This document shows positions 1 to 49,067 of a stretch of DNA of 49,067 bases, one piece after another (within the stretch, counting starts at the first letter, position 1; each line of letters opens with the position of its first letter). This DNA is from Planctomycetaceae bacterium (GTDB lineage Bacteria > Planctomycetota > Planctomycetia > Pirellulales > Pirellulaceae): contig JABJJO010000162.1 of the NCBI GenBank assembly GCA_018660825.1, positions 1 to 49,067 of the forward strand. Direction: 5' to 3'. The position numbers were made by a program, and so were the translations under genes. The notes beneath the pieces were generated by a model that was given only the letters and a program-made list of their open reading frames with translations, searched no databases and had not been told where the DNA came from.

Positions 1-21
1 CCAGTCATTATTAGTAATCTG

Positions 22-59
22 AAACACGCGGACTGGGGTGCTTGTCTGCGTGTTTTTTT
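22..59 (+). terminator. Rho-independent terminator of an upstream gene outside the window
   Basis: An 8-bp perfect stem (AAACACGC at 22-29 with GCGTGTTT at 48-55) encloses an 18-nt loop and runs into a T tract at 53-59. It lies just before the ribosome-binding site of the gene at 100. It therefore probably ends a plus-strand transcript entering from the left and separates that gene from the selenoprotein candidate. The long loop makes it a moderate rather than a strong terminator. Confidence 0.5.
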
Positions 60-99
60 ACCCACACTCAGGCGAATATCGCTGAAGGAAATTCGTATT

Positions 100-453
100 A
101 TGACGGAACAAATTGATTGGTATTTCCACCGACCAAGCTGAGCGACATGCACTAAATCGCAAGAGTTTCTTGCACACGCTGGTCTAACACCCTTAAGAAT
201 TGACAACGCGCGGAACGTCTCCTTTGGCGCTTCAGAGCTAACGCGGGTCATCGGTAACGCGACGATCGTCTATGCCATACGGGGGAAAAAAGTAGTGCGG
301 ATTGAGCTCCAAGCCGACAAAATGTCGCTGGCAAACGTTCAGAATTCAGTATTGGGACCAACTGGCAATTTACGCGCACCCGCGATTTTATCAGGCGACC
401 ATTTTATCGTAGGTTTCAATGCTGAGTTGTATGAACAACTATTGTGTGAATAA
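100..453 (+). CDS. Candidate selenoprotein: small ArsC/Spx-like thioredoxin-fold protein with TGA-encoded Sec14
   Basis: Reading from ATG 100 (GAAGGAA at 84-90 as ribosome-binding site) gives 117 codons to TAA 451-453. The single interruption is TGA at 139-141, codon 14. Around it the protein reads WYFHRPS-[TGA]-ATCTKSQEFL. This is the N-terminal beta strand, active-site loop and helix of an ArsC-like thioredoxin fold, with TGA where the first Cys of CxTC belongs and the resolving Cys kept at codon 17. The rest continues undamaged, with a GKKVV strand at about 66-70 and a GPTGNLRAP segment at about 88-96 that carries the expected cis-Pro before the last strand and helix. The length of about 117 aa fits ArsC-like proteins. 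A SECIS-like hairpin follows the TGA. Inference: a selenol-based reductase (UxxC), substrate unknown, possibly arsenate or a protein disulfide. The alternative is a pseudogene with one nonsense change. The exact codon position, the hairpin and the otherwise intact frame argue against that. It would need selA, selB, selC and selD elsewhere in the genome. Confidence 0.75.
141..180 (+). promoter_or_regulatory. Putative bacterial SECIS element
   Basis: Immediately after the in-frame TGA (139-141), GCAAGA at 159-164 pairs perfectly with TCTTGC at 168-173 around a 3-nt loop GTT (165-167). The loop begins 23 nt after the TGA, and its first base is G. Published bacterial SECIS rules ask for a loop of 3-14 nt, 16-37 nt after UGA, with a G among the first two loop bases, and all are met. 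AGCG at 141-144 can pair with CGCT at 177-180 to give an outer helix that includes the A of the UGA. The element is inside the coding sequence, as usual in bacteria. No structure-probing evidence is available. Confidence 0.65.
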
Positions 454-524
454 CTCGTAAAAGGTATCGCTGGGGAATGTCGATACATCTTTAGAACACG
501 GTGGTATTACGGAGACATGTTTTC

Positions 525-1457
525 TTGCAGATAATTCATATATCAGCTCAGATAATGCACTTGCTCGTGATCGCAGTAGCGGCAGCGGGACCGTTATTGT
601 GTATTGCCCTCAACGCGAAACAACTCAATCGCAAAGACACATTGGAACGTGTCACATATTGGACGTTGGGAACGACGCTTAGTCGGCATGCGAATGTAGC
701 GTTGATTGTCGGCTCTGTATTTGGCTTGATTGTTGCCGGCATAGTCTGGGATGATGACTTCCACCAGCGTTGTCATGTTCTAAAAAGTCGCTTTATGTAT
801 GCAGGAATTGAGTGGGTGTTTTCATGTGTGTTGTTGTTGATTACTCATCGATGGTGGGCAAAACGGCCCGATGGTTTGAGGCCCTTTTTGTTTCGGTCGT
901 TGCTGATAGTTCTCGCAACGACGAATTTGCTTTACCATTTCCCGATTATCTTTATGCTGGTGCATGAAATTCCGAGAGAGGTTGTCGATACACTGGAATC
1001 CTCTGGGATGGAGCTAAACCGTCAACAGTTTTATGAATACGCTTTTTCCAGTAGTATGCTGGCGCGATGGTTACATATTGTTGTCAGTATGTTGATGATT
1101 TCATTTGCCTATGTTGCCGTGTTAGCGTTACGGTATGCACACGTTACATCGGGCGTCGCTCGCGAGACAGCGGTACGAACTGTAAGTTGGACCGCTCGCC
1201 ATATTCTAATTTTGCTTTTCGCCCAAATTGGTTTTGGAATCATGGCATTGCTGACAATGAAGAATTCGCAATCGGTCATGGGTGGTGACGTAATGGTGAC
1301 CGCTTTGTTCGGTGGCGGCATGTGTTTGTTGCTATTGCAAATACAACAGTGGACCGCATTACTGTCAGGTAAAATTGACTCGCGGGCGGTAGCTCGGGCG
1401 GTGACTACTTTGATCGCCCTTTTTAGTTGTATGACAGCGGTTTCAATTTTGAGTTAG
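525..1457 (+). CDS. Multi-pass membrane protein of unknown function (about 8 TM helices)
   Basis: I do not recognise this family. From TTG 525 it is 310 aa. A GGAGA at 511-515 sits about 10 nt upstream. GTG 501 is in frame but has no ribosome-binding site, and the first in-frame ATG is 555. About eight hydrophobic segments can be seen, starting with IMHLLVIAVAAAGPL near the N terminus and ending with a TTLIALFSCMTAVSIL helix. Between them are short polar loops and several histidines next to helices (for example LLYHFPIIF and ARWLHIVVSM). Such histidines could bind haem or metal, but no known motif supports that. The gene follows the selenoprotein candidate by about 70 bp on the same strand and precedes the epimerase by 37 bp, so co-transcription is plausible. 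Confidence 0.6.
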   Translation: MQIIHISAQIMHLLVIAVAAAGPLLCIALNAKQLNRKDTLERVTYWTLGTTLSRHANVALIVGSVFGLIVAGIVWDDDFHQRCHVLKSRFMYAGIEWVFSCVLLLITHRWWAKRPDGLRPFLFRSLLIVLATTNLLYHFPIIFMLVHEIPREVVDTLESSGMELNRQQFYEYAFSSSMLARWLHIVVSMLMISFAYVAVLALRYAHVTSGVARETAVRTVSWTARHILILLFAQIGFGIMALLTMKNSQSVMGGDVMVTALFGGGMCLLLLQIQQWTALLSGKIDSRAVARAVTTLIALFSCMTAVSILS

Positions 1458-1494
1458 CTATGTTGGCGATTGCGAGCCTAAATGGGAGTGTGCG

Positions 1495-2427
1495 ATGCAA
1501 AGAATTGACTTGCGAGACGCTAGTGGATCTTGCAGCGCAAGTGTCCTGCCAGAGTTCGGCTTCAATCTGTTCCAACTGGCCGTTGCTGGCAATGAAGTGC
1601 TTTGGGCCCATTCTGATATTGAGCAGGGAATCGCGCGCCCATCGGGTTCTGGTATCCCAATATTGTTCCCATTTCCAGGTCGGTTGTCCGGTAGCACGTT
1701 TACCTGGAATAATCGCGTTTATTCATTACCGAACGATGACGGGTTGGGCCACGCAATCCATGGGTTTGTGTTGGACCGAGCCTGGCGTGTGGTGGACCGA
1801 CAGTCGTCTGAAGTGACTGGCGAATTTCAGGCTTCACTTGATGCGCCGGAATTAGCAAAACAATGGCCCAGCGACTTCAGGATTCGTTGTTGCTACAGTT
1901 TGCAAACGACTGGGCTCGATGCGCGTTATCATGTTGAAAATGTAGGGAGCGAATTACTTCCATGTGGATTAGGAACACATGCATATTTTCGTTTACCGAG
2001 TGACGTAGCGGCGAATGGGAGATGTTTGCTGCAATTTTCGGCCGAGTCGCATTGGCAACTGGATAATATGTTAACCGTTGGCGACGAAGCGACGAAGTGT
2101 GCCAATGACCGACATGAACAGTTCCGCGCTGGCATAGCGATTCGCGATTTGCAACTGGATGATGTCTTTAGCGATATGGTATTTGTGAATGGACAGGCCA
2201 CAGCAGCGATTGTTAATCAATCCGCTGGAGAAACAATGACGTTGACGTGGGATCACCATTGCGACGCGTGCGTTGTATATATTCCGCCGCATCGCGAGGC
2301 AATTTGTATCGAGCCCTGCACACTGGTTCCAGGGGGTTTTGGATTTGCGGGAGATGATGAGGGACTGCAGGTCCTTGCGCCCGGAGAGAGTTTCGAGCAC
2401 CGATTGTCGATTGTGTTGAAGGGCTAA
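1495..2427 (+). CDS. Aldose 1-epimerase family protein (galactose mutarotase-like)
   Basis: This 310-aa protein has the beta-sandwich signature of the mutarotase family. It starts with GFNLFQLAVAGNEVLW, then has a PFPGRL sugar-binding-loop segment at about 61-66, a conserved His in LGHAIHGFV near residue 90, a second conserved His in LGTHAYFRL near 160, and a late Glu in AICIEPCT near 275. The latter fit the catalytic acid and base of the family, which interconverts alpha and beta anomers of free or phosphorylated hexoses. There is no signal peptide, so it should be cytoplasmic. ATG 1495 has GGGAG at 1483-1487. The substrate cannot be told from sequence. It is the last gene before a strong bidirectional terminator. 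Confidence 0.85.
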   Translation: MQRIDLRDASGSCSASVLPEFGFNLFQLAVAGNEVLWAHSDIEQGIARPSGSGIPILFPFPGRLSGSTFTWNNRVYSLPNDDGLGHAIHGFVLDRAWRVVDRQSSEVTGEFQASLDAPELAKQWPSDFRIRCCYSLQTTGLDARYHVENVGSELLPCGLGTHAYFRLPSDVAANGRCLLQFSAESHWQLDNMLTVGDEATKCANDRHEQFRAGIAIRDLQLDDVFSDMVFVNGQATAAIVNQSAGETMTLTWDHHCDACVVYIPPHREAICIEPCTLVPGGFGFAGDDEGLQVLAPGESFEHRLSIVLKG

Positions 2428-2476
2428 ATTGAGGTAGCTTACCGCGGGCGCTTATCCACTATGCTGGTTACCACGT

Positions 2477-2508
2477 AAAACGGGGGAGCCGTGTGGCACC
2501 CCCGTTTT
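2477..2508. terminator. Bidirectional Rho-independent terminator
   Basis: A perfect 10-bp stem, AAAACGGGGG (2477-2486) with CCCCCGTTTT (2499-2508), closes a 12-nt loop. The A and T ends make it symmetric, so it can act on both strands. It lies between the convergent epimerase gene (ends 2427, +) and haem-protein gene (ends 2537, -). Confidence 0.85.
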
Positions 2509-2536
2509 GGATTATTAAGCTTTAAGTTAATTTTGC

Positions 2537-2947
2537 TTATTTTTCATTGACGGATCCTGGTAGTTTTCCAGCATCAACTCTCGACTGATATGTAGCCCCG
2601 CTAGGGTTCTTAGCTGCCATGACTTTGCTGAACGCCGCATCGAACTCTTTGCTCACTGCTGCGGCTTCTTCGCGGATGCGTGTTGAAGTGTAATTCTTTT
2701 TAGACAAATGTTTGCCGATCTCTTTGCCAAAGTCATTTTTCTGTTTCTTTGACTTCGACTCGGGAGTCGCAAAATGGCAAAGATTACATTTAGCTGCGGT
2801 TACCGCTGCCACGAAATCGGCATTTTTAGATTTGTCGGTAACCCGAGCTTTAAAAGCCTTAGCAAATGCGGGAACCGCTTGAACATCGGTAGGAACGGAA
2901 ATGCTCGCTGTGATCAGGACAGCCATTAGTAGGGCACACTTTTTCAT
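2537..2947 (-). CDS. Small exported protein with one CxxCH haem-binding motif
   Basis: From ATG 2947 (GGAG 8 nt upstream, so the longer ORF start at 2977 is not used) the product is 136 aa. A signal peptide (MKKCALLMAVLITASISV, cleavage after about VQA at residues 22-24) is followed by a lysine-rich mature domain. This carries CNLCH (C54, C57, H58), a c-type haem attachment motif, so the mature protein should be a small exported cytochrome-like protein. The fold outside the motif is unlike cytochrome c6 or c553, with no obvious distal Met in a typical place. The pattern resembles small planctomycete CxxCH proteins of unknown function. It stands alone, convergent with the epimerase gene. Confidence 0.7.
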   Translation of the reverse strand: MKKCALLMAVLITASISVPTDVQAVPAFAKAFKARVTDKSKNADFVAAVTAAKCNLCHFATPESKSKKQKNDFGKEIGKHLSKKNYTSTRIREEAAAVSKEFDAAFSKVMAAKNPSGATYQSRVDAGKLPGSVNEK

Positions 2948-3320
2948 CTTAAATCTCCGGTTTTCGTGGTTAAACAAAGCTATAGGTGGGTTGCATCAGG
3001 TGGGACGATTCCGAGATGAATCGTTTTTCCAGCGAACACCGGTGTTGTCGTGTTCGCAGTACGGTTTGCCGGTAAACAGTTGTTCCGTCCGACAACACGG
3101 CCGATGCATAGATTATATTCAGTGCCGTAGAGTTTGACAAGTGTGGTAAGTCAAGTAGTACGTTAAATGTTCAGGGATATCGGATCATGGCCTAACGGAT
3201 TCACTCATCACATTCGATGAAAGCATTGTCTCTGCAGCACCAATTGATGCTGAACTACCGAACTGAGAAAGCGGAGTTGGTCGATGTGGTTCGGAATAAG
3301 TAAAAACGCCGTCCGGTGAG
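2948..3320. other. Intergenic region with a perfect inverted repeat
   Basis: No convincing gene is seen here. The short ORFs in this stretch lack ribosome-binding sites and family resemblance. The main structure is an 8-bp perfect inverted repeat, GCGAACAC (3032-3039) and GTGTTCGC (3050-3057), with a 10-nt spacer. GTGTTGTCG at 3042-3050 also has its complement CGACAACAC at 3090-3098, allowing an alternative fold. There is no T-run beside it, so it is not an obvious terminator. It lies upstream of the minus-strand haem-protein gene and could be an operator. Confidence 0.35.
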
Positions 3321-5024
3321 TCAATCTGTTATGGGTAGGCTCTCTTCGCCCTGAATAAATGTCTCGCCTTTGTATCGTTTGGCAAAGTAAACATAGCCAA
3401 CAGTTGTGATGGCCATTAATGCTGCAAAGGCCCAATAATAGTTGGCGCCTTGTAACGCCGTATTTCCCTGATCATCTTTGGTCGCCGCCAGGGCCAGGTT
3501 GACCAGTGCCACCACCGCATTGCCAAGCGAAACACCGAGGAAGTATACGCCCATAATAAAGCTCTTCATTCGTGGCGGACTTTGCGTATAAGCAAATTCC
3601 AGACATACGATAGAAACAGAAATTTCTGCGGATGTGAGTACCAAGTAGGCGAGGAATTGCCAACCAATGCTCGGCATGGTATCCATAAACGGATTAATCT
3701 TATCGTAGTTCCAGTTAATGGCATGTGCTGCTTTTACAGAATCACGCAATTTGACGGGATGATCCGAGGACGACTTCAATGCGATCCATAATTTCGCTGC
3801 GAGTTGTTTGTTGAGAAACGTTGCCCTTTCGGCACTGGTTGATGCCAAAGACGAGCTCATATTTGTTTGTTCAAAGTGACGGATTTGTTCTGATGTCCAA
3901 CCGCAAGCTCGAGCCGTCTGGACGCACAGTTCCAGCGACTTTGGTTGACCATTGTCTGGCAATGCTTCCCATAATTCGATTGCGGGTCCGCTTTCGCGAT
4001 GATTGATACTGGTTTCAATTAAGGCTGAAATACTAAAAGCGAACGCAGTCAGTACAAAGCCGATTCCAATCTTGCGAAGAGGTGTAACATTAAAAACCCT
4101 GTTCATTGCCGGGTAGACCAAAAAAGCGAAAATCGGTATCAACAGCAAAATAAGGATGGGGTTGACTGCCTGGACTTGGCTCTCAAGCCAAGTTACTCCG
4201 AAAAATTGGCGGTTCATACTTTCCGCCTGCAACACCCAAGCCGACCCTGTCTGATCAAAAATAGCCCAAAATACCGGAACAAATAGGAGGAAGAGAGGCG
4301 ACAGGTTGCGCAGAGCACGGCGGCCGTCCGAACTGAACGTCTCTGCGAGGAAGTTGTTCAAGCCGGAAGGCGGCACGTGCACGAAACTGTGGCGTCCGAG
4401 CCAAAACATGAAAGTGGCGATGGCCATCAACATCCCTGGCAACCCAAATGCCAGCCATGGGCCCACGGTGGCCAGAAAAATTGGTGTTAGTATGGAACTG
4501 ACTGCCGCACCCAGATTGATGGCAAAATAGAACCAGTTAAAAATTTGTGTTAACAGGTGTTTGTTGTCGCTGCCGAATTGGTCACCCACATGGGCTGATA
4601 CACAAGGCTTGATGCCGCCTGCCCCAATTGCGATGAGGATTAATCCGGAAAACAAGAATGGTGTCATATCCCATGCGCCGGTAATTGGCCCCAGATCCAT
4701 TAACGCTAGGCACGCATGCCCAACGCAGTACATCAGACTGATCCAAAGAATCGTCTTGTATTTACCCCACAGGACATCGGCAATAATCGCCCCGATGAGT
4801 GGGAAAAAATAAGCACCGGCGGTGAAAAGATGATACACCACTTTGGCATTTTCATCACTCAGATAATCGGGTTGGCCGGCGGCATCGACCAGATATTTAG
4901 TCATGAATACCGTCAGGATACCCTTCATGCCGTAGAAACTAAATCGTTCAGCCAGTTCGTTGCCAATGATATAGGGGACACCCGATGGCATTGTTGACTG
5001 AACATCTGGAGTTGTGCGATACAT
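3321..5024 (-). CDS. Proton-dependent oligopeptide transporter (POT/PTR2 family)
   Basis: A 567-aa inner-membrane symporter of the major facilitator superfamily that takes up di- and tripeptides or related compounds with protons. The N terminus carries the POT signature with NELAERFSFYG (the ExxERFxYG motif needed for proton coupling). About 12-14 hydrophobic helices follow, including the second POT signature region around FNWFYFAINLGA. A hydrophilic insert of roughly 100 residues lies between two late helices and is probably periplasmic. I chose ATG 5024 because family homology starts there. An upstream TTG at 5072 would overlap the stop of the kinase gene. The gene follows the Ser/Thr kinase by about 40 bp on the same strand, so the two are probably co-transcribed. 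Confidence 0.85.
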   Translation of the reverse strand: MYRTTPDVQSTMPSGVPYIIGNELAERFSFYGMKGILTVFMTKYLVDAAGQPDYLSDENAKVVYHLFTAGAYFFPLIGAIIADVLWGKYKTILWISLMYCVGHACLALMDLGPITGAWDMTPFLFSGLILIAIGAGGIKPCVSAHVGDQFGSDNKHLLTQIFNWFYFAINLGAAVSSILTPIFLATVGPWLAFGLPGMLMAIATFMFWLGRHSFVHVPPSGLNNFLAETFSSDGRRALRNLSPLFLLFVPVFWAIFDQTGSAWVLQAESMNRQFFGVTWLESQVQAVNPILILLLIPIFAFLVYPAMNRVFNVTPLRKIGIGFVLTAFAFSISALIETSINHRESGPAIELWEALPDNGQPKSLELCVQTARACGWTSEQIRHFEQTNMSSSLASTSAERATFLNKQLAAKLWIALKSSSDHPVKLRDSVKAAHAINWNYDKINPFMDTMPSIGWQFLAYLVLTSAEISVSIVCLEFAYTQSPPRMKSFIMGVYFLGVSLGNAVVALVNLALAATKDDQGNTALQGANYYWAFAALMAITTVGYVYFAKRYKGETFIQGEESLPITD

Positions 5025-5064
5025 TTTGTGACAAGCCTGAAAAATAAATAATTTGACTTTGGGA

Positions 5065-7704
5065 CTACTCAATCACAGGTAGCAGTCGATAATCGAACCC
5101 GGGCAATTCTACTTGGTAATCTAGCAGTTGGTATTGGTTAGGGGTTTGCAAATAATCGGGCGTTGTGATGGGGGGAACTGGAGTGGCTTGCCATGTAATA
5201 CTATTAGCGGGCAAAATGTTTTGTTGTTGAAACCAGTCGTTTTCTTGGGTTTGAGTGGGCGCAACGGCCAATTCATTAATTGTGAGATGGGTAGTTTGTG
5301 CGATCTCGTTACGGTCGTGTTCAATGAGCATCAACATTGTGTTTTGGTAGTAATTGTTCGATCCGCCTATTGTGGGGCGATAGCGAGCTTCGTTGGTCGA
5401 CGTAATTTGATCGACGAGGACCACGGAATTGCCCGGCGCCGTAACTAAAATAGAATGGTTCATCGTGAAATCAACTATCGGTGGTAGGCCACGCGTTCCT
5501 GCGATCGTATCGTTATACACGCGTAGTATTCCGGGTGTCGCCGAAACTACGAGTTGTTGAAGATCGACCGTGAGGGAGATTGGAATATTATTTGGTTTGG
5601 TAGCCGTGTCATTTCCTGTGGTTAATTCGGTCACGCTTGGCATTTGCAGGAACCAATCGGATGAGGCGAATAGTCCATTACGCCAAGTCGCCTTAATTTG
5701 TTGTGTTGGCGTAGTTCTTAAGAAGTTTACCGGACCTCGAATGACGCAATTGACCAAATCCAGTACGGCCGGTTCATCCGCAATCACGGGGCGTTGCTCA
5801 GCGGAATTGTTGCTTGCCAATGGACTGGTTACATAATCAAAAACAGCTATTTGAATATAGCGATTGTCGGTGGCGGCAGGAATGACTGAGATGACCACAT
5901 TCTCAAATCGTAGCGAGACTACGTCATCGAGTTGGAAAATCGACCACTGTTGCCGAAATTCTGGGGAGAGATGAAATCGAAATCCGAGGTTTTTAAAGGA
6001 AATGTTACCGTGGGAAAAGTGGAGAAACTGTGGGGCATTTGTTTCAAGTTGTCTGGCAGTAAGTTGCACGTCTATTAAAGAACGAGATTCTCCGCCGCCG
6101 CGAATCGTAATTGGTTGCGACTGGCGATCTAATAACTGCAATGCCATGGACGAAATTTCATGGTGACCGATCAATTCGACAATGGCGATCTTGGCGTTTT
6201 CTTGAACCAACGAGAGTGCCTCGGTGAAAGTTTCAACAGTGAGTTGATTTGTTGCGAGTGGTGACATATATGGTCCGACAAAGAGTGTTACTAACTGAGT
6301 GGCATCGCTGGCCTCAAGTGTATCGCTATCGGTCTGACCGTCTTGGCCATGGAGAGTGGCAGCGGGCTGATCGGGAGTGTTGGTCGTCGCCGGCTTGCTC
6401 TCCGCGGCGGCAGTAGGCACAATGTAGGGCGCGGTGCTGAACGTCGGTTCAGCCACGATGAGAGGAGGATCGTTTGGCGCAAGTTGGCTTACAACAAGTA
6501 CTGTTAGCAATAGTAGTACCACAGGCGCGATCCAGGGAACGTGTTTGGCGATGGAGAAGTTCGGGCGGGACCGCTGCGACGGCCAAAAGTGACCAGCATG
6601 TGAAAGTGTAAGGCCTTGGTGTTGTCCAACTGTGACGACGTCGGCAATTAGCTCTCTGGGAGTTTGGTATCGACTGCTCGGTTGCTTAGCAAGCATCTTG
6701 TGCAAGATGCGCACAGTGCCGGCATCAAGTTCTTCACGGTACACGCGGGGATCTGGAACGGGATCACCAGAGTGGCTTAACAGTTTTTGGAGGACCGTGC
6801 CGGCCGGATACGGCGCGAATCCGGTGAGCATGTAATACAAGGTGCAGCCCAATGAATAGATGTCGCCACGCACATCCGTATTGCGCGGGTCACGAGCTTG
6901 TTCGGGAGAAATGTAATCAAATGTACCAAGGGTTACGCCGGAAGCAGTCGCATCCGAGTTATCTGAGTCAAGTTGGTGGAAGCGAGCTAACCCCATGTCC
7001 ACCAATTTGGCGGTCCCATCCGAAGTCACAAGGATGTTTGAGGGTTTGATGTCACGGTGGACAATATCGCGTTCTGATGCATGCGTCAGCGCGTCCGCAA
7101 CTTGCAAGACGTATGACCAGCAATCCTGCAGCGGCAGTGGTCCGCGGTGGGACACCAACTCGCGGATGTTAATACCACTGATATATTCAAAAACAATAAA
7201 ATTCCAGCCTGCATCTTCGCCTACATAAAATACGCGAGCTATGTTGGGATGATCCAAGCGAGCAGCGCTCTGTGCCTCGATTCTGAAACGTCGTAGTGAA
7301 TCCACATCTTTACGGTTTCGAGACAGAACTTTTACAGCCACCGTGCGCCCCAGCTTTTCATCCGTGGCGCGGAATACGGCACCCATGCCGCCACCACCGA
7401 CAAATTCCTCAAGGTGGAAATGCTCCAGTTGAGTGCCTTGAAGGGCACGGCCTACGTCAGCAGATGTCTGTTTCTTTGGCTGGGCGTTCCCAGTGTTGGT
7501 GGGGGAAATCACCGTCTGACGATGTTCAGAAAAATCAACGTTGGCGTTTTCCGGTAAATCGCGAGTGGCGGAATCCTCCGTGATTTCGACCGGCTTAGAT
7601 TGTCCAGGCTGAGTTAAACCTGCGGCAGGCTTGTTGGACGCCGGTAATCCTGATGGACTGTCATCCGGAGAGGATCGCGAGTCGGTCTTGCTAAATTCGT
7701 CCAC
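5065..7704 (-). CDS. Membrane-anchored Ser/Thr protein kinase with large exported C-terminal region
   Basis: An 879-aa protein. Residues 1-90 are a polar, disordered linker. The Hanks-type kinase domain spans about 94-360. It has a Gly-rich loop (GGGGMG at 103-108), ATP-binding K125, HRDIKPSN with catalytic D218, DMG in place of DFG with D236, and SPEQAR in the activation segment. One transmembrane helix (about 390-408) follows. Residues 410-879 should lie outside the cytoplasm. They contain repeated short hydrophobic strands that suggest a parallel beta-helix (pectin-lyase-like) fold, as in many planctomycete kinases. It starts at GTG 7704 with AGG about 11 nt upstream. It should phosphorylate cytoplasmic Ser/Thr targets in response to an envelope signal. 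Ligand and targets are unknown. The POT transporter follows directly. Confidence 0.9.
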   Translation of the reverse strand: MDEFSKTDSRSSPDDSPSGLPASNKPAAGLTQPGQSKPVEITEDSATRDLPENANVDFSEHRQTVISPTNTGNAQPKKQTSADVGRALQGTQLEHFHLEEFVGGGGMGAVFRATDEKLGRTVAVKVLSRNRKDVDSLRRFRIEAQSAARLDHPNIARVFYVGEDAGWNFIVFEYISGINIRELVSHRGPLPLQDCWSYVLQVADALTHASERDIVHRDIKPSNILVTSDGTAKLVDMGLARFHQLDSDNSDATASGVTLGTFDYISPEQARDPRNTDVRGDIYSLGCTLYYMLTGFAPYPAGTVLQKLLSHSGDPVPDPRVYREELDAGTVRILHKMLAKQPSSRYQTPRELIADVVTVGQHQGLTLSHAGHFWPSQRSRPNFSIAKHVPWIAPVVLLLLTVLVVSQLAPNDPPLIVAEPTFSTAPYIVPTAAAESKPATTNTPDQPAATLHGQDGQTDSDTLEASDATQLVTLFVGPYMSPLATNQLTVETFTEALSLVQENAKIAIVELIGHHEISSMALQLLDRQSQPITIRGGGESRSLIDVQLTARQLETNAPQFLHFSHGNISFKNLGFRFHLSPEFRQQWSIFQLDDVVSLRFENVVISVIPAATDNRYIQIAVFDYVTSPLASNNSAEQRPVIADEPAVLDLVNCVIRGPVNFLRTTPTQQIKATWRNGLFASSDWFLQMPSVTELTTGNDTATKPNNIPISLTVDLQQLVVSATPGILRVYNDTIAGTRGLPPIVDFTMNHSILVTAPGNSVVLVDQITSTNEARYRPTIGGSNNYYQNTMLMLIEHDRNEIAQTTHLTINELAVAPTQTQENDWFQQQNILPANSITWQATPVPPITTPDYLQTPNQYQLLDYQVELPGFDYRLLPVIE

Positions 7705-8102
7705 AATGAAAAAGCCTAAGATATTATGAGTGAAAACGTGGGTGACTATGCCTCAAAGTAGCTACGGGTTGGTATTTTGGGGCGGACGCGACATTACTCA
7801 AATTTTCGACCGAGGCTGTATTCCAGTCAAGGCTAATCTTGGGTTAGGCAACGCGAGTATCGGGGGGAGTGTTCGGGATAACTAGGAAAAATGGGGTGAG
7901 TTTAATGCCTCTGGTTATGTTCGATATATTAAAAACAACAGGAATTCGCTCGGCCGTGACTTGTCAACGTCGGATAAAAGGTGAACGACGAAAGCGGGGG
8001 GTGTAGCCGCGACAATTGTACGTGAAGTTTAGGTTCGTCAACAATTCATCCGTTGGGGGGAATGAATAGATGACAATACACCAACAATATTGGAAAATAC
8101 CT
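7705..8102. other. Intergenic region upstream of the kinase gene
   Basis: No gene is seen in this roughly 400-bp gap between the kinase start and the sulfatase stop, both on the minus strand. A weak sigma70-like promoter for the kinase can be proposed on the minus strand: TTGACT (plus coordinates 7825-7830) and GAAAAT (7802-7807), spaced 17 bp. No terminator hairpin was found for the sulfatase gene. Confidence 0.25.
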
Positions 8103-9473
8103 TTATTCAGATTTTAGCTGCGTGGGTTGCCAAGGTACTGCCCCGCCCCGTTGAATTTGAACTCGCAGCGCTGCTGAAAGATCCCGAAATTGCTGGGGAT
8201 TCTTTTTGGCGAGATCGGTCCGTTCGAGTGGGTCTGCTTTTATATTGTAGAGTTCAAGAGGCGAAAACGGACTATTGCGTAAAAGTTTCCACTCACCCCG
8301 GCGGATGGCGTTGGTCGTGAACCCCCCGTATCGAGTACCACCTTCCCGACGGTGATAAAAAAAATCGCGGTCGTCGGTAATTTGGTCCTTGCCAAGCAAG
8401 GTTGGCAAGAGGGATATTCCCTCGACAGTATCGGGAATATCTATCTCTGCTATTTGGCACAATGTCGGAAAAATATCCATTGTCAGCGCGGGGCGATCGG
8501 TGGAGGTATTGGCGGGGATTATGTTTGACCAGACGATGCATGTTGGAACCTTTAGTCCCCCTTCGTACATGCTTTGTTTGCCGTCGCGTAAATTCCCATT
8601 GTTGGCGCCGACGTTTAACTGGCCGCCGTTGTCTGAAGTGAAGACGATAACGGTGTTGTCGGACAATCCGGTCTGTTTGAGAGTGGTGAGTATTTTTCCA
8701 ACACCATCGTCCATGTGTTCGATCAAAGCGATCAATTTGGCGCGCGTCACAGAAATGTTGGGTTCGCGCTGTTGCACTTTTTTCAACCAGGACGGGGGCG
8801 GTTGGATGGGTGTATGGGGGGCGTTATAACATAGTGACAAAAAAAAAGGATCTTCACTATTCGCACGCTGTCGTAGGTAGTCGCATGACCATTGTGTAAA
8901 TAGGTCTGTCGCATGACCTTGCGGGTCGATGGTCACCGTGTTGCGACGCATATAATTAATACCATGGCGCCGATGGGCGTAGTAATCGTCCATCATGTCG
9001 CCGAGCCAACCGTGAAAATAGTCGAAGCCACGGTTGTTGGGCCAATGAGGTTCGGTGAGTCCAAGGTGCCATTTGCCGATGAGTGCGGTCTGGTATCCGG
9101 CCTTCTTGAGTTGTGAGGCGACGGTGGGAATGCCGAGGCTCAATTCCCCCCAGCTGTTTTCAGGGTGTGTGCGAATAACCCCTGGCACACCCACTAACTC
9201 AGGGTAACGCCCGCTAATAAATGATGCGCGTGTTGGAGAACAAACGGGACAATTTGCATAGAATTCTGTGAACTTTAAGCCGCGCTTTATGAGTTGGTCG
9301 ATATGTGGCGATTGCAGGTCCTTCGCACCATAGCTCGACAAGTCACCATACCCTAAGTCGTCAGCCATTATCACGATGATATTGGGCGGGTTGGCTTTTA
9401 GTGGCGGAGTGAGTGCGGCAGACCCTATTAACAGAAACGCTACGTAAAAAAAACGGTATTTCATAGGTCGCAT
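8103..9473 (-). CDS. Exported sulfatase (formylglycine-dependent, arylsulfatase-like)
   Basis: From ATG 9473 (AAAGGA about 10 nt upstream) the protein is 456 aa. The longer ORF reaching 9572 would overlap rsgA by about 60 bp and is rejected. A signal peptide (KYRFFYVAFLLIGSAALTPPLKA) leads into the alkaline-phosphatase-superfamily core. NIIVIMADDLGYGD gives the first metal-binding Asp pair (D38-D39). CSPTR at about 78-82 is the C-x-P-x-R sulfatase signature, whose Cys becomes formylglycine. GKWHLG and TSDNGG (second metal-site Asp/Asn) also match. It should hydrolyse sulfate esters, probably from algal or other sulfated glycans, in the periplasm. The substrate cannot be told. A maturase is needed and none is in the window. 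Confidence 0.92.
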   Translation of the reverse strand: MRPMKYRFFYVAFLLIGSAALTPPLKANPPNIIVIMADDLGYGDLSSYGAKDLQSPHIDQLIKRGLKFTEFYANCPVCSPTRASFISGRYPELVGVPGVIRTHPENSWGELSLGIPTVASQLKKAGYQTALIGKWHLGLTEPHWPNNRGFDYFHGWLGDMMDDYYAHRRHGINYMRRNTVTIDPQGHATDLFTQWSCDYLRQRANSEDPFFLSLCYNAPHTPIQPPPSWLKKVQQREPNISVTRAKLIALIEHMDDGVGKILTTLKQTGLSDNTVIVFTSDNGGQLNVGANNGNLRDGKQSMYEGGLKVPTCIVWSNIIPANTSTDRPALTMDIFPTLCQIAEIDIPDTVEGISLLPTLLGKDQITDDRDFFYHRREGGTRYGGFTTNAIRRGEWKLLRNSPFSPLELYNIKADPLERTDLAKKNPQQFRDLSAALRVQIQRGGAVPWQPTQLKSE

Positions 9474-9510
9474 AGGGGTGATGTCCTTTGGTGCAATTAT
9501 AGACATGCGG

Positions 9511-10674
9511 TCATCGTATGGAATCGTCCGCTTCTCGTATTTGACAATAACTATCATAACGCCGTAAGTCAATTAGTCCGTCGGCAACGGCATGCTTAAC
9601 ACCACATTGTCTTTCGTGAACGTGGCTGCAATCCGGGTATTTGCACTTATTGATGAATGGTCTAATTTCACGATAGAAACCAGCTACTTCCTCAGCAATG
9701 ACGTCCCAGAGTTGGAATTGCCGGATTCCCGGGGTATCAACAACGAAACCGCCGGATCGTATCGCATTCAGCGAAGCGCCTGTGGTAGTATGTTTGCCTT
9801 TTTGATTATCCTTGCTAACATGTGCGGTGGCAAGTTTAAGGTGGGGATCGATCGCATTTAACAGCGACGACTTCCCCACGCCCGATTGCCCCACAATCAC
9901 TGATTGTTTGTGCTTTAATAGCGTACGAAGTTCTTCAATGCCCTGTCCAGAGGTCGCGGAACTGAACAGCGTATGATACCCAAGTTGACCGTAAACTCCA
10001 GCTAGAGGTTGCAATTCAGCGGGATCAATCAAGTCGGTTTTGTTTAGACAGACGACACTGTCGCAGCCTACGCGTTCGGCGGTTATAAGAAACCGATCGA
10101 TAAGATTTGGTTTGAGCGCCGGTTCGGAAAGACTCGCGACAATCACAATTTGGTCGACGTTGGTGACGATGACGTGTTGTTGTCCTCTGCTCGTGCGACT
10201 GATTACACCGTAGCGAGGTTCGATGCGAACGATGAGTCCTTGTTGTGTGTCGTCTGAACCGGAGACCTGTTCCGGTCGAATGGTTACTCGATCCCCCGCG
10301 GCAACAACGTTGCGTTGGTCGGTATCCATGTTTTTTAAGAGTCCGCGGATGGCACAACGATATTCAACTCCGGTGTCGGCAAGTACGACACTTTCGAGAC
10401 CATGTACTCGCAGTACTCGTCCCGTTATCGTATTGACGTCGTTAACGTTTAGGTGAACTTGCAATCCGGTGTCGTCAACGTCCGCCGCGACGCCGATGAC
10501 TGTTCGGTGCCGTGTGAGGTCTCCTTTGCCAGAAACACGTTCTCTCTTTTCCGGCGACTCGTCCTCAAAGCCGTGCTGTTGGAATTCTCGAGTAAGATTT
10601 CCAGTTCGTTGGCGGGTTTGATGTCTTTTTTTAAGGGCCGTGCGGATTTTTTTGGACTTCTTGTTTTTAGCCAT
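9511..10674 (-). CDS. rsgA: Ribosome small subunit-dependent GTPase A
   Basis: From ATG 10674 (GAGG 8 nt upstream, MAKNKKSKK) the protein is 387 aa. It has an OB-fold N-terminal domain (about 50-150) and then a circularly permuted GTPase domain with motifs in the order NKTD (G4), GQSGVGKS (G1) and DTPGIRQF (G3). A C-terminal zinc finger follows with CKYPDC-x-H and a later Cys (C-x4-C-x-H-x5-C). RsgA binds the 30S decoding region during late assembly and tests its maturation. The very basic N-terminal 30 residues are longer than in E. coli and may add rRNA contacts. It sits between ftsH (39 bp upstream) and the sulfatase gene (37 bp downstream). Confidence 0.95.
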   Translation of the reverse strand: MAKNKKSKKIRTALKKRHQTRQRTGNLTREFQQHGFEDESPEKRERVSGKGDLTRHRTVIGVAADVDDTGLQVHLNVNDVNTITGRVLRVHGLESVVLADTGVEYRCAIRGLLKNMDTDQRNVVAAGDRVTIRPEQVSGSDDTQQGLIVRIEPRYGVISRTSRGQQHVIVTNVDQIVIVASLSEPALKPNLIDRFLITAERVGCDSVVCLNKTDLIDPAELQPLAGVYGQLGYHTLFSSATSGQGIEELRTLLKHKQSVIVGQSGVGKSSLLNAIDPHLKLATAHVSKDNQKGKHTTTGASLNAIRSGGFVVDTPGIRQFQLWDVIAEEVAGFYREIRPFINKCKYPDCSHVHERQCGVKHAVADGLIDLRRYDSYCQIREADDSIR

Positions 10675-10713
10675 AGACCACACCTCTAACACAGTAAAGG
10701 GTCAAGATGTTTT

Positions 10714-12897
10714 TCACGTCGTCGCCGGACCCGTGGTGTCTGAATTATCCGTTTCATTAGAGTCTATTGCGTTGGCAATTTGCTCGGAGGGCACTTGCGT
10801 CGTGTCAACAGAATCTTGGGACGCGGCTAGTTCCGTTTGGGCCGAGGCGGCGGTGATTTCATCGGTTGAATTGGTGTGGTCTTGTTCGTCAGCGTGTTTA
10901 GACGAGTTGTCGCTGTCACCAGTCGTTGCGTTGTCAGAAAGAGGCTCTGGCATGGGGTGCACCGAGGGGCCGATGATTTCGATAAGGTCCATTTCGGATA
11001 ATTCTTCACGTTCAAGTAATTCGCGGGTGACGATTTCAAGTTGTTGGCGATACTCGACCAGGAATTCACCAGCTCGTTGGGAAGCGCGGTGTAGAAAACG
11101 CGAAACTTCCTCGTCAATCAACTCCATCGTGTGTTCACTGAATTGTCGTTGTGCGTGAATTTCACGTCCTAAAAAGGGATCTTCATCGGACAGTTTGTAG
11201 TTAACGGGCCCGAGCTTTTCGCTCATTCCCCAACGTGTGACCATCCGTCGCGCCATTGAGGTCGCCCGTTCTAAGTCGTTTTCAGCGCCAACGGTTGTCT
11301 CATCATAAATCAGATGTTCGGCTGCCCGACCGGCGAGTAGCACTACGAGATGAGCTTCGAGTTGCGTCTGTGACATGGATACTCGATCTTCTTCGGGTAA
11401 CATTTGCGTTGAGCCGAGCGATCTTCCACGGGGAATGATCGTCACTTTATGTACCCGATCCGCACCTTTGAGGAACCATGAAGCAAGTGTATGCCCCGCC
11501 TCGTGGTAGGCGGTCTTTTCTTTGTCTTCGGCAGTTAGCATTTCTTCGCGTTTTGCGCCCATGAGGATTTTGTCGCGTGCATAATCAAAATCAGTCATGT
11601 CGACGCACGTTTTATCGTGTCGGGCCGCCCACAAGGCAGCTTCATTAACCATGTTACGGATATCTGCACCAGTAAGTCCGACTGTACCCGCCGCCAATCG
11701 ATCGAGGTCGACGTCGTCGGATAACGGTACTTCACGAACATGGACTTTGAAAATGCCTGCTCGGCCCTTTTGTGTGGGTAGTCCCACCGTAACATGCCGA
11801 TCGAATCTGCCGGGTCGCAGCAGTGCTGGGTCTAAAACGTCAGGGCGATTTGTCGCAGCGATTACGATTGCTGAATCTGTGGTGGAAAAACCATCCATCT
11901 CGCTCAAAATCTGGTTGAGTGTTTGTTCTCGTTCATCGTGTCCGCCACCTACTCCGGCGCCCCGTTGGCGACCTACGGCGTCGATTTCGTCGATGAAGAT
12001 GATGGCCGGAGCGGCTTCTTTGGCTTGTTGGAATAGATCCCGGACGCGACTAGCACCAACGCCCACGAACATTTGAATAAATTCTGAACCGTTGATTGAG
12101 AAGAACGGTGCGCCGGCTTCTCCTGCTACGGCTTTTGCTAACAGCGTTTTGCCGGTTCCTGGTGGTCCGTTCAAGAGGACGCCTTTGGGGACTCTTCCAC
12201 CGAGCTTCTGGTATTTCTCGGGCGCCTGCAAGAATTCCACGATTTCTAATAAATCCGCCTTAGCCGCTTTTTGTCCTGCCACGTCTTTGAATGTAATGGG
12301 ATGTTCGTCTTTGTCATAACGTTTAGCGGTACTCTTGCCAAATCCTGACAAGAACCCGCCGCCCATGAACTGACTTTGACTACGACGATAGGAGATCCAA
12401 AAGAAAACCAATATCACGATAGGAAGCATGACAGCGATTAATAACAAAAACGACGCTGTGTCGTCAGGTGGGAGGTAGACGTAATCGACAGAACGGAGTT
12501 TGATGGGGCCGCCGACGTTTCCTTCGAGCAGCTGTTCTAATTGGCGTCGTGAACTGTCGTTTGGAGGGATATCAACTTGAATCGTTAGTTGTTCGTTAAC
12601 TTCCTCGCCGTCGATGCTTGTTACCGTTTGCGCTTCTTTAAACGTGACGGTGGCAAAGTGGGAGGTGGCTAATTCGACGAGCTTGATATCTCCTCGATCG
12701 ATTATCGTGGTGTGATTGTTCTTGGTCGTTGCCGCTAGTGTCAAATATTCGCGGAAATCACTATAACGCACCTTGGTTGGGCTAGGTGTGCGAAACACAA
12801 ACATGCTGATTAACAGGATGATAAAAACTATCACCCAGATTCTAGGCAAGCCACCTCTTTGTGGGCGGTTCTGAGGGTCCTGTGGTTTCTGTTCCAT
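10714..12897 (-). CDS. ftsH: ATP-dependent zinc metalloprotease FtsH
   Basis: A 727-aa membrane-bound AAA protease that degrades misfolded membrane proteins and regulatory proteins. Two transmembrane helices (about 19-36 and 149-170) flank a periplasmic domain. The AAA domain has Walker A GPPGTGKT (244-251), Walker B FIDEID (301-306) and the second region of homology ending in RPGRFDR. The protease domain has HEAGH (465-469) and the third zinc ligand in [11 protein letters not shown] (D541). The last 75 or so residues are an acidic, Ser/Thr-rich, probably disordered tail, longer than in E. coli FtsH. ATG 12897 is the only sensible start. The gene is followed at 39 bp by rsgA. Confidence 0.96.
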
Positions 12898-13220
12898 CGT
12901 TGTTTAAGATTCTCGTATTAAGTGAACTAAAAAAACCATATCGTTTGTGGTGCCAATAACAAGGCCGTATGGATGTAATAATAGTTGATCAGGCCGACGA
13001 TTGGTAGTTTCGCGTAGTAAAGGGGGGAGATTTTGATTGAATATTAACCACAATCCGGCCTGTGATTGGCTGGTTGTGCAAAATCGGGTAACCCACGACT
13101 ACGATTCTAGTATGATATGAAATCACGAGAATGCCAATAGGCAGTGATGAACGTAGTTGGCGCGGGAACCCACCATTTCGAATTTGGTAGGTAAGCGGGT
13201 TTACCCAGATGTATAGTTGA
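12898..13220. other. Intergenic region upstream of ftsH
   Basis: About 320 bp without a supported gene. A 95-aa minus-strand frame that starts inside the neighbouring gene lacks a ribosome-binding site and any family resemblance. No clear terminator or promoter hexamer pair stands out. The ftsH promoter is expected here. Confidence 0.2.
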
Positions 13221-14522
13221 TCAGCGAGTCCGCTGCAAAAGTCGACTGCTGGGAAGAGAAAAGTTGCCACCGACATCGGGTGTGAGGTTAACGCGTTGTG
13301 GCGGGCTGATTTTCATTGTGCCGAGAGTCGGCCCTTGCATTTCTATCGGTAGTATTATGCCGAGCCCTAAAGCGGATCGCGTTCGCTGGGGTTGCTGGGA
13401 TTGGATCCACTGTTGAAGCCCATTGGGCAGACTTGATGGATTTAGTGGTGTCGGTTCGGTATTAGGCGGGATTTGTTGTTCGGCGTCCTGGAAATTGCGA
13501 TGTTGGTACATGATCGGTTGCTGAGGCACGTCTGGTTTTACAGGAGTTGCAACTAGGGGATGGGGAGCCGTCGCAACGACGCGTACCCAGTCGACGAGAC
13601 TTGCAATTATCTCAGATTCATCGACACCGAGCGTAGGCTGGTTTTGCGGTCCGTGGACCGTAGTGGCCGCTTTGAGTAGTGAACTGTTTTCTGGTTGCAC
13701 TAAATCTAGCGTTGCTAGAGTGTTGTACAAATTCCGCAGACTGATGCGCTGGGGAATAATGCGTTTGGCGGAGGTGCGAAAAAGCACGAAAGATGATTTT
13801 GGATTGGGTCCATGACAAGCAGCGAGTGCGCAGCGATTCAGCAACAAGGGTTGCACTGAATGGGTGAAATGGTACACAACGCCAGCAGGGAACTCGTTGA
13901 TTCGTTGTTGGACTTGATCAGCACTAACGATATTCGTTGAAGCGACCCTGCCGTTTGATGGTGCTGCCTGGCGAACAGGCGGCGACCGCAACAGATTTAG
14001 GCGAACTTCAAGTCGTGTGATGGTCGCCGAACGACCGTCGATGGAGATGGCGTTATCAATTTGTTGTTGGGCTTGATCAAACAATCGCAAATGCATGCAC
14101 CACTGGGCTAATGCGAGGCATGAGTGGGCACTGGTGCGAACTTGTGTGGCGCGACGATAGGCATAGATTTCGAGGATCGAATCGCTGACAAACTCGACTT
14201 GATCGTGAGGGAAGCGAAGCCGATTGCCTAAAGTATCGATTAAGGTGTAATGTGCTTGTATACCCTGTGAACGGGTAATCGTACCAGTGAAAGTTTGTCC
14301 GTTGCGAAGTAACAGTACACTGTTAGGATTGGTTGTTGAAATTGCAAGTTTGTCATGTTGAGCGGTAGCAACCAGCGGCCACGAACCTCCGAGCAAAATC
14401 ATCCCCAAATATATTGGGAGCCAGCGCAGGCCGAGTCCCTGGGCTGCCGGTACTGTGGCGGGAACGGATTCTAGGTAAAGAGCGCAATCTGAGCGCAAGA
14501 AATATGGGTGGATTTGTTGCAT
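13221..14522 (-). CDS. Planctomycete exported protein with a C-X4-CH haem-type motif
   Basis: A 433-aa protein of unknown function. A hydrophobic stretch (PIYLGMILLGGSWPLVATA, about 37-55) looks like a signal sequence or anchor, so the true start may lie inside the first 40 residues. About 60-125 forms a short beta-rich domain around VLLLRNGQTFTGTI. Residues 125-170 contain a helical pair resembling a tetratricopeptide repeat. Around 220-250 the segment HSVQPLLLNRCALAACHGP has the C-X4-CH spacing seen in planctomycete cytochrome-like domains related to PSCyt1, where it begins the haem-binding region. The C terminus is Pro/Gln-rich and disordered. The protein may sense or bind haem in the envelope. 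No partner is evident nearby. Confidence 0.7.
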   Translation of the reverse strand: MQQIHPYFLRSDCALYLESVPATVPAAQGLGLRWLPIYLGMILLGGSWPLVATAQHDKLAISTTNPNSVLLLRNGQTFTGTITRSQGIQAHYTLIDTLGNRLRFPHDQVEFVSDSILEIYAYRRATQVRTSAHSCLALAQWCMHLRLFDQAQQQIDNAISIDGRSATITRLEVRLNLLRSPPVRQAAPSNGRVASTNIVSADQVQQRINEFPAGVVYHFTHSVQPLLLNRCALAACHGPNPKSSFVLFRTSAKRIIPQRISLRNLYNTLATLDLVQPENSSLLKAATTVHGPQNQPTLGVDESEIIASLVDWVRVVATAPHPLVATPVKPDVPQQPIMYQHRNFQDAEQQIPPNTEPTPLNPSSLPNGLQQWIQSQQPQRTRSALGLGIILPIEMQGPTLGTMKISPPQRVNLTPDVGGNFSLPSSRLLQRTR

Positions 14523-14787
14523 GTAACAAACAGTACTCCGCCGCGCTGCGAAGCGTCAATATCATTGTGATTGGTATAGACCATAAAAAGAGACTGTTTG
14601 GAGCGGGTTTTTCGTGGTACTGGGCGTGCCTTTGTCAATTTCGGATATTTGTGAGTGACAATTATACATATACGAATGTCCCGCCGATAACACGGGCCGA
14701 TCGGATTCGGAGGTGAAGGTGATCTGCGATGACGGGCAGCGGGTTTTTAGCAACTCGTTGTATTGCAGACTAGAAAAGGACAGTAAT

Positions 14788-15057
14788 GTGGTTCGGAACC
14801 GAGTGATATTTACTGGGCGTGTGCAAGGGGTCGGGTTTAGGCACGCAACAAAAATGCAAGCACGTTCTTACAAGGTATGCGGCACCGTCCGTAATCTAAA
14901 GGATGGGAGTGTTGAGATGGTGAGCGAGGGCGAACCTGAAGAAGTTGCACGGTTTATTGCGTCGGTTCAGGACCGGATGGATGGCGTGATTAAGGAAACC
15001 AACTTGACGATCGAGGATGCCAGTGGTGAGTTTTCTGAATTTACCGTCCTGTATTAA
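14788..15057 (+). CDS. acyP: Acylphosphatase
   Basis: An 89-aa enzyme that hydrolyses the carboxyl-phosphate bond of acyl phosphates. GTG 14788 has AAAAGGA at 14774-14780 and gives the normal family length. The frame is open further upstream to GTG 14713 but without homology. The conserved GRVQGVGFR loop holds the phosphate with R18, and N36 (TVRNLKDG) is the second catalytic residue. The rest is a small alpha/beta sandwich. It is a stand-alone gene, about 105 bp before the permease gene. Confidence 0.9.
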   Translation: MVRNRVIFTGRVQGVGFRHATKMQARSYKVCGTVRNLKDGSVEMVSEGEPEEVARFIASVQDRMDGVIKETNLTIEDASGEFSEFTVLY

Positions 15058-15164
15058 GCACAACTGAACGAAGTGGGTAACGAGTGCGTATTGTTGTTTA
15101 TCCGTAGAAATATAACAAACCCAAGAAGAATCAAATATTTATTTAGAGCCGTATAGGAAGACGA

Positions 15165-16994
15165 ATGAACGTATCAATCCAAATGTTACAAAACCTGTTG
15201 AATCAAACGGGATCCTTCGCACCTTTCGCCTTGGAAATATCTCCCAAGCTGACAAGTTGGTTGACGCCGCTGTGGATCATTGGCGTCGGGTGTATCCTAG
15301 GCTTGATCTTGATTGGTTTGAGTTGGGGGCTATCTAAAGGGCTTAGTCGTGTCGCAGCGTTAAATCAACTCGCCGCGACTCCGAGTAAAGCAGCGCTTGT
15401 GGCGTCCGCATTGGCGTTGTTAATGTGTGCTGCATTAGGCCCCTTTACGGTATTCGCTGAAAAAATGCCATCTTCAAATAGTGGCGGTGCCGAATCGTGG
15501 GGCGACTTGCTGGCCGCCATCGTTGGTCTTTATTTCGTATGTTGGTTGGCTGGATACTCGTTGGTGGTACTCGCATGGAAACGAACCAGTCGCGAATTTA
15601 CGATGGTGCTCCGCGAAGGTACGCTCTACCCGATACTGCTAATTGTGTTGTTTTTGGGCGGCGTTGGGGTTGTGGGAAGTTTGGCGGTACAAGATCCCGC
15701 TGGAATCGTGCAGGCGGCTCTTGGTGTTCCATTAACGGGAACTACCAAATATGAATTTTCGGTTGCAGCCGGTGAAAACGCCTTGGACTCTAGATCGGAC
15801 CATGTAATTGACTTTCATGCGAACGAAGTGGCCGCTTTGGAAATCACCACCAATCAGAATGTCAAGATAGCGTTTACCCCGTTTGAGCAACTGGAAGATG
15901 GTATTGTTCTGGAAGAAATCACCAGCGAAGACGTTTATCGAGTTGATCCGAGCCGATCGAGTTTGTTGCTCACGATTCCCTGGCGGGATGCAGAAGATAC
16001 TTCGTTGGGTCGGGAAACACATATTACAAAAATCTATGTTGAAAACTTGGGACTCAACACGGCCGAAATAGGATTCTATGTTCGCACAGGAACAACGTAC
16101 GTAGAAGCAGAAACTATTTTAATAACTGGATTTGGTATTCTGGCTCTTTTTCTGACCTACTTAGTCCAGCGGATGGCGATGCCACGACTGTTTGCGGTAG
16201 CTCTTTCTACGTATAAATCGGAAATTGCGCAACCGTTGTTCACTTTGATTGTCGTTATAGGCGTAATCGCACTTATAGGTTTCGTTTGGATACCCTACAA
16301 CACGTTTGGTGAAGATATCAAGATGCTTAAAGACGCGGGCTTGACGTTGATTCTTATCTTGAGCATTATCCTGGCCTTGTGGTCGGCTAGTACATCGGTT
16401 GCAGATGAGATAGAAGGGCGCACAGCGCTAACGGTTTTGTCCAAACCACTGACTCGTCGCGCATTTGTGATCGGTAAATTTAGCGGAATCGTCTGGATGT
16501 TAGCATTGGTCTATATCATCTTTGGTGTCGTATTTATCGCAGCTGTTTCCTATAAGCCTATTTACGACGCAACCGAAACATCCTCAGGTGTCCCCGACTG
16601 GCAGTTATGTTTCATTGAATCGATTCGGGTAGTGCCCGGATTGGTGTTGGCATTCTTTGAAGCAGTAGTGATAGCTTCACTCAGTGTAGCCATTTCGACA
16701 AGACTACCGTTGATGGCCAACATGACTATTTGTTTGGTTGTTTACGCGTTGGGTCACCTGACGCCATTAGTTGTACAAAGCTCGTTATCCGGATTTGCTA
16801 TTGTGGAATTCTTTGGAAAACTGATAGCGACAATTTTTCCAAACTTAGACCATTTCAATATCCAGGCCGCAATTTCGGCTGGCGTGGACGTGCCCTTTGA
16901 ATATCTCGGCTGGGCGTTTTGTTATTGTGCGATCTACAGTCTGATCGCTATGTTGCTAGCGCTCGTAATGTTTGAAGATCGCGACTTGACTTAG
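15165..16994 (+). CDS. ABC-2-type membrane permease-like protein
   Basis: A 609-aa membrane protein. Three N-terminal helices are followed by a soluble domain (about 195-310, beta-rich, likely periplasmic). The C-terminal half then has about seven helices. That half carries the ABC-2/NosY-like permease pattern, including SVADEIEGRTALTVLSKPLTRRAFVIGKF, where EGRT...LSKPLTR is the typical cytoplasmic loop of ABC-2 exporters. No ATPase gene is adjacent, so it must work with one encoded elsewhere. ATG 15165 has AGGAAG just upstream. Substrate unknown. Confidence 0.75.
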   Translation: MNVSIQMLQNLLNQTGSFAPFALEISPKLTSWLTPLWIIGVGCILGLILIGLSWGLSKGLSRVAALNQLAATPSKAALVASALALLMCAALGPFTVFAEKMPSSNSGGAESWGDLLAAIVGLYFVCWLAGYSLVVLAWKRTSREFTMVLREGTLYPILLIVLFLGGVGVVGSLAVQDPAGIVQAALGVPLTGTTKYEFSVAAGENALDSRSDHVIDFHANEVAALEITTNQNVKIAFTPFEQLEDGIVLEEITSEDVYRVDPSRSSLLLTIPWRDAEDTSLGRETHITKIYVENLGLNTAEIGFYVRTGTTYVEAETILITGFGILALFLTYLVQRMAMPRLFAVALSTYKSEIAQPLFTLIVVIGVIALIGFVWIPYNTFGEDIKMLKDAGLTLILILSIILALWSASTSVADEIEGRTALTVLSKPLTRRAFVIGKFSGIVWMLALVYIIFGVVFIAAVSYKPIYDATETSSGVPDWQLCFIESIRVVPGLVLAFFEAVVIASLSVAISTRLPLMANMTICLVVYALGHLTPLVVQSSLSGFAIVEFFGKLIATIFPNLDHFNIQAAISAGVDVPFEYLGWAFCYCAIYSLIAMLLALVMFEDRDLT

Positions 16995-17029
16995 ACGTCA
17001 TTGTGGGTGCGTTAAGCAGCACCACACGG

Positions 17030-18091
17030 TTAGGCTGGAGTCTTGGAAGTATCGGTCGCGAAATGCGGTCCTTTGATAGCGTGTGCGGTCGCCGAATTTT
17101 TATTACGTATTTGATTTGCAATTTCAATCGCAATAGCTAATGCATCGCGGCCGTCGCGGCCGGATACTTGAACCGGACCGCCAGTGACGATCGCTGTCGC
17201 AAAATCTTCTTGCTCCATCGCGATGGCATTTCCTTTAGGTATGGAAACTTCCGTTTTCGGAAGGTAGTCGACAAAGAAGCGGTCCTGCAGGGATTTTAGT
17301 TCCTCACTATTTGTGTTGGGTAAATCGATTCGCAACGAGTTGGCGTGATCACTTACATCAATTGTATATGCAGTTGACGACTGGAAATCAATTTTTGTGG
17401 AACCCTGTGCTCCTTCGATTTGCATCGTTCGCTGTGGCTCACTATTAACTCTCGACGCGGTTAGATTCGCAAAAGCGCCATTTTTAAACGTTAAGCGAGC
17501 GTTGGCGGTATCTTCGTGTGGACCAACAACAACGGAGCCGACGGCGTCGATCGCGGCGATGGGACTGTCGATTAAGGATAGGATAAGATCAATGTCGTGA
17601 ATCATCAAGTCTAGCGTGACACCGATATCAGTGGAGCGAAATGAATAGTTAGCAGTTCGTATAGCATTGATGAACATTGGCGTAGCAACGTGTTTGGCAA
17701 CCGCGCTAAATGCGGGGTTGAAACGTTCAACGTGTCCGACTTGTAATATCAATTCTTTCGATTCAGCCAAGGCGATCAGATCATCCGCTTCACCAATTTC
17801 GATTGAAATGGGTTTCTCAATCAGGAGGTGTTTGCCGGCATTAAGCAATGTTTGTGCGACTTCAAAGTGGTAGAGTGTAGGCGTGGCGATAATAGCGCAG
17901 TCGATCTGGTCAGTGATCTCTGAGATGTCTTCTGCACCGCGGACGGAAAATTTCTTCGTTGCTTTCAGCCGCGCGGATTCAACGGGCTCGACAATGGCAA
18001 TAAGATCGAACAGATCGCCACAATTAACGAGATTGGTATGGATGTCGCCCAGTCGACCTATTCCAACAACAGCGATACGTGGCTTGCTCAT
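17030..18091 (-). CDS. Gfo/Idh/MocA family NAD(P)-dependent oxidoreductase, GnnA-like candidate
   Basis: A 353-aa two-domain dehydrogenase. The Rossmann fold starts VVGIGRLGDIHT. EKPISIEIGEA holds the EKP motif with the catalytic-site Lys, and a substrate domain from about 125 has a conserved HDIDLIL segment. The ATG overlaps the lpxA stop by 4 bp (ATGA type), so translation is coupled to lpxA. In Acidithiobacillus ferrooxidans and Leptospira, GnnA of this family oxidises the 3-OH of UDP-GlcNAc before transamination and acylation by LpxA, and gnnA lies beside lpxA there. That role is inferred from position only. The aminotransferase GnnB is not in this window. Confidence 0.8.
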   Translation of the reverse strand: MSKPRIAVVGIGRLGDIHTNLVNCGDLFDLIAIVEPVESARLKATKKFSVRGAEDISEITDQIDCAIIATPTLYHFEVAQTLLNAGKHLLIEKPISIEIGEADDLIALAESKELILQVGHVERFNPAFSAVAKHVATPMFINAIRTANYSFRSTDIGVTLDLMIHDIDLILSLIDSPIAAIDAVGSVVVGPHEDTANARLTFKNGAFANLTASRVNSEPQRTMQIEGAQGSTKIDFQSSTAYTIDVSDHANSLRIDLPNTNSEELKSLQDRFFVDYLPKTEVSIPKGNAIAMEQEDFATAIVTGGPVQVSGRDGRDALAIAIEIANQIRNKNSATAHAIKGPHFATDTSKTPA

Positions 18092-18897
18092 GCAGCATCC
18101 CTTCGGTCGGGACGGGAGCGACCATTGCGACCGTCGTTCATTCTGTCGATGAAATTGAGAATGTGGTTTACGCTGGGAACCAATTGTTCTTTTCCGTTCA
18201 ATGTGTCGAGGACAATTTGTTTGTCAACTCGCTTGCGGAAGATAAGTTTGAAGGCGGTGTTGAGGGCTTTGATCTCCTCAGCGTGAAAGTTATTACGTTT
18301 TAATGCAATGACGTTCACCGCTCGCGCTTTTGCTGAATTTCCCTCGACGATCGTATAGGGAGGTACGTCCCTAAGCACTCGACTCATGCCACCGATAAAG
18401 CTGTACGCTCCGACGGTTACAAAGTGATGAACGGCTACGCCGCCAGAAATGTTGACATGATCACTTACGTGCACATGACCACCGAGTAAAACACTGTTTG
18501 CCATGATGATATAATCGCCCAGGCGACAGTCGTGCGCTATATGACTGCAGGCCATAAAATAGCAGTTGTTGCCGATGGAGGTAATGCCGTCTTCTTTTTC
18601 CGTTGCGCGATTTACCGTGGTGTATTCTCGAAACGTGTTGTTGTCTCCGATAACGACCTGCGTTGGGCTGCCTTGATAGGAAATATCCTGCGGTTCAGCG
18701 CCAATTACCGCGCCGGGAAAAAAATGATTGTTGCGACCGATAGAGACATGCCCCGTTAAAGTAACGCTGTTGTCTAGTACGGTGCCCGCGCCAATTTTCA
18801 CGTGTGGACCGACAACACAAAAGGGCCCAATAGTAACGTCGGTTGCAATCGACGCGGCAGGGTCTATTTGGGCCAATTTTGATATGGTTTGAATCAT
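18088..18897 (-). CDS. lpxA: UDP-N-acetylglucosamine acyltransferase
   Basis: A 269-aa left-handed beta-helix enzyme that transfers a 3-hydroxyacyl chain from acyl carrier protein to UDP-GlcNAc, the first step of lipid A synthesis. Hexapeptide repeats run over about 10-185. SHIAHDC contains H122, equivalent to catalytic His125 of E. coli. AVHHF gives H157, equivalent to His160, with His in place of Gln161. DVPPYTIVEGN starts the C-terminal helical domain. Gly170 aligns with E. coli Gly173, the acyl-chain ruler, consistent with a chain near C14. The C terminus is basic and rich in Arg/Asp. It lies 20 bp after lpxC. Confidence 0.95.
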   Translation of the reverse strand: MIQTISKLAQIDPAASIATDVTIGPFCVVGPHVKIGAGTVLDNSVTLTGHVSIGRNNHFFPGAVIGAEPQDISYQGSPTQVVIGDNNTFREYTTVNRATEKEDGITSIGNNCYFMACSHIAHDCRLGDYIIMANSVLLGGHVHVSDHVNISGGVAVHHFVTVGAYSFIGGMSRVLRDVPPYTIVEGNSAKARAVNVIALKRNNFHAEEIKALNTAFKLIFRKRVDKQIVLDTLNGKEQLVPSVNHILNFIDRMNDGRNGRSRPDRRDAA

Positions 18898-18917
18898 AAG
18901 TTTTGGTTCCTGGGGTT

Positions 18918-19808
18918 TTAGGCGCAGTCGGCCAACGTACTACTGAAGTTGTGCCGGAATAAAATTTGGCGTACCAACTCCGCATTGAGACGATGACCGG
19001 TGCGATGTGCTTCGAAGTCGCCGTGCAGATCTGTTCCTGCGAGTGCCAAATCACCGACCAGGTCTAGTGTTTTGTGGCGGACGCACTCGTCCTCAAATCG
19101 GAGCGAATTGTTAACGGGTCCGTTTTCGTCGAATACGAGAAGGTCAGCGGTAGTTACTCGTAATCCGCGTCCACTAGCTTGTAGTTGATCTGCTTCTGAC
19201 TGCAGAACAAAGGTCCTAGCTGGTGCCAATTCGTTTTGAAAAGACGATGGGCAGACATCGATGGAGAATCGTTGCGGGCCGATTGGAACATTGCTACCAT
19301 AATCCAATTGGTAGGACAGGGACATTGTACCTGGGGTTTTAGGTGGACGAGCCTCGATCCAGGCATCGTTCTCCGCAACGCGAATCGTCGAATCAATGGT
19401 AATCGCTTGACGCATGTTATCCTGATTAACGACTCCGGCGTTTAATAAGGCATTAACAAACGGCATGCTGGAACCATCAACGCCCGGCATTTCACTCGTA
19501 GAGGCCCAGATAAAGCAGTTGTCAATTTCCAGTCCTGTCAGCGCAGCAACTACATGCTCTACCATGTCAACGTGTGTCCCATTGGCGTGCAGATTTGTAC
19601 GGCGGGGCACTTCTTGCCGGTATTGTACATCAGCGGGTATTGGAACTTCCTGGTCCTTCTCGGTTCGCAAAAAAACCAATCCCGTTTCTGCCGGTGCTGG
19701 ACGAAACTCTAGTGTCACATCTACACCGCTCCAAAAACCGAAGCCTGCCACGGTTACCGTGGAGGCGATGGTTTGTTGCGTTCGGTTGTAGGACAGGTGA
19801 GGGTTCAT
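18918..19808 (-). CDS. lpxC: UDP-3-O-acyl-N-acetylglucosamine deacetylase
   Basis: A 296-aa zinc amidase that catalyses the committed step of lipid A synthesis. Zinc ligands are H85 (MVEHVVAAL), H245 and D249 (VRHKTLDLVGDLAL). H272 in HRTGHRLNAEL fits the catalytic His265 of E. coli. Length is close to the usual 305 aa, and it is not fused to FabZ as in Bacteroidetes. It is the second gene of the skp-lpxC-lpxA operon and starts about 107 bp after the skp stop. Confidence 0.95.
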   Translation of the reverse strand: MNPHLSYNRTQQTIASTVTVAGFGFWSGVDVTLEFRPAPAETGLVFLRTEKDQEVPIPADVQYRQEVPRRTNLHANGTHVDMVEHVVAALTGLEIDNCFIWASTSEMPGVDGSSMPFVNALLNAGVVNQDNMRQAITIDSTIRVAENDAWIEARPPKTPGTMSLSYQLDYGSNVPIGPQRFSIDVCPSSFQNELAPARTFVLQSEADQLQASGRGLRVTTADLLVFDENGPVNNSLRFEDECVRHKTLDLVGDLALAGTDLHGDFEAHRTGHRLNAELVRQILFRHNFSSTLADCA

Positions 19809-19915
19809 GCGTCAGTTAATATTCTGCATTCTGTATGTCTGCCAGATTTGATCCAGCCAACATGTTTTCGTGGCGACGTTGCAATAGATATATAATTACA
19901 TATACTTATTGCTCT

Positions 19916-20551
19916 CTAGCGAGGAACTGTTGTGGAAGGGTTACTGACATTGGGAGCCACCGCTGTTGCGTTGCTCTTATTGACCGCCTCCACAATATAT
20001 TTAGTGATATTGAGGCTGCGTTGATAGACAATGTCGCGATTGACTCCCTTAAGGACTGATTCTCGACTTTGCGGATTGATCGCTTTGCTATCATAATTCA
20101 GGACCAAGCTGATACCATTTCGCTCGCAAAAGGTGGCTACGGTCTTCTGTACGCCGGTGTAGCATTCATGAAACACCTGCGCTTCTTTTATCAGAACATT
20201 TTTGCGTTTGATCTGCATTTGCACTTGTACATCAGATTGTATTTTCGCAATGCGTTCTTCGAGTTGCGAGTATGCGGTTGTGCCAGGATTGTAACCCTTT
20301 AGTTCTTCGACCATCGAAGTGACTTGCTTGCGGGCCGCCTCGAGCGTCTTGTCGAACTGAGTGATTTCCGCTTGGATGTCATCGAGCATCGATTTGAACT
20401 TATTGTTGTTTTCCATGACCACAGCAATGTCAACGACGGCCACTGTCGTTCCGGTTGGGGTTTGTTGAGCCTCAACGGTATTCTGAGTATTGCTACTAAC
20501 GATAGTAAGACAAATGGCGGTTAAACTAGATAATAATAGGTGATTTTTCAC
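19916..20551 (-). CDS. OmpH/Skp-family periplasmic chaperone
   Basis: GTG 20551 is preceded by AAGGAG at 8 nt, so the start shown by the longer frame (20572) is not used. The 211-aa product has a signal peptide (KNHLLLSSLTAICLTIVSS), a short strand TVAVVDIAVVMENN, and then two long helices rich in Glu/Lys/Gln (about 55-125) that would form the coiled-coil tentacle. A second strand SLVLNYDS lies near the C terminus. This matches Skp, a trimeric holdase for unfolded outer-membrane proteins. Its position before lpxC fits the outer-membrane biogenesis context seen in many diderms. Confidence 0.8.
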   Translation of the reverse strand: MKNHLLLSSLTAICLTIVSSNTQNTVEAQQTPTGTTVAVVDIAVVMENNNKFKSMLDDIQAEITQFDKTLEAARKQVTSMVEELKGYNPGTTAYSQLEERIAKIQSDVQVQMQIKRKNVLIKEAQVFHECYTGVQKTVATFCERNGISLVLNYDSKAINPQSRESVLKGVNRDIVYQRSLNITKYIVEAVNKSNATAVAPNVSNPSTTVPR

Positions 20552-20880
20552 GATCAGCTCTCCTTGCTGCATCTATGGGTGTAGATTGCGAAATTTCCCA
20601 TCCGTGAGAAACTCTCTGTTATGTTCACTGCTAATCGCCCTAAACTTCGCCAGATTAAACTGTTTTATAAGGAAAACAACAATTAACGGTCGACTTTTTG
20701 GACGAAGACTTGTGTTATTTGTCTTCGTTTAAATACCAACTTGGGGTATTTTGCCGAGAAATCGCAAATGGGTAAAGGCCAATCTGCGAAGAAAATGTTA
20801 GAGGACCACGATATCCGTACCAAATTGTATCCTAGCCGGCTTTGCCCGGTAGTTTACGTGATTGAGAGATCAGAGTCGCG
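20552..20880. other. Intergenic region with hairpin between peptidase and skp
   Basis: About 330 bp without a gene. A perfect 8-bp hairpin, ACGAAGAC (20702-20709) and GTCTTCGT (20721-20728) with an 11-nt loop, lies about 150 bp downstream of the minus-strand peptidase stop. It has no good T-run on the minus strand, so it is at best a weak terminator. The skp operon promoter should be near 20580-20650. Confidence 0.3.
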
Positions 20881-22971
20881 TTAACGTGGTGAACCAAGAG
20901 TGATGGTTAGCGTCAGTTCTTTGCCGGCTCGTAGTACTTTAACGGGCACCTTGTCGCCTGCTTTGAATTTACGCAGAGCGCTGTCAAAATCTTCTATTCC
21001 GCCGATCTTGTACTTACCGAGGCCAATTACGACATCCTTGGGCTTGATTCCAGCCGTTTCAGCAGGGCCATTCTTTGCCACCCCAGTTAGTGGTAAACCA
21101 TTGGCACTGTCGGCGTAGTCGGGAATGCTGCCGAAATATGGACGGTCGCCCCCCGTGTTTTCTACGTTGCGTTTCTTTTCGGACTTTTTGAAATTCGGTC
21201 GTTTATCGGCTTGTGATACGGCCACGATAATTTCGGTTGTCAAAGAGGTTATACGTTTCATGCCTTCGAAGTTTATCGTTTTGAAATCGTCACTCGGGCG
21301 ATGGTAAAACTCATGTAAGCCCGTAAATAGATGTAAAACAGGTATGTCTTTAAGGTAGAAGGATTGGTGGTCACTGGGGCCAACGCCTTCAGGCTTGCGT
21401 GTTAGTTCAAATTTAGCGGTAACGTTTAGTTGGTCTAACAGTGGATTCCAGACGTCTGACGTACCCGTACCGGTTACTATTAGCTTGTTATCGGTGAGCC
21501 TGCCGACCATGTCGAGATTTACCATGGCAACTGTTTTTTCCAACGCGATTATTGGTTCCTTTACATAACGTGCGCTCCCAATGAGTCCACGCTCTTCTGC
21601 TGAAAAAGCGATGAATACGATTCGTCTGCGCGTGGGTGTCTTGCGTGAAGCAAGTTGCTGGGCAATCTCTAATAACGCTGACGTACCACTACTATTATCA
21701 TCGGCTCCGTTATGGATGTCTTTGGTCCAAGGAGCTAATGATCCGCGACCACCATAGCCGAGATGATCATAATGTGCACCGACGACGATTGTTTCATCTT
21801 TTAGGTCGCCGACACCTTCAAGTATCCCAACAACATTTTTGACTTCGGTCTTTGTTTGTAGCAGCGAAGCTTCTCCCTTTGCGGTCCAGTTGGCGATGGA
21901 GCCAACGACGGGTTTAAGAGTCCTGTCGATTTCGGTTTCAATTTCCGTTAAGGATTTTCCCAGCGTTTGTTGGATCATCGGTTCAATGACAGAGCGGCGA
22001 GCAAAAAACACGGGCATGCTTTTACGGTTAGTGTTTGCCCCAGCGCCGTCGAAATTAAGAATAGCGTCCCCATCGCCACCTAATTCACTGGCAGTATTCG
22101 TGATGTTGTTTGAAACCTCGGCCAATGTTTGATTGTGTTTGGTAAGGTCAGCCTGGCTGGGGTCTTCGATCTTGGAAAATTGTTGTTGCTCTGCGGCGAG
22201 TTGCGCTGCGTATTGGGACAAGGCGTGTTTCAAGCCTGAAAGGTGATTCGCAGCTTCAGTGGCGTCGTTCACCATGATGACTGCTACCGCGCCATGTTGG
22301 AAAGCTTGTGAAAACTTAGATCGAAATGTGGCATGGCGTGATGACTTAGTGCCATCAAACGGGCTGTCGGCATCGGATTGTCGAGGTTCTTTACGCAACA
22401 GCACTACGACTTTGCCCGTGACATCTAAGTCGGCATACTCGTTGTAACCGAGTTCAGGTGCTTCGATGCCGTACCCAACGAAGACGAGTTCGCCTTGGAA
22501 TTCGCCACTGGCGCCAATAGCCAATGGGTTAAAGTCAAACCCAAGGGCTAAGTCTGTTGACTCGGACGTTAGGTTTGTGCCCGTAGGCCCCGTCAACTGC
22601 AATCGATTGTCAGCAGGATTGCCAAGTTTGATATCTGTTGATATCTCAAATTTCTGAAACGGCGTTCCGTCGTAGGAGTCCGTCTTTAAACCGAGTTGAC
22701 GAAAATGGGCCGCGATGTAGTCGGCGGCTTTGTTGATGCCGGCTGTGCCGGGCCCCCGTCCTTCGAGTTCGTCGGAGGACAGGTATTTGACGTAGTTTGT
22801 TAGTCGTTGTTGAGAAGACAACGAGCCAGAGTCGTTTTCCTCTGAATGAACGTCCCTGGTTGCAACAGTGAATATCGCGCTGAATGCTATGATACACCCA
22901 GTTATGAGAAATAAATTTATTGCTGTTGAGCGTGGCAAACTGGGTTCGCGTGGCGATGGATTTCGGTTCAT
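20881..22971 (-). CDS. M28-family zinc aminopeptidase with PA and PDZ domains
   Basis: A 696-aa exported or membrane-tethered peptidase. An N-terminal hydrophobic helix (INLFLITGCIIAFSAIFTVA) is followed by a PA insert (about 150-260). The M28 catalytic core has zinc-binding motifs HYDHLGYGG, GADDNSSG, AEERGLIGS and NLDMVGRL, plus a late His in HEFYHRPSDDF. The C-terminal 90 residues form a PDZ domain (GIKPKDVVIGLG...). The family removes N-terminal residues from peptides. The PDZ domain suggests it acts on protein C termini or in a complex. A Glu/Gln-rich helix around 245-300 interrupts the PA-M28 junction. It is a stand-alone gene. Confidence 0.88.
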   Translation of the reverse strand: MNRNPSPREPSLPRSTAINLFLITGCIIAFSAIFTVATRDVHSEENDSGSLSSQQRLTNYVKYLSSDELEGRGPGTAGINKAADYIAAHFRQLGLKTDSYDGTPFQKFEISTDIKLGNPADNRLQLTGPTGTNLTSESTDLALGFDFNPLAIGASGEFQGELVFVGYGIEAPELGYNEYADLDVTGKVVVLLRKEPRQSDADSPFDGTKSSRHATFRSKFSQAFQHGAVAVIMVNDATEAANHLSGLKHALSQYAAQLAAEQQQFSKIEDPSQADLTKHNQTLAEVSNNITNTASELGGDGDAILNFDGAGANTNRKSMPVFFARRSVIEPMIQQTLGKSLTEIETEIDRTLKPVVGSIANWTAKGEASLLQTKTEVKNVVGILEGVGDLKDETIVVGAHYDHLGYGGRGSLAPWTKDIHNGADDNSSGTSALLEIAQQLASRKTPTRRRIVFIAFSAEERGLIGSARYVKEPIIALEKTVAMVNLDMVGRLTDNKLIVTGTGTSDVWNPLLDQLNVTAKFELTRKPEGVGPSDHQSFYLKDIPVLHLFTGLHEFYHRPSDDFKTINFEGMKRITSLTTEIIVAVSQADKRPNFKKSEKKRNVENTGGDRPYFGSIPDYADSANGLPLTGVAKNGPAETAGIKPKDVVIGLGKYKIGGIEDFDSALRKFKAGDKVPVKVLRAGKELTLTITLGSPR

Positions 22972-23268
22972 TGGTTTGATTTGGGGTTTTGGTCCGTGAC
23001 ATTGTTTAAAGGCTCAATTTCGGAAAAGCAGTTTTCGACAGAAGCCTTTTACGCGCACTTAATTTTCGTTGTTATCGCCGTCAACGTCAAGTAACTTGGC
23101 GGCGCGAAATAATGTTGTGGGATTTGAATTGTGTTTATTGGAACTGTTATTTCTAGGGCGTACAAATGTTGCTTCTAGATGTATAATGTTGGTGTATCGA
23201 TGGACAAGGTGCAGGTGGCTCATTGGATGCCGCAGATCGTATCGTTTTAATTTTGCTTAGGCCCGTAG

Positions 23269-25008
23269 ATGTTTTCAATTCACATCATTCAAGGATTTGA
23301 CCAAGGCAATTGCCTGGAGATAGGCAGCCAGAATTTTCGCTTTGGCCGCGATAGCGACAATGATTTGCAGTTGCACGATTCGGAGGTCTCCCGCTTTCAC
23401 GCTGAATTACAACCAGATGGAGATGGCATTAAGGTGGTTGATTTGGAGAGTTCCAATGGCACCTTCGTCAATGGTGCGCGAACAACGGCGGTGCGGTTGA
23501 ACAGTGGTGATAGAATCCAACTCGGCAAAACGCACCTTGTATTTAAGGTGCGCGGCAGTGAGCACGCGGGCGACTATTCGGCCGAAGTGCAGTTTGACGA
23601 CAACACGGCGGTCGAAGCGAAGATTATTGAGTCCGCCGTGCCGCAGTTCGGCGGCGTCGTGCCCGTAGCCGAATCTCTAGCTACAGGGGAAGACGATGGT
23701 CAACCTAAAACGGAAGCTGAAACCTTACGCAGCCATTTACAAGTAATGTATCAAACGACGGTGGCGGTATCGCAGACGCTCGACATAGACGAATTGTTGG
23801 AGCGGGTGCTAACTTTGGTTTTTGACTGGGTGGATGCGGATCGTGCCTGTGTTCTGTTGCTGGACCAGCAATCTGGTGAACTCACCCCCAGTCTTCGCAA
23901 AAACCGCGAAGAGAATGCTGGATCTGACCAATTAGTTATTAGTAAACGTATCTTGGACTATGTCATCGAAAATGGCGAGGGCGTCGTTTCGACGAATGCG
24001 AGTCGTGACGAGCGTTGGGAGGCGAGTGAAAGTATCGTTGGCAATAGGGTCAACGAGGCCATTTGCGTGCCTTTAACTGGGCGATATGGCGTGGTTGGTG
24101 TGATCTATATCGACACAGCCGCACCAGATCAAGGTGCCCTGTTAGGTAAGCATGTGCGAGTGTTTACTAATCAGCATTTGCGGATGATGATCGCGATTGG
24201 CCATCAAACGGCGCTGGCCGTGGAGGATACCTATTACTATCGGGCGATGTTGCAATCGGAAAAACTTGCTGCAATTGGGACGACGGTCACGAGCATCGCA
24301 CATCATATCAAGAATATTCTGCAAGGGATTCAAGGAGGTGGATTTGTTGTCGATGGCGGTTTGCAGCAAGGAGATTGCGAGTCGATTGCCAAAGGCTGGG
24401 ACGTTGTCAAGCGAAATCAAGACCGCATATCGGGGTTGGTGATGGACATGCTGTCCTATAGCAAGGACCGCCAACCGGAACGTCAGTCAGTGAATATGCG
24501 AGAGATTGCGAATGAGGTTGTGGAGATGCTGCTGCCGCGTGCAACTGAGGTTGGTGTTGCGTTGGAGATTGATGCACCAACGGATTTGGGGCTCGTGTCG
24601 ATCGATGCAATCGGCATTCACCGTGCGCTATGGAACGTTATTGCTAACGGCATTGATTCGTGTGTTGGAGTGACTGCTGCAGTTGTGCGGGTGTCCCTGG
24701 AACACCGCGAAGCGGAACAGTTAATCCGCGTGGTCGATCAAGGCATCGGGATTGCGGCGCATAGAATGGAACGGATATTTGTACCCTTCGTTTCAGACAA
24801 AGGTAGCCAGGGCACAGGCCTTGGTTTGGCTGTGAGTCGAAAAATCTTGCGCGAACATGGCGGGGACCTAACGGTGTCCTCGGTTGAAGGCCAAGGCTCG
24901 ACATTTGAGTTGTCGGTTCCGGTAGGGACGGTACGTATTGATCAGACTGGTTCCGATTCGGTGAAAGACTCGTCCAACACGGGTGTCCATCCCCACAAGT
25001 CACAGTAG
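23269..25008 (+). CDS. FHA-GAF sensor histidine kinase
   Basis: A 579-aa soluble kinase. Residues 1-95 are an FHA domain that binds phosphothreonine (FGRDSDNDLQL, VSRFHAEL, SSNGTFVNG). Residues 155-320 form a GAF domain. The dimerisation helix has IAHHIKNIL, with H345 as probable phospho-acceptor, and a His replaces the usual acidic residue after it. The ATPase domain has NVIANGIDS (N box), VDQGIGI (G1) and GSQGTGLGLAVS (G2). Its FHA domain could read the output of Hanks-type kinases, linking Ser/Thr and His phosphorylation. No response regulator is adjacent. The nearest in the window is at 37347. Confidence 0.92.
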   Translation: MFSIHIIQGFDQGNCLEIGSQNFRFGRDSDNDLQLHDSEVSRFHAELQPDGDGIKVVDLESSNGTFVNGARTTAVRLNSGDRIQLGKTHLVFKVRGSEHAGDYSAEVQFDDNTAVEAKIIESAVPQFGGVVPVAESLATGEDDGQPKTEAETLRSHLQVMYQTTVAVSQTLDIDELLERVLTLVFDWVDADRACVLLLDQQSGELTPSLRKNREENAGSDQLVISKRILDYVIENGEGVVSTNASRDERWEASESIVGNRVNEAICVPLTGRYGVVGVIYIDTAAPDQGALLGKHVRVFTNQHLRMMIAIGHQTALAVEDTYYYRAMLQSEKLAAIGTTVTSIAHHIKNILQGIQGGGFVVDGGLQQGDCESIAKGWDVVKRNQDRISGLVMDMLSYSKDRQPERQSVNMREIANEVVEMLLPRATEVGVALEIDAPTDLGLVSIDAIGIHRALWNVIANGIDSCVGVTAAVVRVSLEHREAEQLIRVVDQGIGIAAHRMERIFVPFVSDKGSQGTGLGLAVSRKILREHGGDLTVSSVEGQGSTFELSVPVGTVRIDQTGSDSVKDSSNTGVHPHKSQ

Positions 25009-25043
25009 GACCCAGGTTGTTTGAGCAACACCGGTATCCTGCT

Positions 25044-25712
25044 TTACTCGGAGACAAAGGGGTTTGTTTGTTTTTCTTGTCCAATCGTAGTGCTGTTTCC
25101 GTGGCCAGTAAGCACGATGGTGTCATCGGGTAATGTGTACAACTGTTGCCTAATTGATTGCTCAAGGATTTCGAAACTTCCGTCGGGGAAATCTGTCCGC
25201 CCAACACTGCCCGCGAATAGGACGTCGCCATTGATGGCGACGACCGGAGTCGTGTCATGGCATATCCAGACAACGTGCCCACAGCTGTGCCCGGGTGTGT
25301 CTCTGGTTTCAAGACGGATGCCCGCATATTCAATGATGTCACCATGTTTGACCGTGTGATCAGCGTGTGGACTGATAATTGCAAGCCCATAACTCGCCGA
25401 CAAATTCAATTGAGGGTCCGTCAGCTTAGGTTCGTCCGCGGTACCAATCACTATAGGAGCATCTGGAAATTGAGCCTTAATAGCTGCGTTTCCGACGATA
25501 TGATCCGTATGGCCGTGAGTATTGAGAATGGCCGATACCGTTAAACGATTTTTCGTTAAATATTGAAGAATAGACCCCGTGTCGAAACTTGGATCTATAA
25601 CGATACAATCGTTTCGATCGTTCAAGTGGATGATAAAAGCATTTTCGGCGAACATTTCCGAGACTACGGAGGTAATTTGTAAGGGTTTTTCTGATAGGCG
25701 AACTTTAGTCAT
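25044..25712 (-). CDS. Metallo-beta-lactamase-fold hydrolase (glyoxalase II / YcbL-like)
   Basis: A 222-aa enzyme with the HGHTDH metal motif (H66, H68, D70, H71). Further metal ligands are in DTPGHSCGHV (His near 140), GDVLFAGSVGRTD (Asp near 165) and VLTGHG near the C terminus. The closest subgroup is the glyoxalase II-type thioesterases (YcbL-like), which hydrolyse thioesters such as S-lactoylglutathione. With 222 aa it lacks the long C-terminal helical domain of true glyoxalase II, so the substrate is uncertain. There is no signal peptide. It converges on the histidine kinase gene with 35 bp between stops. Confidence 0.85.
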   Translation of the reverse strand: MTKVRLSEKPLQITSVVSEMFAENAFIIHLNDRNDCIVIDPSFDTGSILQYLTKNRLTVSAILNTHGHTDHIVGNAAIKAQFPDAPIVIGTADEPKLTDPQLNLSASYGLAIISPHADHTVKHGDIIEYAGIRLETRDTPGHSCGHVVWICHDTTPVVAINGDVLFAGSVGRTDFPDGSFEILEQSIRQQLYTLPDDTIVLTGHGNSTTIGQEKQTNPFVSE

Positions 25713-25984
25713 GGTAGCTTATTCGCTTCTGGCAAGTTAGGGAGGATGCGTAGTAATATCCCGCTGTCCCGATATGGTAAATGTAGCTCTATATTAAAGC
25801 TTGAAAAGCGTTTATTGTCGACTCGCAATAGTATCCTAGCACCTCGCCGCGAGGCGATAAGAACAACATACCATCCGAAACGCTACGGGATGTAGTTGAT
25901 CGGAGATCGTTGGTATTTTTATTTAACCAGGGAAGTTGATGCGAGGGCACCAGTAGGCGGGGGCTCTGTGATAGGGAGATTCAC

Positions 25985-26827
25985 ATGATTCGAAGAAATT
26001 TATTTGGGGCCGTTCTGTTTTGCCTCATCCTCAACACGTTTAGTTCTCAAGCACAACAGCAACCGGTCCGAGTTGCTGTCAATAAAGGTGATGGAGTTGC
26101 TGAGAAACAGCATCCGCTGAAACCCGCCATTGACATCGCCAAAGCAGCACTCATTAATAGTCAAAAGAATATTAATGATTACACGGCTACCTTGGTGAAA
26201 CGAGAGCGGATTGAAGGAGTTCTTGGGGCACCTGAGTATATTTACCTCAAAGTTCGTAACGCCAAGGCTGGGACTCCTTTTTCCACCTATATGTATTTCG
26301 TTAAACCGGCAATCGCTAAAGGCCGAGAAGTGATTTATGTTCATGGTAAAAATCAGGGCAAAATGTGTGCTCATGAAGGTGGAACGGGCCTGAAAGCAGC
26401 AATACCTGATCTATGGCTTGATCCAGTTGGGTTTCTGGCTATGAAAGGTCAGCGTTACCCTGTTACGGAAATTGGTTTGGAAAACCTAATTGTGCAATTG
26501 ATTGATCGTGCTGAAAGAGACATGAAAGCGGGTATGTGCAAGGTGCAATTCCGCAAGGGTGCGATGATTAACAAACGAAAATGCACGATGATTCAGGTAA
26601 CTCACCCCGATAAAATGGTGCCTTATGATTTTCACGTAGCTCAGATATTTATCGATGACGAGTTGCAAGTGCCTGTGCGATACGTTTCCTACGATTGGCC
26701 TGAAACCGAGGGTGCTCGTCCAAAGCTAATCGAAGAGTACACCTACGTAAATGTGAAGCTGAACAACGGATTTAAAGATATTGATTTCGATATCAATAAT
26801 CCGAATTACAACTTCAAAGGAAAATAA
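25985..26827 (+). CDS. DUF1571 family exported protein
   Basis: A 280-aa protein with a signal peptide (RNLFGAVLFCLILNTFSSQAQ) and GGGAG 7 nt before ATG 25985. The mature part has the DUF1571 layout: a helix with DYTATLVKRERIEG, beta strands including YIYLKVRN, FVKPAIAKGREVIYVHGKN, and VRYVSYDWPETEGARP toward the end. The fold resembles LolA/LolB-like outer-membrane lipoprotein carriers, but its function is unknown. It is abundant in planctomycetes. It heads a transcript that continues through a structured spacer into a small membrane peptide. Confidence 0.8.
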   Translation: MIRRNLFGAVLFCLILNTFSSQAQQQPVRVAVNKGDGVAEKQHPLKPAIDIAKAALINSQKNINDYTATLVKRERIEGVLGAPEYIYLKVRNAKAGTPFSTYMYFVKPAIAKGREVIYVHGKNQGKMCAHEGGTGLKAAIPDLWLDPVGFLAMKGQRYPVTEIGLENLIVQLIDRAERDMKAGMCKVQFRKGAMINKRKCTMIQVTHPDKMVPYDFHVAQIFIDDELQVPVRYVSYDWPETEGARPKLIEEYTYVNVKLNNGFKDIDFDINNPNYNFKGK

Positions 26828-26833
26828 GAAATG

Positions 26834-26935
26834 AACTTCGGTAATAGAAGTTCACGGTCTGGTAAGTTGCGCCTCGTGGATGCCCCACGCTTCACGAGGC
26901 GATTTTACCGGAAACTTCAGACCGGCAATCGCCGG
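26834..26935 (+). ncRNA. Structured intergenic RNA element (attenuator or processing hairpin)
   Basis: Between the DUF1571 stop and the 66-aa gene the DNA can fold almost completely. A perfect 9-bp stem CGCCTCGTG (26870-26878) with CACGAGGCG (26893-26901) is nested inside GGTAA (26861-26865) with TTACC (26905-26909) and CGGTCTG (26855-26861) with CAGACCG (26918-26924). Two AACTTC copies (26834-26839, 26913-26918) can compete for one GAAGTT (26847-26852), which would permit switching. ATTTT follows the inner stem. It may be a partial terminator or an RNA-stabilising structure. No known RNA family is recognised. Confidence 0.45.
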
Positions 26936-26962
26936 GCTAACCAACCCCAAAAAGGAATTATT

Positions 26963-27163
26963 ATGAAAACTTTCATCAAAAGACTGTCTGTCGTATCACT
27001 AGGAATAATGGTTATGATTTGTGCATTGGTGGCTTATGGGTACAGCAGTCGCCGAACTACGCCACCGGCCGAAGTAAATCTTGAAACCGTAGAAATTGAG
27101 ATCAATTTCGGAGACGAGTTTATACCGCTTGGCGATGATCTTGCATTTAACGGTGACGAATAA
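26963..27163 (+). CDS. Small single-helix membrane or exported peptide, unknown function
   Basis: ATG 26963 is preceded by AAAAAGGAATTATT, giving a 66-aa product. One N-terminal hydrophobic helix (SVVSLGIMVMICALVAYGY) anchors or exports an acidic tail that ends ETVEIEINFGDEFIPLGDD. The longer frame from 26831 lacks an SD sequence at its start and is not used. I do not recognise the family. It follows DUF1571 and the structured spacer and precedes a strong terminator, so it is probably the last gene of that transcript. Similar small lipophilic peptides are common but diverse in planctomycetes. Confidence 0.65.
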   Translation: MKTFIKRLSVVSLGIMVMICALVAYGYSSRRTTPPAEVNLETVEIEINFGDEFIPLGDDLAFNGDE

Positions 27164-27186
27164 ACGATTGCCCAGGCAAAACATTC

Positions 27187-27228
27187 ACAGCCAGTTTCGG
27201 TTACAATACTGAACTGGCTGTTTTTTTA
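27187..27228 (+). terminator. Strong Rho-independent terminator
   Basis: ACAGCCAGTT (27187-27196) pairs perfectly with AACTGGCTGT (27212-27221) around a 15-nt loop and runs into T7 (27221-27227). It ends the DUF1571/66-aa transcript and isolates the downstream nitrilase gene. Confidence 0.9.
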
Positions 27229-27265
27229 TGTCTTTGACGGCAACTCTTGAGGACTATTTTATCTG

Positions 27266-28240
27266 ATGAAAGTTGCAACAGTACAATTTCAACACGTTGC
27301 AGGGGACATTACAGCGAATTTGGCCGTCGTTAAGAACTATGTGCTTAAAGCCGCCACGAAGAATGTAGAGTTGGTAATATTTCCGGAATGTTGTTTGTCT
27401 GGATACTGGCATTTACGAAATCTAACGCGTGAGCAGCTCGGTAAAATTGGTCAAAACGTTCCCGCTGGATTTGCCTGTACGCAAGTTACGGAGCTCGCCA
27501 GAACTTACAATATTACAATTGGTGTGGGACTGGTTGAACAAACGACCGCGGGAACACTTTACAACGCTTTTTTTGTAGTTAATGCAGATGGAACGTGGGC
27601 CAATCATCGAAAACTACATTGTTTTGTGAGCCAGCATATGGACAGTGGAGACAGCTTTACGGTGTTGGATACGCCGTCCGGCGTGCGACTAGGAATACTG
27701 ACGTGTTATGACAATAACATTGTCGAAAATGTGCGAGCGACGTCGCTGCTTGGCGCGCAGATTCTATTGGCACCCCACCAAACCGGTGGTTGTAACTCGG
27801 GCAGTCCAGACGCCATGGGACTGATCGATGTTGACTTATGGGAGGGTGGCGCGTCGCGATATGAGGAGTTGAAACAGCAATGCAACGGCGAAAAAGGTCG
27901 AGGTTGGTTGTTGCGGTGGTTACCCTCTCGTGCGCATGACAACGGATTGTTCTTGATCTTCAGTAATGGTATCGGTCGAGACGATGACGAGGTCCGCACC
28001 GGGAATTCGATGATTATTGATGCATACGGTCGTGTCATGGTGGAAGCGAAAGAACCTCAAGAGCAGATGTTGGTCGCTGATTTGGACCTGGCGATGCGCG
28101 ACCGAGCAACCGGCACGCGTTGGATTAGGGCGAGGCGTCCAGAATTGTACACTCTCTTGGTCAAAAATACTGGGAACGAAGAGGAGACTCGAAGCGTTCG
28201 TTTTGAACATTTAGATGAGGATGCAAACACGCCTGATTAA
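27266..28240 (+). CDS. Carbon-nitrogen hydrolase (nitrilase superfamily amidase)
   Basis: A 324-aa cytoplasmic enzyme with the nitrilase catalytic triad: E41 (FPECCLSG), K116 (NHRKLHCF) and C147 (GILTCYDN). It hydrolyses an amide or nitrile C-N bond. Subfamily and substrate are not clear from sequence. It is not a glutamine amidotransferase domain of NAD synthetase, as no synthetase domain follows. ATG 27266 is 39 bp after the terminator with GAGGA at about 12 nt. It converges on rsmH with 5 bp between stops. Confidence 0.85.
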   Translation: MKVATVQFQHVAGDITANLAVVKNYVLKAATKNVELVIFPECCLSGYWHLRNLTREQLGKIGQNVPAGFACTQVTELARTYNITIGVGLVEQTTAGTLYNAFFVVNADGTWANHRKLHCFVSQHMDSGDSFTVLDTPSGVRLGILTCYDNNIVENVRATSLLGAQILLAPHQTGGCNSGSPDAMGLIDVDLWEGGASRYEELKQQCNGEKGRGWLLRWLPSRAHDNGLFLIFSNGIGRDDDEVRTGNSMIIDAYGRVMVEAKEPQEQMLVADLDLAMRDRATGTRWIRARRPELYTLLVKNTGNEEETRSVRFEHLDEDANTPD

Positions 28241-28245
28241 AATGG

Positions 28246-29133
28246 CTAAATTCGCTGGGCGACTCGGAGTTTAGCGCTACGACTACGAGGGTTGGACTCC
28301 ACTTCCTCAGCGTTTGCTACAATCGGTCGTTTGGTAACGACTGCAAGCCTTTGATCTTCCCGAAAGGCATGCTTGACGCGACGATCTTCCAAGGAATGAA
28401 AACTAATAATAGCGAGGGTCCCCCCGGGGACTAATAAATCGGGTAGGCGCCGCAACGCGATCTCCAGTGACTTCAGTTCCTCATTGACCGCGATTCTCAG
28501 TGCCTGAAAGGTACGTGTGGCGGGATGGATTCGTTTCTGATTAGAGTGTGGATAACAGCTGCAAATAATACTCGCGATTTCCGCTGCGGACTTAAGAGGG
28601 TCTCGTTTGGAACGTTCGCACAGTTTTCTAGCAATGCGACGTGATAATCGTTCCTCACCGAATTCGTAGATGATGTCGGCGAGATGCTCTGGGCGTAAAC
28701 GTTGTATAAGTCGCCAGGCTGGCTCGCCGAAGTCCGTGTCGAAACGTAAATCTAAGGGGCCAGTACTGTTAAAGCTAAAACCACGATCGACGTCCTCTAA
28801 CTGGTCCGAAGAGAGGCCGAGATCAAGAAGTATCCCGTTAACTGGACCTACTTCGATTTGTTGTAGTAATTCGGGCAGTTCGCAAAAATTTGAGTGTGCG
28901 AGCATCACCGGCTTACCATTGAGTCGAGACTCACAGCGAGCCAATGCCAAATGATCATGGTCTAGACCGATTAATAATCCGTCACCGTTTAGTTGGCGGC
29001 AAATCAGTTCAGCGTGCCCTCCGCCTCCAATAGTTCCGTCCACGTAGGTTCCCTGAGGCGCGATGCACAAGGCGTTAATCACCTCAGTGGTAAGAACGGG
29101 TACGTGGATTGTTGGTGAGGGTTCGGCACTCAT
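28246..29133 (-). CDS. rsmH: 16S rRNA (cytosine1402-N4)-methyltransferase
   Basis: A 295-aa SAM-dependent methyltransferase that N4-methylates C1402 in the decoding centre of 16S rRNA. The SAM motif is VDGTIGGGGHAE near the N terminus. LLDLGLSSDQLEDVDRGFSF and the late SFHSLEDRRVKHAF are both highly conserved RsmH/MraW signatures. The ATG overlaps the stop of the glycosyltransferase gene (ATGA). It is not next to ftsL or penicillin-binding-protein genes as in the usual division-cell-wall cluster, in keeping with the scattered state of that cluster in planctomycetes. Confidence 0.95.
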   Translation of the reverse strand: MSAEPSPTIHVPVLTTEVINALCIAPQGTYVDGTIGGGGHAELICRQLNGDGLLIGLDHDHLALARCESRLNGKPVMLAHSNFCELPELLQQIEVGPVNGILLDLGLSSDQLEDVDRGFSFNSTGPLDLRFDTDFGEPAWRLIQRLRPEHLADIIYEFGEERLSRRIARKLCERSKRDPLKSAAEIASIICSCYPHSNQKRIHPATRTFQALRIAVNEELKSLEIALRRLPDLLVPGGTLAIISFHSLEDRRVKHAFREDQRLAVVTKRPIVANAEEVESNPRSRSAKLRVAQRI

Positions 29134-30221
29134 GAGGGTTGTAAGGTCCGTTGGTAGAGTTCTTCATATTGATTAATCATTTGAGGTAGTTGGTAGGATC
29201 CGGATACTACGGTGCGATTAGCTTTACCTATTGCGTCGCAACGCGCCGCGTTGAGAGCAAACTCAATCACAGCAGCGGACCAGTCCTCTGGTGCGACAAT
29301 CTGCTCGGGAGCATGTGACAACAGTTGCGTAACGCCATCAGCTGGACAGGCGACGATCGGTCGTTTTGCCGCCATGGCTTCGATGACTACGTTGGGCATT
29401 CCTTCCCAACGACTAGGAAACAGTAGTAATTGGCTCGATTTAAGGATGGCTATCGCATCTGGGCGATAGCCATAGAAGTGCACGCGGTGTTCCAATCCGT
29501 TATCGCGAATAGTATTCTGCATGGATTGTTTGTGTGGGCCATCGCCGACGATGGCGATGTGATGTTGCGGACAGGCTGTTAATACGCGATGTGCATTAGC
29601 CGTAATCAGGTCCACACCCTTTTGCGTGTGAAGTCGGCCAATAAATGTCAAAACTGGGGCATCAAAGCCCAGTTCGCTGACGTCAGTCGGGGTGATTGTA
29701 TCAAAATGGTCGAGATCGATCCCGTTTGGGATAACCGACAGTTTATCTAGCGGGTATCTTAATTGTCTCTGAGCATAAGAGCTGACGTCGTCTGATACGC
29801 ATATCGTTTGATGAAAGTTAGCGCGCTGCAAACGCAGCATCCATTGGCGAAGTTTGCGTGGTTCCGATACACGCAAACCGCCAAATAATTTAAAACCGCC
29901 GCGGTAGCAAACTTTGCTACATAAGATGTTGGCATGGAAAAGAAACGATTGGACTATTTGTGGCGCGAGTTTGTTGAGTAATAGCCGTAACCGCCGTTTG
30001 GCGCGGAAGAACCCGAAAAAATTACTGACGGCTAGAAAATTTGGTTCGATGCCATTTTCGCGCAGTTCGATTACGAGTTCATCGCGTCCGCTACATGGTT
30101 CTGGAGCTATACTGATGACATTCACGCTATGACCGCGTTGGATAAGGCCAATAGCGAGTCTGACTAAACAGCGTTCAGCCCCTCCGGGTTCAAGTTCAGT
30201 TATGACTAAGGCGACGTCCAA
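29130..30221 (-). CDS. Glycosyltransferase family 4 (GT-B)
   Basis: A 363-aa retaining glycosyltransferase. The start is TTG 30221, with AAGGAA 8 nt upstream. An N-terminal donor-fold opening (LVITELEPGGAERCLV) and a C-terminal half with FIGRLHTQKGVDLI, HFYGYRPDAIAIL and LLLFPSRWEGMPNVVIEAMA (the Glu-X7-Glu donor site) are clear GT4 marks. It probably adds a sugar to a lipid-linked or cell-surface glycan. Acceptor and sugar are unknown. It is coupled to rsmH by a 4-bp overlap. Confidence 0.88.
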   Translation of the reverse strand: MDVALVITELEPGGAERCLVRLAIGLIQRGHSVNVISIAPEPCSGRDELVIELRENGIEPNFLAVSNFFGFFRAKRRLRLLLNKLAPQIVQSFLFHANILCSKVCYRGGFKLFGGLRVSEPRKLRQWMLRLQRANFHQTICVSDDVSSYAQRQLRYPLDKLSVIPNGIDLDHFDTITPTDVSELGFDAPVLTFIGRLHTQKGVDLITANAHRVLTACPQHHIAIVGDGPHKQSMQNTIRDNGLEHRVHFYGYRPDAIAILKSSQLLLFPSRWEGMPNVVIEAMAAKRPIVACPADGVTQLLSHAPEQIVAPEDWSAAVIEFALNAARCDAIGKANRTVVSGSYQLPQMINQYEELYQRTLQPS

Positions 30222-30472
30222 TAGTGGAATTCCTTAAACTTTTGTTCTACGCTGGATAAACCGTTGCTCCACAGTTTTGAGCGAATACCGCTGTGGCTGC
30301 AACAATCCATACGTTTTATGTTAAGTACGCAATTCGGGATGCAAAAGTCCAAACCAGCAAAAGTTACCCTGTATTCTCTCGTAGGTATTGTTATCGTTGG
30401 GTGGGGTTTACGAAGTGTAACGCAAATAACAAAATGGGAAAGCTACGAAAAAAACGATACAAGGACTTCAAA

Positions 30473-31534
30473 TTGAATTTAACGGATTACGATTACGCTC
30501 TACCTCGTGAGTTGATTGCGCAAAACCCATTAAAGGACCGTAGCGCTGCACGTTTGTTGATCGTGGATCGCAGTTTACAATCAATAAGTCACCGGACAAT
30601 CGGCGATCTTCCGTTAATACTCGAATCTCGGGACGTGTTGGTCACCAACGACACAAAAGTTGTTAAGGCAAGATTAGTTGGCAAGAGAACTGATACCGGC
30701 GGACGGTGGGAAGGTCTTTTCTTGGAGTCCCACGCAGATGGTGGATGGCTTTTAATGTCAAAAACAAGGGGAAAAATCGAACCAGGTGAATCGATCCGAT
30801 TGTCTTCTGGTGTGGCAACCCGCAATCTATCAGCCACCGTCAATATTTCGCTAATGTTCCAAGAAAAATTGGCGGGTGGGATTTGGCGGGTGGTTCCAAA
30901 TTGCAAGGTTCATTGGACTGAGATTCTTGAGAGCCGAGGAGACGTGCCGATTCCACCGTACGTCCGCGGTGGGAAAACCGTGGAGGCGGACCAGGTGAAC
31001 TATCAGACCGTGTTTGCCCAAAAACCGGGAGCTGTCGCCGCGCCCACAGCCGGATTGCATTTCACAGAAGGATTGAATGCTGAACTCGCAGAACAGGGCA
31101 TCGAGAAGTGTTCAGTGACGTTGCATGTGGGAATGGGCACATTCCAGCCCGTCAGTTCCGATAATATTGAAGATCATGTGATGCACAGCGAAAGGGGGGA
31201 AATAAGCGAAACCGTAGCGCGCCAGTTACAAGCGAAGAAGCGTGCGGGTGGTCGAGTGGTATGCGTCGGCACGACCTCAGTCCGCGTGCTCGAGACCGCC
31301 GTGGGAGAAAAGGGCCTTGAGGCGTGGAGTGGTAGTACGGATATATTTATCAAACCGCCGTATCAATTCAAGGCGGTTGACGCCTTGTTGACGAATTTTC
31401 ATTTACCCAAATCAACGCTTTTGATTTTGGTTCGTCAATTTGGTGGCGATGAGTTGATACGACGGGCGTATCTAGAAGCGATCGAGCGCGAGTATCGTTT
31501 CTTCAGTTATGGCGACGCGATGTTGATCCTGTAA
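30473..31534 (+). CDS. queA: S-adenosylmethionine:tRNA ribosyltransferase-isomerase
   Basis: The 353-aa enzyme transfers and isomerises the ribose of SAM onto preQ1-tRNA, giving epoxyqueuosine in the anticodon loop. I place the start at TTG 30473 because AAGGAC lies 7 nt upstream and the family N terminus (LNLTDYDYALPRELIAQNPL) begins there. The longer frame from 30293 adds 60 residues without homology. Typical QueA motifs follow: PLKDRSAARLL, VTNDTKVVKARL, AAPTAGLHFT, CVTLHVG-like and the C-terminal LTNFHLPKSTLL. Queuosine synthesis genes are otherwise absent from the window. Confidence 0.93.
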   Translation: MNLTDYDYALPRELIAQNPLKDRSAARLLIVDRSLQSISHRTIGDLPLILESRDVLVTNDTKVVKARLVGKRTDTGGRWEGLFLESHADGGWLLMSKTRGKIEPGESIRLSSGVATRNLSATVNISLMFQEKLAGGIWRVVPNCKVHWTEILESRGDVPIPPYVRGGKTVEADQVNYQTVFAQKPGAVAAPTAGLHFTEGLNAELAEQGIEKCSVTLHVGMGTFQPVSSDNIEDHVMHSERGEISETVARQLQAKKRAGGRVVCVGTTSVRVLETAVGEKGLEAWSGSTDIFIKPPYQFKAVDALLTNFHLPKSTLLILVRQFGGDELIRRAYLEAIEREYRFFSYGDAMLIL

Positions 31535-31540
31535 GACGGC

Positions 31541-32728
31541 CTAATGCATCGCTCTGAGGCGTTGGATGCTTGCGGTTAGTAGTTGGACGGCAACGTCAAC
31601 ATCAGCGAGCGTTGTGAAACGACCGAGTCCGAACCTCAAACTAGCGCGGGTTTCATCATCGCTACGTCCGATTGATCGTAAAACGTGACTGGGTTCAGGA
31701 TTCGTTGAACTGCAAGCACTTCCACTTGAAATCGCGAGGTCGGGTGTGCTCATCATGAGTGCTTCGCCGTCGACGTCACCGAAACAAACATTGAGGTTAT
31801 TATGTAGTCGGTGACCAAGGCCGTTGAGGTTGGGTCCATTTAATAACAAATCAGAAAACTTGTTCGTCAGTTGACTGTAGAGATGGTTGCGAAGCTGGCT
31901 CAATCTCGTTGATTCCGTTTGAAGTTCATCAAGAGCAAGCTCTAAGGCATGCGCCATCGCGACGATCCCTGCCGTATTTAAAGTTCCTGCGCGGAGGCCA
32001 CCTTCCTGTCCTCCCCCATCAACCAGCGGAAGTAGTTTTGGGCGCGGGCCATCTCGCCGTACATACAGTCCGCCGACACCTTTGGGGCCGTAGAATTTGT
32101 GCGCTGAGAAACTCATTAGGTCAATATGCATTGCATTGACATCGATCGGGAGACGTCCGACCGCCTGCGTGGCGTCGGTGTGAAATAGGACATTGTGTTT
32201 TCGGCAGAGTTCACCGATTTCCGCTATTGGCTGAATAGTGCCAATTTCATTGTTGGCGAACATTACCGAGACCAATACCGTATCGGGACGAATCGCATCT
32301 TCGAGTTGTTGTAAATCAATAGTGCCAATGGTGTTCGGGTCATGGTTGGAGACTGGTAATAGCGTCACATCGAACTCGTCGCGACGTTTGAGTCGGTCTA
32401 AGGGATCAAGGATAGCGTGATGTTCAGTCAACACGCTAATGACATGTTTCCCTTTATGTTCGTTTCGTAGGCACACACCTCGTAATGCTAAATTGTTGCT
32501 CTCTGTCGCGCCGCTCGTGAACAAGATGTCTTTGGGTTGGGCGTGTAAACTCGTTGCGACGGACTGGCGACTAGCATCGACCGCTTGTTGTGCATCCCAT
32601 CCGAAACTGTGATTAACACTGCCAGGGTTGCCGAAGACGCTCGTTAAGTACGGTAGCATTACCTCGACAACTCGTGGATCAACGCGAGTTGTCGCGTGAT
32701 CGTCCATGTAGATCGGGAGAGTGGTCAT
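31541..32728 (-). CDS. Cysteine desulfurase (NifS/IscS family)
   Basis: A 395-aa PLP-dependent enzyme that takes sulfur from cysteine and passes it on as persulfide for Fe-S clusters, thiolated tRNA and other uses. PLP contacts include FTSGATESNN and TDATQAVG, and the lysine is in SAHKFYGPKG. The active-site Cys is in GSACSSTNPEPSHVL, within the IscS-type loop. ATG 32728 is preferred over an in-frame TTG three codons upstream. It follows a Nudix gene on the same strand, and an A-type Fe-S carrier lies on the opposite strand beyond it. Cysteine desulfurases can also act on selenocysteine, which would matter if the gene at 100 is a selenoprotein. The sequence does not show that here. Confidence 0.92.
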   Translation of the reverse strand: MTTLPIYMDDHATTRVDPRVVEVMLPYLTSVFGNPGSVNHSFGWDAQQAVDASRQSVATSLHAQPKDILFTSGATESNNLALRGVCLRNEHKGKHVISVLTEHHAILDPLDRLKRRDEFDVTLLPVSNHDPNTIGTIDLQQLEDAIRPDTVLVSVMFANNEIGTIQPIAEIGELCRKHNVLFHTDATQAVGRLPIDVNAMHIDLMSFSAHKFYGPKGVGGLYVRRDGPRPKLLPLVDGGGQEGGLRAGTLNTAGIVAMAHALELALDELQTESTRLSQLRNHLYSQLTNKFSDLLLNGPNLNGLGHRLHNNLNVCFGDVDGEALMMSTPDLAISSGSACSSTNPEPSHVLRSIGRSDDETRASLRFGLGRFTTLADVDVAVQLLTASIQRLRAMH

Positions 32729-32786
32729 GATCTTCAATTAACTTTCCGAAAACAAAATATCGTATTTGAAGACATCGAGAATTGTA

Positions 32787-33404
32787 TTACGAAAACAAGG
32801 CCTCAAGGCAAATTGCTGACCAAGTTTCATATCCGGATAGATCAGCTAACATTTCCTTAACTGGGACGAAACCGTTTCCCTCAATCTCTACTTCATTCGG
32901 AACTACGTCAGGCGTTTCAACGTCGCAAATGTGAACAATGCCGAGGTGGACTTTTCCCACCTCGGTTTCATCGTCATTAATTAATCCGACGAGCGAAAAG
33001 GTGTGGGGCGTATTTATGCGAACTTCTTCAACAAGTTCACGTTTCATTCCCTCTTGGTAGGGGTCCGCGTTAACTCCACTGGCGTCCTCTTGGGAAATAT
33101 GTCCGCCAATACCAACAGACTGTTTTTGGTGTAAACGTTTCTCACCGGAACCCTTGCCCCGGGAATACTGGAAGACGGATACGTTGCCACCCGAATCTGT
33201 GTAACGGAAAATAACGTAGGGAATGAGTTGCTTGAACGATGGGTCATCTTCCATTTGAGGTCGAGGGCGAAAAGAGATGTTCTCTGGGCGTAACAACGTA
33301 TCAAGGTATTTGTCTACGTCGGCGCTGAAACCCTGAACATGACCAAGTTCATGAAATACACATGTGGGTACAACCAGAATCTGTTCAACTTCGGTGGTGG
33401 TCAT
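32787..33404 (-). CDS. Nudix-like phosphoesterase
   Basis: From ATG 33404 (AAAGGA 8 nt upstream) the product is 205 aa. The first 60 residues (VEQILVVPTCVFHELGHVQGF) form an added domain seen in predicted MutT-type phosphoesterases. A Nudix-like core follows with SVGIGGHISQED and MKRELVEEV. The box is degenerate: the usual Gly after REUXEE is replaced and the spacing to the first Glu is longer. Activity on nucleoside diphosphates linked to another group is therefore probable, not certain. It sits between the cysteine desulfurase (58 bp downstream) and the divergent Fe-S carrier gene. Confidence 0.7.
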   Translation of the reverse strand: MTTTEVEQILVVPTCVFHELGHVQGFSADVDKYLDTLLRPENISFRPRPQMEDDPSFKQLIPYVIFRYTDSGGNVSVFQYSRGKGSGEKRLHQKQSVGIGGHISQEDASGVNADPYQEGMKRELVEEVRINTPHTFSLVGLINDDETEVGKVHLGIVHICDVETPDVVPNEVEIEGNGFVPVKEMLADLSGYETWSAICLEALFS

Positions 33405-33600
33405 CCGTTTTTCCTTTAGAGAAAAGTCGTTTATCGCCTCGATGTTTGTGCTGTCGCTGAATTTTATCTGGACGAGGGGTAGGCAGGCCAAAACTTATAC
33501 ATTCAATAGGAGATTATATCTATTCCTAGCCTGAAGGGAATAACTTCCGCTGAATTCTTAAAATATCTTTCGGACTTCCTTACCTGACGGTGATTAGCTG

Positions 33601-33629
33601 TTTCAAATTGTATGGTTTGCGTGTATAAT
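33601..33629 (+). promoter_or_regulatory. Putative sigma70-type promoter for the A-type Fe-S carrier gene
   Basis: TATAAT at 33624-33629 is a perfect -10 hexamer. TTTCAA at 33601-33606 matches the -35 box at four of six positions with a 17-bp spacer. It lies about 90 bp before ATG 33720 and after the divergent Nudix gene. Confidence 0.4.
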
Positions 33630-33719
33630 AAGGCGTTGCTTGATAAAGTACTGACCTGTACTTAGGCAATTTCGGTATTCATGATATACGGTAAATCATT
33701 GCAAAACGGAGAACGAGCT

Positions 33720-34052
33720 ATGGCAGTTTCGATTACGGAAAAAGCGGCGGCAGAAGTCGCAAAAGTTAAGACAAGCCAGGAGCTTGACGAGTTAACCTTC
33801 TTGCGAGTTGGCGTGGTTGGTGGCGGCTGTAGTGGTTTTAGTTACTCACTCAAGTTCGAGGCTGAATTTGATGAAGCGGCTGACAATCGATATACGCAGC
33901 ATGGCGTTGACGTAGTGGTTGATAAGAAGAGTGCCCTGTATCTAGAAGGCACGGTTATTGACTGGTACGACGGACTGGACCGACGCGGGTTCACTTTCGA
34001 AAATCCTAACGCAGTTAAATCGTGTGGGTGTGGAAGTTCTTTCCAAGCGTAA
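33720..34052 (+). CDS. A-type iron-sulfur cluster carrier (IscA/ErpA/SufA family)
   Basis: A 110-aa protein starting at ATG 33720 (GGAG 8 nt upstream); the in-frame start at 33681 is rejected. Three conserved Cys for cluster or iron binding are present: C37 in GGGCSGFSY, and C102 and C104 in SCGCGSSF. It transfers Fe-S clusters to apoproteins. It lies divergent from the Nudix-cysteine desulfurase pair, so sulfur donor and cluster carrier are neighbours, but no IscU, SufB or SufS is in the window. Confidence 0.9.
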
Positions 34053-34105
34053 AAGTTGCCAGCAACTTGGACGTATTTATTGTTCATACTAGTGTTTTAG
34101 CGAAG

Positions 34106-34136
34106 AGCGCCCATTTTTATCGATGGGTGCTTTTTC
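34106..34136 (+). terminator. Rho-independent terminator after the Fe-S carrier gene
   Basis: AGCGCCCAT (34106-34114) pairs with ATGGGTGCT (34123-34131) with one G-U, 8-nt loop, then T5. The ATG inside the right arm (34123) is in frame with the next gene but cannot sensibly be its start, which supports TTG 34174. Confidence 0.75.
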
Positions 34137-34173
34137 TACAAATATACTTGGCGTCTTAAGTTCGGAGAGTTTT

Positions 34174-35427
34174 TTGAGTAGTAACGAATCGATTTGTATT
34201 GTCGGCGTTGGTGATGACGGTGTTGACGGGTTGACTGCATCTACGGTCGATATTATTAAGCAAGCCGAGGTACTCATTGGGCCTGGTAGATTCACGGAAT
34301 CGTTTCAATCAAATGTTGGGGAAGCCTGGGATCCAGGCTCGGATTATGAGGCGCTGTTGGTTCGCCTCGATTCTATTGCGAACCAAAAGATAGTAGTGTT
34401 AGCCGCTGGTGACCCTTTGTTTTATGGTACGGCTCGGTTTCTTTGCGATCGACTTGGGAAATCTAGAATTCGGGTGATTCCCAATGTCAGTACGATGCAA
34501 TTGGCATTCGCTCGAGTCAAAGAAAATTGGGATGAAGCCTATCTAACCGATCTCGGGAACCAGACGATTGAGCATGTTGTACAAAAAATACGCAGCACCG
34601 AGCGTGTGGGCGTGTTTACCAATAGCGAAAGTACGCCGGCGGCGCTGGCGACGGCGTTGCTCGCGGCGCGCATAGATTATTTTACGGCCTACGTTTGTGA
34701 GAACCTAGGTTCGCCCGACGAACGAGTTACCTCCGGTACTCTCGAAGAGGTAGCGGCGCAGTCCTTTGCTCCACTAAACGTCATGATTCTTGTACGGCGG
34801 GCGTCGGCTCCGGATCGACCAACAGAAATGATCGGTAAACGGCTGTTTGGCAACCCAGACGAAATGTTCCTGCAGACCAAACCCAAAAGAGGTTTACTGA
34901 CGCCGAGTCAGATTCGCTGCTTAGCGTTAGCCGAACTTAACCTCGGCCCGACTAGTGTTGTTTGGGATATTGGCGCGGGCAGCGGCAGTGTTGCTATCGA
35001 AGCGGGGCAGATATCACCCGGAGGCGAAGTATATGCAATCGAAATGGACGTTGATGATTTTGCGTTGATCGGGCAAAACGCAGAACGCTTTGGAGTGAGC
35101 AATGTCTTTCCAATTCACGGTGCCGCCCCTAATGCTTGGCATGACTTGCCAAATCCAGATGCTATATTCATTGGCGGGACCGGGCGCCAATTGGCGACGA
35201 TAGTTACTGACGCTTTTGCCAGACTCAAGCCCGGTGGTCGCATCGTCGCGGACATGGCAAGCATAGATAATGTCTCGGATGTGCAGACGTTTCTGAGAGA
35301 AGCGGCGGGAGACGTTAAAATATGGATGTTTAACGTGGCAAAAGGCAACTACCAGCTAGAGCGAGTCCGTTTTGAAGCACAGAATCCGATATTCGTCTTG
35401 TCCGCAATCAAACCAGATAACGCCTGA
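34174..35427 (+). CDS. cobL: Precorrin-6Y C5,15-methyltransferase (CbiE-CbiT fusion, CobL type)
   Basis: A 417-aa bifunctional cobalamin-pathway enzyme. TTG 34174 has CGGAG 8 nt upstream. The first ATG of the frame lies in a terminator arm. The N-terminal half is the CbiE tetrapyrrole methyltransferase (ICIVGVGDDGVDGLT, VLAAGDPLFYG). The C-terminal half, from about 230, is the CbiT methyltransferase and decarboxylase with SAM motif VVWDIGAGSGSVAIEAG. It methylates C5 and C15 of the corrin ring and removes the C12 acetate carboxyl. No other cob/cbi gene is in the window. Confidence 0.9.
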   Translation: MSSNESICIVGVGDDGVDGLTASTVDIIKQAEVLIGPGRFTESFQSNVGEAWDPGSDYEALLVRLDSIANQKIVVLAAGDPLFYGTARFLCDRLGKSRIRVIPNVSTMQLAFARVKENWDEAYLTDLGNQTIEHVVQKIRSTERVGVFTNSESTPAALATALLAARIDYFTAYVCENLGSPDERVTSGTLEEVAAQSFAPLNVMILVRRASAPDRPTEMIGKRLFGNPDEMFLQTKPKRGLLTPSQIRCLALAELNLGPTSVVWDIGAGSGSVAIEAGQISPGGEVYAIEMDVDDFALIGQNAERFGVSNVFPIHGAAPNAWHDLPNPDAIFIGGTGRQLATIVTDAFARLKPGGRIVADMASIDNVSDVQTFLREAAGDVKIWMFNVAKGNYQLERVRFEAQNPIFVLSAIKPDNA

Positions 35428-35442
35428 CGTTGAATTGTACCG

Positions 35443-35685
35443 TTACGGTGGTGTATCTCTAAATTCGCCAGACCCTGAATCTTTAGGTTTAGCTTCAAAA
35501 AGTATTGTGATCAAGATGTCGGAAGACGAGAAGCTGCCCATCCCAGGGGCCGCTTGGGTTTGCGGAGCGATGTTACCGCTGATGTGCAGGTTTTTCGCTC
35601 CAGTTTCCTTGATCCACGCATTGATCTCTTCTTCTAATGAGGTGATCTCACTTTCAATGCTCTTGAATATTTTTACTTGTTGCAT
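35443..35685 (-). CDS. Small conserved protein, unknown function
   Basis: An 80-aa acidic cytoplasmic protein. ATG 35685 has TAGGAA 9 nt upstream. A helix (SIESEITSLEEEINAWIKETGA) is followed by a strand pair (NLHISGNIAP; SDILITILFEA) with a Gly/Ser turn between. The layout is compact and looks like a real small domain, and I do not know its family name. It is on the opposite strand to the genes on each side, converging on cobL with a 15-bp gap. Confidence 0.6.
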   Translation of the reverse strand: MQQVKIFKSIESEITSLEEEINAWIKETGAKNLHISGNIAPQTQAAPGMGSFSSSDILITILFEAKPKDSGSGEFRDTPP

Positions 35686-35846
35686 GAGAGAATTCCTAGG
35701 TGTGACAGATATGGGATTCGAATGGACAAGTTGGTGAAAGTCGTCTTCACGCGAACACCAATTCTTTGGTACTCTAAAGTATATATTGAAACAATGAAAA
35801 AGTCTTCCCTAAAAGATCCCTCCCCACCCCCAAGGAATTTTGCATT

Positions 35847-36272
35847 ATGCGTAACATCGTCTATTCGAAACATCAAATTGCAATATTATTGCTTAGTGTT
35901 ATCGTTCTGTTGGTTTTGTTGCCAATTCGCATGCAGGCAGAAGATAAGCTTGACCTAGAGGGCAAGTGGAGTGGTTCATGGCGCAGCGAAATCAGTGAAC
36001 ACACCGGACCGCTAAAGGCAAAATTTGAAGTGCTCGATGACTCAAAAGTACAGGCGCGATTTACCGGCAGGTTTTTTAAGTTCATCCCCTTTCGTTTTAA
36101 CGTCACACTGGAGGTAGTTGATATAAAAGATGGCGTTGCGACACTGAAAGGCAGGGAAGACTTGGGACGGACACTCGGTACCTATACATATAATGCTACC
36201 TATAGCAAAGGTAAATTTGTCGCGAAATACACCACGGAAAAAGATAAGGGCGTTTTTGAAGTCAGTCGGTAG
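35847..36272 (+). CDS. Small exported protein, unknown function
   Basis: A 141-aa product with AAGGAA 9 nt before ATG 35847. A hydrophobic N terminus (IAILLLSVIVLLVLLPIRMQA) is a signal peptide or anchor. The mature region is beta-rich (EGKWSGSWRSE, KAKFEVLDDSKVQARFTG, GVATLKGREDLG), suggesting a small beta-barrel or lipocalin-like domain. I do not recognise the family. It converges on the deacetylase gene with 17 bp between. Confidence 0.65.
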   Translation: MRNIVYSKHQIAILLLSVIVLLVLLPIRMQAEDKLDLEGKWSGSWRSEISEHTGPLKAKFEVLDDSKVQARFTGRFFKFIPFRFNVTLEVVDIKDGVATLKGREDLGRTLGTYTYNATYSKGKFVAKYTTEKDKGVFEVSR

Positions 36273-36289
36273 CGTGCCGTCACTTTAAG

Positions 36290-37021
36290 TTAGATTAACG
36301 CGTCTATTGCCGAGATACCAAGCGGCTCGCGACAAGAAAACGGTTCCCCAAACCGACATCCGATTAGATCACCCCAATGCTCGGCGTCAGTTCGTAGTTT
36401 GTCATAAAAATTTCTGTCGACCACTGTGTCAATCGGATCAAATTGGCTTCCATAGGCTTGGACGGCAGCGAGTTTGATTTCCCAATAGTCAGAGATGTCA
36501 AGAATAAATGCTGGCCTTATGGCCAGTTTTAGGTGCACGCTATGGTAGTTATAGATTCGCTTAGGGTGGAAGGGATCACCGGCCATATCCGTCTTGGAAA
36601 GCTTGGCCCAAAATCGGGCAGCATCGGTAAGTTCGGTGGCGGCTAGGTGATCTGGATGTGCATCTTCCCAATAGGGCGCAAAAATTAGGTCTGCTCGGCA
36701 AAGCCGCATAACCGTGGCGATTTGTTCGCGCGCGGTAAGTGTAGGTTGGAGCGCACGATTCGGCAGACCAAGATTTCCTCGCCAGGTAATGTTCAGTATA
36801 TTTGACGCCTGAATAGTTTCCTGGTTCCGCAGTTCTACGGTTCCACGTGGGGTGGGTTCGCCGTTGGTTAGATCTAGTATCCCTACCCGCTGGCTCTGTC
36901 CCAGCAGATGTGCGATGGCACCGCCCATTGAAATCTCGGCGTCATCGGGATGAGGCGCTATTACTAGCACGTCTAACGGAGGTGGGTGAGTTGCAGTTGT
37001 CGCGCCAATGGAAGTGGTCAT
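36290..37021 (-). CDS. PIG-L family deacetylase, BshB1-like
   Basis: A 243-aa zinc-dependent N-acetylglucosamine deacetylase fold. [13 protein letters not shown] holds the His-Pro-Asp-Asp zinc motif, and [12 protein letters not shown] holds the second His with catalytic role. [12 protein letters not shown] resembles the BshB1 subfamily, which deacetylates GlcNAc-malate in bacillithiol synthesis, but this assignment rests on pattern only. BshA and BshC are not in the window. The first 15 residues are unstructured; no clear SD lies before ATG 37021. If it makes bacillithiol, that thiol could serve reductases such as the ArsC-like protein at 100. Confidence 0.8.
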
Positions 37022-37346
37022 AGGATAGTGAATATTACGGGCGAGTGGAGAGCGTTGTGGTCTCCATAGTGTAACGCGACTTAACGGTTTCGGTTAGCGG
37101 TAAAACATTGTGAGACAGATCTGCGATCCTTGTAGCTACCGTAGCGTACAAATATGTTTCTCAAAAAAGGCGTTCAAAAACCTGTAAAGTGCCAGCGAAG
37201 TTGCTATATTGAGAACCAGTGTTACCACACAGTAATGCCCTGCCCCAAAATAATGCTTGTGCATAGTGATGACCAGCACCGGCGTCCCCCCCCCCGAACA
37301 TCTAACGTTAGCGAACCCTCAATGAGGGTTCGGCCGGAACTTCAAT
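37022..37346. other. Leader region of the response regulator gene, with poly-C tract and hairpin
   Basis: No gene is supported in this 325-bp gap. A C10 tract lies at 37286-37295. A perfect 9-bp hairpin, CGAACCCTC (37312-37320) and GAGGGTTCG (37324-37332) with a 3-nt loop, ends 14 nt before the ATG at 37347, just before the GGAAC ribosome-binding site (from 37337). It may affect translation or mRNA stability. A 72-aa frame over the tract has no SD or recognisable domain. Confidence 0.4.
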
Positions 37347-37979
37347 ATGGCGATTACGATAGTTATTGCTGACGACCATGACCTAGTTCATGATGGGTTA
37401 GGGCAGATGTTCGCTGAAATGAACGTGACTGTGATGGGGGTCGCTAAGAACGGTAACGAAGCAGTGGCGTTAGTAAGTGAGCTTCTGCCAGATCTTTGTT
37501 TGCTTGACGTGAAAATGCCCACTTGCGGTGGGCTCGAGGCCTTAGTTCAAATACGCGAGAAGCATCCTGACATTCCGGTGATTATGATGTCGGCCTTTAA
37601 TAATCCAACGTATATTGCGAAAGCTTGCCTGTTGGGAGCATTTGATTATTTGTCGAAGGGTGCCAGTCGCGCCGAGATATTATCAGTTTTGTCACGGGCA
37701 TACCAAAAACAGGACCGCCCTGAATCTAGTTTGTTGCTAAAATATCAACGGTTAATGTCGCGCCGCAAAGACAAAAATGCTATGGGGTTCAATCTGACGA
37801 ATCGCGAAGTGCAAGTGCTACGCCATTTGGGGTTGGGTCTATCAAACCATGAAATATCGACTTCACTATCCATCAGTATCGAAACGGTCAAGGAGCACGT
37901 GCAAAATATACTCCGTAAAACGGACGGTTCAGATCGTACTCAAGTTGCGGTTTGGGCGGTCCGCAAAAGGCTAATTTGA
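37347..37979 (+). CDS. NarL/FixJ-type two-component response regulator
   Basis: A 210-aa transcription factor. The receiver domain (1-120) has the acidic pocket (IADDHD), the phosphoacceptor Asp in CLLDVKMP (near residue 52) and the conserved Lys in YLSKGAS. A LuxR-type helix-turn-helix follows (145-210), with LTNREVQVLRHLGLGLSNHEIS and VKEHVQNILRKTDGSDRTQ. Phosphorylation should promote dimerisation and DNA binding. No kinase gene is adjacent, so it is an orphan. The FHA-GAF kinase at 23269 is one possible partner, without direct evidence. Confidence 0.93.
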   Translation: MAITIVIADDHDLVHDGLGQMFAEMNVTVMGVAKNGNEAVALVSELLPDLCLLDVKMPTCGGLEALVQIREKHPDIPVIMMSAFNNPTYIAKACLLGAFDYLSKGASRAEILSVLSRAYQKQDRPESSLLLKYQRLMSRRKDKNAMGFNLTNREVQVLRHLGLGLSNHEISTSLSISIETVKEHVQNILRKTDGSDRTQVAVWAVRKRLI

Positions 37980-38026
37980 ATGGTGTGCGGTTGCTATTGG
38001 ACGCCAATTCAGATGACGACCGGTGA

Positions 38027-38929
38027 TTAATTCGATGCGAGTGGGTGTGATTTCTCGTAAACGTCTTTGAGATTAGCCGTTGTCAGATGTGTGTAAATCT
38101 GCGTCGTTACAAGGCTTTTGTGGCCGAGAAGTTCTTGCACACTACGGATTTCTGCTCCGCTATCGAGTAGGTGCGTGGCAAAACTGTGTCGGAGAGTGTG
38201 AGGACTGGTACGAGAATCCAAGCCCGCAAGGCGGATGTATTTTTCAAGCATTCTTCCAATACTACGTGTGGTGATTCTACGGCCGAAACGATTAACAAAT
38301 ACAGGCGCCGCGGACTTTTTCGGAGAATCTTTGGCAAGTACCCGGACCTTTAGCCACGAATAGATCGCACTTACGGCGTAGGATCCCATCGGCGCAAAAC
38401 GCTCTTTGCGACCCTTGCCTCGAACGCGGATTAATCCTTCGTCTAGGTGCAAGTCGCCGTCGTTGATTCCAACGAGTTCACTGACCCGGAGTCCCGCTGA
38501 GTACATCGTTTCAAAAACGGCCCGATCTCGCTTGCCCAGTGGCGCGTCTGTATCTGGGGTTAATATCAATTTGGCAACTTCTTCGGTACTTAGGAAGTGT
38601 GGCAAACTGCGTTGCTTTCTGGGATTACGTAGTGGCTTGGCTGGGTTTTTAGTCGTGTAACCTTGGCGTTGGCAAAAACGATAAAAACTGCGAAGGGTAG
38701 CCAGGCGGCGGGAAATACTCGAGCGCGCGTACTGCGCTTCGGACATGGCGGCGACATACTGTCGCAGGTCTTGCGAGGATACATCGCGGGGAGCAGGCAG
38801 AGACCCGTCGTCATAACTGAGAAAATAAGTCAGCATTTCTAAGTCTTCACGATAACTTTTAATCGTAAGAGCGGAGCTATTCCGCTCGACGTCTAGGTAT
38901 CGTAAAAAACGGTCGATGGCAGTGCGCAT
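38027..38929 (-). CDS. Tyrosine recombinase XerC/XerD
   Basis: A 300-aa site-specific recombinase that resolves chromosome dimers at dif. The N-terminal SAM-like core-binding domain (1-95) is followed by the catalytic domain with the complete set R148 (SAGLRVSEL), K172, H244 and R247 (HTLRHSFATHLL), H270 (LLGHKSL) and nucleophile Y279 (TTQIYTH). Length and spacing match chromosomal XerC/D rather than a phage integrase. No att-like repeat or mobile cargo is adjacent. It follows a 74-aa gene by 13 bp. Confidence 0.9.
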   Translation of the reverse strand: MRTAIDRFLRYLDVERNSSALTIKSYREDLEMLTYFLSYDDGSLPAPRDVSSQDLRQYVAAMSEAQYARSSISRRLATLRSFYRFCQRQGYTTKNPAKPLRNPRKQRSLPHFLSTEEVAKLILTPDTDAPLGKRDRAVFETMYSAGLRVSELVGINDGDLHLDEGLIRVRGKGRKERFAPMGSYAVSAIYSWLKVRVLAKDSPKKSAAPVFVNRFGRRITTRSIGRMLEKYIRLAGLDSRTSPHTLRHSFATHLLDSGAEIRSVQELLGHKSLVTTQIYTHLTTANLKDVYEKSHPLASN

Positions 38930-38942
38930 CTAAATTCTGGGG

Positions 38943-39167
38943 TTAAGAGGGAAGTTGCTCGCGCGAATCCATTATACGCTCCAATTTGGTTAGGGAGCGA
39001 ACTTTTTGACTCATTACCGCCGCGTCATACCACGTAAAACTTAGATCAGGGTTTGAGGCGTAGCGACCCAACATCCGCAGTGTTTCTTTGCGGTTCTTGT
39101 CATTGAATAAAAAGATATAACGTTCTTCACCCTTTAACAGCGCTAGTACATTGATGTCTTGAGTCAC
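38943..39167 (-). CDS. Small conserved protein linked to the xer gene, unknown function
   Basis: From GTG 39167 (CAAGG about 9 nt upstream) it is 74 aa. The longer frame begins at 39218 without support. The sequence reads as one compact domain: VLALLKGEERYIFLFND is a strand-turn-strand, ETLRMLGRYASNPDLSFTWYDAAVM a helix, and a basic helix LTKLERIMDS ends it. Its gene abuts the recombinase gene, suggesting shared transcription and maybe a common process, but no function is known to me. Confidence 0.55.
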   Translation of the reverse strand: MTQDINVLALLKGEERYIFLFNDKNRKETLRMLGRYASNPDLSFTWYDAAVMSQKVRSLTKLERIMDSREQLPS

Positions 39168-39492
39168 GATTATAACCTTGGTTAGTGTATGCAGATTGCA
39201 AATTGATTGGTCCGACACATCCTATAGCATTCATCGGGACGATAGGCCTAGCTTCATGACCGGTTTGATCGAGTGAACGGCGGATATGGCAATTTGCGTG
39301 GTAAACTGTAGGGGTTACGCGGTTCTCTGAAAGTAGCGGGATGCCCCGGCTTTAATTGTGTATCTGTTTGAGTTAGGCTGTGTTTACTAAAGCTGCTGAT
39401 AAAAATGACGCGGCAGCGAATAAATATTTGGTAAATATGGTATTACGATATTTACCGGCGAATTTTCGCAACACAGAAGGACTATTAGACGC
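39168..39492. other. sucCD upstream region with AT-rich inverted repeat
   Basis: No gene is seen. A perfect 9-bp inverted repeat GGTAAATAT (39430-39438) and ATATTTACC (39448-39456) with a 9-nt spacer sits 36 bp before the sucC start. It may be an operator or a 5' UTR hairpin. AAGGA upstream of ATG 39493 is the ribosome-binding site. Confidence 0.4.
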
Positions 39493-40680
39493 ATGAAAAT
39501 ACACGAGTTCCAAGCGAAAGAGCTTTTTCAGAAGGCCGGTGTTACCGTTCTGCGACACGTGGTGGCCCGCAGCAAGGAGGAAGCAGCTGAGGCGTACGAC
39601 AAGCTAGGTACTGCAATTGCCGTAGTTAAAGCGCAAATTCACGCGGGCGGCCGTGGCAAGGGTACAATCGTCGAGATTCCCGAACAGCATGGTGTGCAGT
39701 TGGTTAAGTCTCGGGAAGAAGCAGCACAGGTTGCAGGGAACTTGCTCGGCAATACACTAGTTACCATTCAGACCGGTGCGGAGGGAAAGGTAATCAATCA
39801 GGTGCTCATCGAAGAAGGTTGTGACATCGCCCGCGAACTATATTTGGGAATCGTGCTAGATCGTGCTGTGCAACAACCCGTGTTGATGTGTTCCACAGAG
39901 GGTGGAGTAGAAATAGAAAAGGTCGCTGAGGAAACTCCGGAGTTGATACACAAAGAACATTTTGATCCGTCATATGGGCTCCAGAGTTTTCAAGTGCGGA
40001 AATTATGTCAGAAACTGGGAATCGGCGGAGCTAGTGTTCGTGTGGCGGATCGGTTTATGAAGGCTCTGTGTCGTTTGTATGTTAACAGCGACTGTAGCCT
40101 GGTCGAGATAAATCCGCTCGTGGTGACTACCGCTGGCGATATCGTCGCTTTGGATGCAAAGGTGTCGTTCGATTCCAACTCAATGTACCGTCAAAAAGAC
40201 ATCGCGGAATACCGTGATGTGTCCGAAGAAGAACCCACTGAGGTGCGGGCCGCCGAATCCGGGTTAAGTTACATTAAGCTCGACGGAAATATCGCGTGCT
40301 TAGTTAATGGCGCAGGTTTAGCGATGTCGACGATGGATATTATCAAATTGCATGGTGCTTCACCGGCGAATTTCCTAGATGTAGGTGGCGGCGCTGATAA
40401 AGAACAGGTGACGGAGGCGTTCCGGATACTATTGTCGGATCCTAATGTTAAAGCGGTGTTGGTTAATATTTTTGGTGGCATTGCTCGGTGCTCAACAATT
40501 GCCAAAGCGATTGTGGCAGCCTCTCAGGAGATCGGTTTTGAAATCCCGTTGGTTGTACGACTGGAAGGAACCGAAGTTGAGGAAGGACGCCGCATTTTAG
40601 AGGAAAGCGACGTCGCTATTATTACTGCCACGGATTTGACAGACGCTGCGACGAAGGTTGTCGCGGCCATTTCCGGGTGA
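39493..40680 (+). CDS. sucC: Succinyl-CoA synthetase beta subunit
   Basis: A 395-aa ATP-grasp subunit that with SucD converts succinyl-CoA to succinate with substrate-level formation of ATP or GTP in the TCA cycle. The N-terminal ATP-grasp signature ([23 protein letters not shown]) is present, and [11 protein letters not shown] lines the nucleotide and metal site. The C-terminal CoA-ligase domain has [16 protein letters not shown] and [10 protein letters not shown]. Length equals the usual 388-400 aa. It is followed by sucD at 77 bp. Confidence 0.96.
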
Positions 40681-40757
40681 TTGTGCTATCTTCCTTGAAT
40701 AACTACAGCGAAAGATGCAGGACAAAATAAACAGAGTTTAGGGATCGAAGGAAAAGA

Positions 40758-41636
40758 ATGAGCATACTGATTAACGAAAATACGAAGGTTATCTGTCAAG
40801 GGATCACCGGCAGCGCCGGCACCTTTCATACACGAGGTTGTCGGGATTACGGGACCCAGATGGTGGGCGGAGTAACGCCTGGAAAAGGTGGACAGGAAAT
40901 TGACGGAATCCCCGTATTCAACACCGTTGTTGACGCTGTGGCTGCGACGGGAGCGAACGCGACGATGATTTTTGTCCCAGCGGCTTTCACAGCCGACGCA
41001 ATTTTGGAGGCAGTGGACGCGGGGATAGAGGTCATTGCTGCAATTACGGAGGGTGTTCCTGTTTTGGATATGGTCCGAGTATACGAGATTGTGCGAGAAC
41101 GGGGGGTGGCACTGATTGGCCCAAATTGCCCAGGATTGATAACTCCCGGAGAGTGCAAAATTGGAATTATGCCCGGCTATATTCATAATAAAGGGAGCGT
41201 TGGTGTGATGAGTCGTTCGGGCACGTTGACGTACGAAGCCGTTTGGCAAACTTCCAACGAAGGCCTAGGACAGTCAACCTGTGTGGGGCTTGGTGGCGAT
41301 CCGATCGTCGGCACATCGTTCATTGACCTGTTAAAACTTTACGAGGCCGACGAGCAGACGGAATCGATCATGATGATCGGGGAGATCGGGGGTACCGCTG
41401 AAGAGGAAGCCGCGGCGTACGTTGCCGAGCATGTCACCAAGCCTGTAGCCGCGTTCATTGCGGGGCGCACTGCCCCACCTGGGAAGAGAATGGGGCATGC
41501 TGGCGCGATAATTTCTGGCGGAAAAGGTACGGCCGTGGAGAAAGTCAACGCATTACAGGCGGCAGGAATCGAAGTTGCGGAAAGCCCCGCGGATATGGGC
41601 GCAGCGGTTGTGCGAGCGATTGCCAAAAAGGCCTAA
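40758..41636 (+). CDS. sucD: Succinyl-CoA synthetase alpha subunit
   Basis: A 292-aa partner of SucC. The Rossmann CoA-binding domain has [24 protein letters not shown] and [17 protein letters not shown]247 in [16 protein letters not shown] is the phosphohistidine intermediate. ATG 40758 has AAGGAA just upstream. The stop overlaps the stop of the convergent lipoprotein gene by 4 bp. Confidence 0.97.
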
Positions 41637-42196
41637 TTGCCGAAGTCAAATCCAATGCTAAATCCAGTTGTCGGCGGGCTAACTGGGAACGGGTAATGGC
41701 GACCGTGTGGATCGAGATTGCTCTGATGGACATCCTGCAGTTCCGGCCCATGTGGTGTAGTTTGATAGGCGCTAATAACTGATGGCGCCACTTGTGAGTT
41801 GCTAAGCGAAATTATATCGGCCGTGCTTAGTTGTTGGGCTGGTCCGTTCGCTTCTATGCAACTGATGATCACAGCGTCATCTACACCGGCCTGCGTCATT
41901 TCTAAGATTTGATTTAGAGTCACTGCTTTTTGCCTGTAAACTTCCGCTGCCGCGGCGAGTTCGGCCTCGGCTTGTTCGTTTTCCTGGCCAATTGCATTAC
42001 CCAACAAGGCACCAGCAGTCGTACCAATAATTGCTCCCGCGAGTGGGTCGTCATTGTGCTCCCCAATCAAGGCGCCTGTGACTCCGCCAATCAAAGCGCC
42101 CGTCGTCGTTTCATTGTTGGCGGTGGTGTTGCCAAACCCGGCACACCCGGCGGCAAAAGGGAGTAACAGAGTTGAGAAGATAAGAGCGAGACGCAT
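41633..42196 (-). CDS. Glycine-zipper lipoprotein
   Basis: A 187-aa exported protein. AAGGA precedes ATG 42196. A signal with lipobox-like LPFAAGC suggests lipidation at the Cys near residue 18. The Gly/Ala-rich segment [38 protein letters not shown] forms a double glycine zipper, which inserts or packs in membranes (YmgG/OmpA-like motif). An Ala/Glu helix and a helical domain with [20 protein letters not shown] follow, and the C terminus is Pro-rich. The role is unknown, probably an envelope structural protein. Confidence 0.75.
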
Positions 42197-42377
42197 ATGG
42201 CTAAATCCTTAAATGGCAAATCATCAAATTCAAAACGGGATAATGCCAAAAGGGGGGATTTGTTGTCAATAGCAACCACAACAGATGCAAATCGATACCA
42301 CTGCTACGGTTGGCATGGGAACGCGGGTAGAATTAATAGGCGTCGTGTGTTTAATGTTATTAAATGGAGTGTGTCAA

Positions 42378-43268
42378 ATGTGTTTACATCGGATTTTTCT
42401 GAGTGCGATTGTTACCGTTGGTTTTTGGAGCACTAGTTGTCTCGGACAAACGGTAAATATAGCGGAGTTAGTTGATGGGAAAATCAAACAACTAGCCGGC
42501 GGTTTTAAATTTACCGAAGGACCCGCGGCGGATGACCGCGGTAACGTTTACTTTACGGATATCCCCAATGCGCGGATTCTTGTTTGGACTATTGGCGGCG
42601 AGTTGAAAACGCACCGCGAAAAATCCGGCAAGGCGAACGGGTTGTATTTTACTCCCAAGGGTTCGCTATTAGCTTGTGAAGGCGGGGCGCGACGTATAAC
42701 CAGTCAATCGCCTCAGGGAAAAGTCAAAATACTCACGGAGACCTACGGAGAAAAGAAATACAACAGCCCCAATGATTTGTGGTTGGATGCATGGGGGGGT
42801 ATCTATTTCACGGATCCGCGTTATGGGAGTCAGGAAGGCACGGAGCAGGATGGTTTTCACGTTTACTACATCTCACCTAAGGGTCAAAAGGTAACGCGGG
42901 TTATTGACGACCACGTAAAGCCGAATGGCATTATTGGAACGGCGGACAACAAGACACTGTACGTGGCGGACGCCGGCGGCAATAAAACCTATGCCTATCG
43001 CATAACAGGCCCCGGGGAAATTAGCAACAAGAAATTGTTTTGCGAATCGGGCAGTGACGGGATGACGTTGGATCACGCGGGAAATTTGTACCTCACAACG
43101 AGTTCCATACGAGTGTTTAACTCTGCCGGGAAAGACCTCGGCAGTATTGCGGTACCAGAAGGCCCGGCGAACGTTACCTTTGGCGGTAAGAATTATTCGA
43201 CATTGTTTATTACGGCCAAAACTGGGTTGTACAGCATTAAGATGAAAGTGCACGGCGACGGACGGTGA
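42378..43268 (+). CDS. SMP-30/gluconolactonase-like exported beta-propeller
   Basis: From ATG 42378 (GGAG 8 nt upstream; the longer frame at 42285 lacks one) the protein is 296 aa. It begins with a signal peptide (MCLHRIFLSAIVTVGFWSTSCLG). Six-blade propeller repeats include FTEGPAADDRGNVYFTDI, NSPNDLWLDAWGGIYFTDP and VKPNGIIGTADNKTLYVADAGG, with metal-binding Glu, Asn and Asp in the positions expected for the SMP-30 family. The family hydrolyses sugar lactones; export suggests action on extracellular or periplasmic sugar acids. It faces the PmoA-like gene. Confidence 0.85.
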   Translation: MCLHRIFLSAIVTVGFWSTSCLGQTVNIAELVDGKIKQLAGGFKFTEGPAADDRGNVYFTDIPNARILVWTIGGELKTHREKSGKANGLYFTPKGSLLACEGGARRITSQSPQGKVKILTETYGEKKYNSPNDLWLDAWGGIYFTDPRYGSQEGTEQDGFHVYYISPKGQKVTRVIDDHVKPNGIIGTADNKTLYVADAGGNKTYAYRITGPGEISNKKLFCESGSDGMTLDHAGNLYLTTSSIRVFNSAGKDLGSIAVPEGPANVTFGGKNYSTLFITAKTGLYSIKMKVHGDGR

Positions 43269-43291
43269 GGCGTGTAGCAGTGTGAGAAGAA

Positions 43292-44230
43292 TCAGCCAAC
43301 TACAGGCAGTATGTCTAGATGGCGGTGGCGGCGTGTACTCTTGACTACTTTCCACGCAGCGCGTTGAAAAAATGCATTTTGTAAAGCTGTGGCAACTTTG
43401 TGGTTAATTGGATCGGTGTGAACATGTAAGAGATATCGCAACTGCAGAGGCGTGCTAGGTGTTAGCGTAATCGCGGTGTCGCGGCACACGGAAGCGCCCA
43501 TCCAACCGTCCTCTCGTATGTGCCACTTGGAGGGGTAGCTAGGATTGCTAGGATGGTCAAAATAAGTAATGCCCTCAATGATCTCGTCGGCGTTATTCCC
43601 TCTCACGGGACCGCTGTAGTCGATATAATTCGCGGGTTTACCAAACAAAGCGGGTTCGCCCGTTTTACCGGCCTGATTGGTGATCGTTCCGCCGCCAAAA
43701 TGGGTGGCAATGTTTGCCGCCATGCGGACGGCCAAGAAGCCAAAGTTTGTCTTATTCAAAGTTAGACTGGGCATTGTTGGAGTTATCGTTGTTTGCAGTT
43801 CGAGCGTGTATTGGCCCTGCTCTCGGGGCCGAATGATAGCAATTATTTGTTGTTGGATAATCGGTTGAGGATCATGTCCCGCGTGGAATTCTGTTTGTAC
43901 TGCCATGGCTGCGTAATCGTTGCCATCTTCGTAGGCCAACCATTGAGTTTGTACAATCTGGTTGCCTTTTCCTTCCGCCCAGAAATCCATTGCTTCAATG
44001 TCGTTGTGCGCAAACCAGATTCCACGGTGATGGTCGTGATTGGGTGCGCCCGGATGTCCCATGCGAACGAGACTTGTGCCCGTTGTGCCATTTACAGGGT
44101 AAAAAAAAGGTCGTGAATATTGGTTGCCAAAGTTCCAACGCAACTTTTCTATTCCCCGAATTTGAAAGGAGGTTGCTTGATTCGGTAGGGGCACGATTTG
44201 ACAGGTTGGGATGTTGGCGAGCGCTGGCAT
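43292..44230 (-). CDS. PmoA-like family protein (DUF6807 type), unknown function
   Basis: A 312-aa protein matching the planctomycete family often mislabelled methane oxygenase PmoA. Sequence marks are RPFFYPVNG, HPGAPNHDHHRGIWFAHNDI and WMGASVCRDTAI, arranged in a mostly beta protein of aldose-epimerase-like or jelly-roll type. The HDHHRG stretch looks like a metal or sugar site. There is no signal peptide or membrane helix, so it is not a methane monooxygenase subunit. Such proteins usually lie with sugar-catabolism genes, as here (SMP-30 and HpaI neighbours). Confidence 0.75.
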   Translation of the reverse strand: MPALANIPTCQIVPLPNQATSFQIRGIEKLRWNFGNQYSRPFFYPVNGTTGTSLVRMGHPGAPNHDHHRGIWFAHNDIEAMDFWAEGKGNQIVQTQWLAYEDGNDYAAMAVQTEFHAGHDPQPIIQQQIIAIIRPREQGQYTLELQTTITPTMPSLTLNKTNFGFLAVRMAANIATHFGGGTITNQAGKTGEPALFGKPANYIDYSGPVRGNNADEIIEGITYFDHPSNPSYPSKWHIREDGWMGASVCRDTAITLTPSTPLQLRYLLHVHTDPINHKVATALQNAFFQRAAWKVVKSTRRHRHLDILPVVG

Positions 44231-44334
44231 GGGATTGTCTGTTTGGGGTTAAGTGTAGTGCCGGAGGGGATATCAATTTAGTATAATTGATCTGAGTGAA
44301 ATTAATCTAAATCTTAACGTGAAAGTTCATGTAG

Positions 44335-45105
44335 ATGACGACATTCAAAGAACGCCTAGTAACTGGCGAGACACTCAATTTCTTTGCGCTCGCACGGTTG
44401 ATACATCCTATTGCTGTAGAGATGTACTCACTGCGGGGAGGGTTTGATGGCTTTTGGGTCGATTTGGAGCACAGTCAAGCGACTGCAGATCAATTACGCG
44501 CTGTATTCATGACGGCGCGGGCTAACGGAATGGGGCAATTTGTACGTATGGCTCCGACAGGCTATCACGAAGTTACTCAGTATTTGGAGTTAGGCGCCGA
44601 AGGTGTGATGGCAGCTCAGATTCACAATGCAGACCAAGCCGCCGAGTTCACTTCGTGGGCTAAATTTCCGCCGCAAGGTATTCGAGGAATGAATACAGGC
44701 GGTGCGGATTGTGGTTATACAACCCGGGACGCTAGTGAATTTTATGCACAATCTAATAGTGAAAACTTTGTCGCGATTCAAATCGAAACGTTGGGTTCGC
44801 TTGAGCAAGCAAATCAGATAGCCGCGTTAGATGGAGTTGACCAACTATTTGTGGGGCCATCGGACTTATCGATAGCCTTAGAGGTGTATCCGGATTTTCA
44901 CAGTGAAAAGTTGTGGGATGCGGTTGCGGCAGTCGCTGCGTCCTGTAAAGAACATGGAAAATCATGGGGTGCCGTGGCGCCAGATCCCGCTTGGGCTGAG
45001 CGAGCCGCGGAGTTGGGTTGCCAGTTGATCTCAATGAGCAACGAAGTGGTAGCTTTGAAGCAAGGGGTGGATGCTATCAAGGGCAATTTCGACGGCAGGT
45101 TTTAA
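44335..45105 (+). CDS. HpcH/HpaI-type class II aldolase
   Basis: A 256-aa cytoplasmic enzyme of the pyruvate-aldolase family (4-hydroxy-2-oxoheptanedioate or 2-dehydro-3-deoxyglucarate aldolase). WVDLEHSQ carries the catalytic His and metal acid, VAIQIETLGSLEQ the metal-binding Glu, and LFVGPSDLSIAL the Asp of the metal site. It cleaves 2-oxo acids to pyruvate and an aldehyde. With an adjacent lactonase-like protein and a carboxylate transporter, breakdown of sugar acids is likely, but the substrate is not shown. Confidence 0.85.
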   Translation: MTTFKERLVTGETLNFFALARLIHPIAVEMYSLRGGFDGFWVDLEHSQATADQLRAVFMTARANGMGQFVRMAPTGYHEVTQYLELGAEGVMAAQIHNADQAAEFTSWAKFPPQGIRGMNTGGADCGYTTRDASEFYAQSNSENFVAIQIETLGSLEQANQIAALDGVDQLFVGPSDLSIALEVYPDFHSEKLWDAVAAVAASCKEHGKSWGAVAPDPAWAERAAELGCQLISMSNEVVALKQGVDAIKGNFDGRF

Positions 45106-45175
45106 AGAAATATTGTTCGGCAAGATCATCGTACTGGCCGTCGCTCTACCGCAGTAGGATGGCGACGCCGAAGTG

Positions 45176-46279
45176 CTACTTACTCCACACCCCACGTAGC
45201 AAATTGGAATAGGTAAGTGGTTCGCGATTTTCTAGGCCGATTGGAGCGGAAGTTAGAATAACTCCGTATATTTCGCTTTTGGGGTCAACCCACAGCAGAG
45301 TCCCCGTTGCACCCCAATGTCCATAGGCGTCCGGAGGTAGCATGCTACCGAATCCCCGAGGATGGCTTGGCCAATTGAGTTGCCAACCAAGACCCCACGG
45401 GGTTGAGCGAGCGGTCGACGGTTCAATATGAGGCAGAGTTACAAGTTGGTTTGTTGTCATTGTCTTGAGGATGTTGGGATGTAAGATGCCCGGTTCGCCA
45501 GCAGCAATCATTAGCAGGTGTCGAAGAAAAACGGCTAGATCGTTTGCGGAGGCCATCATACCGCCCCAAGGTGCTCCTAAATCGCGCCAGTACTTGCTGT
45601 TCCATCCCCACGGCGCGTCGCCAGGTTGCGGTTCGACCTCGCATTGGACTTGAAATTGTTTCTTGAGGGGTTGGGCGCCATTTGCTGTGGTTCCCAGTTG
45701 GGAATGGTGCATACCGAGTTGTTTGAAAATGTTTGCATGCAAGAACTGGCCAATCGTGTCGCCGGTAGTGCGCTCGATAACAGTGGCGAGGGCCAGAATA
45801 CCCATGCTTTGGTAACTCAATCGAGTTCCAGGCTTAAAACGCAGTTTGGCTTGAGCGGTGCCTGCCATGAACTCGGATAATGGAGCATGTGCTTTGCGCA
45901 ATTCTTCATTATTGGTCAACATGTCTGGTAGACCAGAGGTGTGGGTCAATAAGTGAATTAGTCGAATGGATCGTTTGTCGCTCGTTTCAAATTCAGGCAG
46001 ATATTTACAGGCACGGTCACTCAACCTAACAAGACCTCTTTGCACAAGCATCATAAAGGCCGTGGCGATAAACGGTTTGGTGGGAGATGCGATGAGGAAT
46101 GAACTATTTACTTCGATGGGCGATGATTCGTTTTCGTCGTGGTACCCACCGACCAGAGAGCTCTGCTGACCCTCTCGATTTCCGGTTGTGATGGCGAACG
46201 CGCGAGGTGAGCCTTGCTCGTGCGACAATTGTACAGCGCTGCGGAGACTGTCAAAAGCTTCTTCGTCATAAAGATCCAT
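45176..46279 (-). CDS. Serine beta-lactamase-like hydrolase
   Basis: A 367-aa protein of the class C beta-lactamase/penicillin-binding-protein fold. S65-P-T-K68 is the SxxK catalytic motif, SYQSMG supplies the Tyr of YxN (here Y-x-S), and HWGATGT is at the site of the third motif. There is no signal peptide, so it is probably cytoplasmic and an esterase or amidase rather than a resistance enzyme. It lies 12 bp downstream of tctA on the same strand. Confidence 0.8.
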   Translation of the reverse strand: MDLYDEEAFDSLRSAVQLSHEQGSPRAFAITTGNREGQQSSLVGGYHDENESSPIEVNSSFLIASPTKPFIATAFMMLVQRGLVRLSDRACKYLPEFETSDKRSIRLIHLLTHTSGLPDMLTNNEELRKAHAPLSEFMAGTAQAKLRFKPGTRLSYQSMGILALATVIERTTGDTIGQFLHANIFKQLGMHHSQLGTTANGAQPLKKQFQVQCEVEPQPGDAPWGWNSKYWRDLGAPWGGMMASANDLAVFLRHLLMIAAGEPGILHPNILKTMTTNQLVTLPHIEPSTARSTPWGLGWQLNWPSHPRGFGSMLPPDAYGHWGATGTLLWVDPKSEIYGVILTSAPIGLENREPLTYSNLLRGVWSK

Positions 46280-46291
46280 GTGTTGAGGCCT

Positions 46292-47845
46292 CTACTGAGT
46301 GGCGGATATGGGATGACTAGTCGTTGCTCGACGAATTGTGAGCCCGAATGAAAGTAAGATGCAAATAACTAGCGATGAAAAAAGCACGATATCGATTGTC
46401 GACTGAAACGCATTTGAAAAATCACCCTGCGCGGAAATCATGCCCTGACGAAAATAGGTTTCGACTTTTGGGCCAAGAATCATTCCAAGAATCAACGGAG
46501 CGAGAGGCACTTTTCGGCTTTCTAAGAATACACCTAATAAACCGAAGCCAAACATGATCCAGACGTCGAACGGGTTGTTGTTCATCGCATAGGCGCCGAC
46601 GACTGAGAAGATAACCACGCAACTCAAAACGATTGCGCGGGGGAGCCGCATGAACTTCCCAAATAATAAAATACCAACAAGCCCAGCGGGGATGAGCAGC
46701 AGTTGAGTGATCATAGCGATGGCGAAAATGAAATTTGCGCCACCACCGGAAAATAGTTCGGGTCCGGGCGTGATGTCGTAGGTGAGAAAAGCGCCTAATA
46801 CAATGGCGGTTACTGCGTCTCCGGGCACGCCGAAAACGAGAGCGGGAATCCAAGCGGCGGCTACGGCGGCATTGTTAGCGCTGGTGGGGGCGATTACCCC
46901 CTTCCAGATGCCACTGCCAAACTTCGCCTGCTCCACTGGCTTGGCGGTCTTGTGTGCGATACCGTAAGCGCCCCAAGCAGCAATGTCCGCGCCGGCACCT
47001 GGTAGTCCTCCGATTACGGTACCGGTGACTACCGATTGCGCGATGGTGGGTGTGTTGGCGGCAATGATCTGCAGGGACTCTCGGACTTTAAAGGGACTAT
47101 CGTCTGCAAGACCCGAGGAGGAGTCGTCGTGGTTGGTTTCCTGATCGATGGTCGCAGCAGTTCCCGCGGGGTTGTATCTGTAAACCGCGCGGATTACTTC
47201 CGAGATGCCAAATAAACCGATCATTGCAGGTATGAAACTTAGGCCGGTACTAAGGTCGGAATTACCGAACATATATCGTTCTTGGTAGGTCGTTACATCA
47301 TTACCGACGGTCGCAAGAAGCACGCCAAAAATAGCGGCGAGTGCTCCAAGAAGCTTGTAGTTGCCACTGGATACAGTGACGCCAAGTGTTAATCCGAGGA
47401 GACATAACCAAAAATATTCAAAGCTGCTGAATAGCAATGCAAGTTTAGCGAGTTGGGGGGCGACTGACATCAAGATCACCACGCCTAGCACTCCTCCTAG
47501 TGCGCTACACAACAGATTGATAAGTAGCGTTTGGTTCCCCTTGCCTTTTTTGGCTAATTGATGGGCATCTAGCGTGGCTGCTGCCGAGGCAGGTGTGCCG
47601 GGGATGCGGAGGAAGGTGGCGGGAATATCGCCAGCGAAAATTGCGGTAAAGCTAACACCAATTACCATCGCAAGCGCCGCTTCCTTGGGAAGGTTATAGG
47701 AAAGGGGGATAACTAGCGCAACGGCCATTGTCGCAGTGAGCCCTGGGGTGGATCCGACGAAGATGCCAAAAATCATCGCCAAGATCCAAGGGACGAGGAT
47801 CTCCAGCGTAAACAGGTCTTGGAGGATTTCAATTAGGTCGGACAT
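46292..47845 (-). CDS. tctA: Tripartite tricarboxylate transporter, large membrane subunit
   Basis: A 517-aa inner-membrane protein with about 12 helices that moves carboxylates delivered by TctC. The family motif GIFVGSTPGLTATMAVAL lies near the N terminus. A second inverted repeat shows GGLPGAGADIAAWGAYG. A hydrophilic loop of about 30 residues (TIDQETNHDDSSSGLAD) separates the halves. It follows tctB by 6 bp. Confidence 0.92.
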   Translation of the reverse strand: MSDLIEILQDLFTLEILVPWILAMIFGIFVGSTPGLTATMAVALVIPLSYNLPKEAALAMVIGVSFTAIFAGDIPATFLRIPGTPASAAATLDAHQLAKKGKGNQTLLINLLCSALGGVLGVVILMSVAPQLAKLALLFSSFEYFWLCLLGLTLGVTVSSGNYKLLGALAAIFGVLLATVGNDVTTYQERYMFGNSDLSTGLSFIPAMIGLFGISEVIRAVYRYNPAGTAATIDQETNHDDSSSGLADDSPFKVRESLQIIAANTPTIAQSVVTGTVIGGLPGAGADIAAWGAYGIAHKTAKPVEQAKFGSGIWKGVIAPTSANNAAVAAAWIPALVFGVPGDAVTAIVLGAFLTYDITPGPELFSGGGANFIFAIAMITQLLLIPAGLVGILLFGKFMRLPRAIVLSCVVIFSVVGAYAMNNNPFDVWIMFGFGLLGVFLESRKVPLAPLILGMILGPKVETYFRQGMISAQGDFSNAFQSTIDIVLFSSLVICILLSFGLTIRRATTSHPISATQ

Positions 47846-47851
47846 AGTGGG

Positions 47852-48397
47852 TTAGTAAGGTAAATCCCAGCGGCCAGTTGGGAGGAGTATCCCGAGGAGC
47901 TTAATAAAGACTAAGTAGACAGTTGCGACGCAGGCAGTGGTGGCCAATAGGGTATGGCGCCACGAGACCCCGAAACATTTCATCGAAGTAATACCAAAGG
48001 CGAACGAGGCTAGCCCGAAACCGATTTGGGACACACCGTAGATATATACACCGATGACGGCAACGCCAAGGAGTGCCTGTTGCAGTGATCGCGTCGTGGA
48101 ACGGGGCCCGGCGTTTTGACGAGTAACGTCTGGGCCCTCGGTGGGTTTGGGAACAGCGGGGGTTCGTCGAACCAACAATAACTGGACCGCTTGGGTGGCG
48201 CTCAAGAGTATCAGTGCGACGGAGCACAGCAGACAAATCGCCGCGGGCCCCGGGTCATGTTTGTCCTGGACAATGGCGGTCTTTATTTGCGTTGCGCCAA
48301 GGTAGAAAGTAATTCCGATGAGCATCCAAAATGCGGGTAGTAGCCAATTAGATTTAGGCGGGCTGCCGGCGGTGTGGTTTGGCTCAACGGTGGACAC
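47852..48397 (-). CDS. tctB: Tripartite tricarboxylate transporter, small membrane subunit
   Basis: From GTG 48397 the product is 181 aa. GGGGA about 9 nt upstream lies in the end of tctC, whose stop is 2 bp before it. The longer frame would overlap tctC. Four hydrophobic helices are visible (WLLPAFWMLIGITFYLG, AICLLCSVALILLSATQAVQLL, LLGVAVIGVYIYGVSQIGFGLASF, TLLATTACVATVYLVFIKLLG), with a Pro/Arg-rich loop in the middle. This fits TctB, the small partner of TctA. Confidence 0.85.
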   Translation of the reverse strand: MSTVEPNHTAGSPPKSNWLLPAFWMLIGITFYLGATQIKTAIVQDKHDPGPAAICLLCSVALILLSATQAVQLLLVRRTPAVPKPTEGPDVTRQNAGPRSTTRSLQQALLGVAVIGVYIYGVSQIGFGLASFAFGITSMKCFGVSWRHTLLATTACVATVYLVFIKLLGILLPTGRWDLPY

Positions 48398-48399
48398 AA

Positions 48400-49067
48400 C
48401 TATTTTTCCCCATAGTGCTTGGTCACGTCGGACCATTGGCTATCTTGGTCAGCGAGAAACTTAAGGAAATTGTCGCCGATCCTAATCTCAATGCCGAAGC
48501 CTTGCGTCTCCATGAAATTTGTGAAGTCAGTAGATCGAGCGATTTCTTGGGTGACGGCGATGAGTTTGTCAACGATCATGGGCGGGGTATCGATTTGCAC
48601 TGCGAGCCCACGCCAGCCGATACAAGTCCAGTCAATGTGGGCTTCTTTGAGGGTGGGAATGTCGGGGAAGCCAGGTGTACGGTCCGCGGACATAACGACG
48701 ATGCACTTGAGGGTTCCATTTTTGATTTGTAGTGCAGCTTCGGGGACGCTGCAGCACACGGCGTCAAGATGCCCACCTAGTAGTTGCTGCAATGATTCTG
48801 CGGAGCCTTGAGTAGGAACCCAGATGGTGTCATTTTTGGTGAGACCGGCTGCTTGTAGCATGCCGACGCGGGCGAGGTCCCATGCGCCGCCAGTAGCGGT
48901 GCCGGACATTTTGATAGTGCCTGGGCTGGTCCGTATAGCAGCAAGAAATTGGTCGATAGTGTTCCAAGGGGAATCTTTAGCTACGATAATAGCCGCCGGG
49001 TCGCCGTTCATTTGCAACAGTGGTATGTAGTCTTTATAGGTTTTGCTGGTGATGCCTAGCTGATGCA
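48400..49067 (-). CDS. tctC: Tripartite tricarboxylate transporter solute-binding protein, 5' end outside window
   Basis: The frame stays open to the window edge, so the N terminus (signal peptide and first lobe) is missing. Seen residues include YIPLLQMNGDPAAIIVAKDSPW, PGTIKMSGTATGGAWDLARV, GSAESLQQLLGGHLDAVCCS and a C-terminal WRGLAVQIDTPPMIVDKL region, all in the order of the Bug/TctC periplasmic binding family. It binds a carboxylate and hands it to TctAB. The ligand is not clear. Confidence 0.88.
   Translation of the reverse strand, partial: HQLGITSKTYKDYIPLLQMNGDPAAIIVAKDSPWNTIDQFLAAIRTSPGTIKMSGTATGGAWDLARVGMLQAAGLTKNDTIWVPTQGSAESLQQLLGGHLDAVCCSVPEAALQIKNGTLKCIVVMSADRTPGFPDIPTLKEAHIDWTCIGWRGLAVQIDTPPMIVDKLIAVTQEIARSTDFTNFMETQGFGIEIRIGDNFLKFLADQDSQWSDVTKHYGEK

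Follow-up and report, generated by a model that had tools for sequence, protein, structure and literature searches.

Selenoproteins that resemble ArsC were reported by Zhang et al. in 2006 (PMC1794560), and the GOS study of Zhang and Gladyshev in 2008 (PMC2398784) contains the entry "Arsenate reductase 2, cd03032, UxxC". The precedent among marine metagenomes for arsenate reductase-like selenoproteins, which an earlier note on the present DNA had mentioned, is therefore real. A UxxC ArsC-like form is found again in a 2022 review (PMC9312934). The catalogue of a 2026 review (PMC13188914) has NF041106 ArsC_rel_Se_1, described as "Arsenate reductase-like protein, UxxC" and cited to the GOS study, as well as an ArsC selenoprotein with UxxS under TIGR00014. 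In the literature searched, this review is the only source to give NF041106 by name. Selenoproteins of planctomycetes have been reported from Porphyra isolates (PMC4807772). The main text of two other selenoproteome papers makes no mention of ArsC, arsenate reductase or planctomycetes, nor does one of them mention Spx or the other Pirellula, and the passages on such selenoproteins give no tested function for the NF041106 family. The selenoprotein family is already catalogued and curated as NF041106; the gene described here is an addition to it.

The window is the whole stretch of DNA that was analysed, 49,067 nucleotides, and is an entire contig of a planctomycete genome of 4.94 Mb (221 contigs, 96.6% complete). 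It contains a gene (Table 1) that, with a probability of about 0.93, encodes a selenoprotein of the NF041106 family, with its UGA read as selenocysteine (Sec) by SelB and Sec-tRNA and with a thioredoxin-like UxxC redox protein as its product. A small planctomycete redox protein is thus predicted, very probably correctly, to carry Sec. A gene caller taking TGA as a stop would have ended the protein at residue 13 or dropped the gene, which has now been identified together with the Sec machinery, an RNA signal and relatives.

Table 1. Features of the selenoprotein gene and its surroundings, in positions of the window
Feature	Position	Strand	Remarks
Shine-Dalgarno-like AAGGA	85..89	+	10 nt before ATG, read by eye
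ArsC/Spx-like selenoprotein gene, NF041106 family	100..453	+	117 codons, TGA read as Sec (predicted)
TGA, proposed Sec codon 14	139..141	+	UxxC first position, just before helix 1
TGC, Cys17	148..150	+	UxxC second position
Bacterial SECIS-like hairpin	159..173	+	6-bp stem, GUU loop 165-167, UGA-loop 23 nt
GPTGNLRAP, codons 86-94	355..381	+	sequence and alignment of members

The frame opens with ATG at 100-102 and closes with TAA at 451-453, and codon 14 is its sole in-frame TGA. The peptide reads ...HRPS-U-ATCTK...GKKVV...GPTGNLRAP.... The coordinates of the frame and of its single TGA had been given correctly in the earlier note, which had also named a ribosome-binding site and an ATG and had read the UxxC pair and the two downstream segments from the translation as they are found here. 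Taken alone, the open frame around the TGA does not exceed the chance level: counting this one, the window has 14 TGA codons that are preceded by a start 10 or more codons away and followed by 90 or more open codons. This TGA is set apart from chance by the homology on either side of it, by its recurrence in relatives, and by the hairpin and the Sec machinery described below. No promoters or terminators were found in positions 1-600 of the window, where shuffled sequences yield about as many candidates.

The protein scores 106.5 bits against the NCBIfam model NF041106, "ArsC family (seleno)protein" (cut-off 85), over residues 5-111 of 117, and the gene scores 98.9 bits from the DNA. It has the UxxC of this family with TGA as the Sec codon in first position, and it is a divergent member, at 46% identity or less to each of the other 92 rows in a tree of 93 loci, with no substantive difference. 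Homologues are present in 27 of the 98 genomes searched, including its own, and the other 26 have 31-43% identity on both sides of the TGA. In these 27 genomes the gene has an in-frame TGA in 23 (one of which, G002, also has a TAG) and no stop in four. A scan of a species-genome collection added the best 80 of 580 confirmed loci, ranked by similarity to a mostly-Sec alignment; among the taxa in their record titles are Planctomycetota, Acidobacteria, Binatia and Zixiibacteriota. For eleven of these loci the sequence surrounding the TGA is the same as at a locus of a relative in the 98-genome set; the MAGs Rhodopirellula sp. NAT69, Planctomycetaceae SP4 and UBA2972 therefore fall in the genus of the window. 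After removal of 11 duplicates from 107 loci, 96 distinct loci remained.

Of the 96 distinct loci, 88 have TGA and 8 have Cys in the first column of UxxC, which the earlier note had proposed to check for Cys or TGA. This proportion overstates the share of Sec because the best 80 of 580 were picked by similarity to a mostly-Sec alignment. Three of the 107 loci (L049, L075 and L110) were missed by the search pattern and read by hand; all have TGA, and they are part of this count and the covariation count, outside the codon-usage, bSECIS-rule and tree counts. In a sample of the phylum, TGA is found in 55 of the 65 matches above the NF041106 cut-off. Among 26 aligned members, residue 14 (Sec or Cys), C17, R11, R92, P94 and G105 are invariant, as are G86, P87, G89, L91, R92, A93 and P94 of the GPTGNLRAP segment. 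Selection at the amino-acid level persists past the TGA, with 52, 31 and 72 differences to locus L016 at codon positions 1, 2 and 3 over 102 codons.

A true stop or a sequencing error at this TGA, leaving a broken or misread Cys gene, would be compatible with a frame that is within chance, and also with the tree of 93 loci, where the window gene has the longest end branch (1.56). However, the three nearest downstream genes have diverged as well (38-65% identity to the same relatives), which accounts at least partly for the long branch. The identical TGA in 88 of the 96 loci (best 80 of 580 included), a hairpin kept at the RNA level and the Sec machinery of the same genome, including a SelD with its own TGA, all described here, make such a stop or error very improbable. 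At least six changes between Sec and Cys are seen on the tree, one of them forced by starred branches; the tree has too few columns to be resolved and does not fix the direction of the exchange.

A published set of rules for the bacterial SECIS (bSECIS) includes a loop of 3-9 nt, an upper stem of 4-16, a G among the first two loop nucleotides, a distance of 16-37 nt to the UGA and a minimum free energy of at most -7.5 (PMC13188914). The hairpin found past the TGA, GCAAGA-GUU-UCUUGC, is a SECIS-like structure of the kind for which the earlier note had proposed to search 139-190. With its GUU loop, its spacing of 23 and -8.4 kcal/mol for the 41-nt element, it falls within these rules. The bare 19-nt hairpin (-6.5 kcal/mol, z -4.39) is the only fold that stands out against shuffles; the 45-nt stretch past the UGA folds no better than shuffles (z -0.87), and when the UGA is included (139-180) a competing fold wins at -8.0 kcal/mol. 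The window hairpin is missing a seventh base pair (158-174). Among the 85 TGA forms, 82 have a hairpin that fits the rules and 71 have one that reaches -7.5 kcal/mol; among the 8 Cys forms the numbers are 4 and 3. The rules separate the two forms weakly. The sets of 85 and 79 TGA loci used here and below were drawn from the 96 distinct loci, which include the best 80 of 580.

Codon usage in the 85 TGA loci is strongly biased over the hairpin. Of the 80 leucines at +10, 72 are encoded by CTT, which is the codon of 105 of the 917 leucines in other parts of these genes (Fisher p 6e-51). All 68 glutamates at +8 are encoded by GAG, compared to 262 of 594 in other parts. Nine loci have G-C in place of A-U as the uppermost stem pair, and with it Gly in place of Glu. 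Across the 79 ungapped TGA loci, 94.4% of cells are paired, whereas pairing drops to at most 69.3% when the partner is shifted by 1-3 columns. Changes on both sides of a pair occur in 15 cells, against a shuffled mean of 2.1, with none of 500 shuffles as high, although these shuffles ignore relatedness. Such changes are seen in three of the seven stem pairs. Two measures did not clear the controls in these 79 loci: 78 of the 500 shuffles have at least as many further pair types, and with the partner shifted by -2 there are likewise three pairs with double changes (9 cells). The codon bias and the compensatory changes indicate that the hairpin is constrained as RNA. The QEFLA peptide that follows UxxC is in large part dictated by this hairpin, since QEFLA is found in none of the eight Cys forms, where several stem pairs are also mostly lost.

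The covariation count leaves out 9 of the 88 TGA loci, in which the downstream sequence is of another type. The usual QEFLA hairpin is missing in nine TGA loci (L053, L071, L072, L076, L079, L087, L098, L100 and L102), of which three (L072, L098 and L100) gave no hairpin that fits the bSECIS model. A different form of SECIS may be in use in this group.

The earlier note had proposed to look in the source genome for selA, selB, selC and selD, the set by which use of bacterial selenoproteins is recognized, and all four were found in it. SelA scores 535.9 bits, SelB 370.9 and SelD 355.2, each above its cut-off. The tRNA-Sec scores 63.9 bits with the Rfam model (gathering 47) and has the anticodon UCA, as read from the alignment; ARAGORN made no call of it in this genome. 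The selB gene is about 8 kb and selA about 10 kb from the tRNA-Sec gene on one contig. The selD gene is on a different contig and has a TGA of its own near the start, in YASCAGUAGK. SelD (L121:640-1689, G000:C110) is itself a predicted selenoprotein, with SCAGUAGK. As far as genes can tell, the source genome decodes Sec. The earlier note's proposal that this planctomycete uses Sec in an ArsC/Spx-like protein is thus supported, as a prediction, by the homologue column, the machinery and the hairpin.

The TGA form of the gene is also associated with the machinery in other genomes. In the phylum sample, selB is above its cut-off in 53 of 54 genomes with the TGA form and in 2 of 9 with the stop-free form only (Fisher p 5e-7). 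The independent events are fewer than these counts, because five of the seven stop-free genomes that do not have selB come from one family, and the stop-free form was confirmed as a Cys form in one of the nine. As the TGA form accompanies selB in this sample, the gene could help to recognize uncultured planctomycetes that use Sec. Of the 98 nearer genomes, 23 have the TGA form, and 21 of these have selB, compared with 34 of the 75 others (p 8e-5); however, all four stop-free genomes there have selB and selC. The selC threshold in this comparison, approximately 62 bits, was set by the analyst because 75 of the 98 genomes pass that of the family itself. At least one of selA, selB and selC is not above threshold in 5 of the 23 TGA-form relatives (G006, G008, G021, G084 and G086), and all three are below it in G008. 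In G006 and G008, two relatives from the same genus, the gene has the TGA and the hairpin, yet selA and selB are not above cut-off, and G008 is without a strong selC. The missing genes may be due to gaps in the assemblies or to a recent loss.

Thioredoxin-like folds have their catalytic Cys just before helix 1. The predicted structure of the window protein (pLDDT 90.4) has a strand at 7-10, residue 14 and a helix at 15-26. Spx is the top match by sequence profile (1z3e, E 2.2e-9), by Foldseek (6gho, E 1.8e-4) and by VIA (3ihq, Z 9.0, rmsd 2.7, 88 aligned). The modelled fold is nearest to Spx, by a small margin over redoxins and ArsC; the next VIA matches, 1.1 to 1.6 Z lower, are YffB (7.9), NrdH (7.6), and glutaredoxin and ArsC (7.4). 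The Spx of TIGR01617 and the window protein are alike in fold, in the CxxC-type loop and in the LR-P and VG[FY]N segments, and differ in that the window protein has Sec in place of Cys, has a His before the loop and is far below the family cut-offs (18.6 of 75.05 for TIGR01617 and 23.5 of 123 for PRK01655). It could be proposed that the protein acts as Spx does, binding RNA polymerase to control stress genes as a redox switch, and that Sec makes this switch more sensitive. The agreement of the three methods and the loop of CTSC type and two segments aligned with Spx would fit this proposal, but the lead of Spx in VIA is small, a redoxin would look alike, the Spx models are not reached and no neighbouring gene family recurs in most loci, so that it is unlikely. 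The wider form of the proposal, in which the whole NF041106 family in Planctomycetota and other phyla is a selenium-based, Spx-like redox sensor acting as a selenol switch on RNA polymerase, is more improbable still.

An ArsC/Spx-like protein had been named in the earlier note, and the predicted fold agrees with this. Arsenate reductase as the function is not supported, for the arginine of the IGRPP segment is missing. The family name and the ArsC-type fold do speak for a selenium-using arsenate reductase, as does the catalogued UxxS selenoprotein mentioned above. The glutaredoxin-dependent ArsC of TIGR00014 also shares the fold with the window protein and has the spacing H-x3-C where the window protein has H-x3-U. 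The differences are a second Cys, in UxxC, and the missing arginine. Three true ArsC from the same genus have an IGRPP segment at the place where four aligned members of the family have VGFN or VGFH, and the arginine of IGRPP we take to belong to the arsenate-binding set (R60, R94 and R107 in E. coli). In addition, Pfam ArsC (PF03960) gives 19.3 bits, under its cut-off of 24, TIGR00014 is not among the matches at E up to 1, and a true ArsC is encoded separately in the genome (128.8 bits). A selenium-using arsenate reductase is therefore a doubtful reading. With the arginine missing and a separate ArsC in the same genome, the protein is likelier to be a selenol-thiol (Sec-Cys) reductase or switch.

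For the selenoprotein with a UxxC redox pair, the frame, family, machinery, RNA-level constraint, conserved UxxC and predicted fold were computed; insertion of Sec in the cell, the redox cycle and the substrate we infer. SelB and Sec-tRNA would read the UGA as Sec, with the hairpin directing the insertion. The product would take up the thioredoxin-like ArsC/Spx fold, with Sec14, at the N-terminal end of helix 1, as the attacking residue and Cys17 as the resolving one, and the resulting Se-S bond may then be reduced by a general thiol system. Disulfides, peroxides and redox sensing are all possible as substrates or roles.

A function based on an operon was considered and rejected, as no neighbour family is common to most loci in an all-against-all comparison of 639 ORFs from 77 loci and the window. 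The largest cluster of neighbours, which is not annotated, is found in 13 of the 78 neighbourhoods; ten other representatives that were scanned gave no clue either. Downstream of the gene are a 318-residue protein (501-1457), hydrophobic by eye and without a Pfam match, and an aldose epimerase (1495-2427). Among the 78 neighbourhoods the former is found only in three relatives of the same genus, in which both genes are syntenic; they give no functional hint.

Some single loci are unusual. In L023:1501-1842 (genome G002, also L105), from the same genus, there is a TAG five codons past the TGA, with the hairpin and remaining frame intact; this may be due to sequencing error, decay or another cause. 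A contig titled as a Klebsiella pneumoniae MAG (L046) has the gene among neighbours that are common to Binatota and other MAG contigs, and is most likely misbinned. One genome has two family members above the cut-off, of which one is stop-free and the other has the TGA (G142:C12 and G142:C5). In a Zixiibacteriota MAG (L110:8001-8339), the TGA and the usual hairpin are present and the second Cys is replaced by Ser, giving UxxS.
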